Shown in pieces: positions 1 through 64,000 of a stretch of 64,000 nucleotides of DNA. This DNA is from an uncultured Neomegalonema sp. (lineage in GTDB: Bacteria; Pseudomonadota; Alphaproteobacteria; Rhodobacterales; Rhodobacteraceae), in the NCBI GenBank assembly GCA_937911325.1, contig CALDSD010000102.1, positions 1 to 64,000 on the forward strand, written 5' to 3'. Made by a program: the position numbers and the translations under genes. The notes below the pieces were generated by a model that was not told where the DNA came from, ran no database searches, and worked only from the letters and a program-made list of their open reading frames with translations. Position 1 is the first letter of the stretch. Each line of letters begins with the position of its first letter.

Positions 1-66
1 CCCTGGTGAGAACTTAGAGATGTTCGGCCGCAACGCCCCCATTACGGAGCCAGAAAGGACGCTTCA

Positions 67-981
67 TTGATACTCGCGGCCATTCCCTTTCCGGATATCG
101 ACCCGGCGCTGTTCACAATTCCAGCGTTTTCGCTTCTGGGATTCGAGATCGGGCCACTGAGCCTGCGCTGGTACGCGCTCGCCTACATCGCGGGGCTCGT
201 GCTCGGCTGGCGCTTGATCCGCGATCTGATGAAGCGTCCGAAGCTGTTTCCTGGCGGGGCGTCGCCCATGGCGCCGGAGAAGACGGACGATCTGCTGTTC
301 TGGATGACCTTGGGCGTTGTGCTGGGCGGACGGCTGGGCTTCACGCTCTTCTACCGGCCGGAACTGCTCTGGCAGGACCCCACGCAGATTCTGCGGATCT
401 GGGAGGGCGGCATGGCCTTTCATGGCGGCATGATCGGCGTGATCCTGGCCGTGATCTGGTTTTCCCGCGTCGAAAAAGTACCGCTCCTGTCGCTCGGAGA
501 CGCTGTGGCGGTGGCGACGCCGATCGGGCTGCTCTTCGGACGGTTGGCCAACTTCATCAATGGCGAACTCTGGGGCCGGATGACCGACGTCTCCTGGGGC
601 ATGGTCTTCCCGCAAGTGATGCTCTACGCGGAGCAGTATCCCTGGGTTCTCAAGGACGGCGAGAACGTGCCCCGCCACCCGAGTCAGCTCTATGAGGCGG
701 CGCTGGAAGGCGCATTGCTGCTGGGGGTGCTGACCTGGCTCGCCTATCGGACGGAGGCGTTGAAACGCCCAGGGTTCCTGACGGGCGTGTTCCTCGCCGG
801 CTATGGCCTCACGCGCGGCTTTTGCGAGTTCTTCCGCCAGTACAATGTCGAGATCGGGTTCGACTTCTTCATCTTCGGGGTCGGCATCACGCGCGGTCAG
901 GTGCTGTGCATTCCGATGATCGTCGCCGGCGCCGTCTTCATCTACTACGCCCACAAACGGGCGCGCCTGGCGACAGCGTGA
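67..981 (+). CDS. lgt: Prolipoprotein diacylglyceryl transferase
   Basis: Inner-membrane enzyme that transfers diacylglycerol from phosphatidylglycerol to the lipobox cysteine of prolipoproteins. The 304-residue product is normal length and strongly hydrophobic. Family motifs are present: GGRLGF (about 87-92), FHGG (118-121), the Lgt signature GRLANFINGELWGR (158-171) and HPSQLYE (204-210). The start is TTG at 67, preceded by AAAGGA at 54-59 with 7-base spacing, so the non-ATG start is well supported. The stop codon overlaps the GTG of the next gene, making this the first visible gene of a four-gene run with pgeF. Substrates in this window include the lipoprotein at 4051 and LptM at 63395. 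Confidence 0.96.
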   Translation: MILAAIPFPDIDPALFTIPAFSLLGFEIGPLSLRWYALAYIAGLVLGWRLIRDLMKRPKLFPGGASPMAPEKTDDLLFWMTLGVVLGGRLGFTLFYRPELLWQDPTQILRIWEGGMAFHGGMIGVILAVIWFSRVEKVPLLSLGDAVAVATPIGLLFGRLANFINGELWGRMTDVSWGMVFPQVMLYAEQYPWVLKDGENVPRHPSQLYEAALEGALLLGVLTWLAYRTEALKRPGFLTGVFLAGYGLTRGFCEFFRQYNVEIGFDFFIFGVGITRGQVLCIPMIVAGAVFIYYAHKRARLATA

Positions 982-2063
982 CGTCTCAGACTCCGCTTGA
1001 AGCCGTCATCCGGGCAGAGATCGCCGAGAGAGGGCCGATGGGTCTCGATCGGTATATGGCGCTATGCCTGGCGCATCCGCAGCACGGCTACTATCGCAAG
1101 CAGGATCCCTTGGGGATGTCGGGCGACTTCGTCACCGCGCCCGAAATCAGCCAGATCTTCGGGGAGTTGATCGGGCTCTGGGTGGCGCAATGCTGGATCG
1201 ACCAGGGCCGCCCGGCCCCTTTCGCATTGGTGGAGACGGGGCCAGGCCGCGGCACGTTGATGGCGGACGCCCTTCGGGCGACGCGCGCTGTTCCAGGATT
1301 TCACGACGGCATGCAGCTCAACCTGGTCGAGACCTCGCCCGTGCTGCGTGGACGTCAAAAGGAGACGCTGCGCGACTACGATGTCACCTGGCGCGACCGC
1401 TTCGATGAAACGCCGGACCTGCCGCTTCTGCTCGTCGCCAACGAGTTCTTCGATGCGCTGCCGATCCGTCAGTTCGAGCGGGCGGGAGACGGATGGCGTG
1501 AGCGCCTCGTGGCGATCGTCGACGAAAAGCTCGACCTTCAAAGCGGTCCATTGCGTCCCGAGCCTCACCTCTCGATACGAGGAGACGACCTGCCCGAGGG
1601 CGGATTGATCGAAACCAGCGAGATCAGCGAAACGATCGCCGCCGAGATCGGCGAGCAGCTGCGCGCGCGGGGCGGTGCAGCGTTGATCATCGACTACGGC
1701 TACGACGCTACGATGCGAAGCCGGGCCGGCGGCGTCGACACCATCCAGGCGATGCGCGACCATAACTTCGTCAACCCGTTCGACGACCCTGGAGAGGCGG
1801 ATCTGACCGCGCATGTGGACTTTGACGCGCTGGCTTCGGCTGCAAACGTCCGAAAGCATGGGATCGTCGATCAAGGCGCGTTCTTGTTGGGCTTGGGCGC
1901 GGCGCAACGCGCTGAGGCTTTGGCGAAAACACATCCTGACCAGGCGCACGACGTCAAAGGCGCCCTGCATCGCTTGACCGACGCATCCGAGATGGGAACG
2001 CTTTTCAAAGCGATGGCGCTGACGGCGGATCCCGCACCGCCGCCCGCTGCTTTCCCAGCCTGA
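978..2063 (+). CDS. Class I SAM-dependent methyltransferase, NDUFAF7/MidA family (COG1565)
   Basis: Predicted S-adenosylmethionine-dependent protein arginine methyltransferase of the family that includes mitochondrial NDUFAF7, which acts in complex I assembly; the bacterial target is not established. The start is GTG at 978, sharing bases with the lgt stop, and gives 361 residues. Family landmarks are the N-terminal FVTAPEISQIFGE block (about 51-63), the SAM-binding loop LVETGPGRGTLMADAL (84-99), and IDYGYD later. A longer frame opening at 822 lies inside lgt and is rejected because translational coupling explains the 978 start. In alphaproteobacteria this gene commonly sits between lgt and pgeF, as here. 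Confidence 0.9.
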   Translation: MTSQTPLEAVIRAEIAERGPMGLDRYMALCLAHPQHGYYRKQDPLGMSGDFVTAPEISQIFGELIGLWVAQCWIDQGRPAPFALVETGPGRGTLMADALRATRAVPGFHDGMQLNLVETSPVLRGRQKETLRDYDVTWRDRFDETPDLPLLLVANEFFDALPIRQFERAGDGWRERLVAIVDEKLDLQSGPLRPEPHLSIRGDDLPEGGLIETSEISETIAAEIGEQLRARGGAALIIDYGYDATMRSRAGGVDTIQAMRDHNFVNPFDDPGEADLTAHVDFDALASAANVRKHGIVDQGAFLLGLGAAQRAEALAKTHPDQAHDVKGALHRLTDASEMGTLFKAMALTADPAPPPAAFPA

Positions 2064-2074
2064 GGACCAACGCT

Positions 2075-2848
2075 ATGGCCGAATTTATCACCTCTGACGC
2101 GCTCTCGACCCGTCACGGGTTTTTCACCCGCAAGGGAGGCGTTTCCAACGGGATCTACGGCTCGCTGCAATGCGGTTGGGGCGCAAAAGAGGACAGCCGC
2201 GAGAATGTCGAGGCGAACCGCGGGCGCGCGGCCCAAGCGCTGGGCGTCGCGCCAGATCGACTGATTTCTCATTATCAGGTCCATAGCGCAGACGCCGTTA
2301 CGGTCATCGCGCCCTGGGACCCTGCCGACGCGCCAGAGGCCGATGGAATGGCGACGGACCGGCCAGGGATCGCATTAGGCGTCTTGGCTGCGGATTGCGC
2401 GCCTGTTCTCTTGGAGGACGTCCCAGCAGGCGTTATCGGCGCCTGCCATGCGGGTTGGAAAGGGGCGCTGGGCGGCGTGATCGAAGCGACGATCGCGGCG
2501 ATGAATGATCTTGGCGCGCAGACGCCCCGGATCACGGCCGTCGTCGGACCCTGCATATCCCAGGCAAGCTACGAGGTCGGCCCGGAATACGTCGACCGTT
2601 TTCTCGACGACGACCCCGAAAGCAGCCGGTTCTTCAGCGGGTCCGCCAACGAAGGGCGCGCCTTGTTCAACCTGGCGGGCTATGCGCTCTCGCGTCTGCG
2701 CGCCGCCGGCGTCGGAACCGCCGACGCGCTTTGGCGCTGCACCTACGCCGAACCTGACCTTTTCTTTTCGAACCGTCGCGCCTTTCACCGCGGCGAGAAT
2801 GATTACGGCCGTTTGCTTTCGGCCATCGTGCTGGAGGACACCCCATGA
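2075..2848 (+). CDS. pgeF: Peptidoglycan editing factor / YfiH-type multicopper-fold (laccase-domain) protein
   Basis: Cytoplasmic YfiH-family protein. Members have purine nucleoside phosphorylase/adenosine deaminase activity and, in E. coli, keep wrong amino acids out of peptidoglycan precursors. The 257-residue length is typical. The metal-site residues are visible: His70 in QVHS, Cys108 in AADCAP, and His125 in GACHAGWKG, matching the His-Cys-His triad of the family. The C-terminal CTYAEPDLFFSNRR block is also typical. It lies 11 bases after the methyltransferase stop, and its own TGA overlaps the ATG of the next gene (ATGA), so it is part of the lgt operon. Confidence 0.93.
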   Translation: MAEFITSDALSTRHGFFTRKGGVSNGIYGSLQCGWGAKEDSRENVEANRGRAAQALGVAPDRLISHYQVHSADAVTVIAPWDPADAPEADGMATDRPGIALGVLAADCAPVLLEDVPAGVIGACHAGWKGALGGVIEATIAAMNDLGAQTPRITAVVGPCISQASYEVGPEYVDRFLDDDPESSRFFSGSANEGRALFNLAGYALSRLRAAGVGTADALWRCTYAEPDLFFSNRRAFHRGENDYGRLLSAIVLEDTP

Positions 2849-4023
2849 CCGAGACCCGCCATATCCATTTCAGCCGCGAAGAATTCGCAGAACGTCTGGC
2901 GAAGACCCGCGTCGAGATGGCGACGCGCGACCTGGATGCGCTGCTCGTGTTCTCGCAGGAAGGCATGTACTGGCTCACCGGCTACGACACGTTTGGGTTC
3001 TGCTTCTTTCAGTGTCTGATCGTCCGCCCCGAAGGCGAAATGACGTTGGTGACCCGCTCCGCCGATCTGCGGCAGGCGCGTTTCACGTCGATCCTGGACG
3101 ACATCCGGATCTGGAAAGACGCCGCCGACGCAGACCCGTCGATCGATCTGAAGGCCGCGCTGGACGATTTCGGTCTGTCGGGCGGCAAACTGGGCGTCGA
3201 GTTCGACACGCAAGGCCTGACAGCCCGGAACTGGAGGCTCGTTGAAGCGCGTTTGGGACAAACAGCCGAGCTTGTCGACGCGTCGTACCTCGTCGCCGAC
3301 CTCCGGTTGATCAAGTCGCCGCAGGAGATTGAGTACGCCCGCAAAGCCGGAGAACTGGGTGACGCGAGCTTTCTCGCGGCGCGGCCGCTTATCAAGGCGG
3401 GCGGAGACGAAGGCGAGATCCTCGCGGCGATGCAGGGAGAGATCTTCCGCCGAGGCGGCGACTATCCCGGCAACGAGTTCATTATCGGATCAGGCCCTGT
3501 CGGGCCGGATTCAGGCGCGCTGCTGTGCCGCTTCTACGCGGGTCGCCGGACCCTTTCTTCCAGCGATCAAATCACCCTCGAATGGGCGGGAGCCTATCGA
3601 CACTACCACGCCGCACTGATGCGGACCGTCGTAATCGGCGAACCGCGGCCCGAGCACGTCAAGATGCACGAGGCGGCCCAGGCGGCGCTTCTGGCGTGCG
3701 AAGCCGCGCTCAAGCCGGGTCGACCGATGGCGGATGTCTTCGACGCGCACGCAAGGACGCTCGACGATGCCGGATTGGGCCACGCGCGGCTCAAAGCCTG
3801 TGGATATTCACTTGGGGCGAAATACACGCCGTGCTGGATGGACCATGTGATGTTCTATGAAGGGGCAAAAACGATCATGAAAAAGAACATGGTTTTCTTT
3901 TTGCACATGATTTTAATGGATAGTGATTCGGGGGCGGCGATGACTCTGGGGCGCACATCCTTGGTGACCGAGGCGGGCGCAGAGCCGTTGTCGCAATTGC
4001 CGTTGGATCTTGAGCGGTCGTAA
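2845..4023 (+). CDS. M24 (creatinase/aminopeptidase P fold) family protein lacking canonical metal ligands
   Basis: A 392-residue protein with an N-terminal creatinase-type domain (about 10-150) and a C-terminal pita-bread domain (about 160-380). True M24 metallopeptidases carry five metal ligands, D, D, H, E, E. Aligning by motif, the sites here read Glu246 (in LEWAG), Ala257 (before LMRT), Tyr321 (GYSLG, normally GHGIG), His354 (VFFLHM, normally VFTIEP) and Gly369 (GRTSLVT). A metal-dependent prolidase activity is therefore unlikely. A metal-free hydrolase of the creatinase or ectoine-hydrolase (DoeA) type is a better guess. ATG at 2845 overlaps the pgeF stop. Substrate is unknown. Confidence 0.82.
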   Translation: MTETRHIHFSREEFAERLAKTRVEMATRDLDALLVFSQEGMYWLTGYDTFGFCFFQCLIVRPEGEMTLVTRSADLRQARFTSILDDIRIWKDAADADPSIDLKAALDDFGLSGGKLGVEFDTQGLTARNWRLVEARLGQTAELVDASYLVADLRLIKSPQEIEYARKAGELGDASFLAARPLIKAGGDEGEILAAMQGEIFRRGGDYPGNEFIIGSGPVGPDSGALLCRFYAGRRTLSSSDQITLEWAGAYRHYHAALMRTVVIGEPRPEHVKMHEAAQAALLACEAALKPGRPMADVFDAHARTLDDAGLGHARLKACGYSLGAKYTPCWMDHVMFYEGAKTIMKKNMVFFLHMILMDSDSGAAMTLGRTSLVTEAGAEPLSQLPLDLERS

Positions 4024-4050
4024 CAGACCGCCTGTGGAGCGGGGTTGCAG

Positions 4051-4785
4051 ATGGGACTTCTTGGCGCCGCGAAAAGGCGAAAAAACGCAAAAGCTCTGGC
4101 TCCGGTTTGGCGGGTTCTGGCCGCGATCGGACTGATGTCCGCCGTCTCCGCTTGCGCCACGGGATACACCGAGAACTACACGCCCACGCCCGTTCCCGGG
4201 CTGAATGACGCCCTGCCAGCAACCGCCGAGAGCCCGAAACCACCTGAAGTTCTGTCGGAAGACGGCTTGGAGGACGCAACCTCGGAAATCGTGGCCGAGG
4301 CCGCGGACGCCACCGACGTGGCGAGCGTGCCGGTCGCGGCCTATCGCCCTCGCCCCCGGCCCGCCAATTTGAAAGCGGCCCAGCCAAGGAAAGCGGCGGC
4401 GCCGACGCCCCTGGTGATACAGTCGGTCGTCGGAGCGCCCGGGGACGGCGACCAGGCTTTGGCGGCGGCGATGCGGGAACATATGCTCCGCGTCGGGGCG
4501 CCATTGGCCGACAAGCGCGACGGCGACGCTTACATTCTGGACGGCTTGGTCGTGAACCTTCGCCGAGAAGATCTCGACGAAGTCACAATCATCTGGCGTC
4601 TCTGGGCGGGAGACTCGTATCTCGGAGAAGTCGTGCAAAGCGCCAAGGTTCCGAAAGGCGCGCTCGAGGGCCCGTGGGGCGAGCAAGCTGTGATGGCGGC
4701 CGGAAGCGCCAGAAACGGGTTGCTGGCGATGATTGCCGCGCATTCAAAGGCGAAGCGTCGCGCTTCGCAATCAAAGCAGAGCTAA
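4051..4785 (+). CDS. Predicted outer-membrane or periplasmic lipoprotein
   Basis: A 244-residue lipoprotein of unknown function. The N-terminus has basic residues (KRRKNAK), a hydrophobic core and a lipobox VSAC with the acylated cysteine at about residue 35. The following 70 residues are Pro/Ala/Glu-rich and probably unstructured. A compact domain of about 110 residues follows (from VVGAPGDGDQAL to the end) with a pattern I associate with uncharacterised alphaproteobacterial lipoproteins. ATG at 4051 is preferred over TTG at 4045 because GGAG at 4036-4039 is better placed. It follows the M24 gene by 27 bases and may be co-transcribed. Lgt, encoded upstream, would process it. Confidence 0.75.
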   Translation: MGLLGAAKRRKNAKALAPVWRVLAAIGLMSAVSACATGYTENYTPTPVPGLNDALPATAESPKPPEVLSEDGLEDATSEIVAEAADATDVASVPVAAYRPRPRPANLKAAQPRKAAAPTPLVIQSVVGAPGDGDQALAAAMREHMLRVGAPLADKRDGDAYILDGLVVNLRREDLDEVTIIWRLWAGDSYLGEVVQSAKVPKGALEGPWGEQAVMAAGSARNGLLAMIAAHSKAKRRASQSKQS

Positions 4786-4807
4786 CGGGTTTTCGTCCGC
4801 CCGCTTT

Positions 4808-5308
4808 TCAACGAATGCTCGGCCAACGCTCTTCAAGGACGTCGAACGGGACGCCAGGCAGAGACTTGGCGCCGCGGATCACCAGAGACGTCTTTACGCT
4901 CGAAACATTCGGAGCCGCCGTCAACTCGTCGGTGAGGAAGTCCTGAAAACTCGACAGGTCCGGCGCAACGCATTTCAGCAGAAAGTCGATCTCGCCATTG
5001 AGCATATGGCATTCGCGAACCAGCGGCCATTCGGCGCAGCGCGTCTCGAAATCCGCGAGGTCCTTACCTGATTGCTTGTCGAGGCCGACCATGGCGAAGA
5101 CCATGACTTCAAACCCCAGTGCTCGCGCATTGATGTCCGCGTGATAGCCGGTGATAAAGCCGTTCTCCTCCAACGCCCGCACGCGCCGCAGGCAGGGCGG
5201 CGCCGAAATCCCGACGCGCTTCGAAAGATCGACATTCGTCATTCGCCCATCTTCTTGTAATTCGGCGAGGATCTTCCGGTCGATCGGATCGAGTTTGACA
5301 CCGGCCAT
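4808..5308 (-). CDS. Lrp/AsnC family transcriptional regulator
   Basis: DNA-binding regulator of the feast/famine family, 166 residues. An N-terminal winged helix-turn-helix (LDPIDRKILAELQEDGRMTN onward, residues 6-60) ends in the family phrase VRALEENGFITGY. A C-terminal RAM/AsnC ligand-binding domain follows (about 70-155). The ATG at 5308 starts MAGVKLDP, the usual family beginning; a longer upstream extension is rejected. The gene converges on the lipoprotein gene (22-base gap) and diverges from the ELM1-like gene at 5387. It may regulate itself and that neighbour, although no operator is obvious. The effector amino acid cannot be told from sequence. Confidence 0.9.
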   Translation of the reverse strand: MAGVKLDPIDRKILAELQEDGRMTNVDLSKRVGISAPPCLRRVRALEENGFITGYHADINARALGFEVMVFAMVGLDKQSGKDLADFETRCAEWPLVRECHMLNGEIDFLLKCVAPDLSSFQDFLTDELTAAPNVSSVKTSLVIRGAKSLPGVPFDVLEERWPSIR

Positions 5309-5386
5309 TGGGGCTCCGAAAAGCTGAGGTTGAGGTCGCGACGCTACTTCAGGAAAGATTATTGCGCAACTGGGGGCGCTGGAGAC

Positions 5387-6406
5387 ATGACAATCGAATC
5401 TGTCAGCCTCGACGCCAAAAGAAACGCGCGCATCTGGGTCCTGACCGACGGCCGCCCGGGAAACGTCAATCCGGCGATGGGCCTGGCTGAAGAGGTCGCG
5501 GCCGTCCGCTCTGACGTTCAGATTGAGCAAAAGCTGCTCGAGCCGATCAGCCCGCTGATGCGACTGCCGCCGCGCTTCGCAGAGATCGCCTGCTCTCTAT
5601 TGGGGGCCGGCTCGCACCGCTGGCCAGCCAAAGGATTCAAGGACGGACCTGCGCGTCTGGCGCCGCCGTACCCGACTCTGGCGATAGGCTGCGGACGACT
5701 GAGCGCGCCGGTGACAGCGATGCTTCGGTTTCTCAGCGACGGGCAGACGCGCGCGGTACAGCTGTTGAACCCGCAGATGCCGCTGAACCGGTTCGACCTC
5801 ATCGTCGCGCCAAGACATGATCGGTTGTCCGGCGGCAACGTGTTGGAGACAACCGGCTGGCTGTCTCGCCGAAGGGCCGATGTCGTCGGATCCGACAATT
5901 CGGCGCTGGATCGCCTCCCCCGTCCCCTTCTCAGCGTCCTCATCGGCGGGGCGAGCAAAAGCGCCCGGTTCGAGAGCAGCGATGCGGAGGCTTTGCTGGC
6001 GCAGCTGAGAACGTTCCAGCAGAAAGGGTGGGGAATTGCCGCGACGCTGTCCAATCGCACGCCGGCCGATCTTGGCGCCCGTCTGCGGGACGGCCTGACC
6101 GAGCTTGGGGGGTGGGTTTGGGACGGAACCGGCGAAAACCCGTACCCCTCCCTTCTCTCGCAGGCTTCCGCGCTTGTCGTCACCGCCGACTCGGTGAACA
6201 TGGCCTCTGAAGCGTGCGCCACTGGCCAGCCGGTCTATATCGCGCCGGTTTCGCGACTGTCGCCGAAACTCACGAGGTTTCATGCGGCGCTGCGTCAAGG
6301 CGACCACGCGCGTCCCTTGGACGAGGCTTCCACAGCGGCTTGGCGCCCCGTCAAACTCGACGACATGCCGCGAGCGGCTGCGGCGGTCGCCCGGTTAATC
6401 GCCTGA
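5387..6406 (+). CDS. ELM1/GtrOC1 family putative nucleoside-diphosphate-sugar epimerase or glycosyltransferase-like protein (DUF1022)
   Basis: A 339-residue protein with the family opening IWVLTDGRPGNVNPAMGLAE and repeated C-terminal motifs (VVTADSVNMASEACATGQPVY) that resemble a GT-B nucleotide-sugar-binding half. The family is named after the plant mitochondrial fission factor ELM1. Bacterial members are uncharacterised and often annotated as nucleoside-diphosphate-sugar epimerases. ATG at 5387 is chosen because it begins just before the conserved block; a TTG at 5330 in the same frame is less likely. It is divergent from the Lrp gene, and its last 12 bases overlap the convergent DUF952 gene. 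Confidence 0.78.
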   Translation: MTIESVSLDAKRNARIWVLTDGRPGNVNPAMGLAEEVAAVRSDVQIEQKLLEPISPLMRLPPRFAEIACSLLGAGSHRWPAKGFKDGPARLAPPYPTLAIGCGRLSAPVTAMLRFLSDGQTRAVQLLNPQMPLNRFDLIVAPRHDRLSGGNVLETTGWLSRRRADVVGSDNSALDRLPRPLLSVLIGGASKSARFESSDAEALLAQLRTFQQKGWGIAATLSNRTPADLGARLRDGLTELGGWVWDGTGENPYPSLLSQASALVVTADSVNMASEACATGQPVYIAPVSRLSPKLTRFHAALRQGDHARPLDEASTAAWRPVKLDDMPRAAAAVARLIA

Positions 6407-6739
6407 GAGATCCGGAAAGACATGCGCGCCGTCTTCGCCGAGCGGAAGGGGTCGCGCCCAGAGCGCCTCCGACGGAGTGAGCGTTCTGTACAGATGCGGA
6501 AAAAGCGCGCCGCCGCGCGACGTCTCCCATTTCAGCGCCTCTCCAAGCGCCTCCGTATCGAACGCAATCAACAAAAGCTCGGTTTGCCCGGCGAAGTGCT
6601 TGGCGGCGGTTTCCCGAACCTGATCAGCAGTTGAGAAATGAATGAACCCGTCGTTCAGATCGACCGGCGCGCCCTCGAAAGAGCCGGAGATCTCGGCGTC
6701 TCGCCAGAGTGAAGACGGCGCGATTTTGAAAATGAGCAT
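6395..6739 (-). CDS. DUF952 domain-containing protein
   Basis: A small cytoplasmic protein of 114 residues matching the DUF952 pattern: IFKIAPSSLW near the N-terminus, then DGFIHFSTADQVRETAAKHF and FPHLYRTL. The family has a ferredoxin-like or ADP-ribosyl-transferase-like fold and no firmly assigned function. In some relatives it neighbours pyrD, which here lies 30 kb away. Its 3' end overlaps the convergent ELM1-like gene by 12 bases. It diverges from the gene at 6807 with 67 bases between them. Confidence 0.85.
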   Translation of the reverse strand: MLIFKIAPSSLWRDAEISGSFEGAPVDLNDGFIHFSTADQVRETAAKHFAGQTELLLIAFDTEALGEALKWETSRGGALFPHLYRTLTPSEALWARPLPLGEDGAHVFPDLSGD

Positions 6740-6806
6740 CAGACTCGCCTTTTTAAGCCTCTTGGGTCATATTGCAGCGCAGCATTAATGGCGCAACGAG
6801 GATTGC

Positions 6807-7802
6807 ATGAACGGTTGTCTGGTCGATCCTGTCACTGGAAGTCTTAGGCTCGCCGCGAAGCTGGCGGAACAGCCCTTTGGCGCAGCGACCGCAACATCCG
6901 TGACGCAGGATCAGACAGCAAGCGACGCTGCTTTCTGGTTTCTTCGCCAACGCAACGCGTTTTTGGACTGGATGTTCTATGACGTCGCGTCCCTGAGCGC
7001 GCTTGAGCGTGACAAGGTCGCGATGCTTGCGCAGAGCGCCGGCGCGATGCTCGTGGTCTCGCCAAGCGGCGGTCGCTCTCCCCAATTCTACCCCACGATT
7101 GAGGACCTCGCCGTCTCGATCCATCGAGACGTGCGGGTGGCTGCGCTCGCTGGCGTCGGCAGCACGGCGCTCGGCGCGGCGGCCCTGGCGCGAAATGTGG
7201 CGGATGCGGTCGGGGAACCCGTCGTCACCGTGATCTCCGATTACACCGTCGTCGACGCGATGAACGAGGTCATGGGCGGGTGGTTCATGTTCGAAGCCGC
7301 CCGGCGCCTCACCGATCCAGGCCGGATCAGCGAACACACGTTCGTCCAGTCCGGCCGCGACGTCGACACGCTGGCGTCTCTGCTGTCCGACGACCGGTTC
7401 GATCTGCGCTTGCTGGTGGGGCACAGCAAGGGGGGTACAACCCTCTCGAATGCGCTCTATCGGCAAGTCCGAGCCAAGCGTCGAGGCGAAGGGCCCGGGC
7501 CCGACAAATCGCGTTTGATCATCACCCTGGGAGGCGCGATCGTGATGCCGAAGGGGCACACGGTCATCGACGTCATTGGCGACTTCGACGCCTTGGGTTG
7601 GCTCAATTCCGATCCTCGCGCCACCATCGAACGCAGAGCGCCCTTGGCTGGCCACCATACGAATACCATGGCGCCCAACCATCTGAACGTGCGCTCTACG
7701 ATCGAGACGGTGTTGGGAGATTTGGCGGAGAACGACGCCTGGCTGCTTGCAAACAAGCCCAACCGCCGACGGCTGCCTGAGATCGCCGTCGTCGCCGACT
7801 AG
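6807..7802 (+). CDS. Uncharacterised protein with alpha/beta-hydrolase nucleophile-elbow motif
   Basis: A 331-residue protein that I do not recognise as a named family. LLVGHSKGG (about residues 202-210) has the G-x-S-x-G shape of an alpha/beta-hydrolase nucleophile elbow, making Ser207 a candidate nucleophile. A VTVISDY segment (about 141-147) and HHTNTMAPNHLNV (with two candidate histidines) could supply other active-site parts. No signal peptide or transmembrane helix is evident. ATG at 6807 is preceded by GAGG at 6798-6801. It is monocistronic and converges on the aminotransferase gene. A lipase or esterase role is an inference from one motif only. Confidence 0.7.
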   Translation: MNGCLVDPVTGSLRLAAKLAEQPFGAATATSVTQDQTASDAAFWFLRQRNAFLDWMFYDVASLSALERDKVAMLAQSAGAMLVVSPSGGRSPQFYPTIEDLAVSIHRDVRVAALAGVGSTALGAAALARNVADAVGEPVVTVISDYTVVDAMNEVMGGWFMFEAARRLTDPGRISEHTFVQSGRDVDTLASLLSDDRFDLRLLVGHSKGGTTLSNALYRQVRAKRRGEGPGPDKSRLIITLGGAIVMPKGHTVIDVIGDFDALGWLNSDPRATIERRAPLAGHHTNTMAPNHLNVRSTIETVLGDLAENDAWLLANKPNRRRLPEIAVVAD

Positions 7803-7872
7803 GCCCAAGCGACGACGGGATCGGGACTGCGATCGCGGATCTCCGGCTCCGGCGTTGGAATTGGGTCGCCCG

Positions 7873-9258
7873 TCAGAGCAACCCCTCGGCCTTCGCCCAG
7901 TGCGCCGTTGCGTCGAGCGCGCTTTCGACCGGTTCGAACATCGCGTCGATCTCGTCTTCCTCGATGATCATCGGCGGGCAGAACGCGATCACGTCTCCGA
8001 TCGCCCGCACGATGACGCCCCGCGCCAACATCTCCGCCTGCATTTTCGGCCCGACCTTCATCGGCGGGTTGAACATCGTCTTGCCCGACTTGTCGGGCGC
8101 CAGCTCCAGCGCGCCGACAAGACCGCTGCTGCGTCCCTCGCCGACGAGCGGATGCTCGGCGAGCCGCGTCAGGTGTTCGGCGAAACGAGGCGCGAGGCGC
8201 GCGACCCGCTCGGGGATCTTGCGTGTCTCGTAGATCTCCAGCGCCTTGACCCCGACCGCGCAACCGAGCGGATGGCCGCCATATGTGTAGCCATGGCCGA
8301 AAATCCCGATCTTCTCGGACTCCGCATCCAGCGCATCCGCCATCGACTGATCGACCGCCACCGCCGATAGCGGCACGTAAGCCCCCGTGAGCTGCTTTGC
8401 GAACGAAGCCGACTGTGGCGCCATGCCAAAGGTCTCGGCGCCGAACCAAGCGCCCGTCCGACCGAAGCCGCAGATGACTTCGTCGTCGATCAGCCGGATA
8501 TCGTACTTGCTGAGGATGGGTTGGATCGCTTCGAAATACCCCTTGGGCGGAATGATCACGCCGCCTGCGCCCATGATCGGTTCCGCGATGAAGGCGGCGA
8601 CTGTGTCCGGACCTTCATGAAGGATAAGATCTTCGAGCTCCTGAGCCAGACGCGCCGAGAACTCGAGTTCAGTCTCGCCCGGTTCGGCGCCGCGCCAGTA
8701 ATGCGGCGTCGAGGTGTGATGGATGCGATCGACCGGCAGATCGAAGTCGCGGTGATTGTTTGGCAAGCCGGTCAAACTTGCGGCGACGATGGTGACGCCG
8801 TGATACCCCTTCACCCGACCAATGATCTTCTTCTTCTCGGGACGCCCATGGGCGTTGTTGAAGTACCAAGCGAGCTTCACCTGGGTGTCGTTGGCCTCAG
8901 AGCCAGACGACGCGAAGAACACGCGCGCCATCGGCGTCGGGAACTTCTCTTTGAGCTTTTCCGCCAGTTCGATCGCCGGCTCGAAGCTCTTGCCGCCGAA
9001 CAGATGGTAATAGGGCAGCCTGTGCAGCTGCTCGACCGCCGCGTCGATCAGCTCCTTGTCGCTGTAGCCGAGCCCCGCGCACCAGAGTCCGCTCATCGCC
9101 TCGATCAGGCGACGGCCCTGGTCGTCGTGTACATAGATCCGTTCGCCCTTCTCAAGAACGTGCGGACCCACGCTGCGATGGGCGTGAAGGTTCGTGTAGG
9201 GATGCACGATCGTCTCAACGTCGCGCATCTGCATGTTTGTAAGCGCCTGCGGCTCCAC
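7873..9258 (-). CDS. Class III (omega) aminotransferase, PLP-dependent
   Basis: A 461-residue fold-type I aminotransferase of the omega-amino acid/beta-alanine-pyruvate or putrescine-pyruvate group. Seen: GSEANDTQVK (119-128), a GYHG phosphate-binding region near 151, DDEVICGFGRTG (258-269) with the Asp that contacts the PLP pyridine nitrogen, and the Schiff-base Lys288 in SFAKQLTGAYVP. The start is GTG at 9258, preceded on the minus strand by GGAGG with 6-base spacing; internal ATGs at 9234 and 9228 have no comparable site. A long upstream region (to 9816) contains a strong inverted repeat that would lie in the leader. The exact amino donor cannot be assigned. Confidence 0.9.
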   Translation of the reverse strand: MEPQALTNMQMRDVETIVHPYTNLHAHRSVGPHVLEKGERIYVHDDQGRRLIEAMSGLWCAGLGYSDKELIDAAVEQLHRLPYYHLFGGKSFEPAIELAEKLKEKFPTPMARVFFASSGSEANDTQVKLAWYFNNAHGRPEKKKIIGRVKGYHGVTIVAASLTGLPNNHRDFDLPVDRIHHTSTPHYWRGAEPGETELEFSARLAQELEDLILHEGPDTVAAFIAEPIMGAGGVIIPPKGYFEAIQPILSKYDIRLIDDEVICGFGRTGAWFGAETFGMAPQSASFAKQLTGAYVPLSAVAVDQSMADALDAESEKIGIFGHGYTYGGHPLGCAVGVKALEIYETRKIPERVARLAPRFAEHLTRLAEHPLVGEGRSSGLVGALELAPDKSGKTMFNPPMKVGPKMQAEMLARGVIVRAIGDVIAFCPPMIIEEDEIDAMFEPVESALDATAHWAKAEGLL

Positions 9259-9372
9259 CTTTGACCTCCAATCATGGGCGGCGCGGTTTCGCCCGCTGTC
9301 CGCCGATGCTGATTTGCAGCTCACTCTGCGCCGGAGATCGCATCCCGCCAAGGGAGAAGTCGATTGTCGCCT

Positions 9373-9439
9373 GCGACGGAGCGCCCCCGTTCCCCGAGGA
9401 AGACTGCCGACCAACGGAGTGGAACGAGGGCGCTGTCGC
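9373..9439. repeat. Long imperfect inverted repeat upstream of the aminotransferase
   Basis: The arms AGCGCCCCCGTTCC (9380-9393) and GGAACGAGGGCGCT (9421-9434) pair at 13 of 14 positions around a 27-base loop. The stem is extended by GCGAC (9373-9377) with GTCGC (9435-9439) across a two-base bulge. No T-tract follows on either strand, so this is not a standard terminator. It lies 115-181 bases upstream of the aminotransferase GTG. Confidence 0.6.
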
Positions 9440-9760
9440 CACCAAGGCGAAATCTACAAAAGAGATACATCCCCAGTCCACAAAACCGCTGTCGGGGGGA
9501 GGTTTTTTGGCGCAGGCGCGTGACGCTTTCGTGCGACGCGCGCAGCGGAGACCATGACGCCCGTCGACCGCACGATCCAGGCGCACGCCGCACATGTCTA
9601 TCTCGGAGACACCGCCGAGAAGGGGCTCGCGATGCTTCTACCGGTCCAGCGCGCCGCGAGCGGAGCCGACATCTCCACGCCGCGTTCGAGCAGATCCGGC
9701 TACGGATCCATAACCAAGGTAAACAGCCGTAAACCCTATAACTGCAATACGTTCACGACT

Positions 9761-9777
9761 CGTCAACACCGTTGACG
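9761..9777. promoter_or_regulatory. Candidate MarR operator 1
   Basis: Perfect inverted half-sites CGTCAA and TTGACG separated by five bases. It matches the architecture of the second site at 9790-9806, with 29 bases centre to centre. Confidence 0.65.
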
Positions 9778-9789
9778 CTTGAATGTCTG

Positions 9790-9806
9790 CGTCAACCCAA
9801 TTGACG
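9790..9806. promoter_or_regulatory. Candidate MarR operator 2
   Basis: Second perfect CGTCAA-N5-TTGACG palindrome, ending ten bases before the MarR start codon. Such placement fits autorepression, the usual arrangement for MarR proteins. Confidence 0.65.
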
Positions 9807-9816
9807 AGCGGTAGAT

Positions 9817-10263
9817 ATGATCACGACGACTGACAGTCCGTCGCTGCAGCTGGTGTTTGCGCTGCGGCAGACCTTTGACACGATGCTCGACTATGTTGTC
9901 GACAACCTCTCCGACCGCGGATATCGCGGCGTCACAACTGCGGATCTGCGGTTTTTGGGCGAGCTTGAGAAGCGCCCGAGCCACGCTGCAGAGATCGCTC
10001 GGCGACTGGGCGTCTCGCGACAGGCGGTTCGAAAATCCGTAAAATGTCTCTCAAATTTGGGACTAATCCGACAGGTTTCGGATCCAGATGCGCCGAACCA
10101 GAAGATCATCCACTTCACAGACCAGGGAAAGTGGCTGATGGACGACGCCCGCGAAGTGCTTGAAACACTCGACCAGCGCCTGACGCGGCGCCTGGGCATC
10201 GGCCGGATCGAGTCGCTGGCGCAGATGCTGGCGGAGACGGATCAGACCACCCGTCTCGCCTGA
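9817..10263 (+). CDS. MarR family transcriptional regulator
   Basis: A 148-residue winged-helix regulator. The segment from VTTADLRFLGELEKRPSHAA through AEIARRLGVSRQAVRKSVKCL (about 41-87) is the HTH, and the wing region (QVSDPDAPNQKIIHFTDQG) follows. The flanking helices would form the dimer interface. ATG at 9817 follows two copies of a 17-base palindrome within 57 bases, so the protein probably represses its own transcription. It converges on the molybdopterin-fold gene with a seven-base gap. Signal ligand and other targets are unknown; the divergent aminotransferase is a candidate target. Confidence 0.88.
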   Translation: MITTTDSPSLQLVFALRQTFDTMLDYVVDNLSDRGYRGVTTADLRFLGELEKRPSHAAEIARRLGVSRQAVRKSVKCLSNLGLIRQVSDPDAPNQKIIHFTDQGKWLMDDAREVLETLDQRLTRRLGIGRIESLAQMLAETDQTTRLA

Positions 10264-10270
10264 ACCTGGT

Positions 10271-10816
10271 CTATTGCACGCGAATGAAGAACGCGCTCCA
10301 AACCTGAGCGTCGCCGAGGGTTCCGGCCTTTTCGGCGTCGTCCGGCATTTCAAACACGACCATGGTCGGCCCCAGGTCGCCGATGCCCATGGGCTCGCCG
10401 TCGACCCGCGTCGCCAGGATCGCATTGTGGGCCTCGATGTCGGCGACAGCGATATCAGCCGCATAGCCGTCCAGCGCCATCACTGAGATGATCTCCGGCA
10501 AGGCGCCAGAGCCCTCCTTCCGGGTTGCTTTCAGCACATCCATCAATGGCGGGCCGGAATAGGCGACGGTGAGATCCGTGCCGGGCAGCTTGCCTATGAT
10601 TTCACGCATGCCCATCGCCTCGAGCGCTTCGAGATCGAGCGCAGCTCCGTTTTCAAACGTCACTTCGTGATACTTGAAAAATCCCGGCGTCTCTTGCGTG
10701 ACCGCGTCACGGTTCGGAGCGACGTCGGGCCCGGCGATCGTGAGGATCGACTGGCCCGCCTGGGCGGCCGTCGCGAGCGCGACGACGATGAGCGCCGCTG
10801 GAAACGTGAACCGCAT
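10271..10816 (-). CDS. Exported oxidoreductase molybdopterin-binding-fold protein
   Basis: A 181-residue protein with an N-terminal signal peptide (MRFTFPAALIVVALATAAQA, likely cleaved after AQA). The mature part follows the pattern of small periplasmic YedY/sulfite-oxidase-like domains: ILTIAGPD at the start, a FENGAALDLEALEAM stretch, a YSGPPLMDVLKA block, DGYAADIAVADIEAHNAILA, and a GP-containing motif near the C-terminus. The cofactor-binding cysteine of true sulfite oxidases is not seen, so catalytic activity is doubtful. ATG at 10816 is chosen for the signal peptide and the AAGG four bases further upstream. Confidence 0.72.
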   Translation of the reverse strand: MRFTFPAALIVVALATAAQAGQSILTIAGPDVAPNRDAVTQETPGFFKYHEVTFENGAALDLEALEAMGMREIIGKLPGTDLTVAYSGPPLMDVLKATRKEGSGALPEIISVMALDGYAADIAVADIEAHNAILATRVDGEPMGIGDLGPTMVVFEMPDDAEKAGTLGDAQVWSAFFIRVQ

Positions 10817-10962
10817 TGAACACCTTCTCGTCTGTGAACATCTCGTCTTCACTTGGTCAGCGAGATCTAAAGCGCACCTTGAGCAGGCTTATTTCTCAAT
10901 CTTCTATGGCGGCGCGGCCGCGCCGCACCCTGTGCACCCTCAAACAGAACGCGGTGGGTCGT

Positions 10963-12975
10963 CTAAGCCGCCTCTCGACCGCGCTCTCCGACGAGTTCGA
11001 CAATGTCGGCCATGATCTTGGTGAGCTCGAAATCCTTCGGCGTGTAGACCCGAGCGACGCCATAGGCTTGCAGCGCCGCGGCGTCTTCCGGCGGGATGAT
11101 TCCGCCCACAATCAGCGGCACGTCCTCAAGCCCCTGCGCGCGCATGCCGTCGATCACCTCTTTCACCAGCGGCATATGCGAGCCCGACAGGATCGACAGG
11201 CCGACGACGTGGACGCCTTCCTCGAGCGCGGCGTTGACGATCTGCGCCGGGGTCAGGCGGATGCCCTCGTAGACGACCTCCATCCCGCAATCGCGGGCGC
11301 GCACGGCGATCTGCTCGGCGCCGTTCGAGTGACCGTCAAGCCCGGGCTTGCCGACGAGGAACTTCAAACGCCGGCCCAACTGCGCAGACACGGCCTCGAC
11401 CGAGGCGCGAACGTCCGCGACCCCCTCGGCCGACGACGACGCCGCTTTGCCGACGCCGGTCGGCGCGCGGTACTCGCCGAAGACTTCGCGCATCACTTGG
11501 CCCCATTCCCCGGTGGTCACACCTGCTTTGGCCGCGGCGACCGACGCGGGCATGACGTTCCGTCCCTCCTGCGCGGCCGACCGCAGCTCTTCAATCGCGG
11601 CTTTGGCGGCGGGTTCGTCGCGCGCATCGCGCCACGCGTTCAGGCGTTCGATCTGCTCGGCCTCCACCGCCGGGTCGATGACTTCGATCGCATCTTCGTT
11701 GGCGGACAAGGGGCTCTCTTCGGTTTCCGTGAACTTGTTCACGCCGATCACGACTTGTTCCCCGGACTCGATCGCCGCCAGGCGCGCCGCGTTGCTCTCG
11801 ACGAGCCGCGCCTTCATGTGATCGATCGCAGCGACGGCGCCGCCAATGTCGTCGATCGCAGCCAGTTCGGCGCGCGCGATCGCTTTCAACGCGTCGACCT
11901 TGCGGTCGACCGCCGGATTGCCGTCGAACAAGTCGTCGTATTCCAGCAGATCGGTTTCGAACGCGAGCACCTGCTGCAAGCGGAGCGACCATTGCTGATC
12001 CCACGGACGGGGCAGCCCCAGCGCCTCGTTCCAAGCCGGCAGCTGCAGCGCGCGGCATCGGGCCTTCTTCGACAGCGTCACCGCCATCGCCTCGATCAAG
12101 ATGCGGTAGACGTTGTTCTCCGGCTGCTGTTCCGTCAGGCCCAGGCTGTTGACCTGCACGCCATAACGGAACCGACGGTTCTTGGGGTCCGTCACGCCAT
12201 AGCGGGTCTCACAGATCTCGTCCCACAGATCGACGAACGCGCGCATCTTGCACATCTCGGTGACGAAACGGATGCCGGCGTTCACGAAGAACGAGATGCG
12301 GCCGACGACGGCCGGGAAATCCTCTTCAGAGATCTCGCCGCGCTCTTTCACCGTATCGAGCACCGCGATCCCCGTCGCCAACGCGTACGCCAATTCCTGT
12401 TCCGGCGTCGCCCCCGCCTCCTGCAGGTGGTACGAGCACACGTTCATCGGATTCCATTTCGGGATCTCGCGATAACTGTAGGCGGCGACATCCGAAATCA
12501 GGCGCAACGACGGCGCCGGCGGGAACACGTAGGTGCCGCGCGAGAGATACTCCTTGATAATGTCGTTCTGGACCGTGCCCTGAAGCTTGGCCGGGTCGAC
12601 GCCCTGCTCCTGGGCGCAGGCGACATAGAGAGACAGAAGCCACGCCGCGGTCGCGTTGATGGTCATCGAGGTGTTCATTTGCTCAAGGGGAATGCCCTCG
12701 AACAACGTCTTCATGTCGCCGAGATGCGCGACCGGCACGCCAACCTTTCCAACCTCGCCGCGGGCCAACAGGTGATCGCTGTCGTATCCCGTCTGCGTCG
12801 GCAGATCGAACGCGACAGACAATCCGGTCTGCCCCTTCGCCAGGTTCTTGCGGTACAGCTCGTTGGACTTCGCCGCCGTTGAATGACCCGCGTAGGTCCG
12901 GATGATCCAGGGTCTGTCCTTTTTGGGGGCGCTCTCGCTCGACGATTGGGAGGTCATTGCGGCCATATCCGTCAT
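10963..12975 (-). CDS. ecm: Ethylmalonyl-CoA mutase (MeaA-type, coenzyme B12-dependent)
   Basis: Converts (2R)-ethylmalonyl-CoA to (2S)-methylsuccinyl-CoA in the ethylmalonyl-CoA pathway of acetyl-CoA assimilation. The 670-residue protein has an N-terminal mutase barrel beginning with PWIIRTYAGHSTAA and GQTGLSVAFDLPTQTGYDSD. A C-terminal cobalamin domain has the signature D-x-H-x-x-G (Asp547, His549, Gly552 in GLDGHSNG). The single-chain form and absence of a small subunit gene fit Ecm/MeaA rather than classical methylmalonyl-CoA mutase. ATG at 12975 is the best-placed start; ATG 12966 is possible. It is divergent from ccr, encoding the preceding pathway enzyme, across a shared 296-base promoter region. 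Confidence 0.92.
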   Translation of the reverse strand: MTDMAAMTSQSSSESAPKKDRPWIIRTYAGHSTAAKSNELYRKNLAKGQTGLSVAFDLPTQTGYDSDHLLARGEVGKVGVPVAHLGDMKTLFEGIPLEQMNTSMTINATAAWLLSLYVACAQEQGVDPAKLQGTVQNDIIKEYLSRGTYVFPPAPSLRLISDVAAYSYREIPKWNPMNVCSYHLQEAGATPEQELAYALATGIAVLDTVKERGEISEEDFPAVVGRISFFVNAGIRFVTEMCKMRAFVDLWDEICETRYGVTDPKNRRFRYGVQVNSLGLTEQQPENNVYRILIEAMAVTLSKKARCRALQLPAWNEALGLPRPWDQQWSLRLQQVLAFETDLLEYDDLFDGNPAVDRKVDALKAIARAELAAIDDIGGAVAAIDHMKARLVESNAARLAAIESGEQVVIGVNKFTETEESPLSANEDAIEVIDPAVEAEQIERLNAWRDARDEPAAKAAIEELRSAAQEGRNVMPASVAAAKAGVTTGEWGQVMREVFGEYRAPTGVGKAASSSAEGVADVRASVEAVSAQLGRRLKFLVGKPGLDGHSNGAEQIAVRARDCGMEVVYEGIRLTPAQIVNAALEEGVHVVGLSILSGSHMPLVKEVIDGMRAQGLEDVPLIVGGIIPPEDAAALQAYGVARVYTPKDFELTKIMADIVELVGERGREAA

Positions 12976-13271
12976 TGTCTCGTTTCCGACGACTATACCC
13001 ATCTCGTGCTGCGTCGCAAAAGAAAGAATGTGGCGTAGAGCTTGTGTTTTGTGTAATTTTGTGGCGCAGATGCGCGGCGGGCCCTCAGGAATACAGGACT
13101 TAAAGCCGCCAGCGCTTGTTCCAATTTTGCAACGCAACAAATGCTTGCGACCGCAAAATCGTAATGTCATTGTCCAGCTCCGTTGAAAAACGACCGATTC
13201 TTTCGTCACGTCTTTCCGCGCCCGCACAAAAAATGCAGAACAGTCGGGTCAAGACAGCTTTGGAGAGCCAG
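12976..13271. promoter_or_regulatory. Divergent ecm-ccr promoter region
   Basis: This 296-base region is visibly less GC-rich than its flanks and drives both genes. It contains TGCGTCGCA at 13010-13018 and a dense cluster of TTGC/GCAA half-sites at 13125-13158, described separately. A longer in-frame start for ccr at 13116 or 13233 is possible but less likely than ATG 13272. Confidence 0.7.
13125..13158. promoter_or_regulatory. Nested TTGC/GCAA inverted half-sites, candidate ScfR/RamB-type operator
   Basis: The outer arms TTTTGC (13125-13130) and GCAAAA (13153-13158) face each other. Inside are TTGC-AAC-GCAA (13127-13137) and TTGCG-AC-CGCAA (13145-13156). Short-chain acyl-CoA responsive regulators of the ScfR family (RamB, PccR) are known to act on ethylmalonyl-CoA or propionyl-CoA genes through TTTGC-type sites. 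The match here is by eye. Confidence 0.55.
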
Positions 13272-14564
13272 ATGGCAGCCCTCGACGCGCACGCCCCTGC
13301 GGCGACTTACGACGCCCCGAAGAAGGACCTTTACGAGGTCGGAGAGATTCCGCCGCTCGGTCATGTGCCCAAGCAAATGTACGCCTGGGCGATCCGTCGC
13401 GAGCGTCACGGTCCTCCGGAAGAGGCGATGCAGCTCGAAACGGTCGAGACGCCAAAACTCGACAGCAATGAAGTGCTGGTTCTCGTGATGGCCGCCGGGG
13501 TGAACTATAACGGCATTTGGGCCGGGCTCGGCGAGCCGATCTCTCCGTTCGACGGCCACGGGGCTGATTTCCATATCGCCGGATCCGACGCATCCGGCGT
13601 GGTTTGGGCTGTCGGCGACAAGGTCAAGCGCTGGAAAGTCGGCGACGAAGTCGTGATCCACTGCAATCAGGACGATGGCGACGACGAAGAGTGCAACGGC
13701 GGCGATCCCATGCACTCGCCGACGCAGCGGATCTGGGGCTATGAGACCCCAGACGGGTCGTTCGCCCAGTTCACCCACGTTCAGGCCCAGCAGCTGATGC
13801 ACAGGCCGAAACATCTGACCTGGGAAGAAAGCGCCTGCTACACGCTCACCCTGGCGACCGCTTACCGAATGCTGTTCGGGCACCGGCCGCACATTTTGCG
13901 GCCAGGCCAGAACGTGCTCGTCTGGGGCGCGTCGGGCGGTCTGGGGTCTTACGCGATCCAGCTGATCAACACCGCCGGGGCCAACGCGGTCGCGGTGATC
14001 TCGGACGAGGGCAAGCGCGATTTCGTCATGGGTCTGGGGGCGAAAGGCGCGATCAACCGCAAAGACTTCAACTGCTGGGGTCAGATGCCCAAGGTCGGCT
14101 CGGAGGAATACAAGACCTGGTTCGCCGAAGCCCGCAAGTTCGGGAAGGCGATCTGGGACATCACCGGCAAGGGTGTGAACGTGGACATCGTCTTCGAGCA
14201 CCCAGGCGAGGCGACCTTCGCCGTCTCCAACTTCGTGTGCAAGCGCGGCGGCATGGTCGTCATCTGCGCCGGCACGACAGGCTTCAACACCACCTTCGAC
14301 GTGCGCCATATGTGGATGCACCAGAAGCGACTGCAGGGTTCGCATTTCGCCAACCTCTTGCAGGCGAGCCAGGCGAACCAACTGATGATCGAGCGCCGTC
14401 TCGATCCGTGCATGTCCGAGCTCTTCCCATGGTCCGACATTCCCAAGGCCCACACCAAGATGTGGAAGAACGAGCATGCGCCGGGCAACATGGCGGTGCT
14501 GGTCGGCGCGAAAGAGCCGGGTCTGAAGACGCTGGAAGACGCGGCGGAACTGGCCTGGGGCTAA
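13272..14564 (+). CDS. ccr: Crotonyl-CoA carboxylase/reductase
   Basis: Key enzyme of the ethylmalonyl-CoA pathway: reductive carboxylation of crotonyl-CoA with NADPH and CO2 to (2S)-ethylmalonyl-CoA. The 430-residue zinc-free medium-chain reductase has the family opening LYEVGEIPPLGHVPKQMYAW, the substrate-region phrase RIWGYETPDGSFAQF, the nucleotide-binding loop WGASGGLGS (218-226), INRKDFNCWGQ, and a C-terminal TKMWKNEHAPGNMAVLV, all typical of Ccr. ATG at 13272 is preceded by GGAG at 13262-13265 with six-base spacing. A strong terminator follows at 14589. Located divergently from ecm. Confidence 0.96.
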   Translation: MAALDAHAPAATYDAPKKDLYEVGEIPPLGHVPKQMYAWAIRRERHGPPEEAMQLETVETPKLDSNEVLVLVMAAGVNYNGIWAGLGEPISPFDGHGADFHIAGSDASGVVWAVGDKVKRWKVGDEVVIHCNQDDGDDEECNGGDPMHSPTQRIWGYETPDGSFAQFTHVQAQQLMHRPKHLTWEESACYTLTLATAYRMLFGHRPHILRPGQNVLVWGASGGLGSYAIQLINTAGANAVAVISDEGKRDFVMGLGAKGAINRKDFNCWGQMPKVGSEEYKTWFAEARKFGKAIWDITGKGVNVDIVFEHPGEATFAVSNFVCKRGGMVVICAGTTGFNTTFDVRHMWMHQKRLQGSHFANLLQASQANQLMIERRLDPCMSELFPWSDIPKAHTKMWKNEHAPGNMAVLVGAKEPGLKTLEDAAELAWG

Positions 14565-14588
14565 AACGGCCCTGTGATCAATGATGGC

Positions 14589-14618
14589 GAGGCCGGGCGA
14601 GAACCCGGCCTCTTTTTG
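14589..14618 (+). terminator. Rho-independent terminator after ccr
   Basis: Perfect nine-base stem GAGGCCGGG / CCCGGCCTC (14589-14597 and 14604-14612), six-base loop CGAGAA, and T-rich tail TTTTTG. It separates ccr from the convergent EF-G-like gene. Confidence 0.92.
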
Positions 14619-16553
14619 TTATGACGGCATCTTCCGCTCGGTGACGATCTTCTCCGCCTCGCGCCCGTAGAGCTCTTCATAATGGCTGAACTCGGCGGTG
14701 TAGCGCCCGACGCCCTGCGTCGCGCTGCGAAGTTCGGCGATCAGGTTCTCGAGCGCCGGCCCAGGCATCTGCGTGCGCATCACGTCCCAACCCTCCGCGT
14801 CTGGATCGCGATCGAAGCCCAGAACGTGACCGCGCTTGCTGGAGACGATCGGCTGCAACGCGCCGGTGAAATGCGACGGAACAGAAAACTCGACATCGAA
14901 GATCGGCTCGAGCAGGACAGGCCCCGCCTCGGTCAAAGCCTGTGAGACGCCGGAGCGCCCGGCGATGCGGAACGCCATGTCCGAGCTGTCGACGGCGTGA
15001 TGCTGGCCATCCAGAAGCGTCACTGAAACGTCGACTACCGCAAAGCCCAGCGGACCCGACCGCATCGCCTCTCGCGCGCCGGTTTCAACCGCCGGGATGT
15101 ATTGTCGAGGCACCGCGCCGCCTTTTACGGTCTGATCGAACAGGAACCCTTCGCTGCGATCGGAGGGCGCGACGGTCAGCTTCACATCCGCGAATTGCCC
15201 GGCTCCGCCCGACTGTTTCTTGTGCCGATAATGGGTTTCAACGCGACGAGAAATGGTCTCGCGGAAAGCGGTGGCGACGGGATAGTCCTCGGCCTCGACG
15301 CCGAAAACCTCGGCCAGGTTTTCCCGGAGACGACGCAGATGCAACGCGCCTTGGACGCCGACGACCTGCGCCCCGCTCTCGGGATCCTGACTGACGGTCA
15401 GTCCCGTATCCTCGCCCGCAATCGTTGCGATCGCCTCGGAGAGTTTCACGTCGTCCCGCTCATGGACCGGCCGAAGCGCGCGGTGCAAGAGCGGCCGGGC
15501 GACGGCGCGCCACGCGGGCGGTTCCGAGCCGCCCTGCGCGGTGTAGAGCCGCGCAGGAACAAGGTGATCCGACTTCAACGCTGCGGCGACGCCGCCCTCT
15601 TCGACCTCCGCCAGCGCCGCCGGTTTGTCAGAACCCGCATCGGACAGCATGCCGACGCCGCCCCCGCCAAGGGTGTCGCCGGCTTTCAGCCCTTCGCCAA
15701 AGACCCGCAAAAAAGTCGTCTTTCCCACATGTTTGCGATGACGCGCCAGGAAGCTCACCGCGGCCGGGGCTCCGCCCAGACGGTCGCGAGCGGCGGCTGG
15801 CGGCGGCGTCTCATGCCGCAGCGCCTTCATCAGACGGGTCACGCCGTTCCGATGCTCGGCCGAGGCGATGAACGCCTCTGTGACGCGGTTTTCAGCGAGG
15901 ACCCGCGCGCAGATCGCGTAGACCGGGCTGTCCTGTGGGTGCTTCTCCTCGATGATCTCTTCGAGCAGCCAGTCATCGTATTCCGACAAGCTCTCCAGCA
16001 TCTCGTCCCGAGCCTCCTGCTCGCGGTCCATGAGATCCTCAGGGATTTCGATCAGCGCGGATTGCGCGCCGTCGCGGTATTTCCATGCGCGCTCGGAAAA
16101 CAGATCGACGGCGCCGGCGAACCTCTCGCACTCGCGGATGGGGATCTGCCGCAGAACGATGGGCGAGCTTGAATACGCTTGCAGCGCAGCGGCGATGTCG
16201 CGCAGACGGGAATGCGCCTCGTCCATTTTGTTGACGACGATGAAATGGGGAACGCCAGAGCTTTCGACCAAGCGGATATAGGGCGCCGCCAACACGGCTT
16301 GCTCGGGATCGGGAGAGACGACAATCAGAGCGGCGTCGGCCACCAGCAACGCATCGGCGGCGTCCTGAATGAACTCAAGGGAACCCGGACAGTCCAGCGC
16401 CGTCCAACTCTGGTCGAGGAAACGAAAGGGAACACATCGCAATTCATATGGTTCGGCGGGTCGGGGCGGTCGACCTTCAAGCTCGCACAATCGGTCGACC
16501 AAGGTCGACTTTCCCACGTGAGAAGCCCCCAGAACGGCGATGCATCTGGCCAT
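14619..16553 (-). CDS. Elongation factor G-like translational GTPase family protein
   Basis: A 644-residue EF-G paralogue, about 50 residues shorter than canonical FusA. The N-terminal domain has a P-loop GASHVGKST (9-17), DCPG in place of DTPG, and NKMD for guanine specificity. The interval between the P-loop and DCPG is only about 40 residues, and the EF-G switch I motif (RGITI-type) is absent. Domain IV has HYRHKKQSGGAGQFADVKL, typical of EF-G, and the C-terminus ends with domain V (GHVLGFDRD). Its role is unknown; it is not the housekeeping EF-G. ATG 16553 starts directly at the GTPase domain. Confidence 0.83.
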   Translation of the reverse strand: MARCIAVLGASHVGKSTLVDRLCELEGRPPRPAEPYELRCVPFRFLDQSWTALDCPGSLEFIQDAADALLVADAALIVVSPDPEQAVLAAPYIRLVESSGVPHFIVVNKMDEAHSRLRDIAAALQAYSSSPIVLRQIPIRECERFAGAVDLFSERAWKYRDGAQSALIEIPEDLMDREQEARDEMLESLSEYDDWLLEEIIEEKHPQDSPVYAICARVLAENRVTEAFIASAEHRNGVTRLMKALRHETPPPAAARDRLGGAPAAVSFLARHRKHVGKTTFLRVFGEGLKAGDTLGGGGVGMLSDAGSDKPAALAEVEEGGVAAALKSDHLVPARLYTAQGGSEPPAWRAVARPLLHRALRPVHERDDVKLSEAIATIAGEDTGLTVSQDPESGAQVVGVQGALHLRRLRENLAEVFGVEAEDYPVATAFRETISRRVETHYRHKKQSGGAGQFADVKLTVAPSDRSEGFLFDQTVKGGAVPRQYIPAVETGAREAMRSGPLGFAVVDVSVTLLDGQHHAVDSSDMAFRIAGRSGVSQALTEAGPVLLEPIFDVEFSVPSHFTGALQPIVSSKRGHVLGFDRDPDAEGWDVMRTQMPGPALENLIAELRSATQGVGRYTAEFSHYEELYGREAEKIVTERKMPS

Positions 16554-16862
16554 GTTCCCTTCCTTTCTTCGCGTTTCCTCCGGTCCCGCAGTTCTTTGCG
16601 TCTGCTGAGACTCTCCAGTGAAGCCGAGGAAACCGCGCTTGGGAAGCGCAATATCGACAAATTGGAAGCGGACCCTTGTGCGACGACGGACGCGGATCGC
16701 GTTTTTTCAGCCCGCAGGATGAACCTGCGCGGAGCCGATCGAACCGGATCACAAACCTGTCTCAGAAGTCGGGTCGCTGCGTCGCAGTTTAGTGCTATGT
16801 CGGCCGCAGGGGGCCTCGCCCCGCGAATGCATGACAAGCAGACATCTCCCAGGGAGTTCTGG
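16554..16862. other. 309-base intergenic region upstream of phoX-like gene
   Basis: Divergent promoter region for the EF-G-like gene and the PhoX-type phosphatase. A frame open upstream on the plus strand is an artefact. It includes a perfect palindrome CTGCGTCGCAG at 16777-16787 and the Shine-Dalgarno AGGGAG at 16851-16856. I do not see a convincing Pho box. Confidence 0.5.
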
Positions 16863-18881
16863 ATGAGCCGCGACCGAGTGATCAACGAAGCCGAGATCTG
16901 CAACAAGGCTGAGGCCTTCGAAGCCTATGACGACATCCCGAAGAATCCGCATCTGGGCGATACGATCGGAGACGTGATCAACAGACGCTACGGCCGTCGG
17001 GACGTGTTGCGCGGCGCATTGGCGGTGTCGGCGACAACGGCGCTGTTTGGCGCGACAGCCTTGACCTCGGCGCAACAGGCGCAGGCGGCGACGGGCTCGT
17101 TCGCGTTCTCGGAGATTGAAGGCGGGATCGACCAGACCCACCATGTGGCGGAAGGCTATGACGCCGACATCCTGTTGCGCTGGGGCGAGCCGATTTTCGC
17201 CGAGGCGCCGGATTTTGATCCGATGAACCAGACCGCTGAGGCGCAGCTGCAGCAGTTTGGCTACAACAACGACTATGTCGGCTTTGTTCCGCTGAACGAG
17301 GCCGGCGATCGGGGCGTTCTTTGCGTGAACCACGAGTACACGAATGAGGAAGTGATGTTCCCCGGCCTCGGCCGGCACGACAAAGTCCCGTTCGCGAGCA
17401 CGACGCGCGAGCTGGCCGAGATCGAGATGGCCGCCCACGGCGGCTCGGTCGTCGAGATCGCCAAAGGCTCGGATGGCAAATGGGCGCTGGTCAAGGACAG
17501 CGCCTTCAACCGACGCATCAGTCCGCTCAATACCCAGATGACCTTCAGTGGACCCGCCGCCGGGCATGACCGTCTCAAGACGTCGACCGATCCGGCGGGT
17601 CTGTCGGTGATCGGCACCATCAACAACTGCGCCGGCGGCATCACGCCCTGGGGCACCTATCTGATGGCCGAGGAGAACTTCCACGGCTACTTCTGGACCG
17701 ACAAGCTCGACGCCGAGGGCGATCCGATCCTCGACGAACAGACCCAAGCGGCGTCGATGAAACGCTATGGCGTTCCCGGCGGCTGGTATGCCTGGGGCAA
17801 ACACCACGAACGCTTCAACATCGACAAGGAGCCGAACGAGACCAATCGTTTTGGTTGGGTGGTCGAGGTGGATCCGATGGATCCAAACTCGACGCCGGTG
17901 AAGCACACTGCGCTCGGGCGGTTCCGACATGAAGGCGCCGAGTCGATCGTCAATGGCGACGGTCGCGTGGTCGTCTACAGCGGCGACGATGCGCGCTTTG
18001 ACTATCTTTATCGCTTCGTCTCGTCAGGGCGGATCAGCGGCGACAAGGCCGCCGATATGCAACTGCTTTCGGAGGGCGAGCTGTCCGTGGCGCGGTTCAA
18101 CGACGACAGCACGCTTGACTGGCTGCCGCTGGTGTTTGGCCAGGGGCCGCTGACGCCGGAGAACGGCTTCGACAGCCAGGCGGACGTCGTGATCGATGCG
18201 CGCCTCGCAGCGGACGCGCTTGGCGCCACGCCGATGGATCGTCCTGAGGACGTGCAGCCCGCCGGCGACAAGGTCTACGTCATGCTGACCAACAACTCGA
18301 AGCGCAAGCCTGGCGACGAGGACGCGGCGAACCCACGGCCCGAAAACCTTTTCGGACACATTATCGAGCTCACCGTGCCTGACGGCGATCACGACACGTC
18401 GACAGCACGCTGGGAGATCCTGGTGAAATGCGGCGACCCGTCAGTGTCCGAGGTTGGCGCTCAATGGGGCCCCGCGACGTCAGAGCATGGCTGGTTCGCA
18501 TCGCCCGACAACTGCGCGATCGACGCCGACGGTCGCCTTTGGGTTTCGACGGACCAAGGCCGTGGCTGGGCGCGGACGGGCAAGGCCGACGGACTTTACG
18601 GGGTCGAGACGGATGGCGAGCTTCGGGGGTCCTCGAAACTGTTCTTCCGCGTGCCTGTCGGCGCCGAACTCTGCGGACCTTACTTTACGCCGGATCAAGA
18701 GACGCTGTTTCTGGCGGTCCAGCACCCGGCGACCGACGGAACCAGGGATTTTCCCGGATTTGAACGCGCCTCCACCTTCGAAGATCCCGCGACCCGCTGG
18801 CCGGACTTCCAAGACGGCGTTCCACCGCGCCCCTCGGTCATGGTCGTGACCAAACAGGGCGGTGGAAAGATCGCGGTCTAG
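16863..18881 (+). CDS. PhoX family phosphatase (DUF839), Tat-exported
   Basis: Predicted periplasmic alkaline phosphatase-like protein of the PhoX family, which uses calcium and iron. The 672-residue product has a Tat signal: GRRDVLRGALAVSATTALF with the twin arginines at 45-46 and likely cleavage near AQA at 75. The extended n-region of about 44 residues is typical for PhoX. The body shows family features such as VNHEYTNEE and NNCAGGITPWGTYLMAEEN. ATG at 16863 is set by AGGGAG six bases upstream. No phosphate-regulon gene neighbours it. True phosphatase activity is inferred from the family. Confidence 0.88.
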   Translation: MSRDRVINEAEICNKAEAFEAYDDIPKNPHLGDTIGDVINRRYGRRDVLRGALAVSATTALFGATALTSAQQAQAATGSFAFSEIEGGIDQTHHVAEGYDADILLRWGEPIFAEAPDFDPMNQTAEAQLQQFGYNNDYVGFVPLNEAGDRGVLCVNHEYTNEEVMFPGLGRHDKVPFASTTRELAEIEMAAHGGSVVEIAKGSDGKWALVKDSAFNRRISPLNTQMTFSGPAAGHDRLKTSTDPAGLSVIGTINNCAGGITPWGTYLMAEENFHGYFWTDKLDAEGDPILDEQTQAASMKRYGVPGGWYAWGKHHERFNIDKEPNETNRFGWVVEVDPMDPNSTPVKHTALGRFRHEGAESIVNGDGRVVVYSGDDARFDYLYRFVSSGRISGDKAADMQLLSEGELSVARFNDDSTLDWLPLVFGQGPLTPENGFDSQADVVIDARLAADALGATPMDRPEDVQPAGDKVYVMLTNNSKRKPGDEDAANPRPENLFGHIIELTVPDGDHDTSTARWEILVKCGDPSVSEVGAQWGPATSEHGWFASPDNCAIDADGRLWVSTDQGRGWARTGKADGLYGVETDGELRGSSKLFFRVPVGAELCGPYFTPDQETLFLAVQHPATDGTRDFPGFERASTFEDPATRWPDFQDGVPPRPSVMVVTKQGGGKIAV

Positions 18882-18893
18882 GCGGCTGCGCGC

Positions 18894-20522
18894 TCAGGAG
18901 CTGGGCAACTGATAGCCCTGCTCCTCGAGCATCTTGCGGATCGAGACTTTGGAGATCTTGCCAGTAGCGGTGTGTGGGATCTCCTCGACGAACAGAACGT
19001 CGTCGGGAACCTGCCACTTCGCCACATGTTCCGCGATCTGAGCCAAAACTTCCTCCTTGGTCGCGGACTTTCCAGGGCTGCAGACCACCAGAAGGACCGG
19101 CCGTTCGTCCCACTTCGGATGGGGAACGCCCACCGCGGCAGCCTCCGACACCGAAGGATGGGCGACCGCGAAGTTCTCCAGATCAATCGAGCTGATCCAC
19201 TCGCCGCCCGACTTGATCACGTCCTTTGACCGGTCGGTGATCTTGATCGAGCCGTAGGCGTCCATGTTGGCGACGTCGCCCGTGTCGAACCAGCCGTCCG
19301 GGTCCGCCGCTTCAACATCGGCCTTGAGGTACCGTTGCACCACGCCAGGCCCGCGGATGAAGAGGCTGCCCGCGGTTTCGCCGTCGCGCGGCGCATCGGC
19401 GCCGTCATCCGTCTTCACGTTGAGGTCGACCGTGTAGAACGGACGCCCGGTGCGTAGTCGCGCCTCCATCTGCTCTTCGTCGGACAGTCCCAGGATTTCC
19501 GGCGTGGGCGTGGCGAAGGACCCAAGCGGACTGGTTTCAGTCATGCCCCAGGCGTGGATCACTTCGACGCCGTAGACCTTCTCGAATTTCTCCATCACCG
19601 CGCGGGGGCAGGCCGACCCGCCGATGACGACGCGTTTGAGAGTGGAGAGCCGCTGGCCGGTCTCCTCCAGGTGCTGCAACAGCGCTAGCCAGACCGTCGG
19701 GACGGCCAGGGTGATGGTGACGCCCTGTTCCAGCATCTCGTAGAGCGCCGGCGCCGTCATATCCCGGCCGGGCATCACCATTGACGCGCCCGCCATCGGC
19801 GTCGAATAGCCCGTCGACCAGCCGTTGGCGTGAAACAGCGGAACGACGGGCATCACGACGTCGTTCGCCGAGAGCCCGAGAACATCGGGCTGCAGCACAG
19901 CCATCGCGTGTAAGACGTTTGACCGATGACCATAGACAACGCCTTTGGGGTTCCCGGTCGTGCCCGAGGTGTAGCAGATCCCGCAGGCGTCGCCCTCGTC
20001 GACCGGCGTCCAGCCCTCGTCCGCAGACTGTTCCGCCACCCAGTCTTCGTAGCAAAGAGCGCCCGGCAACGACGTTTCCGGCATATGGGCGCGGTCGGTC
20101 ATGACAATATAGCCCTGGACCGTCGTCAGATGCGGGGCGAGGCGCTCGATCAGCGGCACAAGGTCGTGATCCATCATCAGCCAACGATCCTCGGCGTGAT
20201 TGATGATGTAGATGAGCTGGTCGTCGAACAGCCGCGGGTTCAGGGAATGCGTGACGCCGCCGGCGCCTGGAACGCCATGCCAGACCTCAAGATGTCGCCC
20301 GGTGTTCCACGCCATCACGCCGACCCGGTCGCCGGGCTGAAGTCCGAGCTTTCGCAACCCGGCCGCGACGCGCCGCGCCTTATCGCGGATCTGCGCCCAG
20401 TTCGAGGTCACGACAGGTCCTTCCGCGGACCGTGTCAGGATACGTCTGTCGCCGTGAAACCGCGCCGCATGATCAATGATTGTGGTGCTGACCAGCGGCC
20501 AGTCCTGCATTTGCGCACGCAT
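18894..20522 (-). CDS. Fatty-acid--CoA ligase (acyl-CoA synthetase, AMP-forming)
   Basis: Activates medium- or long-chain fatty acids to acyl-CoA with ATP. The 542-residue enzyme has the AMP-binding P-loop [16 protein letters not shown] (about 184-199), a GGSACP block, WGMTETSP, and the C-terminal hinge region [12 protein letters not shown] followed by [15 protein letters not shown]. The opening [16 protein letters not shown] resembles AlkK-type ligases. It probably feeds the beta-oxidation operon at 24.8-32.1 kb. It converges on the phoX-like gene (12-base gap) and is divergent from the transporter at 20681. Confidence 0.92.
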
Positions 20523-20680
20523 GCGCGTCCTCCCGGAAAACCCTTGTTTTGCGGAAGACTAGCAACTTCCTCGCCGGCGAAAAGGTCTATGGGCGGATTT
20601 CTGGGTTTGACGGGGCTCGACCGATTGACAGATCCGCGCGAGAGGCGCACGAGCCGTCGAGTTGCATCGAAGGCAGGCTG

Positions 20681-21592
20681 ATGACCCCGAATGTCCGCGG
20701 CGCGATCGCCATGTCGATGGCGATGCTCTGTTTCGTCCTGAACGATCTGGCGATCAAAGGCGTCTTGAAGGACTTGCCGACAGGACAAGCGATGTTCCTG
20801 CGCGGACTTTTCGCCATCGTCTTTGCAACGGCTCTGGCCTGGAGATCAGGCGCGTTCCGGCATGCTCGCCTCTTGCTGAACCGCATGGTTCTACTGCGCT
20901 GCGTGCTGGAAGGCTGCGCCGCGAGCTGTTTCCTGACGGCGCTCGCCTTCGTGCCGTTCGCGACGCTCAGCGCCACGCTGCAAATGACGCCTTTGATTGC
21001 GACGGGGCTCGCGGCGCTGACGTTGCGGGAACAGGTCGGATGGCGACGCTGGGCGGCGATGGGCGCAGGGCTCGTCGGCATGCTGATCATCTTGCAGCCC
21101 GGCGTCGAGGAGATCTCGATCTACGCGTTGCTGGGCGTTGCGACCTCGTTCCTGGCGGCGGCGCGAGACATCGCGACCCGGGTCGCACCGCCGGAGACCC
21201 CGACCATGCTCTTCGCCTTTGGCAGCGTCATCACCATCATGGTGGCCGGGGCTGCGATGAGCGTTGTCGAAGCGAACCTTGGCCGCCCGTGGGCGACCGC
21301 GGACAACGAGCATCTGGCCCTGCTGGTGATCGCGTCGATCATCGTGATCGGGGCCAACTTCTTCGTCAGCAAAGCGATGCGCCTCGGCGAGGTCTCCTTC
21401 GTCGCGCCCTTTCGCTATACCTCTGTTCTGTTCGCCACGCTCGGCGCGTGGATCGTGTTCCTCGAAGAGCCGGGTTTGAATGTCCTGGTCGGAGCCGGCG
21501 TGATCATCGCCGCCGGGCTCTATACGTTCCACAGGGAGCAAGTCAGAGGCCGCGACATCGCAACCAGGCCCCAACCGCCTCAGAGCCGATAA
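20681..21592 (+). CDS. EamA/DMT family transporter
   Basis: A 303-residue inner-membrane permease with about ten hydrophobic helices arranged as two EamA repeats, the second starting near residue 150. It begins MTPNVRGAIAMSMAMLCFVLNDL, typical for the start of helix 1 in this family. ATG at 20681 is used; a longer frame from 20549 would add a non-hydrophobic tail and lacks support. The substrate is not predictable; relatives move amino acids, nucleotides or metabolites. Its last 13 bases overlap the convergent gene at 21580. Confidence 0.88.
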   Translation: MTPNVRGAIAMSMAMLCFVLNDLAIKGVLKDLPTGQAMFLRGLFAIVFATALAWRSGAFRHARLLLNRMVLLRCVLEGCAASCFLTALAFVPFATLSATLQMTPLIATGLAALTLREQVGWRRWAAMGAGLVGMLIILQPGVEEISIYALLGVATSFLAAARDIATRVAPPETPTMLFAFGSVITIMVAGAAMSVVEANLGRPWATADNEHLALLVIASIIVIGANFFVSKAMRLGEVSFVAPFRYTSVLFATLGAWIVFLEEPGLNVLVGAGVIIAAGLYTFHREQVRGRDIATRPQPPQSR

Positions 21593-22155
21593 CGGTTGGT
21601 TTCGATCCAGTTGAGCGCTGCGCTCAGTCCGATCAACGAAAACCCGACAAGCCGCGGCGCGCCATCGAGATCCCGAAACGCCAACGACATCCGGCCGCCG
21701 TCGCGCATCGCCGGAACGATCGCCACATTGGCGATGCTCTGGGAGAAAAGGTAATCGTTCACACCGCCGTCGGGTTGCCGCGCCCAGCCAAGATTCTCGC
21801 CAGGGATCAGGTAGGCGATCTCCTCGTCATCCACGGTGACAAGGATGTCGCTTTCCTCGGACACCATCGCCGCCACGCCAGTGAAGACGACGTCGTATCC
21901 CAAACCGGGCGCGCCGGAGGAGACCCGGATTATGTAATTGGCGTCGACGCCGACGGCCTCTGGCCCAACGCCATTGTAGGCGAGGACGCTGCAATATCCG
22001 CCTGGACGGCAGGCCGCCAGCCAGTCTTGGAACACCGCCCGGCGTTCGCCGTAACGCTCATAGATGAGATCCGGCTCTCGCGCCGCCGTCTCTACAATTG
22101 CACCCGCCCCAATCACGGCGAGCACAGCCGCCACGAACAGCTTTCGCGAAAACAT
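21580..22155 (-). CDS. Exported DUF1176/IalB-like protein
   Basis: A 191-residue protein with a signal peptide (MFSRKLFVAAVLAVIGAGAI, likely cleaved near TAA at 22-24). The mature part has FQDWLAACRPGGYCSVLAY, with two close cysteines, and a C-terminal FSLIGLSAALNWIE. This combination resembles the DUF1176 or invasion-associated IalB-type group. The role is unknown. It overlaps the convergent transporter by 13 bases and lies 77 bases downstream of the M48 protease gene on the same strand. Confidence 0.65.
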   Translation of the reverse strand: MFSRKLFVAAVLAVIGAGAIVETAAREPDLIYERYGERRAVFQDWLAACRPGGYCSVLAYNGVGPEAVGVDANYIIRVSSGAPGLGYDVVFTGVAAMVSEESDILVTVDDEEIAYLIPGENLGWARQPDGGVNDYLFSQSIANVAIVPAMRDGGRMSLAFRDLDGAPRLVGFSLIGLSAALNWIETNRYRL

Positions 22156-22232
22156 ACCGCCTCTTCACCTGCTCCAAAGCTGTGATACCGCGTCTCGGCG
22201 AGCTCCGCCAACAAAGACCGCAGGCAAACTGT

Positions 22233-23324
22233 TCATTCGTCGCAGATGGTTCGAAGCGCCGCCCATTCCTGCTCCGAGAGGACCGGTCGCGCGTCTGAAT
22301 TCGCGTTCTGCGTGAACTGCTCCTCGCGAGAACCGTGGGTTGGATGCGACGCAAGATAGCTGTCGTCGTCGCCGAACCGCTGAAGCAGTCGGCGAAAGAA
22401 CCCGCCGACAGGGGCTGGGTCGACGTCGGCCGCCTGCAGGATCCGGATCGCCGTGGCGTCCGCCTGCGCCTCGATTTCGCGCGAATAGCGAGCGTTGACC
22501 GCCGCATCGACCATCGCCGTCAGAGCGAACCCGCCAAAGAAGTCTCCGAACAGAAGGCCGATCACCCCGGCGGATCCCAGGGTTCGCAACGCGCCACGGG
22601 TGGGATCGCGCGTGATCACATGGCCGATCTCGTGCGCCAAAACGCCGGCGACCTCTTCGGGGCTTTCGGCGTCTTTGATCAGCCCGCTGAGCAGGAAGAT
22701 ATGACCGCCAGGCAGTGCGAAGGCGTTCGGCGTGCCGGAGTCCAGAACCTTCACGCTCAGCGGCACATGGGCATCCGCCACAGGTTCGAGCCGGGCGACC
22801 ATCTTGTCGAGCGCGGCCAGACCCTCAGGCGCGTCACAGGCGCCTGGACGCAGTCCCATCAGGAAGACGCCTTCAGCCTCGATCTCGTTGGCGATGCTCT
22901 CTCCGAGGGCGACTTCGCTTTCGGGCGGAATAAACTGGGCGATCTGGTTGGCCAGCAACGGCGCGATGACGAACACGATCGCCAGGATCGACGCGATCGC
23001 CGTGCCGCCCCAGACCAGAACCTTCCGCTGAAGGGCCCGTGGCGCGGGCGGTTTCACGTTCAACCCTGTGGCGGCGTTCTCAATGGCGGCGATGAGTTCC
23101 GGATCACGCAGCACAAGCCTGGCTTCCGAGCCGAACTCCGGGATCAGACGAAGCTCCCCCGCGACCGCTTGCGCGCCGGGCAGGCGGCGGATCTTATCGA
23201 TGGGCCACCGCGCGAGCTCGGCGCCTTCGAGCGTGGAAAGGCGCAGCGCATTGACGTCGAGGCGGGCTGTAACCTCGCGCCGGCCTGCTGTCTCCCCATC
23301 GAAGTAGTCGGCGCTCGCTTGCAC
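22233..23324 (-). CDS. M48 family metalloprotease, membrane-anchored
   Basis: A 363-residue zinc protease. It has an N-terminal cytosolic domain (1-98), one transmembrane helix (about 102-122) and a periplasmic catalytic domain with HEIGH at 231-235. The downstream EIEAQAD motif supplies the third zinc ligand. The N-terminal region (about 8-75) resembles a small beta-rich domain. It follows the DUF898 gene by nine bases and is certainly co-transcribed with it. The target may be membrane or envelope proteins, by analogy with HtpX and BepA. Confidence 0.9.
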   Translation of the reverse strand: MQASADYFDGETAGRREVTARLDVNALRLSTLEGAELARWPIDKIRRLPGAQAVAGELRLIPEFGSEARLVLRDPELIAAIENAATGLNVKPPAPRALQRKVLVWGGTAIASILAIVFVIAPLLANQIAQFIPPESEVALGESIANEIEAEGVFLMGLRPGACDAPEGLAALDKMVARLEPVADAHVPLSVKVLDSGTPNAFALPGGHIFLLSGLIKDAESPEEVAGVLAHEIGHVITRDPTRGALRTLGSAGVIGLLFGDFFGGFALTAMVDAAVNARYSREIEAQADATAIRILQAADVDPAPVGGFFRRLLQRFGDDDSYLASHPTHGSREEQFTQNANSDARPVLSEQEWAALRTICDE

Positions 23325-23333
23325 GTTCGACCC

Positions 23334-24632
23334 CTAGAACGCCCCGACGTCCAATGCGTCGGCGAAGCCCTCGGCCGCTTGCTCCTCGGTCTGCGCCTGC
23401 TGGCGAGCGCTTGACATAGCGGCCACGTTCTGAATTCGGAGCGTGCCGATCGCGCGGTCGATATAGCGGCGGTTGACGAAGATCTCCGCTGCGATGACGG
23501 CCGCAACGCCGATGATGAGATAGAAGACGATCACAGCGCCGAAGATCACGACCAATGTGGCTGGATCAGGATCCCCTTGGTTCAGCGACGGATCGAAGAC
23601 CGACAAAAGCTCGGGATAGGCCGCGGCGACACCGGCGCCGGCGACGCCAAAGACGAGCGCCATTCCAACCGCGAAGGCGATGGTGATCAGCATCGTCAGG
23701 AACAGGCCGCCGATGACCACCATCGTCATCCGCCCCGGCTGCATTTCCGAGATGATCTGCGCGGGCGCGCCTCCGTGGCTCGCGACTTCCATGCGGCTCA
23801 GAATGTACTTCAGCCGAAACGAGCCGTACCAGATGAAGCCGATGATCGCCGCGAGGTAGACGAAAAGGCCAAGCGCGATCAGCGGCCCAGACGGTTCCGG
23901 CGTCGCAAACGGGTCGTTCGCCGGCGGAGGCGTCGCCGTCACGGCGACCGCGACAAAGACAGCTACCGTCGCCGCAATCAGAGCCCAGACCCAAATAAAC
24001 CCACGATAAAGGCCGCCCGCCTTACCCGTCAGTTCAAAGCGCTGATCTCCAAAGGTCATGCGCTTGGTGATGAACTGGCGCAGTTTGAAATCGGCGAGCG
24101 GATATAGCAGCCCCAGCGTGACAATGCTGCCGAGCGACCAAAGCAAAGAGCGCCACGTGTAGGCCCAGGCTTCCAGATCCAGGCCGAAGCGAACGCCTTT
24201 CCAGCGCGTGCGCGACAGCAGATAGCGCTGGGCGCGATACTTGGCGTAGGGGATCAGCGGCAGAAGGGTGAGCAGCGACAGAAACGCCGCGGGCTCGTAG
24301 CCCTGCCAGTAGGCCATCGAGGCGAAGCTCAGACCAAAATTCACCACCGCCAGGTAAATCGCGAGGAAGAAGATCGCGATCAGGAAACCGAGCAGCAGCT
24401 CAACGCCTTTGCCGGTGTATTCGAGCGGCTCGCCGTCTAGCCGGGTCGAGCCCCAGTAATACCGACGCAGATGCGTCTTCATCCAAAAGCGGTAGATGCC
24501 AAGCGTCAGGATCGTCAGCAGCAGACCCTTGAACATGATGTTGAACAGCGACCCGGTTTCACCGGTGAACTCGCCGCGCCCGGCGCCGTCGTCTGACGGC
24601 GCTGCCGTCGGGTTTGTCTCTGCGATGGTCAT
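23334..24632 (-). CDS. DUF898 (YjgN-type) integral membrane protein
   Basis: A 432-residue inner-membrane protein of the YjgN/DUF898 family. Family landmarks are the N-terminal FTGETGSLFNIMFKGLLLTI, TLGIYRFWMKTHLRRYYW and the later LADFKLRQFITKRMTFGDQRF. About eight to ten hydrophobic segments are visible. Function is unknown. ATG 24632 is preceded by a G-rich Shine-Dalgarno (GGGGGCGAG on the minus strand). It is paired with an M48 protease nine bases downstream, an arrangement that recurs in alphaproteobacteria, so the two proteins probably work together at the membrane. Confidence 0.88.
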   Translation of the reverse strand: MTIAETNPTAAPSDDGAGRGEFTGETGSLFNIMFKGLLLTILTLGIYRFWMKTHLRRYYWGSTRLDGEPLEYTGKGVELLLGFLIAIFFLAIYLAVVNFGLSFASMAYWQGYEPAAFLSLLTLLPLIPYAKYRAQRYLLSRTRWKGVRFGLDLEAWAYTWRSLLWSLGSIVTLGLLYPLADFKLRQFITKRMTFGDQRFELTGKAGGLYRGFIWVWALIAATVAVFVAVAVTATPPPANDPFATPEPSGPLIALGLFVYLAAIIGFIWYGSFRLKYILSRMEVASHGGAPAQIISEMQPGRMTMVVIGGLFLTMLITIAFAVGMALVFGVAGAGVAAAYPELLSVFDPSLNQGDPDPATLVVIFGAVIVFYLIIGVAAVIAAEIFVNRRYIDRAIGTLRIQNVAAMSSARQQAQTEEQAAEGFADALDVGAF

Positions 24633-24768
24633 CTCGCCCCCGTTGTTCGGACGCCGCGATCTGTCGCGCGGCTTTGTCGCCAAAATCGCCCCGTCGCGCC
24701 GCCAATGCAAGCAGAGCTGCGGAAATCCACCGGCGGTTTAGCGGGCTTGTGTGACGTCCGCGCGAACG

Positions 24769-24796
24769 GAAAAGAGCGGCCCCGCCGGACCGCTCT
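24769..24796 (-). terminator. Rho-independent terminator after fadJ
   Basis: On the minus strand, stem AGAGCGG / CCGCTCT (24790-24796 and 24773-24779) with a ten-base G/C-rich loop, followed by TTTTCC. It ends the beta-oxidation operon. Confidence 0.78.
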
Positions 24797-24823
24797 CTGT
24801 GCAAGGCTTATCCGAGATCTCTT

Positions 24824-27043
24824 CTAAGCCGCCGCTTGTTGCGGAGCGAAACGCCCATAGAAAGTCTCGCCCTTCGCCGCCATGTCGTTCAGCAAAGCCG
24901 GCGCTGCGAACCGGTCGCCATGCTTGGCGGTCAGGTCGTCGCAGATTGATTTGAACGTCGCCGTCCCCATCATGTCGACCCACGAGAGCGGACCGCCAGA
25001 CCACGGCGCAAAGCCCCAGCCAAGGATGGCGCCGACATCACCCTCGCGGATGTCGACCAGAACGCCTTCCTCGAGCGCGCGGATCGCCTCCAACGCCTGG
25101 ATCGCGAGCAGACGGTTGCTCACCTCCTCGCGATGCGGTTGGTCGGCCATGGCGGGGTACATCTCGCCCAGCCCCGGCCAGAGGCCCTGGCGCTTGCCCT
25201 TCTCGTCATAGCCGTAGTAGCCCGCGTTGGCCTTGCGACCCAGACGGCCCTTCTCGACCATCTTCTCCAGCAGATCATCCGCGCCCGACGCAGGATAGGC
25301 GTCGCCCATCGCCGCCTTGGTCGCCTGCATGATCTTGAGACCCAGCTCGAGCGACGTCTCATCCGTCAGTTGCAGCGGTCCGAGCGGCATCCCAGCCTGT
25401 TTGGCGCAGTTTTCGATCAGCGCTGGGGCCACGCCTTCCGCGACCATCCGCGCGCCTTCGTTCACATACGGAATGATGCAACGGTTGGCGTAGAAGAACC
25501 GCGCGTCGTTCACGACGATCGGCGTCTTGCGCAGCTGGCGAACATAGTCGAGCGCCTTCGCGACCGCGCGGTCGCCGGTCTGCGCGCCGCGGATGATTTC
25601 GACCAGCATCATCTTGTGCACCGGCGAGAAGAAGTGGATGCCGATATACTGTTCAGGCCGTGAACTCGCCTTCGCCAGATCCGAGATCGGCAGGGTCGAG
25701 GTGTTTGATGCGAAGATGCAATCAGCGGGGATGCTCGCCTCCGCCATCTCGGTAACTTTGGCTTTCAGGCCCGGATCCTCGAACACCGCCTCAACGATCA
25801 GATCGCAGCCCTGCAGGGCGGAATAGTCCGGCGTGGCCGTAACGCGAGCCAGGATCTCGGCCTTTTTCTCCTCGGTGACGCGGCGACGTTTCACACCCTC
25901 GTCCAGAAGCCCGGTGATCGTCGCGAGACCGCGATCGACGCCTTCCTGATCCCGGTCGATCAGCACGACCTCCATGCCCGCCGAGGCGGAGACATGCGCG
26001 ATGCCCGCGCCCATCATCCCGGCGCCGAGCACGCCGACCTTCTTCACGGTCTGATCCTCGACGCCCGCCGGACGGCGGGCGCCTTTCTCGATCGCCTGTT
26101 TGTTCACGAACAAAGAGCGGATCATCGCCTCCGAGCGCGGATCCATCAGGACGGTGGTGAACCAACGCGCCTCGGCGCTGATCGCCTGATCAAAGGGCAG
26201 AAGCGCGCCTTCATAGACGGCTGACAGCATCGCCTTGGCCGCCGGGTAGACGCCCTGGGTTTTGCCATGCGTCATGGTGATCCCGCCCATGAACGTCGGG
26301 AAGCCCGCCGGGGTGTAGGGCGCGCCGCCTGGCAGTTTGTAGCCCTTGGCGTCCCAAGGCTTGATGATGTCGGCGTCAGTCGCGTTCAGCACCCATTCCT
26401 TGGCCTTGGAAACCAGCTCCTCCGGCGCGACGACCTCGTCGATCAGACCCGCTGATTTGGCCTTCTTGGGGTCTGAGAGCTTGCCTTCGAGCAGGAACGG
26501 AGCGGCCCCCATGACGCCCATCATCCGGATGAGACGGGTGGTGCCGCCAGCGCCCGGGAAAATCCCGACCATGATCTCGGGCAGGCCGATCTTCGCCTTG
26601 GGATTGTCGGCGGAGAAACGGCGATGCCCGGCCAGCATCAGCTCGTAACCGATGCCAAGCGCGGTTCCTGGCGTGGCGATCGCCACCGGCTTGCCGCCCT
26701 TGTTCGTTTTCGGGTCCGCGCCCATGCGCTCGATCTTTCGCAGCACGCCGTGCAGCTGCATGACGAAGCCGTAGATCGTGTCGGCGGGATTGCCGCCCGA
26801 CGCAATCGCCTGCGCCTTCATCTTGCCGATGACGTTCAGGTCCATGCCGCCGGCCATGTCCGGCTTGCCCGAGGTGATCACGACGCCTTTCACCGCCTCG
26901 TCCGCGATGGCTGCGTCGATATGCTGGTCCAGCTCGCGAATGCCCGCCTCGTTGAGGACGTTCATCGACTTGTCCGGGCCGATATCCCAAGTGATGACGG
27001 CGACGCCGTCGGCATCGAGGGAATAATGGAACATTTCTGACAT
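24824..27043 (-). CDS. fadJ: Bifunctional enoyl-CoA hydratase / 3-hydroxyacyl-CoA dehydrogenase (FadJ/FadB alpha subunit)
   Basis: Trifunctional-type multienzyme that hydrates trans-2-enoyl-CoA and oxidises 3-hydroxyacyl-CoA in fatty-acid beta-oxidation. The 739-residue protein has an N-terminal crotonase domain (about 1-190, with a GGMDLN oxyanion-hole block and PGAGGTTRLIR). The NAD-binding dehydrogenase domain begins at VGVLGAGMMGAGIAHVSA (about 338-355), with IHFFSPVHKM and a C-terminal dehydrogenase tail. It is the last gene of the operon, 52 bases after the cupin gene, and is followed by a terminator. The thiolase partner is two genes upstream. Confidence 0.95.
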   Translation of the reverse strand: MSEMFHYSLDADGVAVITWDIGPDKSMNVLNEAGIRELDQHIDAAIADEAVKGVVITSGKPDMAGGMDLNVIGKMKAQAIASGGNPADTIYGFVMQLHGVLRKIERMGADPKTNKGGKPVAIATPGTALGIGYELMLAGHRRFSADNPKAKIGLPEIMVGIFPGAGGTTRLIRMMGVMGAAPFLLEGKLSDPKKAKSAGLIDEVVAPEELVSKAKEWVLNATDADIIKPWDAKGYKLPGGAPYTPAGFPTFMGGITMTHGKTQGVYPAAKAMLSAVYEGALLPFDQAISAEARWFTTVLMDPRSEAMIRSLFVNKQAIEKGARRPAGVEDQTVKKVGVLGAGMMGAGIAHVSASAGMEVVLIDRDQEGVDRGLATITGLLDEGVKRRRVTEEKKAEILARVTATPDYSALQGCDLIVEAVFEDPGLKAKVTEMAEASIPADCIFASNTSTLPISDLAKASSRPEQYIGIHFFSPVHKMMLVEIIRGAQTGDRAVAKALDYVRQLRKTPIVVNDARFFYANRCIIPYVNEGARMVAEGVAPALIENCAKQAGMPLGPLQLTDETSLELGLKIMQATKAAMGDAYPASGADDLLEKMVEKGRLGRKANAGYYGYDEKGKRQGLWPGLGEMYPAMADQPHREEVSNRLLAIQALEAIRALEEGVLVDIREGDVGAILGWGFAPWSGGPLSWVDMMGTATFKSICDDLTAKHGDRFAAPALLNDMAAKGETFYGRFAPQQAAA

Positions 27044-27095
27044 GGCTGGTCTCCCTAGTCTGGCGAAGGCGCGGTCGCCCGGCGAGCTTTCCTAT

Positions 27096-27578
27096 TCATT
27101 CAAATCGTGTCTTCGTCGGCGTGAGCGGACTGCCGTCGCGCCGGCGGTATTCGGTCAAGCCGTCATGGTCGTGGGCCACGAGGTCATGGTCGGGGTAATG
27201 ACATCGGTCGGTCTTCGGGCGCGTGCCGATCTCAAGCATCGTCACCGGTTCGGCGCTGCGGTTCTCAAAGCAATGACCGTTGGCGTCGCCGCCAGGAAAC
27301 CCTGCCGCTTCGCCGGCCTTGATCTCTGTCTCACCGGCATCTTCGATCAGCGTCAGGACGCCCGACAGCACGTAGACCATCTCATCCTCGACCTCATGCC
27401 AGTGCCGGAGCGCGCTACGGCAACCAGGCGGCAGGGTCGTGAAATTGACGCCAACGGTGGTGAGCCCGACCGCGTCGCCCAGACGTCTGCGTGTTCGATC
27501 GGAGAACTCGGCGTCGAGGGGCGCAGGATAATCGCTCCCCCGCGTCACCGGCGCCTTATCGAAATCGACCCTCGGCAT
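27096..27578 (-). CDS. Cupin domain-containing protein
   Basis: A 160-residue single-domain cupin. The metal-site segment [15 protein letters not shown] (about 59-73) matches cupin motif 1 with His and Glu ligands. Motif 2 is [10 protein letters not shown] with another His. The start ATG is three bases after the thiolase stop, so the two are coupled. Many stand-alone cupins bind Fe, Mn or Zn; what this one does within a beta-oxidation operon is unclear. Confidence 0.85.
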
Positions 27579-27581
27579 TGA

Positions 27582-28793
27582 TCAGACCCGCTCGAGGATG
27601 GTGGCCGCGCCCATGCCCGACCCGATGCAGAGCGTGGCCAATCCGGTTTCCTTGTCCGAACGCTCCATCTCGTCGATCAGGGCGCCGAGGATCATCGCGC
27701 CGGTGGCGCCCAACGGATGCCCCATGGCGATCGAACCGCCATTGACGTTGACCTTGCCGTGATCGACGTCGAAAGCCTGCATGAACCGCATAACCACGGC
27801 GGCGAACGCCTCGTTGACCTCAAACAGATCGATGTCGCCAATCCCCATGCCGGTTTCGCGCAGGATCTTTTCCGTCACCGGCACCGGCCCCGTGAGCATG
27901 ATGGTCGGATCGGTGCCGATCTTGGCTGTCGCCCTTACGCGGGCGCGCGGCTTCAGGCCCGTCTTCTCGCCGAACTCCTTGTCGCCGATCAGAACGGCGG
28001 CCGCGCCATCGACGATGCCCGACGAGTTGCCCGCGTGGTGGATGTGATTGATCTTCTCCAGATGCGGGTACTTCAGAAGCGCAACCGCATCAAAACCCGG
28101 CATGTTCTCGCCCATGTCCTTGAAGGACGGCTTCAATGCGCCAAGCGCCTGCATGTCGGTGCCCGGACGCATGTACTCGTCATGGGCGAGGACCTCGACG
28201 CCGTTCTGGTCTTTGACCGGCACGATCGACTTGGCGAACCGCCCGTCTTCCCATGCGGCGGCGGCGCGCTTCTGGCTTTCCACGGCGAGCGCGTCGGCGT
28301 CGTCGCGGCTGAAGCCGTATTCGGTGGCGATGATGTCGGCCGAGATGCCTTGCGGCACCATGTAGGATTTGAACGCGAGATAGGGATCGACCGCGATCGA
28401 GAACCCGTCCGACCCCATCGGCACGCGGCTCATCATCTCCACGCCGCCGGCGACATAGGCGTGACCGGCGCCGCCGCGAACCTGGTTCGCCGCCATGTTC
28501 ACGGCCTCAAGGCCACTCGCGCAGAAGCGGTTGATCTGCACGCCCGGCACGCTCTCGTCGTAATCCGCATAGAGAACCGCGGAACGGGCGATATCGCCAC
28601 CTTGCTCTCCGACCGGGCTGACGCAGCCAAGGATCACGTCCTCGATCTCCGCCGTGTCGATCTCGTTGCGGTCGCGGATCGCCTCCAGAACCGTCGCGGC
28701 GGTGCGCAGCGCCGTCATCTCATGCAGCGAGCCATCCTTGCGGCCCTTGCCGCGCGGCGTACGGACAGCGTCGTAGATATAGGCGTCGTTCAT
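27582..28793 (-). CDS. Acetyl-CoA C-acyltransferase (thiolase)
   Basis: Cleaves 3-ketoacyl-CoA to acetyl-CoA and a shortened acyl-CoA. The 403-residue enzyme has the nucleophile Cys91 in [12 protein letters not shown], the [15 protein letters not shown] block with the catalytic His, and the C-terminal CIGSGMGAA with the second cysteine (about 389). The ATG at 28793 overlaps the stop of the frame that continues beyond the amber codon of the preceding small ORF, which indicates that the small gene was once translationally coupled. It is the beta-subunit partner (FadA/FadI type) of the FadJ encoded downstream. Confidence 0.94.
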
Positions 28794-29071
28794 GATGTCC
28801 TCCGTGCAGTGTTTGGCCGGTCACCGCCGGCCTTGCATTCTTTAGGCGGCGTCGGCGCACCGTATTCCGCGATGAAATCCTGGTACGCGGCGTCAAGTTT
28901 CCTCGGATCCGCAAACTGGTCCAGTCGTTCCTAAAGCACTGTGAGCAGGTAGTTATTGCCGAGCCCGTATGCAGCGTTCAGTTCTCGCAAACGTGTGTAA
29001 GCGTCATCGGTCAGCGCCGCGTTGAAGCGTTTGGGCAGCGGCAATCGTTTTGGCGGGCGCTTGGCGGCCAT
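28790..29071 (-). pseudogene. Small ribbon-helix-helix-like ORF interrupted by an in-frame TAG
   Basis: Starting at ATG 29071, one base after the GST stop and with GGGGAG about eight bases upstream, the frame encodes 46 residues ending GLGNNYLLTVL, then TAG (28931-28933). The same frame then stays open for another 46 codons beginning ERLDQFADPRKLDAAYQDFI and stops at TGA 28790-28792, overlapping the thiolase ATG. The two halves read as one helical protein of about 93 residues; LTDDAYTRLRELNAAYGLG resembles CopG/RHH helices. TAG is a normal stop elsewhere in this window (for example 7800-7802, 18879-18881). One substitution, for example TTG to TAG, could explain it; readthrough or sequencing error cannot be excluded. 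Confidence 0.6.
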
Positions 29072-29072
29072 C

Positions 29073-29717
29073 TCATACGCTCCCCGAAATGGGGTGGCCC
29101 GGCATCAGTTCATACGGCGCCGCCCAACCAGGCAACGCGGCGATCCGATCAAGCCAGGCGGAAATGTTGGGAACATCCGCGCGATCGACCCCGATTTCGT
29201 CGAGCCAATACAGGTATCCGCAGCAGGAAATGTCCGCGATCGTCGGTCGATCCGGCGTCGCGACAAAGTCCTGAGCGCCGAGCCGCGCCTCAAGCACCTT
29301 GAAAGCGATTTTGCGCCGTCCTTCCAGAAAGGCGATCACGGCGGCGTCCCGCTTGTCCTCAGGCAGGAAGTTGGTCATGAACCGCAAGGTCGCCGTGTAA
29401 CCGGTGAGCTTGTGGTTGTCCCAGAACATCCAGCGCAGGATCTCCTCGCGTTCTGGCCAGGTCTCTCCACCGAACTGACCATAGGATTCGACCAGGTGAT
29501 GAAGGATCGCGCCAGATTGCGTGACCACGCCCTTCGGCCCGTCGAGCACCGGCACTTCACCCATCGGATTGAGCGCAAGAAACTCGGGCGACCGGCCTGC
29601 GCCGTTGAAGAAGTCGACGAAGATCGGCTCCCAATCGGCGCCGATCAAGTTCAGCATCAGCGCGGCCTTGTAGGCGTTGCCGGACTGCGCGAAGCAATGC
29701 AGACGATACTGCGGCAT
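29073..29717 (-). CDS. Glutathione S-transferase family protein
   Basis: A 214-residue cytosolic GST. The N-terminal thioredoxin-like domain contains NPMGEVPVLDGPKGVVTQSGAI, with the cis-Pro and the Gln-Ser that contact glutathione's gamma-glutamyl group. The C-terminal helical domain contains the PTIADISCCGYLYWLDE N-capping region. In a beta-oxidation operon it may detoxify reactive acyl or carbonyl compounds; this is inference. It lies 87 bases after the acyl-CoA dehydrogenase gene. Confidence 0.9.
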   Translation of the reverse strand: MPQYRLHCFAQSGNAYKAALMLNLIGADWEPIFVDFFNGAGRSPEFLALNPMGEVPVLDGPKGVVTQSGAILHHLVESYGQFGGETWPEREEILRWMFWDNHKLTGYTATLRFMTNFLPEDKRDAAVIAFLEGRRKIAFKVLEARLGAQDFVATPDRPTIADISCCGYLYWLDEIGVDRADVPNISAWLDRIAALPGWAAPYELMPGHPISGSV

Positions 29718-29804
29718 TCGAGCGTCTCCCCTAGCTGCGCCGCATCGCTTGAACCGCCCCTCTTCGATGGAGGCTGGCGTTCGGCGCGGCGCGATAAACG
29801 CCGA

Positions 29805-31601
29805 TCAGAAGGCTTCCGCCGGCAACGCCATCACGGTTTCACCGCCTGCTTTGATCCGCGCCAACCGCATACCGGTCTCTGGCAGGAGCTTCTGCATGTA
29901 GTAACGGCCCGTCATCAGCTTGGTCTCGTAGAACGCGGGATCGTCCGCGGTTCCACTCGCCAGCGCTTCGTTGGCCACCTTCGCCATCTTCGCCCACATC
30001 AGTCCGAGGCAGACATGACCGAAGAGGTGCAGGAAGTCGGTCGACCCCGCGAGCGCATCGTTGGGGTTCTTCATACCCGCTTGCATGAAGAACATGCCGG
30101 CCTCTTGCAGCTCCTTGGAGGCCTGCTTGAGCGGATCCAGGAAGTCCTTCGCCAAGGCTTCATCCTCGGCGTTTTCCTGGATGAAGCTCTTGACCATCTC
30201 GAAGAAGGCCATCACCGCCTTGCCGCCGTTCTGCGGAAGCTTCCGTCCGACCAGATCCAGCGCCTGGACGCCGTTGGCGCCTTCGTAGATCATCGCGATC
30301 CGGGCGTCGCGGACGTATTGCGACATGCCCCATTCCTCGATGTAGCCGTGGCCGCCGTACAGCTGCAGCCCCTGGCTGGTGTTCTCATAGCCTTTGTCGG
30401 TCAGGAAACCCTTCAGGATCGGGGTCAACAGGGCGATCAGATCGGCCGCTTTCGACTTCTCGGCCTCATCCGTGTGCCGATGTTCGCTGTCGATCAGCGT
30501 CGAGCCCCAGAGCATGAAAGCGCGGGCGCCCTCGACAAACGCTTTCTGATCCATCAGCGCGCGACGCACGTCCGGATGCACGATGATCGGATCGGCCGCT
30601 TTCTCAGGGGCCTCCGCGCGCGTTACGGCGCGGCCTTGCAGACGGTCCCGCGCGTACTCAACCGCGTTCTGATAGGCGATCGTCGCCTGGCCGAGGCCCT
30701 GCATCGCCACCGCGAGGCGCGCTTCGTTCATCATCACGAACATGGCGCGCAGGCCCTTGTGCTCCTCACCGACGAGCCAGCCTTTCGCCTCGTCATAGTT
30801 CATGACGCAGGTGGCGTTGCCGTGAATGCCCATCTTCTCTTCGATCTTGCCGCAGCTCACCCCGTTGCGTTGGCCGAGCGAGCCGTCGTCGTTCACAAGG
30901 AACTTCGGCACGACAAACAGCGAGATCCCTTTGACGCCGTCCGGACCGCCCGGGATCTTCGCCAGCACCAGATGAACAATGTTCTCCGCCATGTCGTGCT
31001 CGCCGGCGGAGATGAAGATCTTCTGACCGGAGATCGAGAACGAGCCGTCCTCCAACGGAACCGCCTTCGCGCGGATCAGGCCGAGGTCCGTGCCGCAATG
31101 CGGCTCGGTCAGGTTCATCGTGCCGGTCCACTCGCCCGAGACAAGCTTCGGCAGGTATTTCTGCTTTTGCTCGTCCGTGCCGTGCGCATGCAGAGCAGAG
31201 TAAGCGCCGTGGGTCAGACCAGGATACATCGAGAACGCCATGTTGCAGGCCGAGTGCATCTCGCCGACAGCCGCCGCCATGATGTTCGGCATGCCTTGCC
31301 CGCCAAATTCAGGATCGCATTCGAGCGACGGCCAACCGCCTTCGCGCACAGCGTCGAACGCTTCCTTGAACCCATCCGGGGTCCGCACCACGCCGTTCTC
31401 CAAATGGCACCCTTGCTGATCACCCGTCTGGTTGATCGGCAGAAGGATCTCGCGGGCGACTTTCCCGGCTTCATCGAAGATCGCAGAGGTCAGATCCTCG
31501 GTCAGATCCTCGTAACCCTCGATGTCCTGTCGGTCCTGAACCTTGAAGGTCTCGTGGAAAAGGAACTTCAGATCACGCTGAGGGGGGGTGTAAGTCGGCA
31601 T
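29805..31601 (-). CDS. Acyl-CoA dehydrogenase
   Basis: FAD enzyme for the first step of beta-oxidation, 598 residues. This is the longer form with an N-terminal extension ([20 protein letters not shown]) and a C-terminal domain beyond the classical 380-residue core. Core features are the flavin-binding [19 protein letters not shown], the FISAGEHD block and the [24 protein letters not shown] region near the catalytic base. The expected Glu lies in [13 protein letters not shown]. It is the first structural gene after merR (104-base gap) on the same strand. Confidence 0.94.
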
Positions 31602-31705
31602 GACGCTTTGCTCCGTTTCAATCGTTCGGTGGTTGCGGTTTGGCGCCCTTTGTTTCGCGGCAGGGCCCCGTTTCGGCTGTGTGGACGTGACTCAGTTTAC
31701 TCTAA

Positions 31706-32137
31706 TCAACTGACTTGGCTCTCGCCGCGCTCACGCAGCATGTTGCGGACAAGCCCGATCTGGTTTTCAAGATCGCCGATCACCGCGGTGATCTCTTCGC
31801 GCCGCTCTTTCAGTTCGTCGAGCTTGCCCAGCGCTGTCTCAAGGGTCAGCGAAAGCTGGGTCACTTGACCGTCTCCCAGGTCATACAGATTAAGCAACTC
31901 ACGGATTTCCGCGAGGCTGAAGCCAAAGCGTTTTCCCCGCAGGATGAGCTTCAACCGCGCCCGGTCGCGCAACGTGTAGATGCGCCGCTGCCCATCTCGG
32001 CGCGGCATGATCAACTCTTGCGACTCATAAAACCTCAAAGCGCGTGGCGTGACGTCGAACGCGTCACAAAGGTCCCGGATCGAGAACTCTTCATCCGATC
32101 CAAAGGCCGCCTGCGCGTCGGCCAACTGATTCATCAT
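31706..32137 (-). CDS. MerR family transcriptional regulator
   Basis: A 143-residue regulator with an N-terminal MerR winged helix (FSIRDLCDAFDVTPRALRFY, then RIYTLRDRARLKLILRGKRF) and a coiled-coil dimerisation helix at about 95-140. The cysteines of metal-sensing MerR proteins are absent. Its place at the head of a fatty-acid/acyl-CoA degradation operon resembles LiuR-type regulators. ATG 32137 has AAGGA with seven-base spacing; the longer frame to 32176 would run into the operator. A 20-base palindrome upstream (32176-32195) is the likely binding site. Confidence 0.9.
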   Translation of the reverse strand: MMNQLADAQAAFGSDEEFSIRDLCDAFDVTPRALRFYESQELIMPRRDGQRRIYTLRDRARLKLILRGKRFGFSLAEIRELLNLYDLGDGQVTQLSLTLETALGKLDELKERREEITAVIGDLENQIGLVRNMLRERGESQVS

Positions 32138-32175
32138 GGCAAGGTCCTTTTCGAATCTCACGCCTCTAGTCAGCA

Positions 32176-32195
32176 TGACGCTTACGTAAACGTCA
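32176..32195. promoter_or_regulatory. Candidate MerR/LiuR-type operator
   Basis: TGACGCTTACGTAAACGTCA is palindromic at 18 of 20 positions, centred on TTACGTAA. It lies 39 bases before the merR start and resembles sites described for LiuR-family regulators of acyl-CoA degradation. Confidence 0.65.
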
Positions 32196-32394
32196 ACTCA
32201 AAAATTGGACATTTTGCGTCTTTCCAAGCTAAACGCTTAGAAGTCCGGGGAATTTCGGCGTTCTAGATGGCATGGGGACTAGAGCGCTGCGTGGGTCCGG
32301 AAGGATCGCGTCCAGTCTTTTTTAACCATGCCAGTGTTACCTCGATGGAATGGCGGCACTACCAGCCGCACCCTGTCGAGCTGTGAGGAACGTA

Positions 32395-34428
32395 ATGAAG
32401 ACCTCGACACCGTGGAGCATCAAAGGGATCGACCCCGAAGCTCGCGTCGCCGCCAAGGAAGCGGCGAAACGCGAAGGGATGACCCTGGGCGCTTGGATTT
32501 CGCAAAAGATCATCGAAGAAAACTCGGAAGACCTCGCGGGCGAGGCGACAGTCGCCAGCGCGCAGCGTCGGAAGGGCAAAGAAACAAAGCCTCGTCCGAC
32601 CGCGATCGATGTCGGTGCGTTCGCCGCGGCCCTCCGCGACGTCGCAGAGCGCACTCAAAACAGCGAGCGTCGTAGCGAAGACCGCGTCGAAGCGCTGCGG
32701 AAGACGCTTGAGAACATCGTAGGCCGCGTCGACAGCGTCTCTACGAGAATGAGCGAAGTGGCGACGGCTGTTCAAACCATGTCAGGCGGCCTCGAGCGCA
32801 CGGCCGAACGCGCCGAGCGCGCGGAAGCTGAAGCGGCGGCGCTTCGTTCGGACATGACGGACGCGTCCGAGCAGATCTCCGAAGTTCGCAGTCAGACCGG
32901 AGCGACGGTCCGCGCCGCCACCGCACTGATTGAGAAAGTCGACGCCCTCGCCGATCAGTCGCCTCAGACGACCTCGGGCGACGACGAGACCAAAGCGGCG
33001 CTCGAAGCGCTGTCCGCACGGTTAGACGACATCACCGCCGCTTCCGAAGCGGTCTCCGCCAAAACGGAAGACGCTTTCGAGCGATTGGTGACGCGCCTGG
33101 ACGACGCCAATGACCGTCAAGACCGCGCCGCGACTGCGATCGGCGACGCGCTCGAAGCGCTGACCCGTCGTCTTGAGGCGGTTGAAACAGCCCAACAGGA
33201 GCAGATCGAGCACCACCTGGCGCCACCGGCCGCTGATGATGCTCACGACGCGGAGACGCACAGCTCAGACAGAGTCGAAAACATCTTTGACGAGGACCCG
33301 GCGCTCGACGACGATCTCACCGAGTTTGACGTCGAACGCAGCGTTTCGCCTGCGGACGACAACGCGACTGACCACGATGACGCGGCCGACTATCCGGCGC
33401 GCCCAGACGCAATCGACGAAGACTTGGCGCTGCAAAATCAAGCGCAGAACCCTGAACCTTGGGAAGCCGAGGCGTCGGAGGATCAGATCTGGGAAGACGA
33501 TCTGGAAACGACCGAGGCCCCGCAAGAGGCTTACGATCATCCCGTAGACAGTGATTTCGAAGCCGTCAGCGAAACAGACGCTGCGCCCGAAAGACGCGTT
33601 GAACGGCCCTCGCTCGACGCTCTGTTCAAGGACATAGACGACGACGCTCCGACGCCTGATGCAAGAGCGTCCGAGCAGAGCGTTGATCGGGATCGCGACT
33701 ACGAAGGGCCGCCGAGCCTCGCTGCCTTGCGGGCGCGCCTTCGCGACAGCGGCGCAGCAGCGCCCAAAAGCTCACGGGCCAACACCGCCGGACCGGAGCA
33801 GAGCGAAACGCTCGCCGCGTCGCTCGACTCGTTGAAACGAATGCTGCCGGACCGTGAATCCGAAGCCGTCGAAGCAACCGACCATTCGGCTGACGCGCAC
33901 CCTCTCGAAGACGTCGAGATGGTCGAAATTGCCGAAACGGCGGATGTCGACGATCTGTTCGACGACGCTCAGGCGATCAAGGCGGCGGACGTCGCAGAAC
34001 CGCATGACGAGATCGAATCCCAAGACGCCTTTCTGCGGTCGCAGCGGGAAACGCAACCGATCGAAGAGGATCCGCTCGCTCAGATTGAAGATCTTGAGAC
34101 CGTGGAAGAGCCCAAGTCACGCTCGCTCTTCGCACGTTTGAAGGGGCGCTTCGCCAAGCGCGACAAGCCAAAGGAACACCCCGGCGAACCCCTCGATGCG
34201 GATGACGGCCTCGTCGATCCGATGGAGCTCGACGCGTTCTCCGAGGAAGCGGCCGCTCAATTCGATCACGACTTGGAAACCGACCTTTGGGAGGAGTTCG
34301 AAACGGAGGAAGCGCCTCGCACAAACCGCATCGTCATGCTTGCGGTCCTGGGCGTCATCGGCGCGATGCTCGGCGCCGGGTTCCTCTATATCTACACGGC
34401 TTTCAACACGGTCGGCGGCGCGGGCTGA
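32395..34428 (+). CDS. PodJ-like polar localisation protein lacking Sel1 repeats
   Basis: A 677-residue membrane protein. The N-terminal block (PWSIKGIDPEARVAAKEAAKREGMTLGAWISQ) matches the start of Caulobacter PodJ. It is followed by heptad-rich coiled coil (about 85-290), a very acidic disordered middle (300-620, many Asp/Glu) and one transmembrane helix near the C-terminus (RIVMLAVLGVIGAMLGAGFL). After the helix only about a dozen residues remain, so the large periplasmic Sel1/peptidoglycan-binding part of PodJ is missing. ATG at 32395 is preceded by GAGGAA at 32385-32390. It may be a polar scaffold. A terminator follows. Confidence 0.78.
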   Translation: MKTSTPWSIKGIDPEARVAAKEAAKREGMTLGAWISQKIIEENSEDLAGEATVASAQRRKGKETKPRPTAIDVGAFAAALRDVAERTQNSERRSEDRVEALRKTLENIVGRVDSVSTRMSEVATAVQTMSGGLERTAERAERAEAEAAALRSDMTDASEQISEVRSQTGATVRAATALIEKVDALADQSPQTTSGDDETKAALEALSARLDDITAASEAVSAKTEDAFERLVTRLDDANDRQDRAATAIGDALEALTRRLEAVETAQQEQIEHHLAPPAADDAHDAETHSSDRVENIFDEDPALDDDLTEFDVERSVSPADDNATDHDDAADYPARPDAIDEDLALQNQAQNPEPWEAEASEDQIWEDDLETTEAPQEAYDHPVDSDFEAVSETDAAPERRVERPSLDALFKDIDDDAPTPDARASEQSVDRDRDYEGPPSLAALRARLRDSGAAAPKSSRANTAGPEQSETLAASLDSLKRMLPDRESEAVEATDHSADAHPLEDVEMVEIAETADVDDLFDDAQAIKAADVAEPHDEIESQDAFLRSQRETQPIEEDPLAQIEDLETVEEPKSRSLFARLKGRFAKRDKPKEHPGEPLDADDGLVDPMELDAFSEEAAAQFDHDLETDLWEEFETEEAPRTNRIVMLAVLGVIGAMLGAGFLYIYTAFNTVGGAG

Positions 34429-34460
34429 CGCCCTCTCCAAACGAAACCCACACGCCAAAG

Positions 34461-34491
34461 ACGCCCGCCATCGAGCGGGCGTTTTCTTTTT
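34461..34491 (+). terminator. Rho-independent terminator after the PodJ-like gene
   Basis: Perfect eight-base stem ACGCCCGC / GCGGGCGT (34461-34468, 34475-34482) with loop CATCGA and a tail TTTTCTTTTT. Confidence 0.92.
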
Positions 34492-34612
34492 GCCCAAGCA
34501 GATGGCGTCGATGCGCAGACAATGGTTGGGCTGGACAGTCGCCCAGACGCGTCCTACGCCAATCTGACACAAACCCATGTTTCCGATTGTTCCGTCAGCT
34601 CGGACCCACGCT

Positions 34613-35122
34613 ATGACTGAAGAAACCGACGCCCTCTCCAGTTTGATCGGCAGGCCGCCCAAAGAGGTCGGAGAACTGATCGCGGGACTGCCCTTCGCGA
34701 AGGCGCTTGGAATGCGGCTCGTCAGTAGCGGCGACGGAGAGGCTGTTCTTTCCATCCCCTACCACCAAGACATGATCGGGGACCCTGAAACAGGCGTCAT
34801 ATCCGGCGGCGTGGTGACCGCGCTGCTGGATACCTGCGGCGGCATAGCGGCAATGGCCTCGGCGACCAAACCAACATCGGCTGCGACGCTCGATCTAAGG
34901 ATCGACTATATGCGCCCAGCGACGCCGCAGCGCGTTCTCTTCGCAAAGGCGACCTGTTTTCGTGAAACGCGGTCGATAACGTTCGTACGGGCCTCGGCCT
35001 ATCACGACACGCCGGAAGTCCCGGTGGCGACCGCCGTCGGCGCGTTCATGGTGGAGAACCGGCGGAACTGGCCGGTCTCAAAGCCTGATGCGCCGCCGAC
35101 GGATCCGAAGGGAGCGTCCTGA
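34613..35122 (+). CDS. PaaI-family hotdog thioesterase 1
   Basis: A 169-residue hotdog-fold acyl-CoA thioesterase. The catalytic region is GVISGGVVTALLDTCGGIAAM (about 62-82), where His of the common HGG is replaced by Ser, and Asp in the helix is kept. A Phe-rich strand with RIDYMRPA follows. ATG 34613 is chosen; ATG 34577 in frame is possible, and neither has a strong Shine-Dalgarno. The stop overlaps the ATG of a second thioesterase gene. Substrate may be an aromatic or medium-chain acyl-CoA. Confidence 0.82.
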   Translation: MTEETDALSSLIGRPPKEVGELIAGLPFAKALGMRLVSSGDGEAVLSIPYHQDMIGDPETGVISGGVVTALLDTCGGIAAMASATKPTSAATLDLRIDYMRPATPQRVLFAKATCFRETRSITFVRASAYHDTPEVPVATAVGAFMVENRRNWPVSKPDAPPTDPKGAS

Positions 35123-35634
35123 TGCCCCCCCTCGAAAAGATACGTGCGCAAGAGGCGCTGCGCGACCAGGCGCTTTTGCGGCTCGCGGGAGCGGCCCCTT
35201 ACGTCAAGTTCCTAGGCGTCGAGCTGGACCGCCGGGGCGACGAGCTCACAGCGATCCTGCGATTCGACCCCAAACTGATCGGCAACCCGTTGCTGCCTGC
35301 GCTTCATGGCGGCGCTACGGGGTCGTTTCTCGAAATCACCGCCATTATGCAGCTCGCATGGGACGGCATTTGGGAGCGGATCGAAGCCAGCGAGCCCGAC
35401 GCGCAGTCGATCGCTTTGGGCCAGTTGCCGGCAATGCCAAAGACGGTCGACATCACCGTGGACTACCTGCGGGCGGGACGACCGCGCGACGCATATGCGC
35501 GCGCCATCGTCGCCAAGCGCGGTCGGCGCGTGGCCAATGTCCGCGTTGAGGCGTGGCAGGACGAGATCGAACGGCCTTTCGCCGCGGCGCACGGCCATTT
35601 CCTGTTGCCAGGGGCTGGCGAGAACGCTCCATGA
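35122..35634 (+). CDS. PaaI-family hotdog thioesterase 2
   Basis: A 170-residue hotdog protein, related in architecture to the gene just upstream but divergent in sequence. It has ALHGGATGSFLEITAIMQLAW, carrying HGG, and a VDITVDYLRAGRPRD strand. The ATG overlaps the previous stop by one base (TGATG), and its own TGA overlaps the ATG of the MATE gene (ATGA). The two thioesterases may form a heteromer. Substrate is unknown. Confidence 0.82.
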   Translation: MPPLEKIRAQEALRDQALLRLAGAAPYVKFLGVELDRRGDELTAILRFDPKLIGNPLLPALHGGATGSFLEITAIMQLAWDGIWERIEASEPDAQSIALGQLPAMPKTVDITVDYLRAGRPRDAYARAIVAKRGRRVANVRVEAWQDEIERPFAAAHGHFLLPGAGENAP

Positions 35635-37001
35635 GCAGATCTGAGGACGCCGCAGGCAACCCTCAGCCCCGCGGCGCAGTCACCGCCCTTCGCATTCTGA
35701 CAATCGCTTTGCCGGTGGTGCTGTCGAACGCCACGGTGCCGATCCAAGGCGCCGTCGATACGGCGCTGATCGGTCAATTGGGGGTCGTGGCGGCGCTGGC
35801 CGGTGTCGGCCTGGCCGCGGCGATCTTCGACATCGCGCTGGGCAGTTTGAACTTCCTGCAAATGGGCACAAGCGGACTTTCGGCGCAGGCCCTCGGGTCG
35901 CGCGCACACGAAAGGCTCGCGAACACGCTGTTGCGCGGCTTGATCATCGGCGGGACCATTGGTCTCGCCTTCATCCTCCTTCAAACTCCGGTGATATGGC
36001 TTGGCCTCACCTTGTTCGAAGCCTCCAGCGAAGCCGAAACCATCGCCGCTGAATATTTCCATATCCGCATCTGGGGCGCCCCGGCGGAACTGATGAATTA
36101 CGCGCTGTTGGGGTGGTTCACCGGTCAGGAGATGACCCGCAGACTGTTCCAACACCAGCTAGTTCTGACGCTGTCCAACATCGCCCTGAACCTGTTGTTC
36201 GTTCTGGTGTTCGATTGGGGCGTCGCCGGCGTGGCGCTGGGCACGTTGATCGCCTCGGTTCTGGGTCTCCTCTATGGGCTTTGGATTGCGCGCGCCCGCA
36301 TCCGCGTTCTCGTTCCGGCTTCATGGCGCCCATCGCGCGATCGACTGCTTAAGCGCGACGAACTCTTGCGTCTGCTGGCGCTGAACAGAGACATCTTCAT
36401 CCGTACGCTGCTATTGATCGGCGGGTTCGCCTGGATGACGCGCATGGGATCGATGCAAGGGGATGTGATCCTCGCGGCCAATGTCGTGCTGATGCAGTTC
36501 TTCTTTGTGTCCTCGTACGCGCTCGATGGTTTTGCGATGGCGGCGGAAACGCTCGTGGGTCAGGCGATGGGCGCGCACGACCTGTCGCAACTCGATCGAG
36601 CAGCCTGGATGAGCAGCCTGTGTTCCGGCGCGCTCTCGTTGCTGATGTCGATCGCGTTCGTGGCGTCGTCTGGTCCGATCATCGACCTGTTCACAACGGC
36701 CGAAGAAGTCCGAACAACCGCTCGGGACTATTTTCTGTGGGCTGCGTTGATTCCCCTTGCGGGGTTTGGAGCCTTCCAGATGGACGGCATCTTCATCGGC
36801 GCGACCGGGTCGGTCGAGATGCGCAATTCCATGATTGTCTCTTCAGCTTTCTATTTTCCCATCAGTTATTGGATGCTGCTTGAGTACGGCAATCACGGCA
36901 TCTGGGCGGCGGTCTGGATCTGGTTGATCCTACGAGCGCTGACGCTGCTGGCGCTTTACCCTCGGATCCGGGCGCGCGCCGAGTCGGCGATGGCGGCTTA
37001 G
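35631..37001 (+). CDS. MATE family efflux transporter
   Basis: A 456-residue inner-membrane antiporter of the DinF/NorM type with about twelve helices in two repeats. It opens with ILTIALPVVLSNATVPIQGAVDTALIG, the usual MATE helix-1 phrase, and has GTSGLSAQALG. ATG 35631 overlaps the thioesterase stop; the upstream in-frame extension is not used. Co-translation with two thioesterases is unusual, and the three might handle a toxic acid or acyl compound. It overlaps the end of pyrD by four bases (convergent). Confidence 0.92.
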   Translation: MSRSEDAAGNPQPRGAVTALRILTIALPVVLSNATVPIQGAVDTALIGQLGVVAALAGVGLAAAIFDIALGSLNFLQMGTSGLSAQALGSRAHERLANTLLRGLIIGGTIGLAFILLQTPVIWLGLTLFEASSEAETIAAEYFHIRIWGAPAELMNYALLGWFTGQEMTRRLFQHQLVLTLSNIALNLLFVLVFDWGVAGVALGTLIASVLGLLYGLWIARARIRVLVPASWRPSRDRLLKRDELLRLLALNRDIFIRTLLLIGGFAWMTRMGSMQGDVILAANVVLMQFFFVSSYALDGFAMAAETLVGQAMGAHDLSQLDRAAWMSSLCSGALSLLMSIAFVASSGPIIDLFTTAEEVRTTARDYFLWAALIPLAGFGAFQMDGIFIGATGSVEMRNSMIVSSAFYFPISYWMLLEYGNHGIWAAVWIWLILRALTLLALYPRIRARAESAMAA

Positions 37002-38074
37002 GAGGCGTCGACGCCGACCGCGTCTTTCAGATGGGAGAACCCGTCCCTTTCCAACCGCTCGGACAGGCCGGCGACGGTCCGCCCGATCAGCGAAGGGCCT
37101 TGGTAGACCAATGCGGTGTACAGCTGGAGCAGCGAGGCGCCTGCGCGGATCTTCGCATACGCGCTGTCGGGACCGTCGATCCCGCCGACGCCGATCATCG
37201 GCACGCGGCCCTCTGTCCGTCGATAGAGCGCTCTGAGCACTTCGGTCGATCTCTCAAAGACCGGCGCGCCGGACAGCCCGCCTTTCTCCGACGCATGCCC
37301 GCTCTGCAGGCTTTCCGGGCGCGATATCGTCGTGTTGGTGGCCACGACGCCGTCGACGCCCGTCGCCAAACACACCTCTGCGACGTCGGCGATCTCCGCC
37401 TCGGAGAGGTCCGGCGCGACTTTGAGCAGGATCGGCGGCGGCGTCTCAACCCCAGCAGCAAGTTCGTTTCGGGCCGTCACAACCCGATGGAGGAGCGCCG
37501 AAAGCGCGGGCTTGCCCTGCAGATCGCGCAGTTTCTCGGTATTGGGCGAGGAGACGTTGACCGTGAAGAAGTCGCACGCCCCCCACAGCCCTCGCATGAC
37601 CGTCTCGTAATTTTCCATCCGGTCTTGCGCATCTTTGTTTGCGCCCAGGTTGGCGCCGATGATCCCACGCTCTCGCGGGAGCGCCTGAAGCCGAGCGCGG
37701 ACGGCCTCCAAACCCTCGTTGTTGAACCCCATCCGGTTGATCACCGCACGGTCCTCTGGCAACCGAAACAGCCGCGGCTGCGGATTGCCCGCCTGCGGTC
37801 GCGGCGTCACTGCGCCAACTTCGACAAAGCCTGCGCCAAGCCGAAGAAGCGCCAGCGGCGCCTCCGCGTTCTTGTCGAAACCTGCGGCGATCCCGACCGG
37901 GTTCTCAAATCGGAGCCCCCAGAGCGTCTGAGCAAGCTTTGGGTCTGATTCCGAGACACTTGACGGGCCCAGTCCCATCGCCAAGGCCTTCAAGGTCAGA
38001 CGATGCGCCGTCTCTGGCGGCAAAGCACGCAGGATCGGCAGCGCCGCGCCTGAAAGGTCGAGTGAGAACGTCAT
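36998..38074 (-). CDS. pyrD: Dihydroorotate dehydrogenase, quinone-dependent (class 2)
   Basis: Membrane-associated FMN enzyme of pyrimidine synthesis, oxidising dihydroorotate to orotate with quinone. The 358-residue protein has the class 2 N-terminal helix region ([15 protein letters not shown]), [21 protein letters not shown] (113-121), and [14 protein letters not shown] (173-186) with the catalytic Ser. A C-terminal [34 protein letters not shown]-binding part follows (stated in pieces in the family profile). It converges on the MATE gene. ATG at 38074 starts directly at the conserved N-terminus. Confidence 0.95.
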
Positions 38075-38223
38075 GTCGGACTACAAACATGGCGCTGCTT
38101 CGGGAGCAATGACCAAAGCGCAACGGCTCTTCGCCGCGGCCGCATACGACAGGTTGCCAAAGCGCCGCCGTTAAGGCGTAAGTCGGACGGCGCGCGGCAG
38201 CCCCAGGGGGTCGACTGACAGAT

Positions 38224-39018
38224 ATGAGCCAGTTTCAGCTTCTCATCTCAATATGGGCCGTCGCCTTCGGACTGACCATCGCAAGCCTTGCGGCGTTGTA
38301 CCGAGGCGGCGCGATCCGAGCGGCGTTTGAACGCGGGGCGTTGTCCGGCGCCCTGTTGACGGTGACGATCGCCTTGTTTCTCGCTTGGTTCGCATCGACC
38401 GTCGCGGCGACCTTCATTGACGATCAGATCCTGGAGATCGCGCTCGGCGACAAATTCGCGCTCGGCAAGATTTCTGGCTTCATCGCGATCCCGATCTTGC
38501 TCGGCTTGTTCTTCGCAGCGCTGATCCGAGCGTCGGAGAGCCTGCTGCTCATGCTCGCCTTGGCGTTTGGCTTGGCCGTTATCGATCTGTTCGACATGGC
38601 GTCTCGCCTCGAGGTCTTGCGGCTCGCCTTCCTGGAGACCATGGCCGAAGGCGGCGGCTATGGCGAAGAAGCGCGCATTTATCAGGATTACTACTTCGAG
38701 CGGCCGCATCTCGAACGGATCGCCGTCTACCTGGCGGCGTTGTTGTTGGCGGGCCTCTTCGCAGCCTTGTCCTTCAACGCGCCCGGTCTGGGCGACTGGG
38801 TCGAGCACATCGGCTTGCCTGGCTTGGCGAGCCGCGCTGCGGCATCGGGTCGAAGCCTGCGCCTCATCGCGCGACTGATCATCCTTCTGGCGATCACGCT
38901 CAATCTGGCCGTGTTGTGGTCTTGGCGGCTCGACCGCATCGACGCCTTGGAGACGGCGGGCTTCAGCCCCTATCCGGTATTGGGTCGAAACGCCCCAAGT
39001 ATCGACACTATAGAGTGA
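38224..39018 (+). CDS. Multi-pass membrane protein of unknown function
   Basis: A 264-residue hydrophobic protein with about six predicted transmembrane segments: near 5-25, 38-60, 80-100, 103-125, 163-184 and 213-236. A loop at 130-160 contains GYGEEARIYQDYYFERPHLER, rich in Tyr and acidic residues. I do not recognise a family. It is monocistronic, divergent from pyrD with a 149-base gap, and followed by a 327-base intergenic region before trxB. Confidence 0.72.
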   Translation: MSQFQLLISIWAVAFGLTIASLAALYRGGAIRAAFERGALSGALLTVTIALFLAWFASTVAATFIDDQILEIALGDKFALGKISGFIAIPILLGLFFAALIRASESLLLMLALAFGLAVIDLFDMASRLEVLRLAFLETMAEGGGYGEEARIYQDYYFERPHLERIAVYLAALLLAGLFAALSFNAPGLGDWVEHIGLPGLASRAAASGRSLRLIARLIILLAITLNLAVLWSWRLDRIDALETAGFSPYPVLGRNAPSIDTIE

Positions 39019-40311
<1,293 letters not shown>

Positions 40312-40419
40312 GTCTGGAACGGCCCCACGCCCCTTCCGTACAATCAAACGCTGCGCGCGGCCTAGGCCTCCGTGTATTGTTTCCCTGGCGACGCGAGCGC
40401 CGAATGAGCGAGAACCAAA

Positions 40420-40761
40420 ATGGCGCTAGAGCGGGTGGTCACGGAAATGGGGATGGGCGTGGACGTCCATGGGCGCGACTATACCCAGGCGGCGCGGCGG
40501 GCGGTGAGCGATGCGATCCGACATTCGAGCCTTCACCTGTTTCGGGTCATGGGAAAAACGCGCGACGAGATGAAGATCCACGTCGTCATCGGCGCGCCGG
40601 AGCCTGAAGCCGTCGACACAGACGCCGTGGCCTCGGAGCTGCCATATGGCGACGTGACAGTCGCTTGCGAAAAGGGCGGTCTCGAGGTTCCCAGCCCGAA
40701 CGGCTCCGACGCGATCGTGATCGCAAACGCCGCGGTGATGGTGCATTTCGAGATCGACTGA
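40420..40761 (+). CDS. Lin0512 family protein
   Basis: A 113-residue protein matching the conserved Lin0512 family: VVTEMGMGVDVHGRDYTQAA, then RRAVSDAIRHSSLHLF and a C-terminal IVIANAAVMVHFEI. The family looks like a small YbjQ/YjgF-like trimeric enzyme fold, with no established function. It lies 108 bases after trxB on the same strand and converges on the GGDEF-EAL gene. Confidence 0.85.
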   Translation: MALERVVTEMGMGVDVHGRDYTQAARRAVSDAIRHSSLHLFRVMGKTRDEMKIHVVIGAPEPEAVDTDAVASELPYGDVTVACEKGGLEVPSPNGSDAIVIANAAVMVHFEID

Positions 40762-40780
40762 CGACAACGCTGAGGCGCCG

Positions 40781-42847
40781 CTAAGCGCTCAACGCCTGTG
40801 TTCCGTTGGTTTTGGACACCAGCTCCACGAATGCCTCCGCCGGCATCGGCCGGGCGAACAGGAAGCCCTGAAAGCGGTCACACCCCAGTTTGGTGAGCAG
40901 TTCGCGCTGTTCCTCGGTTTCCACGCCTTCAGCGGTCACGGCGATCCCAAGCGAAGAGGCGATCTCGCAGATAGCGGCGACGAGCTTCATGTGCGACGGC
41001 GAGTGCGGCAGCGGAGCAACCAACTCTCGGGCGATCTTCAGGCGCGACGGGTTGAGCGACAAGAGACTCAGGAGCGACGCATGACCGGTTCCGAAGTCGT
41101 CAATCTCGACTTTGACGTCGAGCTCCTCGAAGAGGTCCAACGCGTGGCGCGCGCTGTCGTCAAACCGATCCGAGAACATTGTTTCAACGACTTCAAAGAC
41201 AAGCCGGCCCTGAGGATGTGCGTTCGACGTCAGAAACGCTGCGAGATTGGGGTCGCGCAACCGCGCCGACGAGATGTTGAGCGACAAGGTCGGCACATCG
41301 AGACCGAGCGTATCCCATGTCTCCAGGTCCTCGATCGACTTTTCGAAGATGGCCTGATCGATCAGGCCCATGTAGCGCAGGCGCTCCGCGATCGGGATGA
41401 AGACGCCCGGCGACACCTCGCCCCGCTCCGGATGACGCCAGCGCGCAAGCGCCTCGACACCGCAGATCCGCCCGGTGACGGCGTCGAACTGCGGCTGGTA
41501 AACCGGGAAGAACTCTTCCCGCCGCAGCGCCATGGCCAGCTCATCCGATAGGGTCTTGTACTCTTCGACCTCACGGCGAAGGGTCTCGGAGAAGAACTCG
41601 AACCGGCCACGGCCCATTTCCTTGGCACGATAGAGCGCGATGTCCGCGTTAGCGATCAGACGGCTCGGGTCGATCGAGCTGCCGCTCTCGCAAGCGATCC
41701 CGACGCCGATCCCTACGCTTGCGCCAAACTGACAAAGCTCGCCATGATACCGGATCGGTTGGCTCAAAAGCTCGATGACGCGGGTCGCGACAGCTTCAAG
41801 TTCGCGCCGGTCGCGCTGACCAGAGCGGACGATCACGAACTCGTCCCCGCCGATGCGCGCGACAAAATCGTCTCCGGCGGCGGTGTCTCTCAAAACGTCT
41901 CCGACATGGCGCAGGACGTAGTCGCCAGCCGCGTGGCCCAGCGCGTCGTTGATCTCTTTGAAACGATCGAGATCGATATGGAGAACCGTGACGGACCCGC
42001 CGGTTTCGTGCGCCTCCGCGCTCAGCCGCTCGATTTCGCGTTCGAAACTGCGGCGATTTGCGAGTCCGGTCAGGGAATCGTGCAGCGAGTCGTGTTCGGC
42101 CGTCGCCCGCAACTGCTCAAGTTCTTCGTTGCGCTGCTCGACTTGCTGGTGCGCGTCACTGAGGTTTTGCGTCTTCGCAGAAAGCTGATCAATCGCCCTG
42201 CGGACGGCGTAATGCGCCGGTATGAAGATAAAGACCGCTTCCACGAGCAGCACCAACAGCGCCAGGACGAACGTGACGTTCTGAACGGCTGTCAGATCGT
42301 TTGAGTGGTTCTTTGCGTCATGCTGATGCGCTTCGTTGGCTTCTTGCAGCGCCGCTGGGAGGATTCTGTTGCTGGCAATCCGAATGCGCTGGAGCGCCGC
42401 TTGCGCGTCTTCGCTTCGGGTCTCGAGCGCCGCGACAATGCGCGCATCCGCGATGAACTTCCGCATAACCGGGTCGAGCGCCGGACCGCGACCGCCTTGA
42501 AGATACGGTTCTCGGAGCGCAGTCGAATGACGAGCCGTGGCCACGAGCATCTTGTGCACGCGTTCCAACTCGTTGATTTCCGCATTGATGCGATCGCTGG
42601 ACGCCTCAACGCGCAGCTTCGCCGCCATCTCTGCGAAGGACTGGATGCGGGCGACCCGGGCTTTCTGGTTCGCGCTCTCCGAAATCACCTCGTTGCTGCG
42701 CTTGATGTTCGAGACCGTCGACACGGCGGCGAGATGGCTCGACACGATCAAGAGCAGGATCAAGCCCAGCGCTAAGATGTACCGCGACAGGAGGCCGCGC
42801 GGATCGAGTGTGTCGCCCTGGTTCGGCAGCAGTTTGAATTTGGACAT
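40781..42847 (-). CDS. Membrane-bound GGDEF-EAL cyclic-di-GMP protein
   Basis: A 688-residue signalling protein. It has transmembrane helices at about 20-45 and 190-213 that bracket a helical periplasmic sensor domain. A GGDEF domain (about 255-410) carries an intact RIGGDEF (GGDEF at 333-337), so diguanylate cyclase activity is possible. No RxxD inhibitory site precedes it. A C-terminal EAL domain has VEALARWRHP, VFEVVET, IDDFGTGHASL, a KIA where KID is usual, and TAEGVETEEQ, so most phosphodiesterase residues are kept. An AT-rich promoter region (42848-43039) follows upstream. It may control motility, adhesion or holdfast formation. Confidence 0.93.
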   Translation of the reverse strand: MSKFKLLPNQGDTLDPRGLLSRYILALGLILLLIVSSHLAAVSTVSNIKRSNEVISESANQKARVARIQSFAEMAAKLRVEASSDRINAEINELERVHKMLVATARHSTALREPYLQGGRGPALDPVMRKFIADARIVAALETRSEDAQAALQRIRIASNRILPAALQEANEAHQHDAKNHSNDLTAVQNVTFVLALLVLLVEAVFIFIPAHYAVRRAIDQLSAKTQNLSDAHQQVEQRNEELEQLRATAEHDSLHDSLTGLANRRSFEREIERLSAEAHETGGSVTVLHIDLDRFKEINDALGHAAGDYVLRHVGDVLRDTAAGDDFVARIGGDEFVIVRSGQRDRRELEAVATRVIELLSQPIRYHGELCQFGASVGIGVGIACESGSSIDPSRLIANADIALYRAKEMGRGRFEFFSETLRREVEEYKTLSDELAMALRREEFFPVYQPQFDAVTGRICGVEALARWRHPERGEVSPGVFIPIAERLRYMGLIDQAIFEKSIEDLETWDTLGLDVPTLSLNISSARLRDPNLAAFLTSNAHPQGRLVFEVVETMFSDRFDDSARHALDLFEELDVKVEIDDFGTGHASLLSLLSLNPSRLKIARELVAPLPHSPSHMKLVAAICEIASSLGIAVTAEGVETEEQRELLTKLGCDRFQGFLFARPMPAEAFVELVSKTNGTQALSA

Positions 42848-43039
42848 GAGACCGCCACTGTCTATTCAGCGCTCATGCCTAAAGAACTCGCGTGAAAAAG
42901 AGATTATCAAATGCGTTTTTAACTTCAATTTGAAACAAATAGCCGAACCGAAGCGATCATATTTCAAAAATTATGATAAATTTTATTTTAAACATACGCC
43001 TTAGCGAAAGATAAATCGAAAACATACTTCCTTTCACTT
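42848..43039. promoter_or_regulatory. AT-rich divergent promoter region
   Basis: The most AT-rich stretch of the window (especially about 42895-43030), between the GGDEF-EAL gene and the acyltransferase. It contains A/T runs such as AAATTTTATTTTAAA near 42980, but no clear operator. The low GC may reflect horizontal input or a nucleoid-protein target. Confidence 0.5.
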
Positions 43040-43795
43040 ATGAAAAATCAAGGCATTCTCATTCTCAGCGCGGGCTCCCCGCTGGTCGCAGATCTCGAAG
43101 AGACATGCGCGCGGGCCAGGATACCGATTGCTGCGATCATTCGCGGAGATACCGGCAAAGAGTTCGCCCTCGACCCCTCTTTGCTTCTCGACGCGCAGGA
43201 GCTGACCGACGTGCAGCTGCGCAGCCCGGTGATCACGCCGATGATGACCTCGGGCTTAAGGCAACGCGCTTACCGTCGACTGTCCGCCGTTCTAGGCGCA
43301 GAGCGGATGCCTCGCTTCGCCACCGTGATCGATCCGACGAGCATCGTCGCAAGGTCGGCGTCGCTGGGCGAAGGATCATACGTGAACGCGGGTGTCGTCA
43401 TCGGCGCGGCTTCTGAGTTTGGAGCGCATTGCGTCCTCAATCGAGGCTGCGTGTTGGGCCATCACCTGGAAGTCGCCGACTACGTCACGATCGCGCCCGG
43501 CGCTGTTGTGCAAGGCGATGTCGTCATCGAGCGCGGCGCAACGATCTGCAGCAACGCGACCATCAACGAATACGCTCGGATCGGCGCAAACTCGGTGGTC
43601 GGCATGGGGTCCGTCGTGATGAAGGACGTGCCGCCAAACACCGTCGTATGGGGCAATCCGGCCAAGGTGATGAAGACCGGCGTCGCCGGCTACAAGGATA
43701 TCGGCGTTCTACCAGATGCTCAGCTGAACCTGTTGTCCTTCGGGAAGCCGCGCGGCGCATCGTTGCCGGCCGCCGCCCTGGCGCCGCGCCAATGA
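43040..43795 (+). CDS. Hexapeptide-repeat sugar acyltransferase (NeuD/PglD-like)
   Basis: A 251-residue protein. An N-terminal part ([19 protein letters not shown], 1-85) resembles the NeuD/PglD nucleotide-sugar binding fold, and a C-terminal left-handed beta-helix (about 95-220) has hexapeptide turns such as [20 protein letters not shown] and [20 protein letters not shown]. It probably O- or N-acetylates a sugar for glycan or exopolysaccharide synthesis. The His of VLGHHLEV is a candidate catalytic base. Its last 76 bases overlap the 3' end of parC on the other strand. Confidence 0.85.
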
Positions 43796-45960
43796 TCAGT
43801 GTTCGCTTCGGTGCGCGTCCGCCCTGCAGGATCGCGCCAGCTGACCCCTTCCTCGGAGTGGAAGGTCTTCAGATCCGATAGCCCCACCGGGATCATGCCA
43901 GCCTGACGGTACCGCTGCAGAATCACCCCCTTGCCGCGCCCCATCTCCGGCAACTCGGAGACCGGGAACACCAGCATCTTGCGATTGTCGCCGACCACGG
44001 CCAGCAGATCGCCTTCGATGCGCGCGCTCGCCTTGGCGAGGTTCGGCCCGTCGGTGACAAGCACCTGCTTGCCAGACCGGGTCTGCGCAACCGCGTCATC
44101 CTCGGCTACGACAAAGCCCTTTCCGTCCGAACTCGCCACCACGCGTTTCGCGCCCGCTTTGTAGACGAACAGGTCGACGATTTCGTCTTCCTGATCGAGG
44201 TCGACCATCAGACGCACCGGCTCGCCCATGCCGCGGCCACCCGGCAGCTTGTCGCATCCAAGGGTATAGAAACGGCCGTTCGAGGCGAAGATCATCAGCT
44301 TGTCGGTGGTCTCGGCGCGCAGCAGGAACTGACCTTCGTCGCCGTCCTTGTACTTGACGTCGGCGCCTTCGGAGAGATGGCCTTTCTGCGCCCGGATCCA
44401 GCCCTTGGCCGAGCAGATCACCGTAATCGGCTCACGCTCGATCATCGCCTCGAGCGGCACCTCCTCAATGTCCGGCGCGTCCGTCAACACAGTGCGGCGA
44501 CCGCCCTCGGACGAGCCTTTGCCGAACTCGTCGCGCACGTCGCGGATCTCGCTGGCGACGCGCTTCCACTGGAGTTCTTCGTCTCCTAGCAGCGCATGCA
44601 AGGCCGCGCGTTCGTCGGTCAACTCGTCGCGTTCCTTGCGGATCTGAAACTCCTCAAGGCGTCGCAAGGACCTTAAGCGCATGTTCAAGATGGCTTCGGT
44701 CTGCACTTCGGTCAGACCGAATTCCGCCATCATCATGGGCTTGGGCTCGTCCTCGGTGCGGATGATCTCGATCACCCGGTCGAGGTTGAGATAGGCGGTC
44801 AGATATCCCTCAAGGACCTCCAACCGATGATCGACTTTGCCCAGACGGTGCTTGGAGCGGCGCAACAGCACATCGCGGCGATGGTCGAGAAAAACCCTCA
44901 GAACCTCGGTCAGCGAGAGGACCGCCGGCGTCTTGCCATCGCGCAGAACGTTCATGTTCAGCGACACGCGCGTTTCGAGATCCGTCTGCTTGAAAAGCGT
45001 CTCCATCAGCAACGCCGGCTCGACGCTGCGGGACCGCGGCTCGACCACCAAACGCACGTCTTCCGCGGACTCGTCGCGCACATCGCCCAGGATCGGGATT
45101 TTCTTGGCGTTCACGAGATCGGCGATTTTCTCGACCAGTTTGCTTTTCTGCACCTGGTACGGGATTTCGGTGATGACGATCTGCCAGACGCCGCGGCCGA
45201 GGTCCTCGACCTCCCATTTCGCGCGCAGGCGGAAAGACCCGCGCCCGGTGCGGTACGCCTCCAGAATGCTCTCACGCGGCTCGACGAGGATCCCGCCTGT
45301 CGGAAAATCCGGCGCTGGGATCATCTCGACCAGAGTCTCGGTGCGCGCGTTGGGAAACTTGATCAGGTGCAGCGCCGCGTCGCACAGCTCGCCGACATTG
45401 TGCGGCGGAATCGACGTCGCCATGCCCACCGCGATTCCGCTGGCGCCGTTCGCAAGCAGGTTCGGGAAAGCCGCCGGCAACACCACCGGCTCTTCGACCG
45501 AGCCGTCATAGTTCGGGCGGAAGTCGACCGCGTCTTCGTCCAGCCCATCGAGCAGCAGTCCGGCGAGCTTGGTCAGCCGCGCTTCCGTGTAGCGCTGGGC
45601 GGCGGGGTTGTCGCCGTCGATGTTGCCGAAGTTCCCCTGCCCGTCGACCAGCGGATACCGCACCGAGAAATCCTGCGCGAGTCGCACCAGCGCGTCGTAG
45701 ATCGCCTGATCCCCGTGCGGGTGATACGAACCCATCGTATCGCCGACGATCTTCGCGCTCTTCTTGAACGACGAACTCGGGTCGAGCTTCAACGCGCGCA
45801 TCGCATAGAGGATGCGTCGGTGTACGGGCTTCAGACCGTCGCGCGCGTCGGGCAGCGCCCGATGCATGATCGTGGAGAGGGCGTATTGCAGGTAGCGCTC
45901 GCCCAGGGCCCGCCGCAGCGGCTCGGCCATTACATTATCTTGTTCGACTGTATCGCTCAT
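43720..45960 (-). CDS. parC: DNA topoisomerase IV subunit A
   Basis: Type IIA topoisomerase subunit that decatenates chromosomes. The 746-residue protein has the winged-helix/tower region with catalytic Tyr124 ([10 protein letters not shown]) and the quinolone-determining segment [14 protein letters not shown] (about 77-90), where the usual Ser is Gln. A C-terminal beta-pinwheel domain follows, ending in a GFPKDN tail like other ParC proteins, so the stop at 43720 is the true end. ATG 45960 starts [19 protein letters not shown]. parE is not in the window. The 3' end overlaps the acyltransferase gene. Confidence 0.95.
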
Positions 45961-46012
45961 GCGCGAGATATAGCAGCGGCTTGGCGCCAGATGCTAGATG
46001 GTAAACACCACC

Positions 46013-46246
46013 TTAACGCCGTGATCGTTGCAGCGAGGCCGCAATCCATATCACGGCGGCCGCGCCGACCAGCGCGCCGATCACCCCGAAAAGCAGGCTG
46101 AACACCGCCTGCAGCAGCAACCCGCCGACAAGCGCGCCGAGCGCGCCCGCGGCGATCGACATGGTTTGGTTGAGCGGCAGGTCCATGTGACGGTGCGCCA
46201 GCCAGCCCGCCGCGGCTCCGACGCCCATGAGAAGAAGAAAAAACAT
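46013..46246 (-). CDS. Small membrane protein, GlsB/YeaQ/YmgE-like
   Basis: A 77-residue protein with two to three hydrophobic helices and glycine-rich turns (IAAGALGALVGGLLLQAV), similar in pattern to the transglycosylase-associated YeaQ family. It lies between GNAT and parC on the same strand, 52 bases upstream of parC. Function is unknown. Confidence 0.65.
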   Translation of the reverse strand: MFFLLLMGVGAAAGWLAHRHMDLPLNQTMSIAAGALGALVGGLLLQAVFSLLFGVIGALVGAAAVIWIAASLQRSRR

Positions 46247-46259
46247 GACAGCTCTCTCT

Positions 46260-46277
46260 ACCGTCGGATGCGACGGT
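46260..46277. repeat. Short inverted repeat between GNAT and YeaQ-like genes
   Basis: Perfect seven-base arms ACCGTCG / CGACGGT with loop GATG. On the plus strand it is followed by GCTTTT; on the minus strand, the direction of the neighbouring genes, there is no T-tract. Role unclear. Confidence 0.4.
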
Positions 46278-46287
46278 GCTTTTGCAC

Positions 46288-46809
46288 TCAGGATTCTCGC
46301 TTTACCTCCACCGAAAATGCGGCGGGATAACGAGCGACGCCCACTAAAGGCGGCGTTTCGTCATCAAGGGCGACGGCCATCAGATTGGGACCCGACCAGG
46401 GCGCCTCGATATGCTCCGCCGCGGCGGCCGAAAACCCGAATCGTCGGTAGTAGGTCGGATAGCCGAGCACAATCACCGCCTCGAACCCCTTCTTGCGGCA
46501 CTGCGCCAAGCCAGCGCGGATCAAAGCGGCGCCGACGCCGCCCGCCTGCTGTTCCGGAGCCACGCCGATCGGGGCGAGCGCCGCGGCGCGCACGATCGCC
46601 TCGGGGCCGTCGATCGGCAATTCACTGAAAGCGGCGGCGCCAACGACGTCTCCATCGTTCTCGGCCGTTAGAAGGAAACCGAGATCGCCGTCCTCGCGCA
46701 AACGCTGGAGGAGCTGAAACTCGGCGTCGCTGCCGAACGCCGCGTGGAACATCGCTTCGATGCGCGGCCAATCGGTCGGCTTGTCAAATCGGATCGTCGG
46801 CTTGCTCAT
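46288..46809 (-). CDS. GNAT family N-acetyltransferase
   Basis: A 173-residue acetyltransferase. The acetyl-CoA binding motif A is [20 protein letters not shown] (about 77-97), followed by [17 protein letters not shown], typical of the YhbS-like group. Its ATG overlaps the fmt stop (ATGA), so it is translationally coupled to fmt. Substrate unknown. Confidence 0.88.
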
Positions 46810-47720
46810 GTCATGCGCGTCCCTGCGCGAACGGGTTTCCCGCGAAGGAACTCCTTCGCCGAAACCGGCCCCTTGCCCGCGCGTTGAACCCTGAGCAGCC
46901 GCAGGGCGCCTTCGCCGCAGGCGATCAACAATTCATCGTCCAGCGCCTGTCCCGCGGCGCCGGCTCCCGGCTCCGCCCGACAAAACAACACCTTGATCCG
47001 CTCGCCGTCCAATTCGAACCAGGCCCCGGGAAACGGCGACAGTCCCCGAGCGCAGCGATCGAGTTCAGCGGCTGGGCGCGCCCAGTCGATCCGCGCCTCG
47101 GCCTTGTCGATCTTGGCGGCGTATTCGACCCCTTCATCGGGCTGCTGGGCAGCAGTCGCACGACCTGCATCGACCTCTGCGAGCGCGCGCGCCATCAACG
47201 GCGCCCCAATCGCAGCGAGTCGATCATGAAGGCTCTGGGCGGTGTCCTCTAGGGTGATCGGCGTGGCCTCGCGCGAAAGAACCGGGCCAGTATCCAATCC
47301 CAACTCCATCTGCATGACGCAAACGCCTGTCTCCGCGTCTCCCGCCATCAGCGCCCTCTGGATCGGCGCCGCCCCACGCCACCGCGGCAAAAGCGACGCA
47401 TGGAGGTTGAAGCAACCGAGCCTTGGCGCATCGAGCACGGCTTGCGGAAGAAGCAGTCCGTAAGCGACGACGACCGCGGCATCCGCGCCAAGATCCGAAA
47501 ACGCGGCACGGTCCGCCTCGTCCTTGAAGTTCAACGGGGTTCGGACCGGCAGTCCCGCGGCTTCCGCCGTCTGATGCACCGGCGAGGGCCGCAGTTTCTT
47601 GCCCCGACCGGCCGGGCGCGGCGGCTGCGTATACACCGCGACGATCTCGTGATCCGCCTTGATCAGGGCCTGCAGCGTGGGAACCGAGAAATCCGGCGTT
47701 CCCATAAAGATCAATCGCAT
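46806..47720 (-). CDS. fmt: Methionyl-tRNA formyltransferase
   Basis: Formylates Met-tRNA(fMet) with 10-formyl-tetrahydrofolate for translation initiation. The 304-residue enzyme has [16 protein letters not shown], the signature [20 protein letters not shown] and [11 protein letters not shown] 47720 is used; a GTG 12 bases upstream is possible. def, which acts on the same formyl group, lies about 500 bases upstream on the same strand, with a zinc-ribbon gene on the other strand between them. fmt is followed by a coupled GNAT gene. Confidence 0.96.
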
Positions 47721-47872
47721 GGCCGGCTGCACCCCCTTGCACGACTCATTAACGCTACGAATTCAATCAATTATTACCTTTGAACGGCATTCTCTTCATC
47801 AATTAAGGCACGACGGCCTGGGACAAGACGGCCTGGGAACCGCCCGCCGAGGAAACGGGTAAGGAAGCGCGG

Positions 47873-48199
47873 ATGGCGCAGACGCGCAGGGCGCATGCAT
47901 TCGGCGCCAAGTTCATCACGGTCATGGCGATCTGCGCATCGCCCGGTCTCATGGCGCTCGCGGCTGGCGGCGTCGGGGTCGTTTCGTGGTGGGTGGCTGG
48001 CCCGATCTTTGGCGCCGCCTTGATCGCCGCGATCCTCGCATCGTTCAAACTGATGGCGAGCTTCCGATGCGGCGTGTGCGGAAGCCTGCTTCCACCGCCC
48101 AAACGGTGGTACGCCGCCCATGACAACGCGCCCCTCGTCTTCAAATGCAAAGAGTGCGACGTGACCTGGGACGTGGGTCTGCGCGGCTCGAACGACTAG
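47873..48199 (+). CDS. Small membrane protein with zinc-ribbon
   Basis: A 108-residue protein. Two hydrophobic helices (about 14-32 and 36-57) are followed by a zinc-ribbon-like module: FRCGVCGSLLPPP and VFKCKECDVTW, giving four cysteines as two Cys-X2-Cys pairs. ATG 47873 is preceded by AAGGA at 47861-47865. It sits alone between the minus-strand genes fmt and def. Function unknown; it might be a DNA- or protein-binding membrane adaptor. Confidence 0.72.
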   Translation: MAQTRRAHAFGAKFITVMAICASPGLMALAAGGVGVVSWWVAGPIFGAALIAAILASFKLMASFRCGVCGSLLPPPKRWYAAHDNAPLVFKCKECDVTWDVGLRGSND

Positions 48200-48214
48200 C
48201 CACTCGCGTTCCGG

Positions 48215-48772
48215 CTAAACCTTGGCTCTCTCCCGAGCGCGCTCGCGCTTGAGCTTCTTCATCTTCGACGTGATCATCGCGCGTTTCACGGGCCCGAGAT
48301 AGTCGAGAAACAGCTTCCCGTTCAGGTGATCGATTTCGTGCTGGACACAGGTCGCCCAGAGACCGTCCATTTCTCGCTCGCGCGGCGCGCCGGTTTCATC
48401 AATCCAAGTGACTTTCACCCGCTCCGGCCGCGTCACGTCGTCGAACTGATCAGGGATCGACAGACACCCTTCCTGATAGACGGACGCCTCGTCAGACATC
48501 CATGTGATCTCGGGGTTGATCATCGCGACCGGCTCCGGCGCCGGCGGAGGCGCGTCTTCATCGTCGGCCGCCGCGCGACTGGCGCAGTCCAACACGACAA
48601 CGCGTTTCAGCACCCCGATCTGCGGGGCCGCCAGACCAATGCCAGGGGCGTCATACATCGTCTCGAACATGTCTCGGACCAGCTGGCGCACTTCGTCGTC
48701 AACGGTCGAGACGGGATCGCAGACTTTTCTCAGTCGAGGGTCTGGGTGAATCAGGATTGGTCTCAGCGCCAT
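48215..48772 (-). CDS. def: Peptide deformylase
   Basis: Removes the N-formyl group from nascent proteins; Fe/Zn enzyme. The 185-residue protein has all three motifs: GIGLAAPQIG, EGCLSIP (metal Cys) and QHEIDHLNG (metal His residues and catalytic Glu). A loop before VAMINPEI has a short acidic/proline-rich insertion (DDEDAPPPAPEP). ATG 48772 starts MALRPILIHPDPRL; a longer upstream frame is rejected. It lies close to fmt, as is usual, but separated by a divergently placed small gene. Confidence 0.95.
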   Translation of the reverse strand: MALRPILIHPDPRLRKVCDPVSTVDDEVRQLVRDMFETMYDAPGIGLAAPQIGVLKRVVVLDCASRAAADDEDAPPPAPEPVAMINPEITWMSDEASVYQEGCLSIPDQFDDVTRPERVKVTWIDETGAPREREMDGLWATCVQHEIDHLNGKLFLDYLGPVKRAMITSKMKKLKRERARERAKV

Positions 48773-49004
48773 GGTGCCGAGGTAAGCGAGCGCCGTCACA
48801 GGGTCAAGCCGCAGCCGAGCGCGTCCCAAATGCAACGTCGGCGACGGAACAAACGGAGGAGACCGGGCCGGACGCCTGGACTTCGCTGTTGGAGTTTTAT
48901 TTTAGAACAAGTGGCCTTAAAACTGCACCGTCTGAACGCGGTTTCGAGTTCAAGAACGGGCGCGGTGCAGGTGGCGCTCGACACAGCCTTTGGGGAGGCG
49001 CGCC

Positions 49005-49922
49005 GTGGGGCGATTTTCGGTGATTTTGACGGCACTTCTGTTTACTATTTTACCATTTGGTGACCATAGTGCACAGGCGCTGACTAAGGGCGACACTAGT
49101 AGACAGTGCCACGATGGCGCGTTTGGTGGACGCGCCGTCTGCATTCACGCGGATCGCTACTTTGAGGATGTCTGCAGCGCGATCGGCGTGCTCGCCACGG
49201 CCGAGGGACTTCCGCGTGGCTTCTTCGCCCGGCTGATCTGGCAGGAAAGCGGCTTCAATTCGAGAGCGCTGAGCCCTAAGGGCGCTCAAGGGATCGCCCA
49301 GTTCATGCCAGGCACCGCCAAGATCCGCGGTTTGAAGAACCCCTACAATCCGGCGGCGGCGCTTGCGGCGTCGGCCGCGTATCTGGGCGAGCTGAAGCGC
49401 GAGTTTGGCAATCTCGGACTGGCGGCCGCGGCTTATAACGCCGGCGAAGGGCGCGTTCGGCGGATCCTCGCCGGGAAGTCTCGGGCGCCTTCGGAGACCA
49501 GACACTACGTGTCGATCATAACCGGCCACAGCGTCGATGATTGGGTCTCTGGTCAGCCGAAAGCCGTCCAGTATCGCCTGAACACAGGCGCGACATTTCA
49601 CGATGCGTGCGTGACCATGGCGCAGAAGCGGAAGTTCCGCGGCTTTGGCCCGGCGCCCAAAGACCGCAAACCATGGGGGGTTGAGATCGCAACCCACAAC
49701 TCGGCCGCAACAGCGCGCAAGCTGTTCAAAGAGGTGCAGACGACCCATGAGAACCTTCTGTCCTCTCATACTCCGACAGTTGTGAAACGTCGGGCCGCAG
49801 CATTGGGCGGCGGCGCTCCGAAGTACTCTGCGCAGATCGCTCGACTTGACCAAGGCGGCGCGATCTCACTGTGTCGCAAACTTCGACGCTCCGGCGCGGT
49901 GTGCCGGGTGGTGCGGAACTAA
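49005..49922 (+). CDS. Lytic transglycosylase (SLT family) with SPOR-like C-terminus
   Basis: Periplasmic peptidoglycan lytic transglycosylase, 305 residues. The GTG start at 49005 is preceded by GGAGG at 48994-48998 with six-base spacing, giving a clean signal peptide (VGRFSVILTALLFTILPFGD, cleavage near SAQA). The SLT core has the catalytic Glu in WQESGFNSRALSPKGAQGIA, then FMPGTA and AAYNAGEGRV. The C-terminus (SLCRKLRRSGAVCRVVRN) resembles the last strand of a SPOR domain, which binds denuded septal glycan. It is monocistronic and divergent from def. Confidence 0.88.
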   Translation: MGRFSVILTALLFTILPFGDHSAQALTKGDTSRQCHDGAFGGRAVCIHADRYFEDVCSAIGVLATAEGLPRGFFARLIWQESGFNSRALSPKGAQGIAQFMPGTAKIRGLKNPYNPAAALAASAAYLGELKREFGNLGLAAAAYNAGEGRVRRILAGKSRAPSETRHYVSIITGHSVDDWVSGQPKAVQYRLNTGATFHDACVTMAQKRKFRGFGPAPKDRKPWGVEIATHNSAATARKLFKEVQTTHENLLSSHTPTVVKRRAAALGGGAPKYSAQIARLDQGGAISLCRKLRRSGAVCRVVRN

Positions 49923-50014
49923 GCGAGCGGCGGCGCGCCTGGAAGCCTCTCACCTTCTGCGGTGAAGCGTTGACCAGAGAGTGTCTGCGTGCATATGTGC
50001 GCCGCAGCATTAGC

Positions 50015-50032
50015 TTGCGCAACATTCGCAAA
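50015..50032. promoter_or_regulatory. TTGC/GCAA half-sites upstream of mcl1
   Basis: TTGCGCAA (50015-50022), a perfect palindrome, is followed two bases later by TTCGCAAA (50025-50032). They lie just 11-29 bases before the mcl1 ATG and match the half-site type in the ecm-ccr promoter. Confidence 0.5.
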
Positions 50033-50043
50033 GGTCAGACGCC

Positions 50044-51027
50044 ATGAGCTTCAAGATTCAACCGCAGACACCTGCGCGCCCCAATCGCTGCCAACTCTTC
50101 GGTCCAGGGTCTCGCCCAGAGCTGTTCGAGAAGATGGCCGCCAGTGCGGCGGATGTCGTGAACCTGGACCTGGAAGACTCGGTCTCTCCCGCTGATAAAC
50201 CGAAAGCGCGTGAGAACATCATCCAGGCGATCAACGACATCGACTGGGGCGGCAAATCCCTTTCGGTCCGGATCAACGGCCTCGACACTGAGTTCTGGTA
50301 TCGCGACGTCGTCGACGTGCTCGAGAAAGCGGGCGATCGTCTTGACTTGATCATGATCCCAAAGGTCGGCAACGCCGGCGACATGTACGCCGTCGACGCG
50401 CTGGTGACCGCCGTCGAGCGGGCCAAGGGGCGCAGCAAGCAGATCGGATTCGAGATTATCATCGAGACGGCGGCGGGCGCGCAGAACGTCGATGAAATCG
50501 CAGCGGCCACCCCTCGTCTTCAGTCCATGAGCTTTGGCGTCGCCGACTATGCGGCCTCGATGGGGATGCGCGTCACAGGCATCGGCGGAACCCAGGACGA
50601 CTACTTCATGTTGGCGAATGGCGCACCCGGTTCCGAGCGCGCAGTCAGCATGGTCGATCCGTGGCATTACCCGATCACCCGGATGGTTGCGGCGTGCCGC
50701 CAGCACGGCGTCTTGCCTGTGGACGGACCCTTCGGCGACTTCTCGGACTCCGACGGCTATCGCGCGCAGGCGCTCCGCTCGGCGACGATGGGATGCGTTG
50801 GGAAATGGGCGCTCCACCCCAAACAGGTCGCGCTCGCCAACGAGGTGTTCACGCCGTCAGACGCTGTTGTGACCGAAGCCCAGCGCATTCTCGAAGCGAT
50901 GGCGGAAGCAGAAAAGAGCGGCCAGGGCGCCGCAGTGCTGGACGGCAAGCTGATCGACATCGCCTCTGCCCGCCAAGCCAATGTTATCGTTCAGCAAATC
51001 GAACTGATTGAAAACAGCAAAGCCTAA
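50044..51027 (+). CDS. mcl1: L-malyl-CoA/beta-methylmalyl-CoA lyase
   Basis: Lyase of the ethylmalonyl-CoA pathway that splits beta-methylmalyl-CoA to glyoxylate and propionyl-CoA and condenses or cleaves malyl-CoA. The 327-residue CitE-family protein opens PARPNRCQLFGPGSRPELFEK, has the Mg-site phrase VNLDLEDSVSPADK, IMIPKVGNAGDMYAVDALV, IGFEIIIETAAG, and GKWALHPKQVALANEVF at the C-terminus, all characteristic of Mcl1. ATG 50044 follows half-sites for a possible pathway regulator. Together with ccr and ecm it forms the diagnostic set of this pathway. Confidence 0.92.
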   Translation: MSFKIQPQTPARPNRCQLFGPGSRPELFEKMAASAADVVNLDLEDSVSPADKPKARENIIQAINDIDWGGKSLSVRINGLDTEFWYRDVVDVLEKAGDRLDLIMIPKVGNAGDMYAVDALVTAVERAKGRSKQIGFEIIIETAAGAQNVDEIAAATPRLQSMSFGVADYAASMGMRVTGIGGTQDDYFMLANGAPGSERAVSMVDPWHYPITRMVAACRQHGVLPVDGPFGDFSDSDGYRAQALRSATMGCVGKWALHPKQVALANEVFTPSDAVVTEAQRILEAMAEAEKSGQGAAVLDGKLIDIASARQANVIVQQIELIENSKA

Positions 51028-51050
51028 CAAGAAGCTCAGAGGTCGTGTCG

Positions 51051-51082
51051 CCCCAAAATGGTTCACCCGATCCATTTTGGGG
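51051..51082. repeat. Perfect 11-base inverted repeat after mcl1
   Basis: Arms CCCCAAAATGG (51051-51061) and CCATTTTGGGG (51072-51082) around a ten-base loop. No T-tract follows, so it may be a weak terminator, an mRNA-stabilising hairpin, or a regulatory palindrome. The AT-rich stretch after it (51121-51180) holds a near CtrA-type TTAA-N7-ATAA (51130-51144). Confidence 0.6.
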
Positions 51083-51241
51083 TGCTCTGTCCATGTCGCC
51101 AAACCTGGCGTGCGCGCGCAAGAAATCCATTAAGAAGTTGATAATATTGATAAAGTTTTAATTGCTTACTGAATTCTTACCGAGTGGCAGGGAGTTTGAA
51201 TGCTCTGGGCGCATCCATGGGGGATGACACTGGAGGTTTGA

Positions 51242-51997
51242 ATGAAACTGGGGAATTCGCTTGCGGCGATCATCGCGGCCGCAGTCCTGGCGCTCTCGGC
51301 GACCGCCGCTGACGCGACCAGCAACAAAGGCAACAAGCAAGGGCAGGCTCAGGGCCAGATCCAAGGCCAGGCGCAGGGACAGGCTCAGAAGAGCGTGAAC
51401 CGCAACAACAACGACAATTCGAGCACGAACCGCAACCGCAACGTCGCCAACGGCGGCGCGGGCGGTGCTGGCGGCGCTGGCGGTTCGGCGAACAACGAAG
51501 GCAACTCGCAGAACGTGAACATCGAAGAGGACGGCGACGATTTTCCGGTTTCGACCGCGTATGCGCCTGCGCTCGCCGCTTCGCCAGACACCTGCATGGG
51601 CTCGTCAAGCGCTGGCGCTCAGGGCATGAGCTTTGGCGTCAGCGTCGGCTCGACCTGGGTCGACAAGAACTGCATGGACCTGAAGTGGTACCGCGAAATG
51701 TCCCAGGCCGGATACAACAAGGCTGCGGCCGCCGTTCTGTGCCAGGCGCGCGGCGGTGCATACGCTCAAGCCATGGCGGCTGAAGGGATCGATTGCGCCG
51801 CTCTGCTGGGTGAATCGTCGGAAGGCGAACAGTCGGCGAGCATGCAAGCGAAGCCGATCGCCGAAGAACGGGTTGAGTTCGACCCGATCCTGGATCGTGA
51901 CGACGCGTTCCGCCACTCGCGCAGCAAGACCCGCAGCGACGACGGCGGCGAAACCCTGAGCCTGGGCGCCTTCTTGAAGAAGCTGTTCAACGCCTAG
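51242..51997 (+). CDS. Secreted Gln/Gly/Asn-rich repeat protein of unknown function
   Basis: A 251-residue exported protein. A signal peptide (1-25, ending ADA) is followed by GQAQGQIQGQAQGQAQ (34-49), an Asn-rich stretch, a GGAGGAGGAGG repeat (71-81), and then a compact domain with four cysteines (about 118, 144, 167 and 185) containing MSFGVSVGSTWVDKNC and AAAAVLCQARG. I have the impression of a conserved but unnamed group in which a DTCMGSSSAGAQG motif precedes this domain. GGAGG lies six bases before ATG 51242. A terminator follows. Extracellular or periplasmic role unknown. Confidence 0.75.
   Translation: MKLGNSLAAIIAAAVLALSATAADATSNKGNKQGQAQGQIQGQAQGQAQKSVNRNNNDNSSTNRNRNVANGGAGGAGGAGGSANNEGNSQNVNIEEDGDDFPVSTAYAPALAASPDTCMGSSSAGAQGMSFGVSVGSTWVDKNCMDLKWYREMSQAGYNKAAAAVLCQARGGAYAQAMAAEGIDCAALLGESSEGEQSASMQAKPIAEERVEFDPILDRDDAFRHSRSKTRSDDGGETLSLGAFLKKLFNA
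51338..51388 (+). repeat. Gln-Gly dipeptide repeat region
   Basis: In-frame repeats encoding GQ-type dipeptides (residues 33-49) of the secreted protein; a second repeat of Gly-Gly-Ala triplets lies at 51452-51484. Confidence 0.7.
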
Positions 51998-52113
51998 GCC
52001 TTGAGATCCGGACCAGATGTCCGGTGGTGCGGGGCGTCGCGGCGACAGATCGTCGAAACGCGGCGCCGTGTGGGAGCGAAGGGAGCGTTCGTGGCGACGC
52101 TCTGGGGGAATTG

Positions 52114-52146
52114 ACCGCGGCGGGAACCACTCCGTCGCGGTTTTCC
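52114..52146 (+). terminator. Rho-independent terminator after the secreted protein gene
   Basis: Ten-base stem with one mismatch, ACCGCGGCGG / CCGTCGCGGT (52114-52123, 52132-52141), eight-base loop, then TTTT. Confidence 0.75.
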
Positions 52147-52249
52147 GTGTGGTGAGCGCCTCTTAAACGCGTCCCATTGCGAACTCTTTTTGACATCAGA
52201 CGTCAGTCGCCATATTGCCCAGCCGTTACCCGGTAATAGGTTGGACCGC

Positions 52250-53206
52250 ATGCAGTATCTCGATTTCGAGAAGGGCGTCGCCGAGCTGGAAGGCAAAGCA
52301 CGCGAATTGCGCGCTCTCGCCCGCGACGACGCGCAAATGGACATCTCCGAAGAAGTCGAGCGGCTGGAAGGCAAGTCGAGCGCCCTGCTTCAGGATCTCT
52401 ATGGCAAACTGACCCCTTGGCAGAAGTGCCAGATCGCTCGTCATCCGGAGCGTCCCCACGCGCAAGACTATATCGGCGCCCTGTTCGACGACATGACGCC
52501 TCTCGCGGGCGACCGTGGGTTCTCCGAGGATCACGCCGTGATCGGCGGGCTCGCCCGCTTTCGCAATGAACCGGTGATGGTGATTGGTCAGGAAAAAGGC
52601 GCGGACACGCAGAGCCGACTACACCGAAACTTCGGCATGGCGCGCCCGGAGGGATATCGGAAGGCTATCCGGTTGATGGATATGGCGGATCGCTTCAACT
52701 TGCCGGTGGTGACCTTTGTCGACACGCCGGGAGCCTATCCGGGCAAAGGCGCTGAAGAACGCGGACAATCCGAGGCGATCGCGCGCGCGACCGAAAAGTG
52801 CTTGGAGATCGGCGTGCCGATTGTCACGGCCATTATCGGCGAGGGCGGATCAGGCGGCGCAGTCGCATTGGCGACGGCCAACCGCCTCGCGATGCTGGAG
52901 CACTCTGTTTACTCGGTGATCTCGCCAGAAGGATGCGCCTCAATCCTCTGGAAAAGCGCCGATCGCGCGCAAGACGCCGCCGCCGCGCTTCGATTGACGG
53001 CGCAGGACCTGAAGCAACTCGAAGTGATCGAAGAAGTCGTTCCCGAGCCCGTGGGCGGGGCGCAGCGCGACCCGAAAGCAGCGATCACAGCCGTTGGCGA
53101 CGCCGTGGCGCGGCACCTGGCGGAGTTGCGAGCGATGTCGCGCGACGAGGTTCGCAAGGACAGGCGCGAGAAGTTTCTGCAGATCGGGCGGGTCCGGCTG
53201 AGCTAA
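52250..53206 (+). CDS. accA: Acetyl-CoA carboxylase carboxyltransferase subunit alpha
   Basis: Alpha subunit of the carboxyltransferase that makes malonyl-CoA for fatty-acid synthesis. The 318-residue protein has [20 protein letters not shown] at the N-terminus, [40 protein letters not shown] (with the CoA/carboxylation loop) and [16 protein letters not shown] 52250 is chosen because it opens [10 protein letters not shown]; a frame to 52190 adds no family sequence. accD is not in the window. It is separated from the secreted-protein gene by a terminator. Confidence 0.95.
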
Positions 53207-53234
53207 CCCTGGCTGACGCGCCCGAAGGGGCAAG

Positions 53235-53816
53235 TCAACCGTTTGTTAGCGCTGCCATTTTCGACTTGAGCCGTTCCGTAAGCTCCCCCGTCGTAAGATT
53301 GTCCGACGCGGTGGCGATGACGGTCTCGCGCCCACTCTTTCGATCGACGACAAGCAATCGCCACAGCGGGACAGGCGCATGCGCCGTCGCGGCGTCGTCG
53401 GCGGGCAACGACCGCATCACGAAGTCATAGGCGTCTTGCTGCGTGAACACTCCGACTTGATAGAACACAGGCCGCAGTGTTTCACACCCGGCGCAGTATG
53501 GGCTTAGCTCCACCAGAACCCTCGGCCGAAGCAGGGTTGGACCAAAGCTCTCGGATCCTCGAGCGGCCAGCTCCGCCTCCCGGCTCCAATTGATCGTCGG
53601 CGCGTTCCAAAGCGATAGGTCGCGGTGGTCCGGATCGATTTCGGACCGCACAGGCTGTTTGCCGGTGATGTCGTTCACAATTCCTCTGAACGCGACACTC
53701 GCATGATCGCCCAGTTGTCCTGAAAGCGTCGTCGACTGCACAGAATCGTCTTTGCTGATCTGCATCCAGATCAGGGCCACAGCCAAGGCCGCCATGAGCA
53801 GGGTCTTGCGAGACAT
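53235..53816 (-). CDS. Membrane-anchored protein with thioredoxin-like Cys-X2-Cys
   Basis: A 193-residue protein with an N-terminal signal anchor (MSRKTLLMAALAVALIWMQI). The periplasmic part includes SPYCAGCETLRPVF (cysteines in Cys-X2-Cys) after a VLVEL strand, like a thioredoxin-fold active site, although the sequence around it is not a close match to Dsb or TlpA. The C-terminal region has VVDRKSGRETVIATASD. It lies 102 bases downstream of ftsX on the same strand. I do not recognise a specific family. Confidence 0.62.
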   Translation of the reverse strand: MSRKTLLMAALAVALIWMQISKDDSVQSTTLSGQLGDHASVAFRGIVNDITGKQPVRSEIDPDHRDLSLWNAPTINWSREAELAARGSESFGPTLLRPRVLVELSPYCAGCETLRPVFYQVGVFTQQDAYDFVMRSLPADDAATAHAPVPLWRLLVVDRKSGRETVIATASDNLTTGELTERLKSKMAALTNG

Positions 53817-53918
53817 GCTTAAGCCCTCCGAACCGACACGCCCAACAGCAGGCGAGCGAAAAGCCTACATTCGTAGTTTTACTCCCTGTGTCTTAAGCGT
53901 CCGTTTACTCGCAAAGCG

Positions 53919-54854
53919 TTAGCGCCGGCGGAGAGTTCTCCTGACGGATAAACGGGCCGCGACTGTCGCGATGATCGCGAAGGACGCGGGTATGGCGGCG
54001 AAGCGCAGCCAGTCGTCTCCTTGCGGCCTAAGGTTCGGAAGCAGCGGCGCAAGCTCTTCATTCAACACGACCTGGCCGCCGCCCGCGCCGCCGCTCAGGA
54101 TCAGCGCGAGGATGGCCACCGCGGCGCCTCCGCCCGATCCCAGAAAGGCCAACCACTGATATCGCCTGACGAAAATGCGAGAGATGTAGCTGTCCTGGGC
54201 GCCGACCAACTTCAGAACGTCGACGATTCGCGCCTGCGCGGTCAGCCCAGCGGTGCACGCCAACGCGACGGTCAAACCAGCCGCCGCGGCGACGATCATC
54301 AGGGCGCCGTAGGCGAAGGCTCGGATCTGCCTCGCTGCGGGCTCGAGCCGCTCGACATATGCGCCGTGGGCGTCGACATCGGCTTCAATACCAGCTTCGG
54401 AGAGCCGACGGGCGATTTCCGCGATCGGCGGCGAGCGGTCGGAAACGCCGACCACGTCGATGAGCCGCGGCAGCGGGAGATCCGAGAGTTCGCGGTCCTC
54501 GCCCAGCCAGGGGGCAAGCAAATCCGCTTGCTCGGCCCCTCCGATCGGCCGCACCGATCGAACTCCAGGGGCCTGAGAGATGACCTCGACGGCGCGAGAC
54601 AGAGTTTCTTCGTCCCGCTCGGCGACAGGCAGCACCACCGTCGCCCGCGACTTGAGATCCTGCGTGAGCCCCCGCGCCAGCGTGTCGGCGCCCAGGGCCG
54701 CCGCGACTGAAAGCGCCGCCAAAAATCCCATGGCGCTCGCAACCAACAACACCAGCCATGTCGACAACCAGTCCCGGGGCAACGCAGGCGCGCCGCGCGC
54801 ACGCCCTGATGGACGCCCGGACACACGCACTGGCGCGTCGATCGGCGCTCTCAT
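53919..54854 (-). CDS. ftsX: Cell-division ABC transporter permease
   Basis: Permease-like partner of FtsE in the divisome; in other bacteria FtsEX activates peptidoglycan hydrolases. The 311-residue protein has four hydrophobic segments: near 36-55, 180-203, 228-255 and 285-305. A periplasmic loop lies between the first and second. A Pro/Arg-rich cytoplasmic N-tail precedes helix 1. ATG 54854 overlaps the ftsE stop (ATGA). The lytic transglycosylase elsewhere in the window is a possible functional partner. Confidence 0.92.
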   Translation of the reverse strand: MRAPIDAPVRVSGRPSGRARGAPALPRDWLSTWLVLLVASAMGFLAALSVAAALGADTLARGLTQDLKSRATVVLPVAERDEETLSRAVEVISQAPGVRSVRPIGGAEQADLLAPWLGEDRELSDLPLPRLIDVVGVSDRSPPIAEIARRLSEAGIEADVDAHGAYVERLEPAARQIRAFAYGALMIVAAAAGLTVALACTAGLTAQARIVDVLKLVGAQDSYISRIFVRRYQWLAFLGSGGGAAVAILALILSGGAGGGQVVLNEELAPLLPNLRPQGDDWLRFAAIPASFAIIATVAARLSVRRTLRRR

Positions 54855-55579
54855 CGCATCCTCCGACCAAAACCGTCATCTGCGCTGAACCCATGCGCGG
54901 GCGGCGGGGCTCCGCCGTCTCCGCTCACGCGGTGGATAACGCCATCCGCCAGATGCAGCACCGGCGCTCCTGACCTGCGCACCAGTTCCGTATCATGCGT
55001 CGCAATCAGAACAGTCCGCTGGAGGCGATGCATTTCCGCGAACAGCGCCATGATCCGCGCGCCCATCTCGGGGTCCACGCTGCCTGTCGGCTCGTCGGCG
55101 AGAATGAGATCCGGCACCGACACCATGGCGCGCGCAATGCCGACGCGTTGCTTCTCGCCGCCGGAAAGAAAGGGGGGTTTGTCGTTGATCTTTTCGCTCA
55201 GCTTCACCCATTCAAGCATTTCGAGCACGTTGCTGCGGTACTGCGCCTCCCGCACGTTGGCGACGATCAAAGGCAACGCGACGTTCTCGTAAACCGTCAG
55301 ATGGTCGAGCAGCTGAAAGTCCTGAAAGACGACGCCGATCCGGCGTCTGAGCTGCGCGACCTTATCACTCTTGATGCGTCGGGCGTTCTCGCCCAGCACC
55401 GTCAAATCACCGCTGGTCGGCTTCAACGCAAAGTACAAGAGCTTGAGCAGGGAGGACTTTCCGGCTCCGGACTTTCCCGTCAGGAAGTAGAGAGAGCCGG
55501 GCTCCAGCGTCAAACTCACGTTGCGCAGCGCAACTGCGCCTTGCGGGTATCTTAGGCCCACATTCGAGAAGTGGATCAT
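54851..55579 (-). CDS. ftsE: Cell-division ATP-binding protein
   Basis: ABC ATPase that forms FtsEX. The 242-residue protein has Walker A GKSGAGKSS (about 35-43), Q-loop VFQDFQLLDHLTV, the LSGGEKQRV signature, Walker B LILADEPTGSVDP and the H-loop ATHDTELV. The last 25 residues form a disordered Gly/Pro-rich tail. The divergent zinc-ribbon gene begins 184 bases away at 55764. Confidence 0.95.
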   Translation of the reverse strand: MIHFSNVGLRYPQGAVALRNVSLTLEPGSLYFLTGKSGAGKSSLLKLLYFALKPTSGDLTVLGENARRIKSDKVAQLRRRIGVVFQDFQLLDHLTVYENVALPLIVANVREAQYRSNVLEMLEWVKLSEKINDKPPFLSGGEKQRVGIARAMVSVPDLILADEPTGSVDPEMGARIMALFAEMHRLQRTVLIATHDTELVRRSGAPVLHLADGVIHRVSGDGGAPPPAHGFSADDGFGRRMR

Positions 55580-55763
55580 TGTCCTCGCCTGTATTCGATC
55601 GGCCCGCTCTCTCTTCAGCCGACCGCTCTTTCAACCACGAACATAAGGGCACGGTTAACTCTTCTTAAGGACAAATGAAGTTAATAAGGCGGAAAGCGCC
55701 GTAAACCGTGGCGTAAGGATTGAGGGAGCCGGCTTCGGCGCGCCGCGTCGAACCGTCCATAGC

Positions 55764-56726
55764 ATGATCATCGTCTGTCCAGATTGCGCGACGCGCTACA
55801 TGGTTGATGAGGCCGCCTTCCCGCAAGGCGGTCGAGCCGTTCGTTGCACAAGCTGCGGTTGCCAATGGTTTCAGATTCGCAGCGACGCCGGCGCCGCCGG
55901 AGAGCCCCACACGGTCGAAGTCGATCTTTCCCGCGGAGCGGCGCGCTCTCAGCTGACGGAAGGCGGCTACAACGCGATCGACGACGCAATCACGTCCGGC
56001 GCGACGCGGGTCATGCCGTCTCACGTCTCGCTCCGCCGCGATGTCGACGTAGAAGACGCGGCGATCGCGCCAGAACCAGCCCCGAATCCGTTGAACGCCG
56101 TTGAGGACGTTTCAGACGAACTGGGCGACGTCAGCGATGCGGAGTTGAACCCCGAGCAGTTCGCCGAGGCTCTCGCAGCTCTGAAGACCCGCAAGAAAAG
56201 GCGGGCAAAGGCCAACAAGAGCTCGAAGCAACGGTCCACCGATCGTCCCGCCGCGGCGGGTTTTCCACTTTCGAGCGCGCAGAAGCGACGGATCGGCGTG
56301 TTTCTCGCCGCAGGGCTCGCCCTCGCCGCGCCGATCTCGCTGTACTACCTCGGTCCTGCGATCGCGGACACCAATCCGGCCGCCGCACAAGCATTGACGA
56401 CCTATCGCTCAAGCGTCGATGCGCTGTTCGCGCCTGCGGCCAGCGATCTGTCGCTGGTTGCCCCGAGTTACGATTTCGAAGACCTCCGAGAGGGGCCGGC
56501 CCTTACAGTCGCAGGGCTCGTCGCCAACAACGGCGATGCTGCGCTGCCGTCACCCAGGGTGGAAATCACTACCTTTGATGAAAGCGGGCAGTTGCTGCAG
56601 CGATGGACCGCCCTGCTCGACGTCGCGGACATTGGCCCCGGCGCCTCCGCGAGGTTCGCCGCGCGCATGATGTACCCGGATGGTCCCGTCGCCTCCGTCG
56701 AGACGCGGTTGCTGCGCGCTGACTAA
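55764..56726 (+). CDS. MJ0042-type zinc-ribbon membrane protein with DUF3426 domain
   Basis: A 320-residue protein. An N-terminal MJ0042/zinc-ribbon module has Cys5, Cys8, Cys28 and Cys31 (VCPDCATRYMV, VRCTSCGCQW). A low-complexity acidic linker follows, then a transmembrane helix (about 173-196) and a C-terminal domain of DUF3426 type (ALTVAGLVANNG, DVADIGPGASARF). In alphaproteobacteria it is regularly divergent from ftsEX, as here. It may link cytoplasmic nucleic acid or protein binding to the periplasm; its function is not established. Confidence 0.83.
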   Translation: MIIVCPDCATRYMVDEAAFPQGGRAVRCTSCGCQWFQIRSDAGAAGEPHTVEVDLSRGAARSQLTEGGYNAIDDAITSGATRVMPSHVSLRRDVDVEDAAIAPEPAPNPLNAVEDVSDELGDVSDAELNPEQFAEALAALKTRKKRRAKANKSSKQRSTDRPAAAGFPLSSAQKRRIGVFLAAGLALAAPISLYYLGPAIADTNPAAAQALTTYRSSVDALFAPAASDLSLVAPSYDFEDLREGPALTVAGLVANNGDAALPSPRVEITTFDESGQLLQRWTALLDVADIGPGASARFAARMMYPDGPVASVETRLLRAD

Positions 56727-56776
56727 GCTGACGGGCGGACCCGGCCTCGCCGACCCACCGGCCCACCGGCCCATTA

Positions 56777-59572
56777 TCAGAACTGGAAGCGCTCCAGGAG
56801 CCTGCGGAAGTAGTCCAGCTCCTCCACCTCGCGCTCCCGTTCGCCTGCGCGACGGCGCAACTCCTGTAAAATGCTGCGAGACCGCGAACGAGCGGATTCT
56901 CCGGGCACGTCGACGCCGCGGCCGTCATGCGCGCCACCGTCGCCTGTCAGCCGCCCGAACGGGTCCCGAGATTCGCCTTGGCCTTCGCCCTCGCCGTCTT
57001 GTGGTTCGCCTTCCGCCGCCTGTTGCGCGTCGCGATTCGCTTGCTCGATCGCCTCGGCGGCCGCACGCGCGCCGTCGCGCAACGCATCCACGGCGCGCAT
57101 CTGGTCGTCCGCGGCGTCTCCGGGCTCGCCTTGGCTCAGATCGCCCTCGGCGTCTTCCATCGCACGCTCGGCGCGCTCCAACGCTTCGCCGGCCGCGTCG
57201 CCCGCAGGGCCATCCAAACCCCGTTGGAAGTCGCGCAAAGCCTCTCGCAACGCTTCCTGCCGGCGACGAATGTCGCCCAGAGATTCCGCACGGTCGCCCT
57301 GTCCCGCTCCGGGTGTCTGACCGAGGTTCTGACCAGGGGTTTGGCCCGGATTCTCGCCATTTTCGCCCAGTTGAGGCTGACCCTGCTGGCCTTGCTGGCC
57401 GGGTTGGCCCTGTTGGCCTTGTTGCTGGCCGTTCTGGCCCTGTTGCTGCCCCGGCTGCCCGCCCTGCTGTTGACCGGGCTGCTGCCCGGGCTGACCCTGC
57501 TCGCCTTGCTGGCCGGGCTGCTGCCCCGGTTGCCGTCGCATGAACTCGTCAAATGAACGCTCCGCCAGACCCTGCTGCTCGCGCATCAGGTCCTGCAGTT
57601 CGCCCAATTGACCGTCCTGACCTTGTTGTCCCTGTTGCTCTCCTTGGCCAGCTTGCTGGTTTTGCCCGCCAGGACGCAGGCTGTTGAGAAGCTGCTCGAG
57701 CATCGAAAGCATCTGCTCGGCGTTCTGCATATCGCCGTTCCGCATCGCCTCCTGCAGCGCCTCAAGCATCTGCTGGAGTTGATCTTGCGACAGTGTCTGC
57801 GCGTCGGGCGGGATCGGCTGCATAGCCTGCGGGTTCTCCTGCCCCAGTTCGGCCAGCGCACGCAGATATTGATCAATCGCTTCCCGCAGTTCCTGCATCA
57901 ACTCGGCGAGTTCCTCCTCGGACGCGCCGTTCTCAAGCGCCTCCCGCAGCCGCCTCTGCGCCCGAGCCAAGCGCTCCGCCGCGTCGCCTAAGTCTCCGTC
58001 CTCAAGCCGCTTCGCCGCTTCGTAAAGGCGCTCGAGAATGCTGGGCCGGTCTTCGACGAAGCGGTCCAAATCGAGCGCATTGGTCAGCCGAGAGATCGCG
58101 CTGCGCGTCAGCAGATACGCGGCCGCGTCGTCGAAGTAGTCGTCTGGATAACGCGTGGCCGCTTCAAGCGTCCGCAATGCGCGAGGCGCCGCTTCGCCGT
58201 TCCAAGACAACGCGCCGCGCTGTTCCATCAAGGCTTTCGCCATCGGCTCGGAGAACCGCCGCCCCTCAAGCACAAAGCGATGCTCTGTGCTGCGGCCCTG
58301 CTGCCCGGCCGCGTCTTCCGCGACGAGGCTCATGACCACTGGCAAGCCAACCCATGGGTGACCGTCAAAGCTCTGCTCAACCAGATCGGCTTCGGTGACT
58401 TCGTCTCCCTCAGGATCGCCCGGCTGCGCGATCGTGCGGGTTCGGTAAGAGCCCAGCGGCGTTGGAAGGTCGAACTCAAAGGCCTCCTGCGGCTCCGGCG
58501 GCAGCGAACGCTCAGCGGTCTCATCGAGCTTCAACTCGGCCCACGCGCGCACCACGCCGTAATCATCCTCCGCGCGAAAACTGAACGTGGTCACGCCCTG
58601 GCGTCCGCGCTCGGGCTCATCCGCAAGCTCAATGCTCGGCGCGGCGTCCGGAAGCACGCGAAAATCGAGGCCGGCCAACTCAACCCCGTCGGCCTGCACG
58701 TTCACCGAGACATCGCCCGTCATCTCGATCTCGGCCGCGAAGACGCCGTCGCCCTCGTCGCGCAACTCAAAGCCGTCGATCTCGGGCGTGGCGACAAGCT
58801 CAGGCTCCGACCCAGCGTTGAAGACCCGCAAGGTCAGCTGAGTGCCCGTCGGCGTCTCGAGCGCGGCGAACCTGTCTTCCGCATCCGCGAAGTAGATCGG
58901 CGGCGCACCGGTGTAAGCGGGCGGCGTCGCCCACATTTCGATCGACGGCCCTTGAGGTCCAGCCGCGCCGCCCTGAGCCGTCGGAGCCACCGCGTCGCGC
59001 AGGCTTCCCGCCTCGACCCCGAGAAGAAGCGCCGCGCCGAGCGCGAAAGCCGCGAAGTAGCGCAGCGCCCAGGGGTCGCGACGCCCGCCGACGCGAAGGT
59101 CGGGCGCAGGAGCGCGGGTTTGGGCTGCGGCTTCCAGCGCTTGTTCCCTATGGGCGCGCCAGAGCGCGTCGGAAGACGCCCGTCCAGAGCCTAGGGCCAG
59201 TTCATCGTCGAAGACCGCCACAGGACGGTCCGGCCGTTCAGCGTCAAGGCGGGCGCGCGCCTCGGCGCGGTTCGGCCAACGGAACGAGCGTGCAAAGTAA
59301 ACGATTGAGAACACGGCGGCGGCGGCGAAAGCGCCGAGAACGACTAGGCGCGCCGTATCGCCGATCTCCAGCCACAGACCCCAGAAACTCGCCGCATAGA
59401 AGGCCAGACCGACCGTCGCCATCGGCCAAACCGACTTTACCAGCCGCTCCAGCACCATTGCGACGCGCGCGCGGCCGGTTTCCCGGCGAAGCTTCCTGGC
59501 CACCGCGCGTTCATCCGGCGATCGCCCCGCCGCGGAAGTCGCGTTGAAGCTGTTGGGGTCAGGCGTCGCCAT
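56777..59572 (-). CDS. TIGR02302/DUF4175 membrane protein with Gln-rich repeats
   Basis: A 931-residue alphaproteobacterial low-complexity protein. The N-terminus has hydrophobic helices near 50-70 and 75-95 and another near 170-190. A beta-rich periplasmic-type part follows, then helices with many Glu/Arg. A Gln/Gly/Pro repeat lies near residues 675-735 (PGQQPGQQGEQGQPGQQPGQ). The C-terminus is coiled-coil. It neighbours lysA, a frequent association. Function is unknown; an envelope or peptidoglycan role is suggested only by context. Confidence 0.85.
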   Translation of the reverse strand: MATPDPNSFNATSAAGRSPDERAVARKLRRETGRARVAMVLERLVKSVWPMATVGLAFYAASFWGLWLEIGDTARLVVLGAFAAAAVFSIVYFARSFRWPNRAEARARLDAERPDRPVAVFDDELALGSGRASSDALWRAHREQALEAAAQTRAPAPDLRVGGRRDPWALRYFAAFALGAALLLGVEAGSLRDAVAPTAQGGAAGPQGPSIEMWATPPAYTGAPPIYFADAEDRFAALETPTGTQLTLRVFNAGSEPELVATPEIDGFELRDEGDGVFAAEIEMTGDVSVNVQADGVELAGLDFRVLPDAAPSIELADEPERGRQGVTTFSFRAEDDYGVVRAWAELKLDETAERSLPPEPQEAFEFDLPTPLGSYRTRTIAQPGDPEGDEVTEADLVEQSFDGHPWVGLPVVMSLVAEDAAGQQGRSTEHRFVLEGRRFSEPMAKALMEQRGALSWNGEAAPRALRTLEAATRYPDDYFDDAAAYLLTRSAISRLTNALDLDRFVEDRPSILERLYEAAKRLEDGDLGDAAERLARAQRRLREALENGASEEELAELMQELREAIDQYLRALAELGQENPQAMQPIPPDAQTLSQDQLQQMLEALQEAMRNGDMQNAEQMLSMLEQLLNSLRPGGQNQQAGQGEQQGQQGQDGQLGELQDLMREQQGLAERSFDEFMRRQPGQQPGQQGEQGQPGQQPGQQQGGQPGQQQGQNGQQQGQQGQPGQQGQQGQPQLGENGENPGQTPGQNLGQTPGAGQGDRAESLGDIRRRQEALREALRDFQRGLDGPAGDAAGEALERAERAMEDAEGDLSQGEPGDAADDQMRAVDALRDGARAAAEAIEQANRDAQQAAEGEPQDGEGEGQGESRDPFGRLTGDGGAHDGRGVDVPGESARSRSRSILQELRRRAGEREREVEELDYFRRLLERFQF
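57371..57545 (-). repeat. In-frame Gln-Gly-Pro coding repeat
   Basis: Short degenerate repeats encoding QQ/PGQQ units within the DUF4175 gene, with a second smaller block at 57610-57670. Nucleotide repetition (CTGCTGGCC- and TTGGCC-like units) makes slippage-driven length variation likely. Confidence 0.75.
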
Positions 59573-59637
59573 AGGTACGGTCCTCTTCCGTCGGCTTTCC
59601 GACCAGGACCCGAGTTGCTCAGACCTTGGCCGCGGCT

Positions 59638-60945
59638 TTATCCGCCGTCTCGCCCATGATGAGCAGGATCAACGTCGGAACTCAACCAATCCGGGATATG
59701 ATCCCGGCGCAATATTTCGTCATATGTGGGGCGCCGGCGCACGATGTCGAAACGATCGCGTGATACGAACACCTCCGGAGCCAAGGGACGCGTGTTGTAT
59801 TCTGAGCTCATAACAGCGCCGTAAGCGCCCGCTGACCGAAACGCCACAAGATCTCCCGCCGCCAGCGGCGGCATCTCTCGCCCGCGCGCAAATGTGTCAC
59901 CGGTCTCACACACTGGGCCAACCACATCCACCGGCGCGCGCTCCACGCCGGGCGTGGGCTCCTGGATCGGCACGATATCGTGCCATGCGTCGTACATCGC
60001 CGGACGGATCAGGTCGTTCATCGCGGCATCGAGGATCAGAAAATCGCGACCTTCGCCCTTTTTCAGGTAAACCACCCGGCTCACCAGGACGCCGGCGTTC
60101 CCAGCGATCAGGCGTCCCGGCTCGATGACGATCTCAGCTCCGAGGTCGCCGACGGTGCGTTTGATCAGCGCGCCGTAGTCGAACGGCAGCGGCGGCGCGT
60201 CGTTCGAGCGCGCATACGGGATCCCCAAGCCACCGCCGAGATCGATCCGTCGGATGCCGAGCCCTGAACCGCGCAGCTCGCGCGTCAGGTCCGCGACCCG
60301 ATTGAACGCGGCTTCAAACGGTGCAAGATCCGTAAGCTGCGAGCCAATATGAACATCGACGCCGACGACCTCGATGCCCTCCATGTCAGCGGCGGCCGTA
60401 TAAGCGGTTTGCGCCTGAGCCATGGGCACGCCGAATTTGTTCTCAGACAGCCCGGTTGAAATCTTCGCATGCGTCTTGGCGTCGACGTCGGGGTTCACGC
60501 GCAGCGCGATGGGCGCCTTTCGCCCTGCCGCGACAGCGACGGCGTTCAGGGCCTCGAGCTCTTCAAGGGACTCGACGTTGAACTGTCCGACCCCGACCGA
60601 GAGCGCATAGGCCATCTCGTCTCGGGTCTTGCCGACCCCGGCGAAGACAATCTTCTCAGGGGCGACGCCGGCGGCGAGCGCTCGTCTCAACTCACCTTCT
60701 GAAACGACGTCGGCGCCGGCTCCCATTCGGGTTAACGAACGAATAACCGCCAGGTTCGAGTTGGCCTTCACCGCATAGCAGATCAGGTGCTGGAGCGGGC
60801 TGAGCGCCTCCTCGAAGACACGGAAGTGCCGTTCCAAAGTCGCTTGCGAATAGCAAAAGAACGGCGTGCCGACTTCGGCGGCGATGTCGGAGATGGCGAC
60901 ATCTTCGGCGTAAAGCGCGCCGTCCCGATACAAAAAATGATCCAA
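59638..60945 (-). CDS. lysA: Diaminopimelate decarboxylase
   Basis: PLP enzyme, last step of lysine synthesis. The 435-residue fold-type III protein has the Schiff-base Lys60 in YAVKANSNLAV, the phosphate-binding DLGGGLGIPY and EPGRLIAGNAG, and the C-terminal CETGDTFARGR with the second-subunit Cys/Glu. ATG 60945 opens MDHFLYRDGALYAEDV. It follows the lptM-argH block of the typical alphaproteobacterial order, but a divergent large gene (61079) is inserted between lptM and lysA. Confidence 0.96.
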   Translation of the reverse strand: MDHFLYRDGALYAEDVAISDIAAEVGTPFFCYSQATLERHFRVFEEALSPLQHLICYAVKANSNLAVIRSLTRMGAGADVVSEGELRRALAAGVAPEKIVFAGVGKTRDEMAYALSVGVGQFNVESLEELEALNAVAVAAGRKAPIALRVNPDVDAKTHAKISTGLSENKFGVPMAQAQTAYTAAADMEGIEVVGVDVHIGSQLTDLAPFEAAFNRVADLTRELRGSGLGIRRIDLGGGLGIPYARSNDAPPLPFDYGALIKRTVGDLGAEIVIEPGRLIAGNAGVLVSRVVYLKKGEGRDFLILDAAMNDLIRPAMYDAWHDIVPIQEPTPGVERAPVDVVGPVCETGDTFARGREMPPLAAGDLVAFRSAGAYGAVMSSEYNTRPLAPEVFVSRDRFDIVRRRPTYDEILRRDHIPDWLSSDVDPAHHGRDGG

Positions 60946-61078
60946 CCCAAGTCTCCGAAAGCCGGTCCCGACTGGCGCACAAGCGCCTGAATGGACCCAC
61001 GTTTAACCTAATCACAAAACCATTCTGCGTAACTCATGGCTCCGAAAGCCGTCTGATCACCCAAGATCCGGAGCCAGC

Positions 61079-63385
61079 ATGCTGAAACATTTAGCGATCG
61101 AGGCCGTCGGTCAACGCCTGAAAGTCAGCGCAGAGCAGACCTTCCGCCGCGTGGACCATACCTTGTTCAGCGATCGCGCCGCGATTGTCTGGTTTGGCGC
61201 CGCAATCTGCCTGAGCGCAACGTTGATTTTCTCGGTGCAGCCGCTTTTCGCAAAGATGGCGCTGCCGCGTCTCGGGGGGTCGCCAACTGTCTGGACGACG
61301 GCGATGCTGTTCTTCCAGACGCTGCTTCTGGCGGGCTACGCCTATGCGCACTGGCTATCCCACCGCTTCACCCCAGGTCGCCAGGTCGCGATTCACACCG
61401 GCGTCGTGCTGCTTGGGTTCGCCTTCCTGCCCTTCGCCGCCCCGACCGATTGGGCGCCGTCCAGCACCGGCGTGACGTTTCAGCTGCTCTGGCTGCTCCT
61501 GATCTCGGTCGGCGCGCCGTTTTTCGCGCTGTCCGCGAACGCCCCCCTGCTGCAAAGCTGGTATGGGGCCACCCGTGGGCGCGGCTCAGACGATCCGTAT
61601 TTTCTTTATGCGGCCAGCAATATCGGCTCGTTCGGCGCGCTTCTGGCGTTTCCGCTGCTGCTCGAGCCGTTCTTGTCCACCAGCACGATGTCGAGCATTT
61701 GGCTGGTCGGCTATGTGATCTTCGGCGTCACGCTTGCGGTGTGCATGCTTTACCTGCTGCGAAGCTCGGTCGAAACCCAGGTCGATCTGCAGACGGCGAC
61801 CGAGGTCCGCGAGGAAGACGCTGAAACCCCTCTGAATTGGACGCAAATCGCCGGATGGATCGCGTTGGCCGCCGTCCCCTCGTCCGTGATGCTCGGCGCG
61901 ACGCTGAAGATCTCAACCGATGTCGGCTCGTTCCCGTTCGTCTGGCTGGCGCCGCTCGCGCTGTATCTGGGCACCTTCGTCATCTCCTTCTCGAGCTGGG
62001 GACCGCGCTTCACGGACAAGATCGAGCGGGTGCATGTCGCCTTCCTGGCGATCATCGTGTTCCTGGTGACAAGCGGGCTCTCCAAGGGCGCCGGGTTCGG
62101 GATCATGGCGATCTATCTGGCCGGAATGTTCTTCGCCGCCCTCGCGTTCCACACGGCGCTGGTCGCCCGTCGCCCAGGTCGCGCAGGTTTGACGGCGTTC
62201 TACCTGTCGATGTCGGCCGGCGGCGCCGTCGGCGGATTGTTCAACTCGCTGCTCGCACCGGCGATTTTCAACGGTGTTTACGAATACCCGCTCGCGCTCG
62301 CGCTCAGCGCCCTTGTGGTCGCGAAAGGCGCGAAGAGCTGGCGTCAGGACCTGCTGGCGATCGCGCCTGGTTTGGCGCCGATGGCGTTGCTGGCCGGCGC
62401 GGCGGTTTTCGGCCTCCTCACCGTTTCGACGACGCCGAACTACGTTTGGTGGCTCGCGGCCTTCGCAGCCGCCTTGTTTATGGTGCGCAACGGCGACTCG
62501 CGCCGGCGCCTCGCCATTCTGGCGGGGGCGACCCTGGTGCTCGCCCATGTCGCGCAGGATGATGAGCGCGTCGTCGAGCGGGACCGCAGCTTCTTTGGCG
62601 CCTATTCAATCGTCCGCAACGTCGATCACGGAACCCATGCGCTGGTTCACGGGACGACCAACCACGGCGCGCAGCGCATTGAAGATCTGAACATCGGACC
62701 CGAGCGCAAACCAGAGCCGTTGACCTACTACTACCGCGGCGGCCCGTTCTCGCAGGTCATCGCAGCAGCCCAGGCGCGCGGCGACGAGAACTTTGGCGTT
62801 GTCGGGCTCGGAGCCGGCGCGCTGGCTTGTTATGCGAAGCCGCATGAGAACTGGGTGTACTTCGAGATCGACCCATTGGTCGTCGAGATGGCGCAGAACA
62901 CGAAGTTCTTCAGCTTCTTGTCCGATTGCACGCCCAACGCGCCTATGCGCGTCGGCGATGCGCGGATCGAGTTGGAGGTCGACCGCCAGATCAACGCGAA
63001 AGGCTTCGACGTTCTGATTGTCGACGCGTTCAGCTCGGATGCGATCCCGTTGCACCTGCTGACCCAAGAAGCGATGGATCTTTACGCCGACCGGCTGCTG
63101 GAGGGCGGCTTGATCGCCATCCATCTGTCGAACCGCTACTACGATCTCGAGCAACCGGTCGCCGCCGCGGCCCAAGCAGCCGGGCTCGTCAGCGCGTACC
63201 AGAACCACGAACCGAAGACTGGTCTGCCGTCTTCCGTCAACTCGCCGTCGGTGATGATCGTCCTCGCCAAGGAGAGCGCGACGCTGACGCCGTTCCTCGA
63301 GCGAGACGACTGGAGACCCGCAAAGGTCGGAGACGGCGCCGTATGGAGCGACGAGCGCGCCAGCGTGCTGCCGTACCTCAAATAG
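61079..63385 (+). CDS. Fused multi-pass membrane / spermidine-synthase-like methyltransferase-fold protein
   Basis: A 768-residue protein. The first part (about 30-460) has roughly ten to twelve hydrophobic helices beginning SATLIFSVQPLFAKMALPRL, a phrase typical of fused MFS/spermidine synthase proteins. The C-terminal part (about 500-760) is a Rossmann methyltransferase fold: VVGLGAGALACYAKP, a YFEIDPLVVEMA acidic loop and VLIVDAFSSDAIPLHLL. Canonical polyamine-binding residues are not obvious. It lies on the opposite strand between lysA and lptM. Possible membrane-linked aminopropyl or methyl transfer; substrate unknown. Confidence 0.83.
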   Translation: MLKHLAIEAVGQRLKVSAEQTFRRVDHTLFSDRAAIVWFGAAICLSATLIFSVQPLFAKMALPRLGGSPTVWTTAMLFFQTLLLAGYAYAHWLSHRFTPGRQVAIHTGVVLLGFAFLPFAAPTDWAPSSTGVTFQLLWLLLISVGAPFFALSANAPLLQSWYGATRGRGSDDPYFLYAASNIGSFGALLAFPLLLEPFLSTSTMSSIWLVGYVIFGVTLAVCMLYLLRSSVETQVDLQTATEVREEDAETPLNWTQIAGWIALAAVPSSVMLGATLKISTDVGSFPFVWLAPLALYLGTFVISFSSWGPRFTDKIERVHVAFLAIIVFLVTSGLSKGAGFGIMAIYLAGMFFAALAFHTALVARRPGRAGLTAFYLSMSAGGAVGGLFNSLLAPAIFNGVYEYPLALALSALVVAKGAKSWRQDLLAIAPGLAPMALLAGAAVFGLLTVSTTPNYVWWLAAFAAALFMVRNGDSRRRLAILAGATLVLAHVAQDDERVVERDRSFFGAYSIVRNVDHGTHALVHGTTNHGAQRIEDLNIGPERKPEPLTYYYRGGPFSQVIAAAQARGDENFGVVGLGAGALACYAKPHENWVYFEIDPLVVEMAQNTKFFSFLSDCTPNAPMRVGDARIELEVDRQINAKGFDVLIVDAFSSDAIPLHLLTQEAMDLYADRLLEGGLIAIHLSNRYYDLEQPVAAAAQAAGLVSAYQNHEPKTGLPSSVNSPSVMIVLAKESATLTPFLERDDWRPAKVGDGAVWSDERASVLPYLK

Positions 63386-63394
63386 GCCGCAGGC

Positions 63395-63517
63395 CTAGCC
63401 GGAAGTGGTCTGCTCGGTCTCCTGCGGCGGGGGGTCGAGCGGACCTTTCTTCCCACAGGCGGAAACGCCGAAAGCCAGCGTAAGCGCAACCGCGACGGCG
63501 AGCATTGCTTTGATCAT
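63395..63517 (-). CDS. lptM: LPS-assembly lipoprotein LptM (YifL-like)
   Basis: A 40-residue lipoprotein. It has a signal sequence with lipobox FGVSAC (Cys21) and the hallmark CGKKGPLDPP immediately after, like LptM/YifL, which assists maturation of the LptD LPS translocon. ATG 63517 lies 12 bases from the argH stop codon on the same strand, matching the usual argH-lptM-lysA order. Lgt, encoded at the other end of the window, would modify it. Confidence 0.85.
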   Translation of the reverse strand: MIKAMLAVAVALTLAFGVSACGKKGPLDPPPQETEQTTSG

Positions 63518-63528
63518 GGGGTTCCCTC

Positions 63529-64000
63529 TCAACCGAGCAGGCCGCGCCACCGCGCGATCTGCGCCCGCACCTGTTCTGGCGCGGTCCCGCCGTAGCTATC
63601 CCGGCTGGCGACCGACTTGTCGACCCCGAGAACGTCGAAAACCGCCGCTGTGATGCTCGGCGCCACGCCTTGCATGTCTTCAAGCGCCAGATCTTCCAGA
63701 CCGACATTCTTGGTCTCCGCCAGCTTCACGATCGCGCCCGTGACGTGATGTGCGTCGCGGAAGGGCATGTTGAGCTCCCGAACCAGCCAATCCGCCAGGT
63801 CGGTCGCCGTCGAGAACCCATGCCCGGCTGCCTCCCGCAACCTGTCGGGGTTGGGGGTCATATCGGCGACCATGCCGGTCATCGCCGCGAGCGACAGGCT
63901 CAGCGCGTCAGCCGCTTCAAAGACGCGCTCTTTGTCTTCCTGCATGTCCTTCGAATAAGCGAGCGGCAGACCCTTCATCACCGTCAGCAACCCAACGAGG
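63529..64000 (-). CDS. argH: Argininosuccinate lyase, 3' part only
   Basis: C-terminal 156 residues of ArgH, the last step of arginine synthesis; the gene runs off the right edge of the window. The visible part starts within [20 protein letters not shown], a family hallmark, followed by the C-terminal helical domain ([18 protein letters not shown]). It precedes lptM on the minus strand. Confidence 0.94.

Follow-up and report, generated by a model that had tools for sequence, protein, structure and literature searches.

PHB synthesis and the ethylmalonyl-CoA (EMC) pathway share acetoacetyl-CoA and 3-hydroxybutyryl-CoA/crotonyl-CoA. PhaR (AniA) represses phasin genes and is itself titrated by PHB granules, and its motif in S. 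meliloti is WNWD2NYGCRNYGCRNH2WNW (PMC12542648). Published S. meliloti targets include phasins, depolymerases, exopolysaccharide genes, and central-carbon genes; the words "ccr" and "ethylmalonyl" are absent from the main text of that study (PMC12542648). In Methylobacterium, PhaR is reported to take part in the partitioning of acetyl-CoA flux (PMC6520949), and the regulator is already an engineering target (PMC6520949, PMC12542648). In Paracoccus, the EMC pathway is described as being lowered by a signal that is not yet known (PMC10370305). We found no PhaR operator at an EMC gene in the open-access papers searched, including the accessible text of PMC6520949, PMC11237726, PMC7109303, and PMC9041414. 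In PMC2948502 and PMC10164722, which likewise name both PhaR and ethylmalonyl-CoA, PhaR appears in a reference only, and "ccr" is absent from the main text of the Methylorubrum phaR-mutant RNA-seq study (PMC6520949).

Here, we analyzed a window of 64,000 nucleotides from an uncultured Neomegalonema sp. (Rhodobacteraceae), in which ecm and ccr diverge from a 296-bp intergenic stretch (Table 1). The starts are assumed to be 12975 on the minus strand for ecm and 13272 for ccr. A sequence-only reading of this DNA had taken the neighbors for EMC pathway genes, which holds for ccr by TIGR01751 and for ecm by mutase family and position: its product scores 563.7 bits against NF006944, below the cut-off of 876, and we call this mutase-family gene ecm from its adjacency to ccr and that sub-cut-off methylmalonyl-CoA mutase score. 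The same reading had described four facing TTGC/GCAA half-sites at 13125-13158, and the sequence bears this out (TTTTGC at 13125-13130, GCAA at 13134-13137, TTGC at 13145-13148, and GCAAAA at 13153-13158). As a stand-alone motif, TTGCNNNGCAA was dropped: it occurs once in the window against 1.45 expected, which is chance level. Genome-wide, TTGC-N1-8-GCAA is rarer than its reversed control (436 versus 691 on the forward strand). The nested arrangement (TTGC-N1-6-GCAA, 0 to 15 bases, and a repeat) is rare, with one occurrence in the window and none in 60 first-order Markov shuffles of it or in 400 kb sampled from this genome. Rather than the 34-bp block, the natural unit consists of the palindrome at 13122-13142 (operator 1), a distinct palindrome to its right, and a partner in the ecm leader (operator 2). 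Operators 1 and 2 are inverted copies of each other, with arms at 13007-13021 and 13125-13139 that are 87% complementary over 15 nt. The sole predicted sigma-70 promoter, which would serve ecm, was set aside, since hardly any leader would remain ahead of the start at 12975.

TABLE 1 Coordinates of genes and predicted sites in the window and of related sites at other loci
Feature	Position	Strand	Remarks
ecm, ethylmalonyl-CoA mutase	10963..12975	-	TIGR00641 476.8 bits, above its cut-off
PhaR-type operator 2 (predicted), ecm leader	13004..13024		14.05 bits, rank 4 in window
PhaR-type operator 1 (predicted), CAATTTTGCAACGCAACAAAT, core YGCR-N-YGCR	13122..13142		21.5 bits, rank 1
Second nested palindrome, TTGCG-AC-CGCAA	13145..13156		Poor PhaR match
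ccr, crotonyl-CoA carboxylase/reductase	13272..14564	+	TIGR01751 600.9 bits, cut-off 378.55
PhaR-type site (predicted) before mcl1	49992..50012		15.6 bits, rank 3
TTTGCGAATGTTGCGCA, window's only PrpR-type match (≤3 mismatches), holds AATGTTGCGC	50016..50032	-	2 mismatches
AATGTTGCGC copy by PhaR-type site, before mcl1	50026	-	
AATGTTGCGC copy by PhaR-type site, before mcl2-mch	L306, 10249	+	
mcl1, malyl-CoA/beta-methylmalyl-CoA lyase (EMC)	50044..51027	+	PDB 4l9y, E 8.6e-149; PDB 5ugr, E 2.4e-115
Sites of at least 12 bits in family genomes without detected PhaR	L212, L213, L214, L216		Four of seven with ccr

The window was scored with a symmetric matrix built from 25 S. meliloti sites in promoters that PhaR bound efficiently or weakly in EMSA, and from nothing in this genome; its rows are part of the published table, leaving out one site's mirror rows and another three exoH palindromes (PMC12542648). 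Operator 1 ranked first among 63,980 window positions and shows a single mismatch to the 21-position S. meliloti consensus, a C at the first W. The mcl1 and ecm sites of Table 1 followed at ranks three and four, and the fifth position scored only 10.0 bits, so three of the best four sites in the window sit before EMC pathway genes (ccr, ecm, and mcl1). The first six ranks were unchanged when the exoH sites were added to the matrix, and the ranking holds under other choices of sites. Among 500 column-permuted matrices, three placed their top hit in the ecm-ccr interval, and none placed three of its top four hits in that interval or in the 150 bp before mcl1. The remaining high-scoring site, rank two at 6767-6787 (20.3 bits), precedes a 331-aa open reading frame (6807-7802) that has no Pfam or NCBIfam match at 1e-5. 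Operator 1 has the same palindromic core, flanked by AT-rich arms, and the same spacing as the S. meliloti PhaR operators, of which the listed phaP1 site ATTTATTGCAACGCACAACCA is similar, and the same TGC-N3-GCA palindrome as the Rhodobacter sphaeroides PhaR site CTGCNNNGCAG quoted in that study (PMC12542648). Compared with the latter, the window reads TTGCNNNGCAA, and ccr sites of the core family read TTCTGCRNYGCGGCA. In eight core Rhodobacteraceae loci, sites of the Rhodobacter sphaeroides type occur in pairs upstream of phaR, where phaP is expected.

The genome carries a PhaR gene on another contig (PF07879, 108.5 bits; TIGR01848, 146.3 bits, cut-off 109.45). It also has three phasin-family genes, two of which lie in tandem and have two PhaR-type sites each, 19 to 20 bp apart, scoring 24.3, 22.9, 16.6, and 16.3 bits; the 10-mer TGCGTTGCAA is common to one of these sites and the reverse strand of operator 1. 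No such site was found ahead of the start of the third phasin-family gene (L145) or, by pattern scan, upstream of phaR in this genome.

Only two sites of at least 14 bits, both intergenic according to a custom codon-usage gene caller, were present in the 400-kb sample, which was drawn, without inspection of the sequence, from 10 contigs that a site search had brought up and is not random. The first lies 51 bp before a gene for a CitE-like lyase, followed by a mesaconyl-CoA hydratase gene that matches the beta-methylmalyl-CoA dehydratase of PDB 8hgn (E 5.6e-129). We take these two genes for mcl2-mch; the label mcl2 is based on family and position. Farther downstream are genes resembling sdhCDAB, named from their translations only. 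The second site is flanked by a methylmalonate-semialdehyde dehydrogenase gene (TIGR01722, 638.9 bits) and an acetyltransferase gene. A genome-wide pattern search, confined to the cores TGCRNYGCAANA and TGCRNYGCAGCA (55 and 26 places) and followed by scoring, gave 23 sites of at least 14 bits, of which 21 are intergenic according to labels that depend on the same gene caller. The loci scored were 30 and 26 from the core searches plus 15 extra stretches, with the four phasin sites outside this set; the first core was picked after the phasin, ccr, and ecm sites and the second after the window hits, so those hits are not independent. Besides the ccr, ecm, and mcl1 sites, these comprise one (15.98 bits) that stands 36 bp ahead of mcm, the gene for methylmalonyl-CoA mutase (NF006944, 923.9 bits, over the cut-off). 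Others precede aconitase, hfq, and mreB, and some precede genes that bear no obvious relation to carbon storage, among them one of the glutamine synthetase family and one for a LysR regulator. Ahead of isocitrate dehydrogenase is a site of 13.8 bits. At a further locus, L168, a PhaR-type site of 16.2 bits has a DMSP lyase family gene on one side and a gene for a short-chain dehydrogenase on the other.

Sites of this class recur before ccr in relatives. The S. meliloti matrix gave at least 10 bits for 117 of 152 regions upstream of ccr, against 4.0% of shuffles, and at least 14 bits for 67 of 152, against 0.9%. At 10 bits or more, the controls gave 2.2% of 2445 windows, and other genes in 80 of these loci gave 16 of 323 upstream regions (7 of 323 at 14 bits or more). 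The 152 regions comprise 110 loci (L004-L113, of which 80 were the best among 596 relatives), 25 more (L176-L200), L212-L216, L218, and the 11 stretches L201-L211. Counted among them are the window's own copy (L084) and a second, 51%-identical ccr of genome G052 (L211, no site); L081 and L092 share one upstream sequence, leaving 109 distinct of the 110. A pattern of the kind GATTCTGCRNYGCGGCA precedes the ccr start in 86 of the 110 loci, the window's own included. Where ecm is apart from ccr, 29 of 61 promoters reached 10 bits (shuffles, 4.2%). Upstream of mcl1, 7 of the best 30 loci reached 12 bits, again with the window's own included (shuffles, 1.9%); these loci (L220-L249) are the best 30, and 47 of 61 genomes had a match.

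When YTGC/GCRR dyads were counted (leaving out L211 and L218 before ccr), N3 was the most enriched spacing both before ccr (164 versus 13.7 in shuffles) and before phaR (38 versus 9.8), and it was barely enriched upstream of the best 30 mcl1 genes (6 versus 2.4). Spacings 0, 1, 6, 8, and 11 also exceed shuffles before ccr, in part at least because they overlap other conserved elements. The best 30 mcl1 upstream regions hold further spacings in excess of shuffles, namely, N0 (23 versus 3.4), N4 (15 versus 2.0), and N10 (19 versus 2.2).

Beyond the family, all five genomes found with both PhaR and ccr (G037, G039, G040, G045, and G052) have a ccr site, at 14.5 to 28.5 bits. In G052 it precedes the first ccr and not the second, and G044, also from another family, has ccr, no detected PhaR, and no scoring site. 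Within the family, the three genomes with the highest Ccr identity to the window among the matches listed, G017 (86%), G411 (86%), and G008 (88%, partial Ccr), each carry PhaR but lack the site before ccr. PhaR was not detected in 15 of 394 family genomes. Among these, eight have a completeness of 90% or more and a contamination of 5% or less; a ccr match at 1e-200 is missing from six of them (for G304, G332, and G385, as judged from their absence among the matches listed), against a background of 31 of 347 family genomes of the same quality. In the other two near-complete genomes, G003 and G402, ccr is present and its site is degenerate or absent. Five less complete genomes have ccr and no detected PhaR; four of them (G287, G190, G348, and G246, 70 to 89% complete) keep a site of at least 12 bits, and G033 has none. 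This distribution of PhaR, ccr, and the site across the family is suggestive and falls short of proof.

The PhaR of the window's genome shares 46 to 65% identity with its counterparts in other families and in some members of its own family, and only 31 to 38% with the core Rhodobacteraceae PhaR compared (L003, L114-L142 set). Between two PhaR classes, the occurrence of a GATTC-flanked site differs (0 of 12 versus 40 of 49), as does that of a site of at least 10 bits (8 of 12 versus 40 of 49), suggesting two PhaR types that may have different operators, in a comparison confounded with phylogeny.

We consider it probable that operators 1 and 2 are PhaR operators and that, with the sites described above, they tie ecm, ccr, mcl1, mcl2-mch, and mcm into a regulon of PhaR, which PHB would titrate. 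The case is built on the match in sequence, on the same operator type at two phasin promoters of this genome, on recurrence before EMC genes, and on conservation at most of the family loci sampled and, outside the family, in five genomes. In the core family, we read the site as lying downstream of a TTGCAA-N17-TATTCC-like promoter and ahead of the start codon, where a repressor would be expected to bind. We infer PhaR binding, repression rather than activation, and PHB titration, carrying over to ccr and ecm what PhaR does at phasin genes. Free PhaR would bind the palindromes and repress the EMC genes; as PHB accumulates, the granules would titrate PhaR and release the EMC genes together with the phasins, and acetoacetyl-CoA/crotonyl-CoA units would be drawn into biomass. 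Among the counterpoints are the missing ccr site in G017, G411, and G008, the lack of a site before the third phasin-family gene and phaR of this genome, the sites kept by four family genomes in which PhaR was not detected, the presence of mcl1 sites in only 7 of the best 30 loci, and the right-hand palindrome, which is unexplained by PhaR.

That right-hand palindrome scores -7.7 to -12.4 bits against the PhaR matrix in three registers. It may be a candidate site of another factor or an N4-spaced variant, and in sequence it appears to resemble either such a variant or the AATRTTGCGC box before mcl1 and mcl2. N4-spaced YTGC/GCRR dyads number 56 before ccr (12.6 in shuffles) and are less enriched before phaR (17 versus 9.6). 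The shorter AATRTTGCG was counted, without a shuffle control, in 32 of 150 ccr upstream regions and in 7 of the best 30 for mcl1. In 464 kb, AATGTTGCGC occurs three times, and two of the copies adjoin the PhaR-type sites of mcl1 and mcl2-mch.

These elements bear on the possibility that a different EMC regulator binds the AATRTTGCGC box, the N4 palindromes, and perhaps the N3 site, with the likeness to PhaR being coincidental. The position of AATGTTGCGC beside the mcl1 and mcl2 sites and the enrichment of N4 dyads before ccr and mcl1 both fit such a factor. So do the other conserved elements of core Rhodobacteraceae ccr promoters (L004-L113), which have CATAAAATTACAAAAT and TTGCAATRTTGCGC in common ahead of the PhaR-type site. 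The ccr site of the core family itself is asymmetric: its right half, GCGG, departs from the symmetry of the phaP operators (CTGCRNYGCAG), so another factor could read it. There is also precedent in a TetR-family activator, CcrR, described for an EMC gene in Methylobacterium. However, the N3 site fits both a PhaR motif that was derived independently and the phasin operators of this genome, and N3 is the top spacing before both ccr and phaR. In addition, a matrix of the core-family ccr box did not recover the mcl1 promoters (3 of the best 30 at 6 bits; shuffles, 5.7%). We regard such a different regulator, with a coincidental likeness to PhaR, as unlikely.

The sequence-only reading had instead pointed to regulators of the ScfR family (RamB, PccR) that sense short-chain acyl-CoAs; the MccR type falls under the same explanation. 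It was right that the window holds no ScfR gene: the genome has two (207.2 and 147.8 bits), on contigs C51 and C46, and none on the window's C101. Both genes are nearest the RamB model, yet below its 700-bit cut-off (390.7 and 320.4). ScfR sites of Mycobacterium tuberculosis contain TTTGC(A/G)AA (PMC6765138), and the site here contains TTTGCAAC. In Paracoccus, a ramB deletion raises EMC transcripts and affects ccr; deletion of the putative pccR and mccR had no effect in the reporter strains described (PMC10370305). A PrpR-like match, TTTGCGAATGTTGCGCA, stands ahead of mcl1 and adjoins its PhaR-type site; 1.14 such matches are expected per window, which is chance level.

The likeness to the operators of PrpR, RamB, and PccR lies in a TTTGC half-site that overlaps part of operator 1; the difference is that their pair geometry is absent from the ecm-ccr site and unenriched upstream of ccr. 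The PccR consensus consists of two TTTGC(A/G)AA palindromes 4 bp apart. Within the ecm-ccr interval, this N4 pair has six or more mismatches at every position. Allowing up to three, it is not found in the window, and before ccr it occurs in 4 of 150 regions (shuffles, 2.2%). The PrpR pair, TTTGCRAA-N1-TTTGCRAA, has at least four mismatches in the interval and occurs, with up to three, in 2 of 150 ccr regions (shuffles, 2.0%). Class-2 RamB boxes (boxes with an 18-bp spacer, after oligonucleotides in PMC10370305) were sought as single boxes with up to two mismatches; none is near the site, and four lie elsewhere in the window against 5.24 expected. In one Paracoccus RamB oligonucleotide, the spacer between the two boxes, GATTCTGCGGATGCA, resembles the conserved ccr site (PMC10370305). 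With geometry and enrichment both negative for the pair spacings tested and no RamB box nearby, we rejected an ScfR identity for the left site, and binding of the nested half-sites by an ScfR regulator is quite improbable; an ScfR protein may have a role at the right-hand half-sites. The enrichment upstream of EMC genes that the sequence-only reading had named as support was found with the PhaR matrix (ccr, ecm, mcl1, mcm, and mcl2-mch) and failed to appear for ScfR pairs before ccr. These comparisons support its broader proposal, namely, that regulation of the EMC pathway involves a site here, for the predicted operators.

A functionless chance arrangement would suit the chance frequency of TTGCNNNGCAA in the window and the missing site in three close relatives (G017, G411, and G008), but is extremely improbable given that the full arrangement is found in neither 60 shuffles nor the 400-kb sample, that its left half tops the window in the PhaR matrix, and that sites of the same class recur before ccr in 117 of 152 loci.

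Returning to PhaR as the regulator, a wider proposal, which we offer tentatively and hold to be close to evenly balanced without leaning toward it, is that PhaR, through titration by PHB granules, would act as a general switch of the EMC pathway in Alphaproteobacteria (ccr, ecm, mcl1, mcl2-mch, and mcm). The polymer, not an acyl-CoA, would then be the signal that opens acetate assimilation, with a second factor acting at the AATRTTGCGC box. How the EMC pathway is switched is poorly understood, and a PhaR operator at ccr in most of the loci sampled would link carbon storage to C2 assimilation directly. It would be relevant to the engineering of bioplastics and dicarboxylic acids. For this organism, the predicted operators suggest that carbon storage and acetate assimilation may be under joint control.
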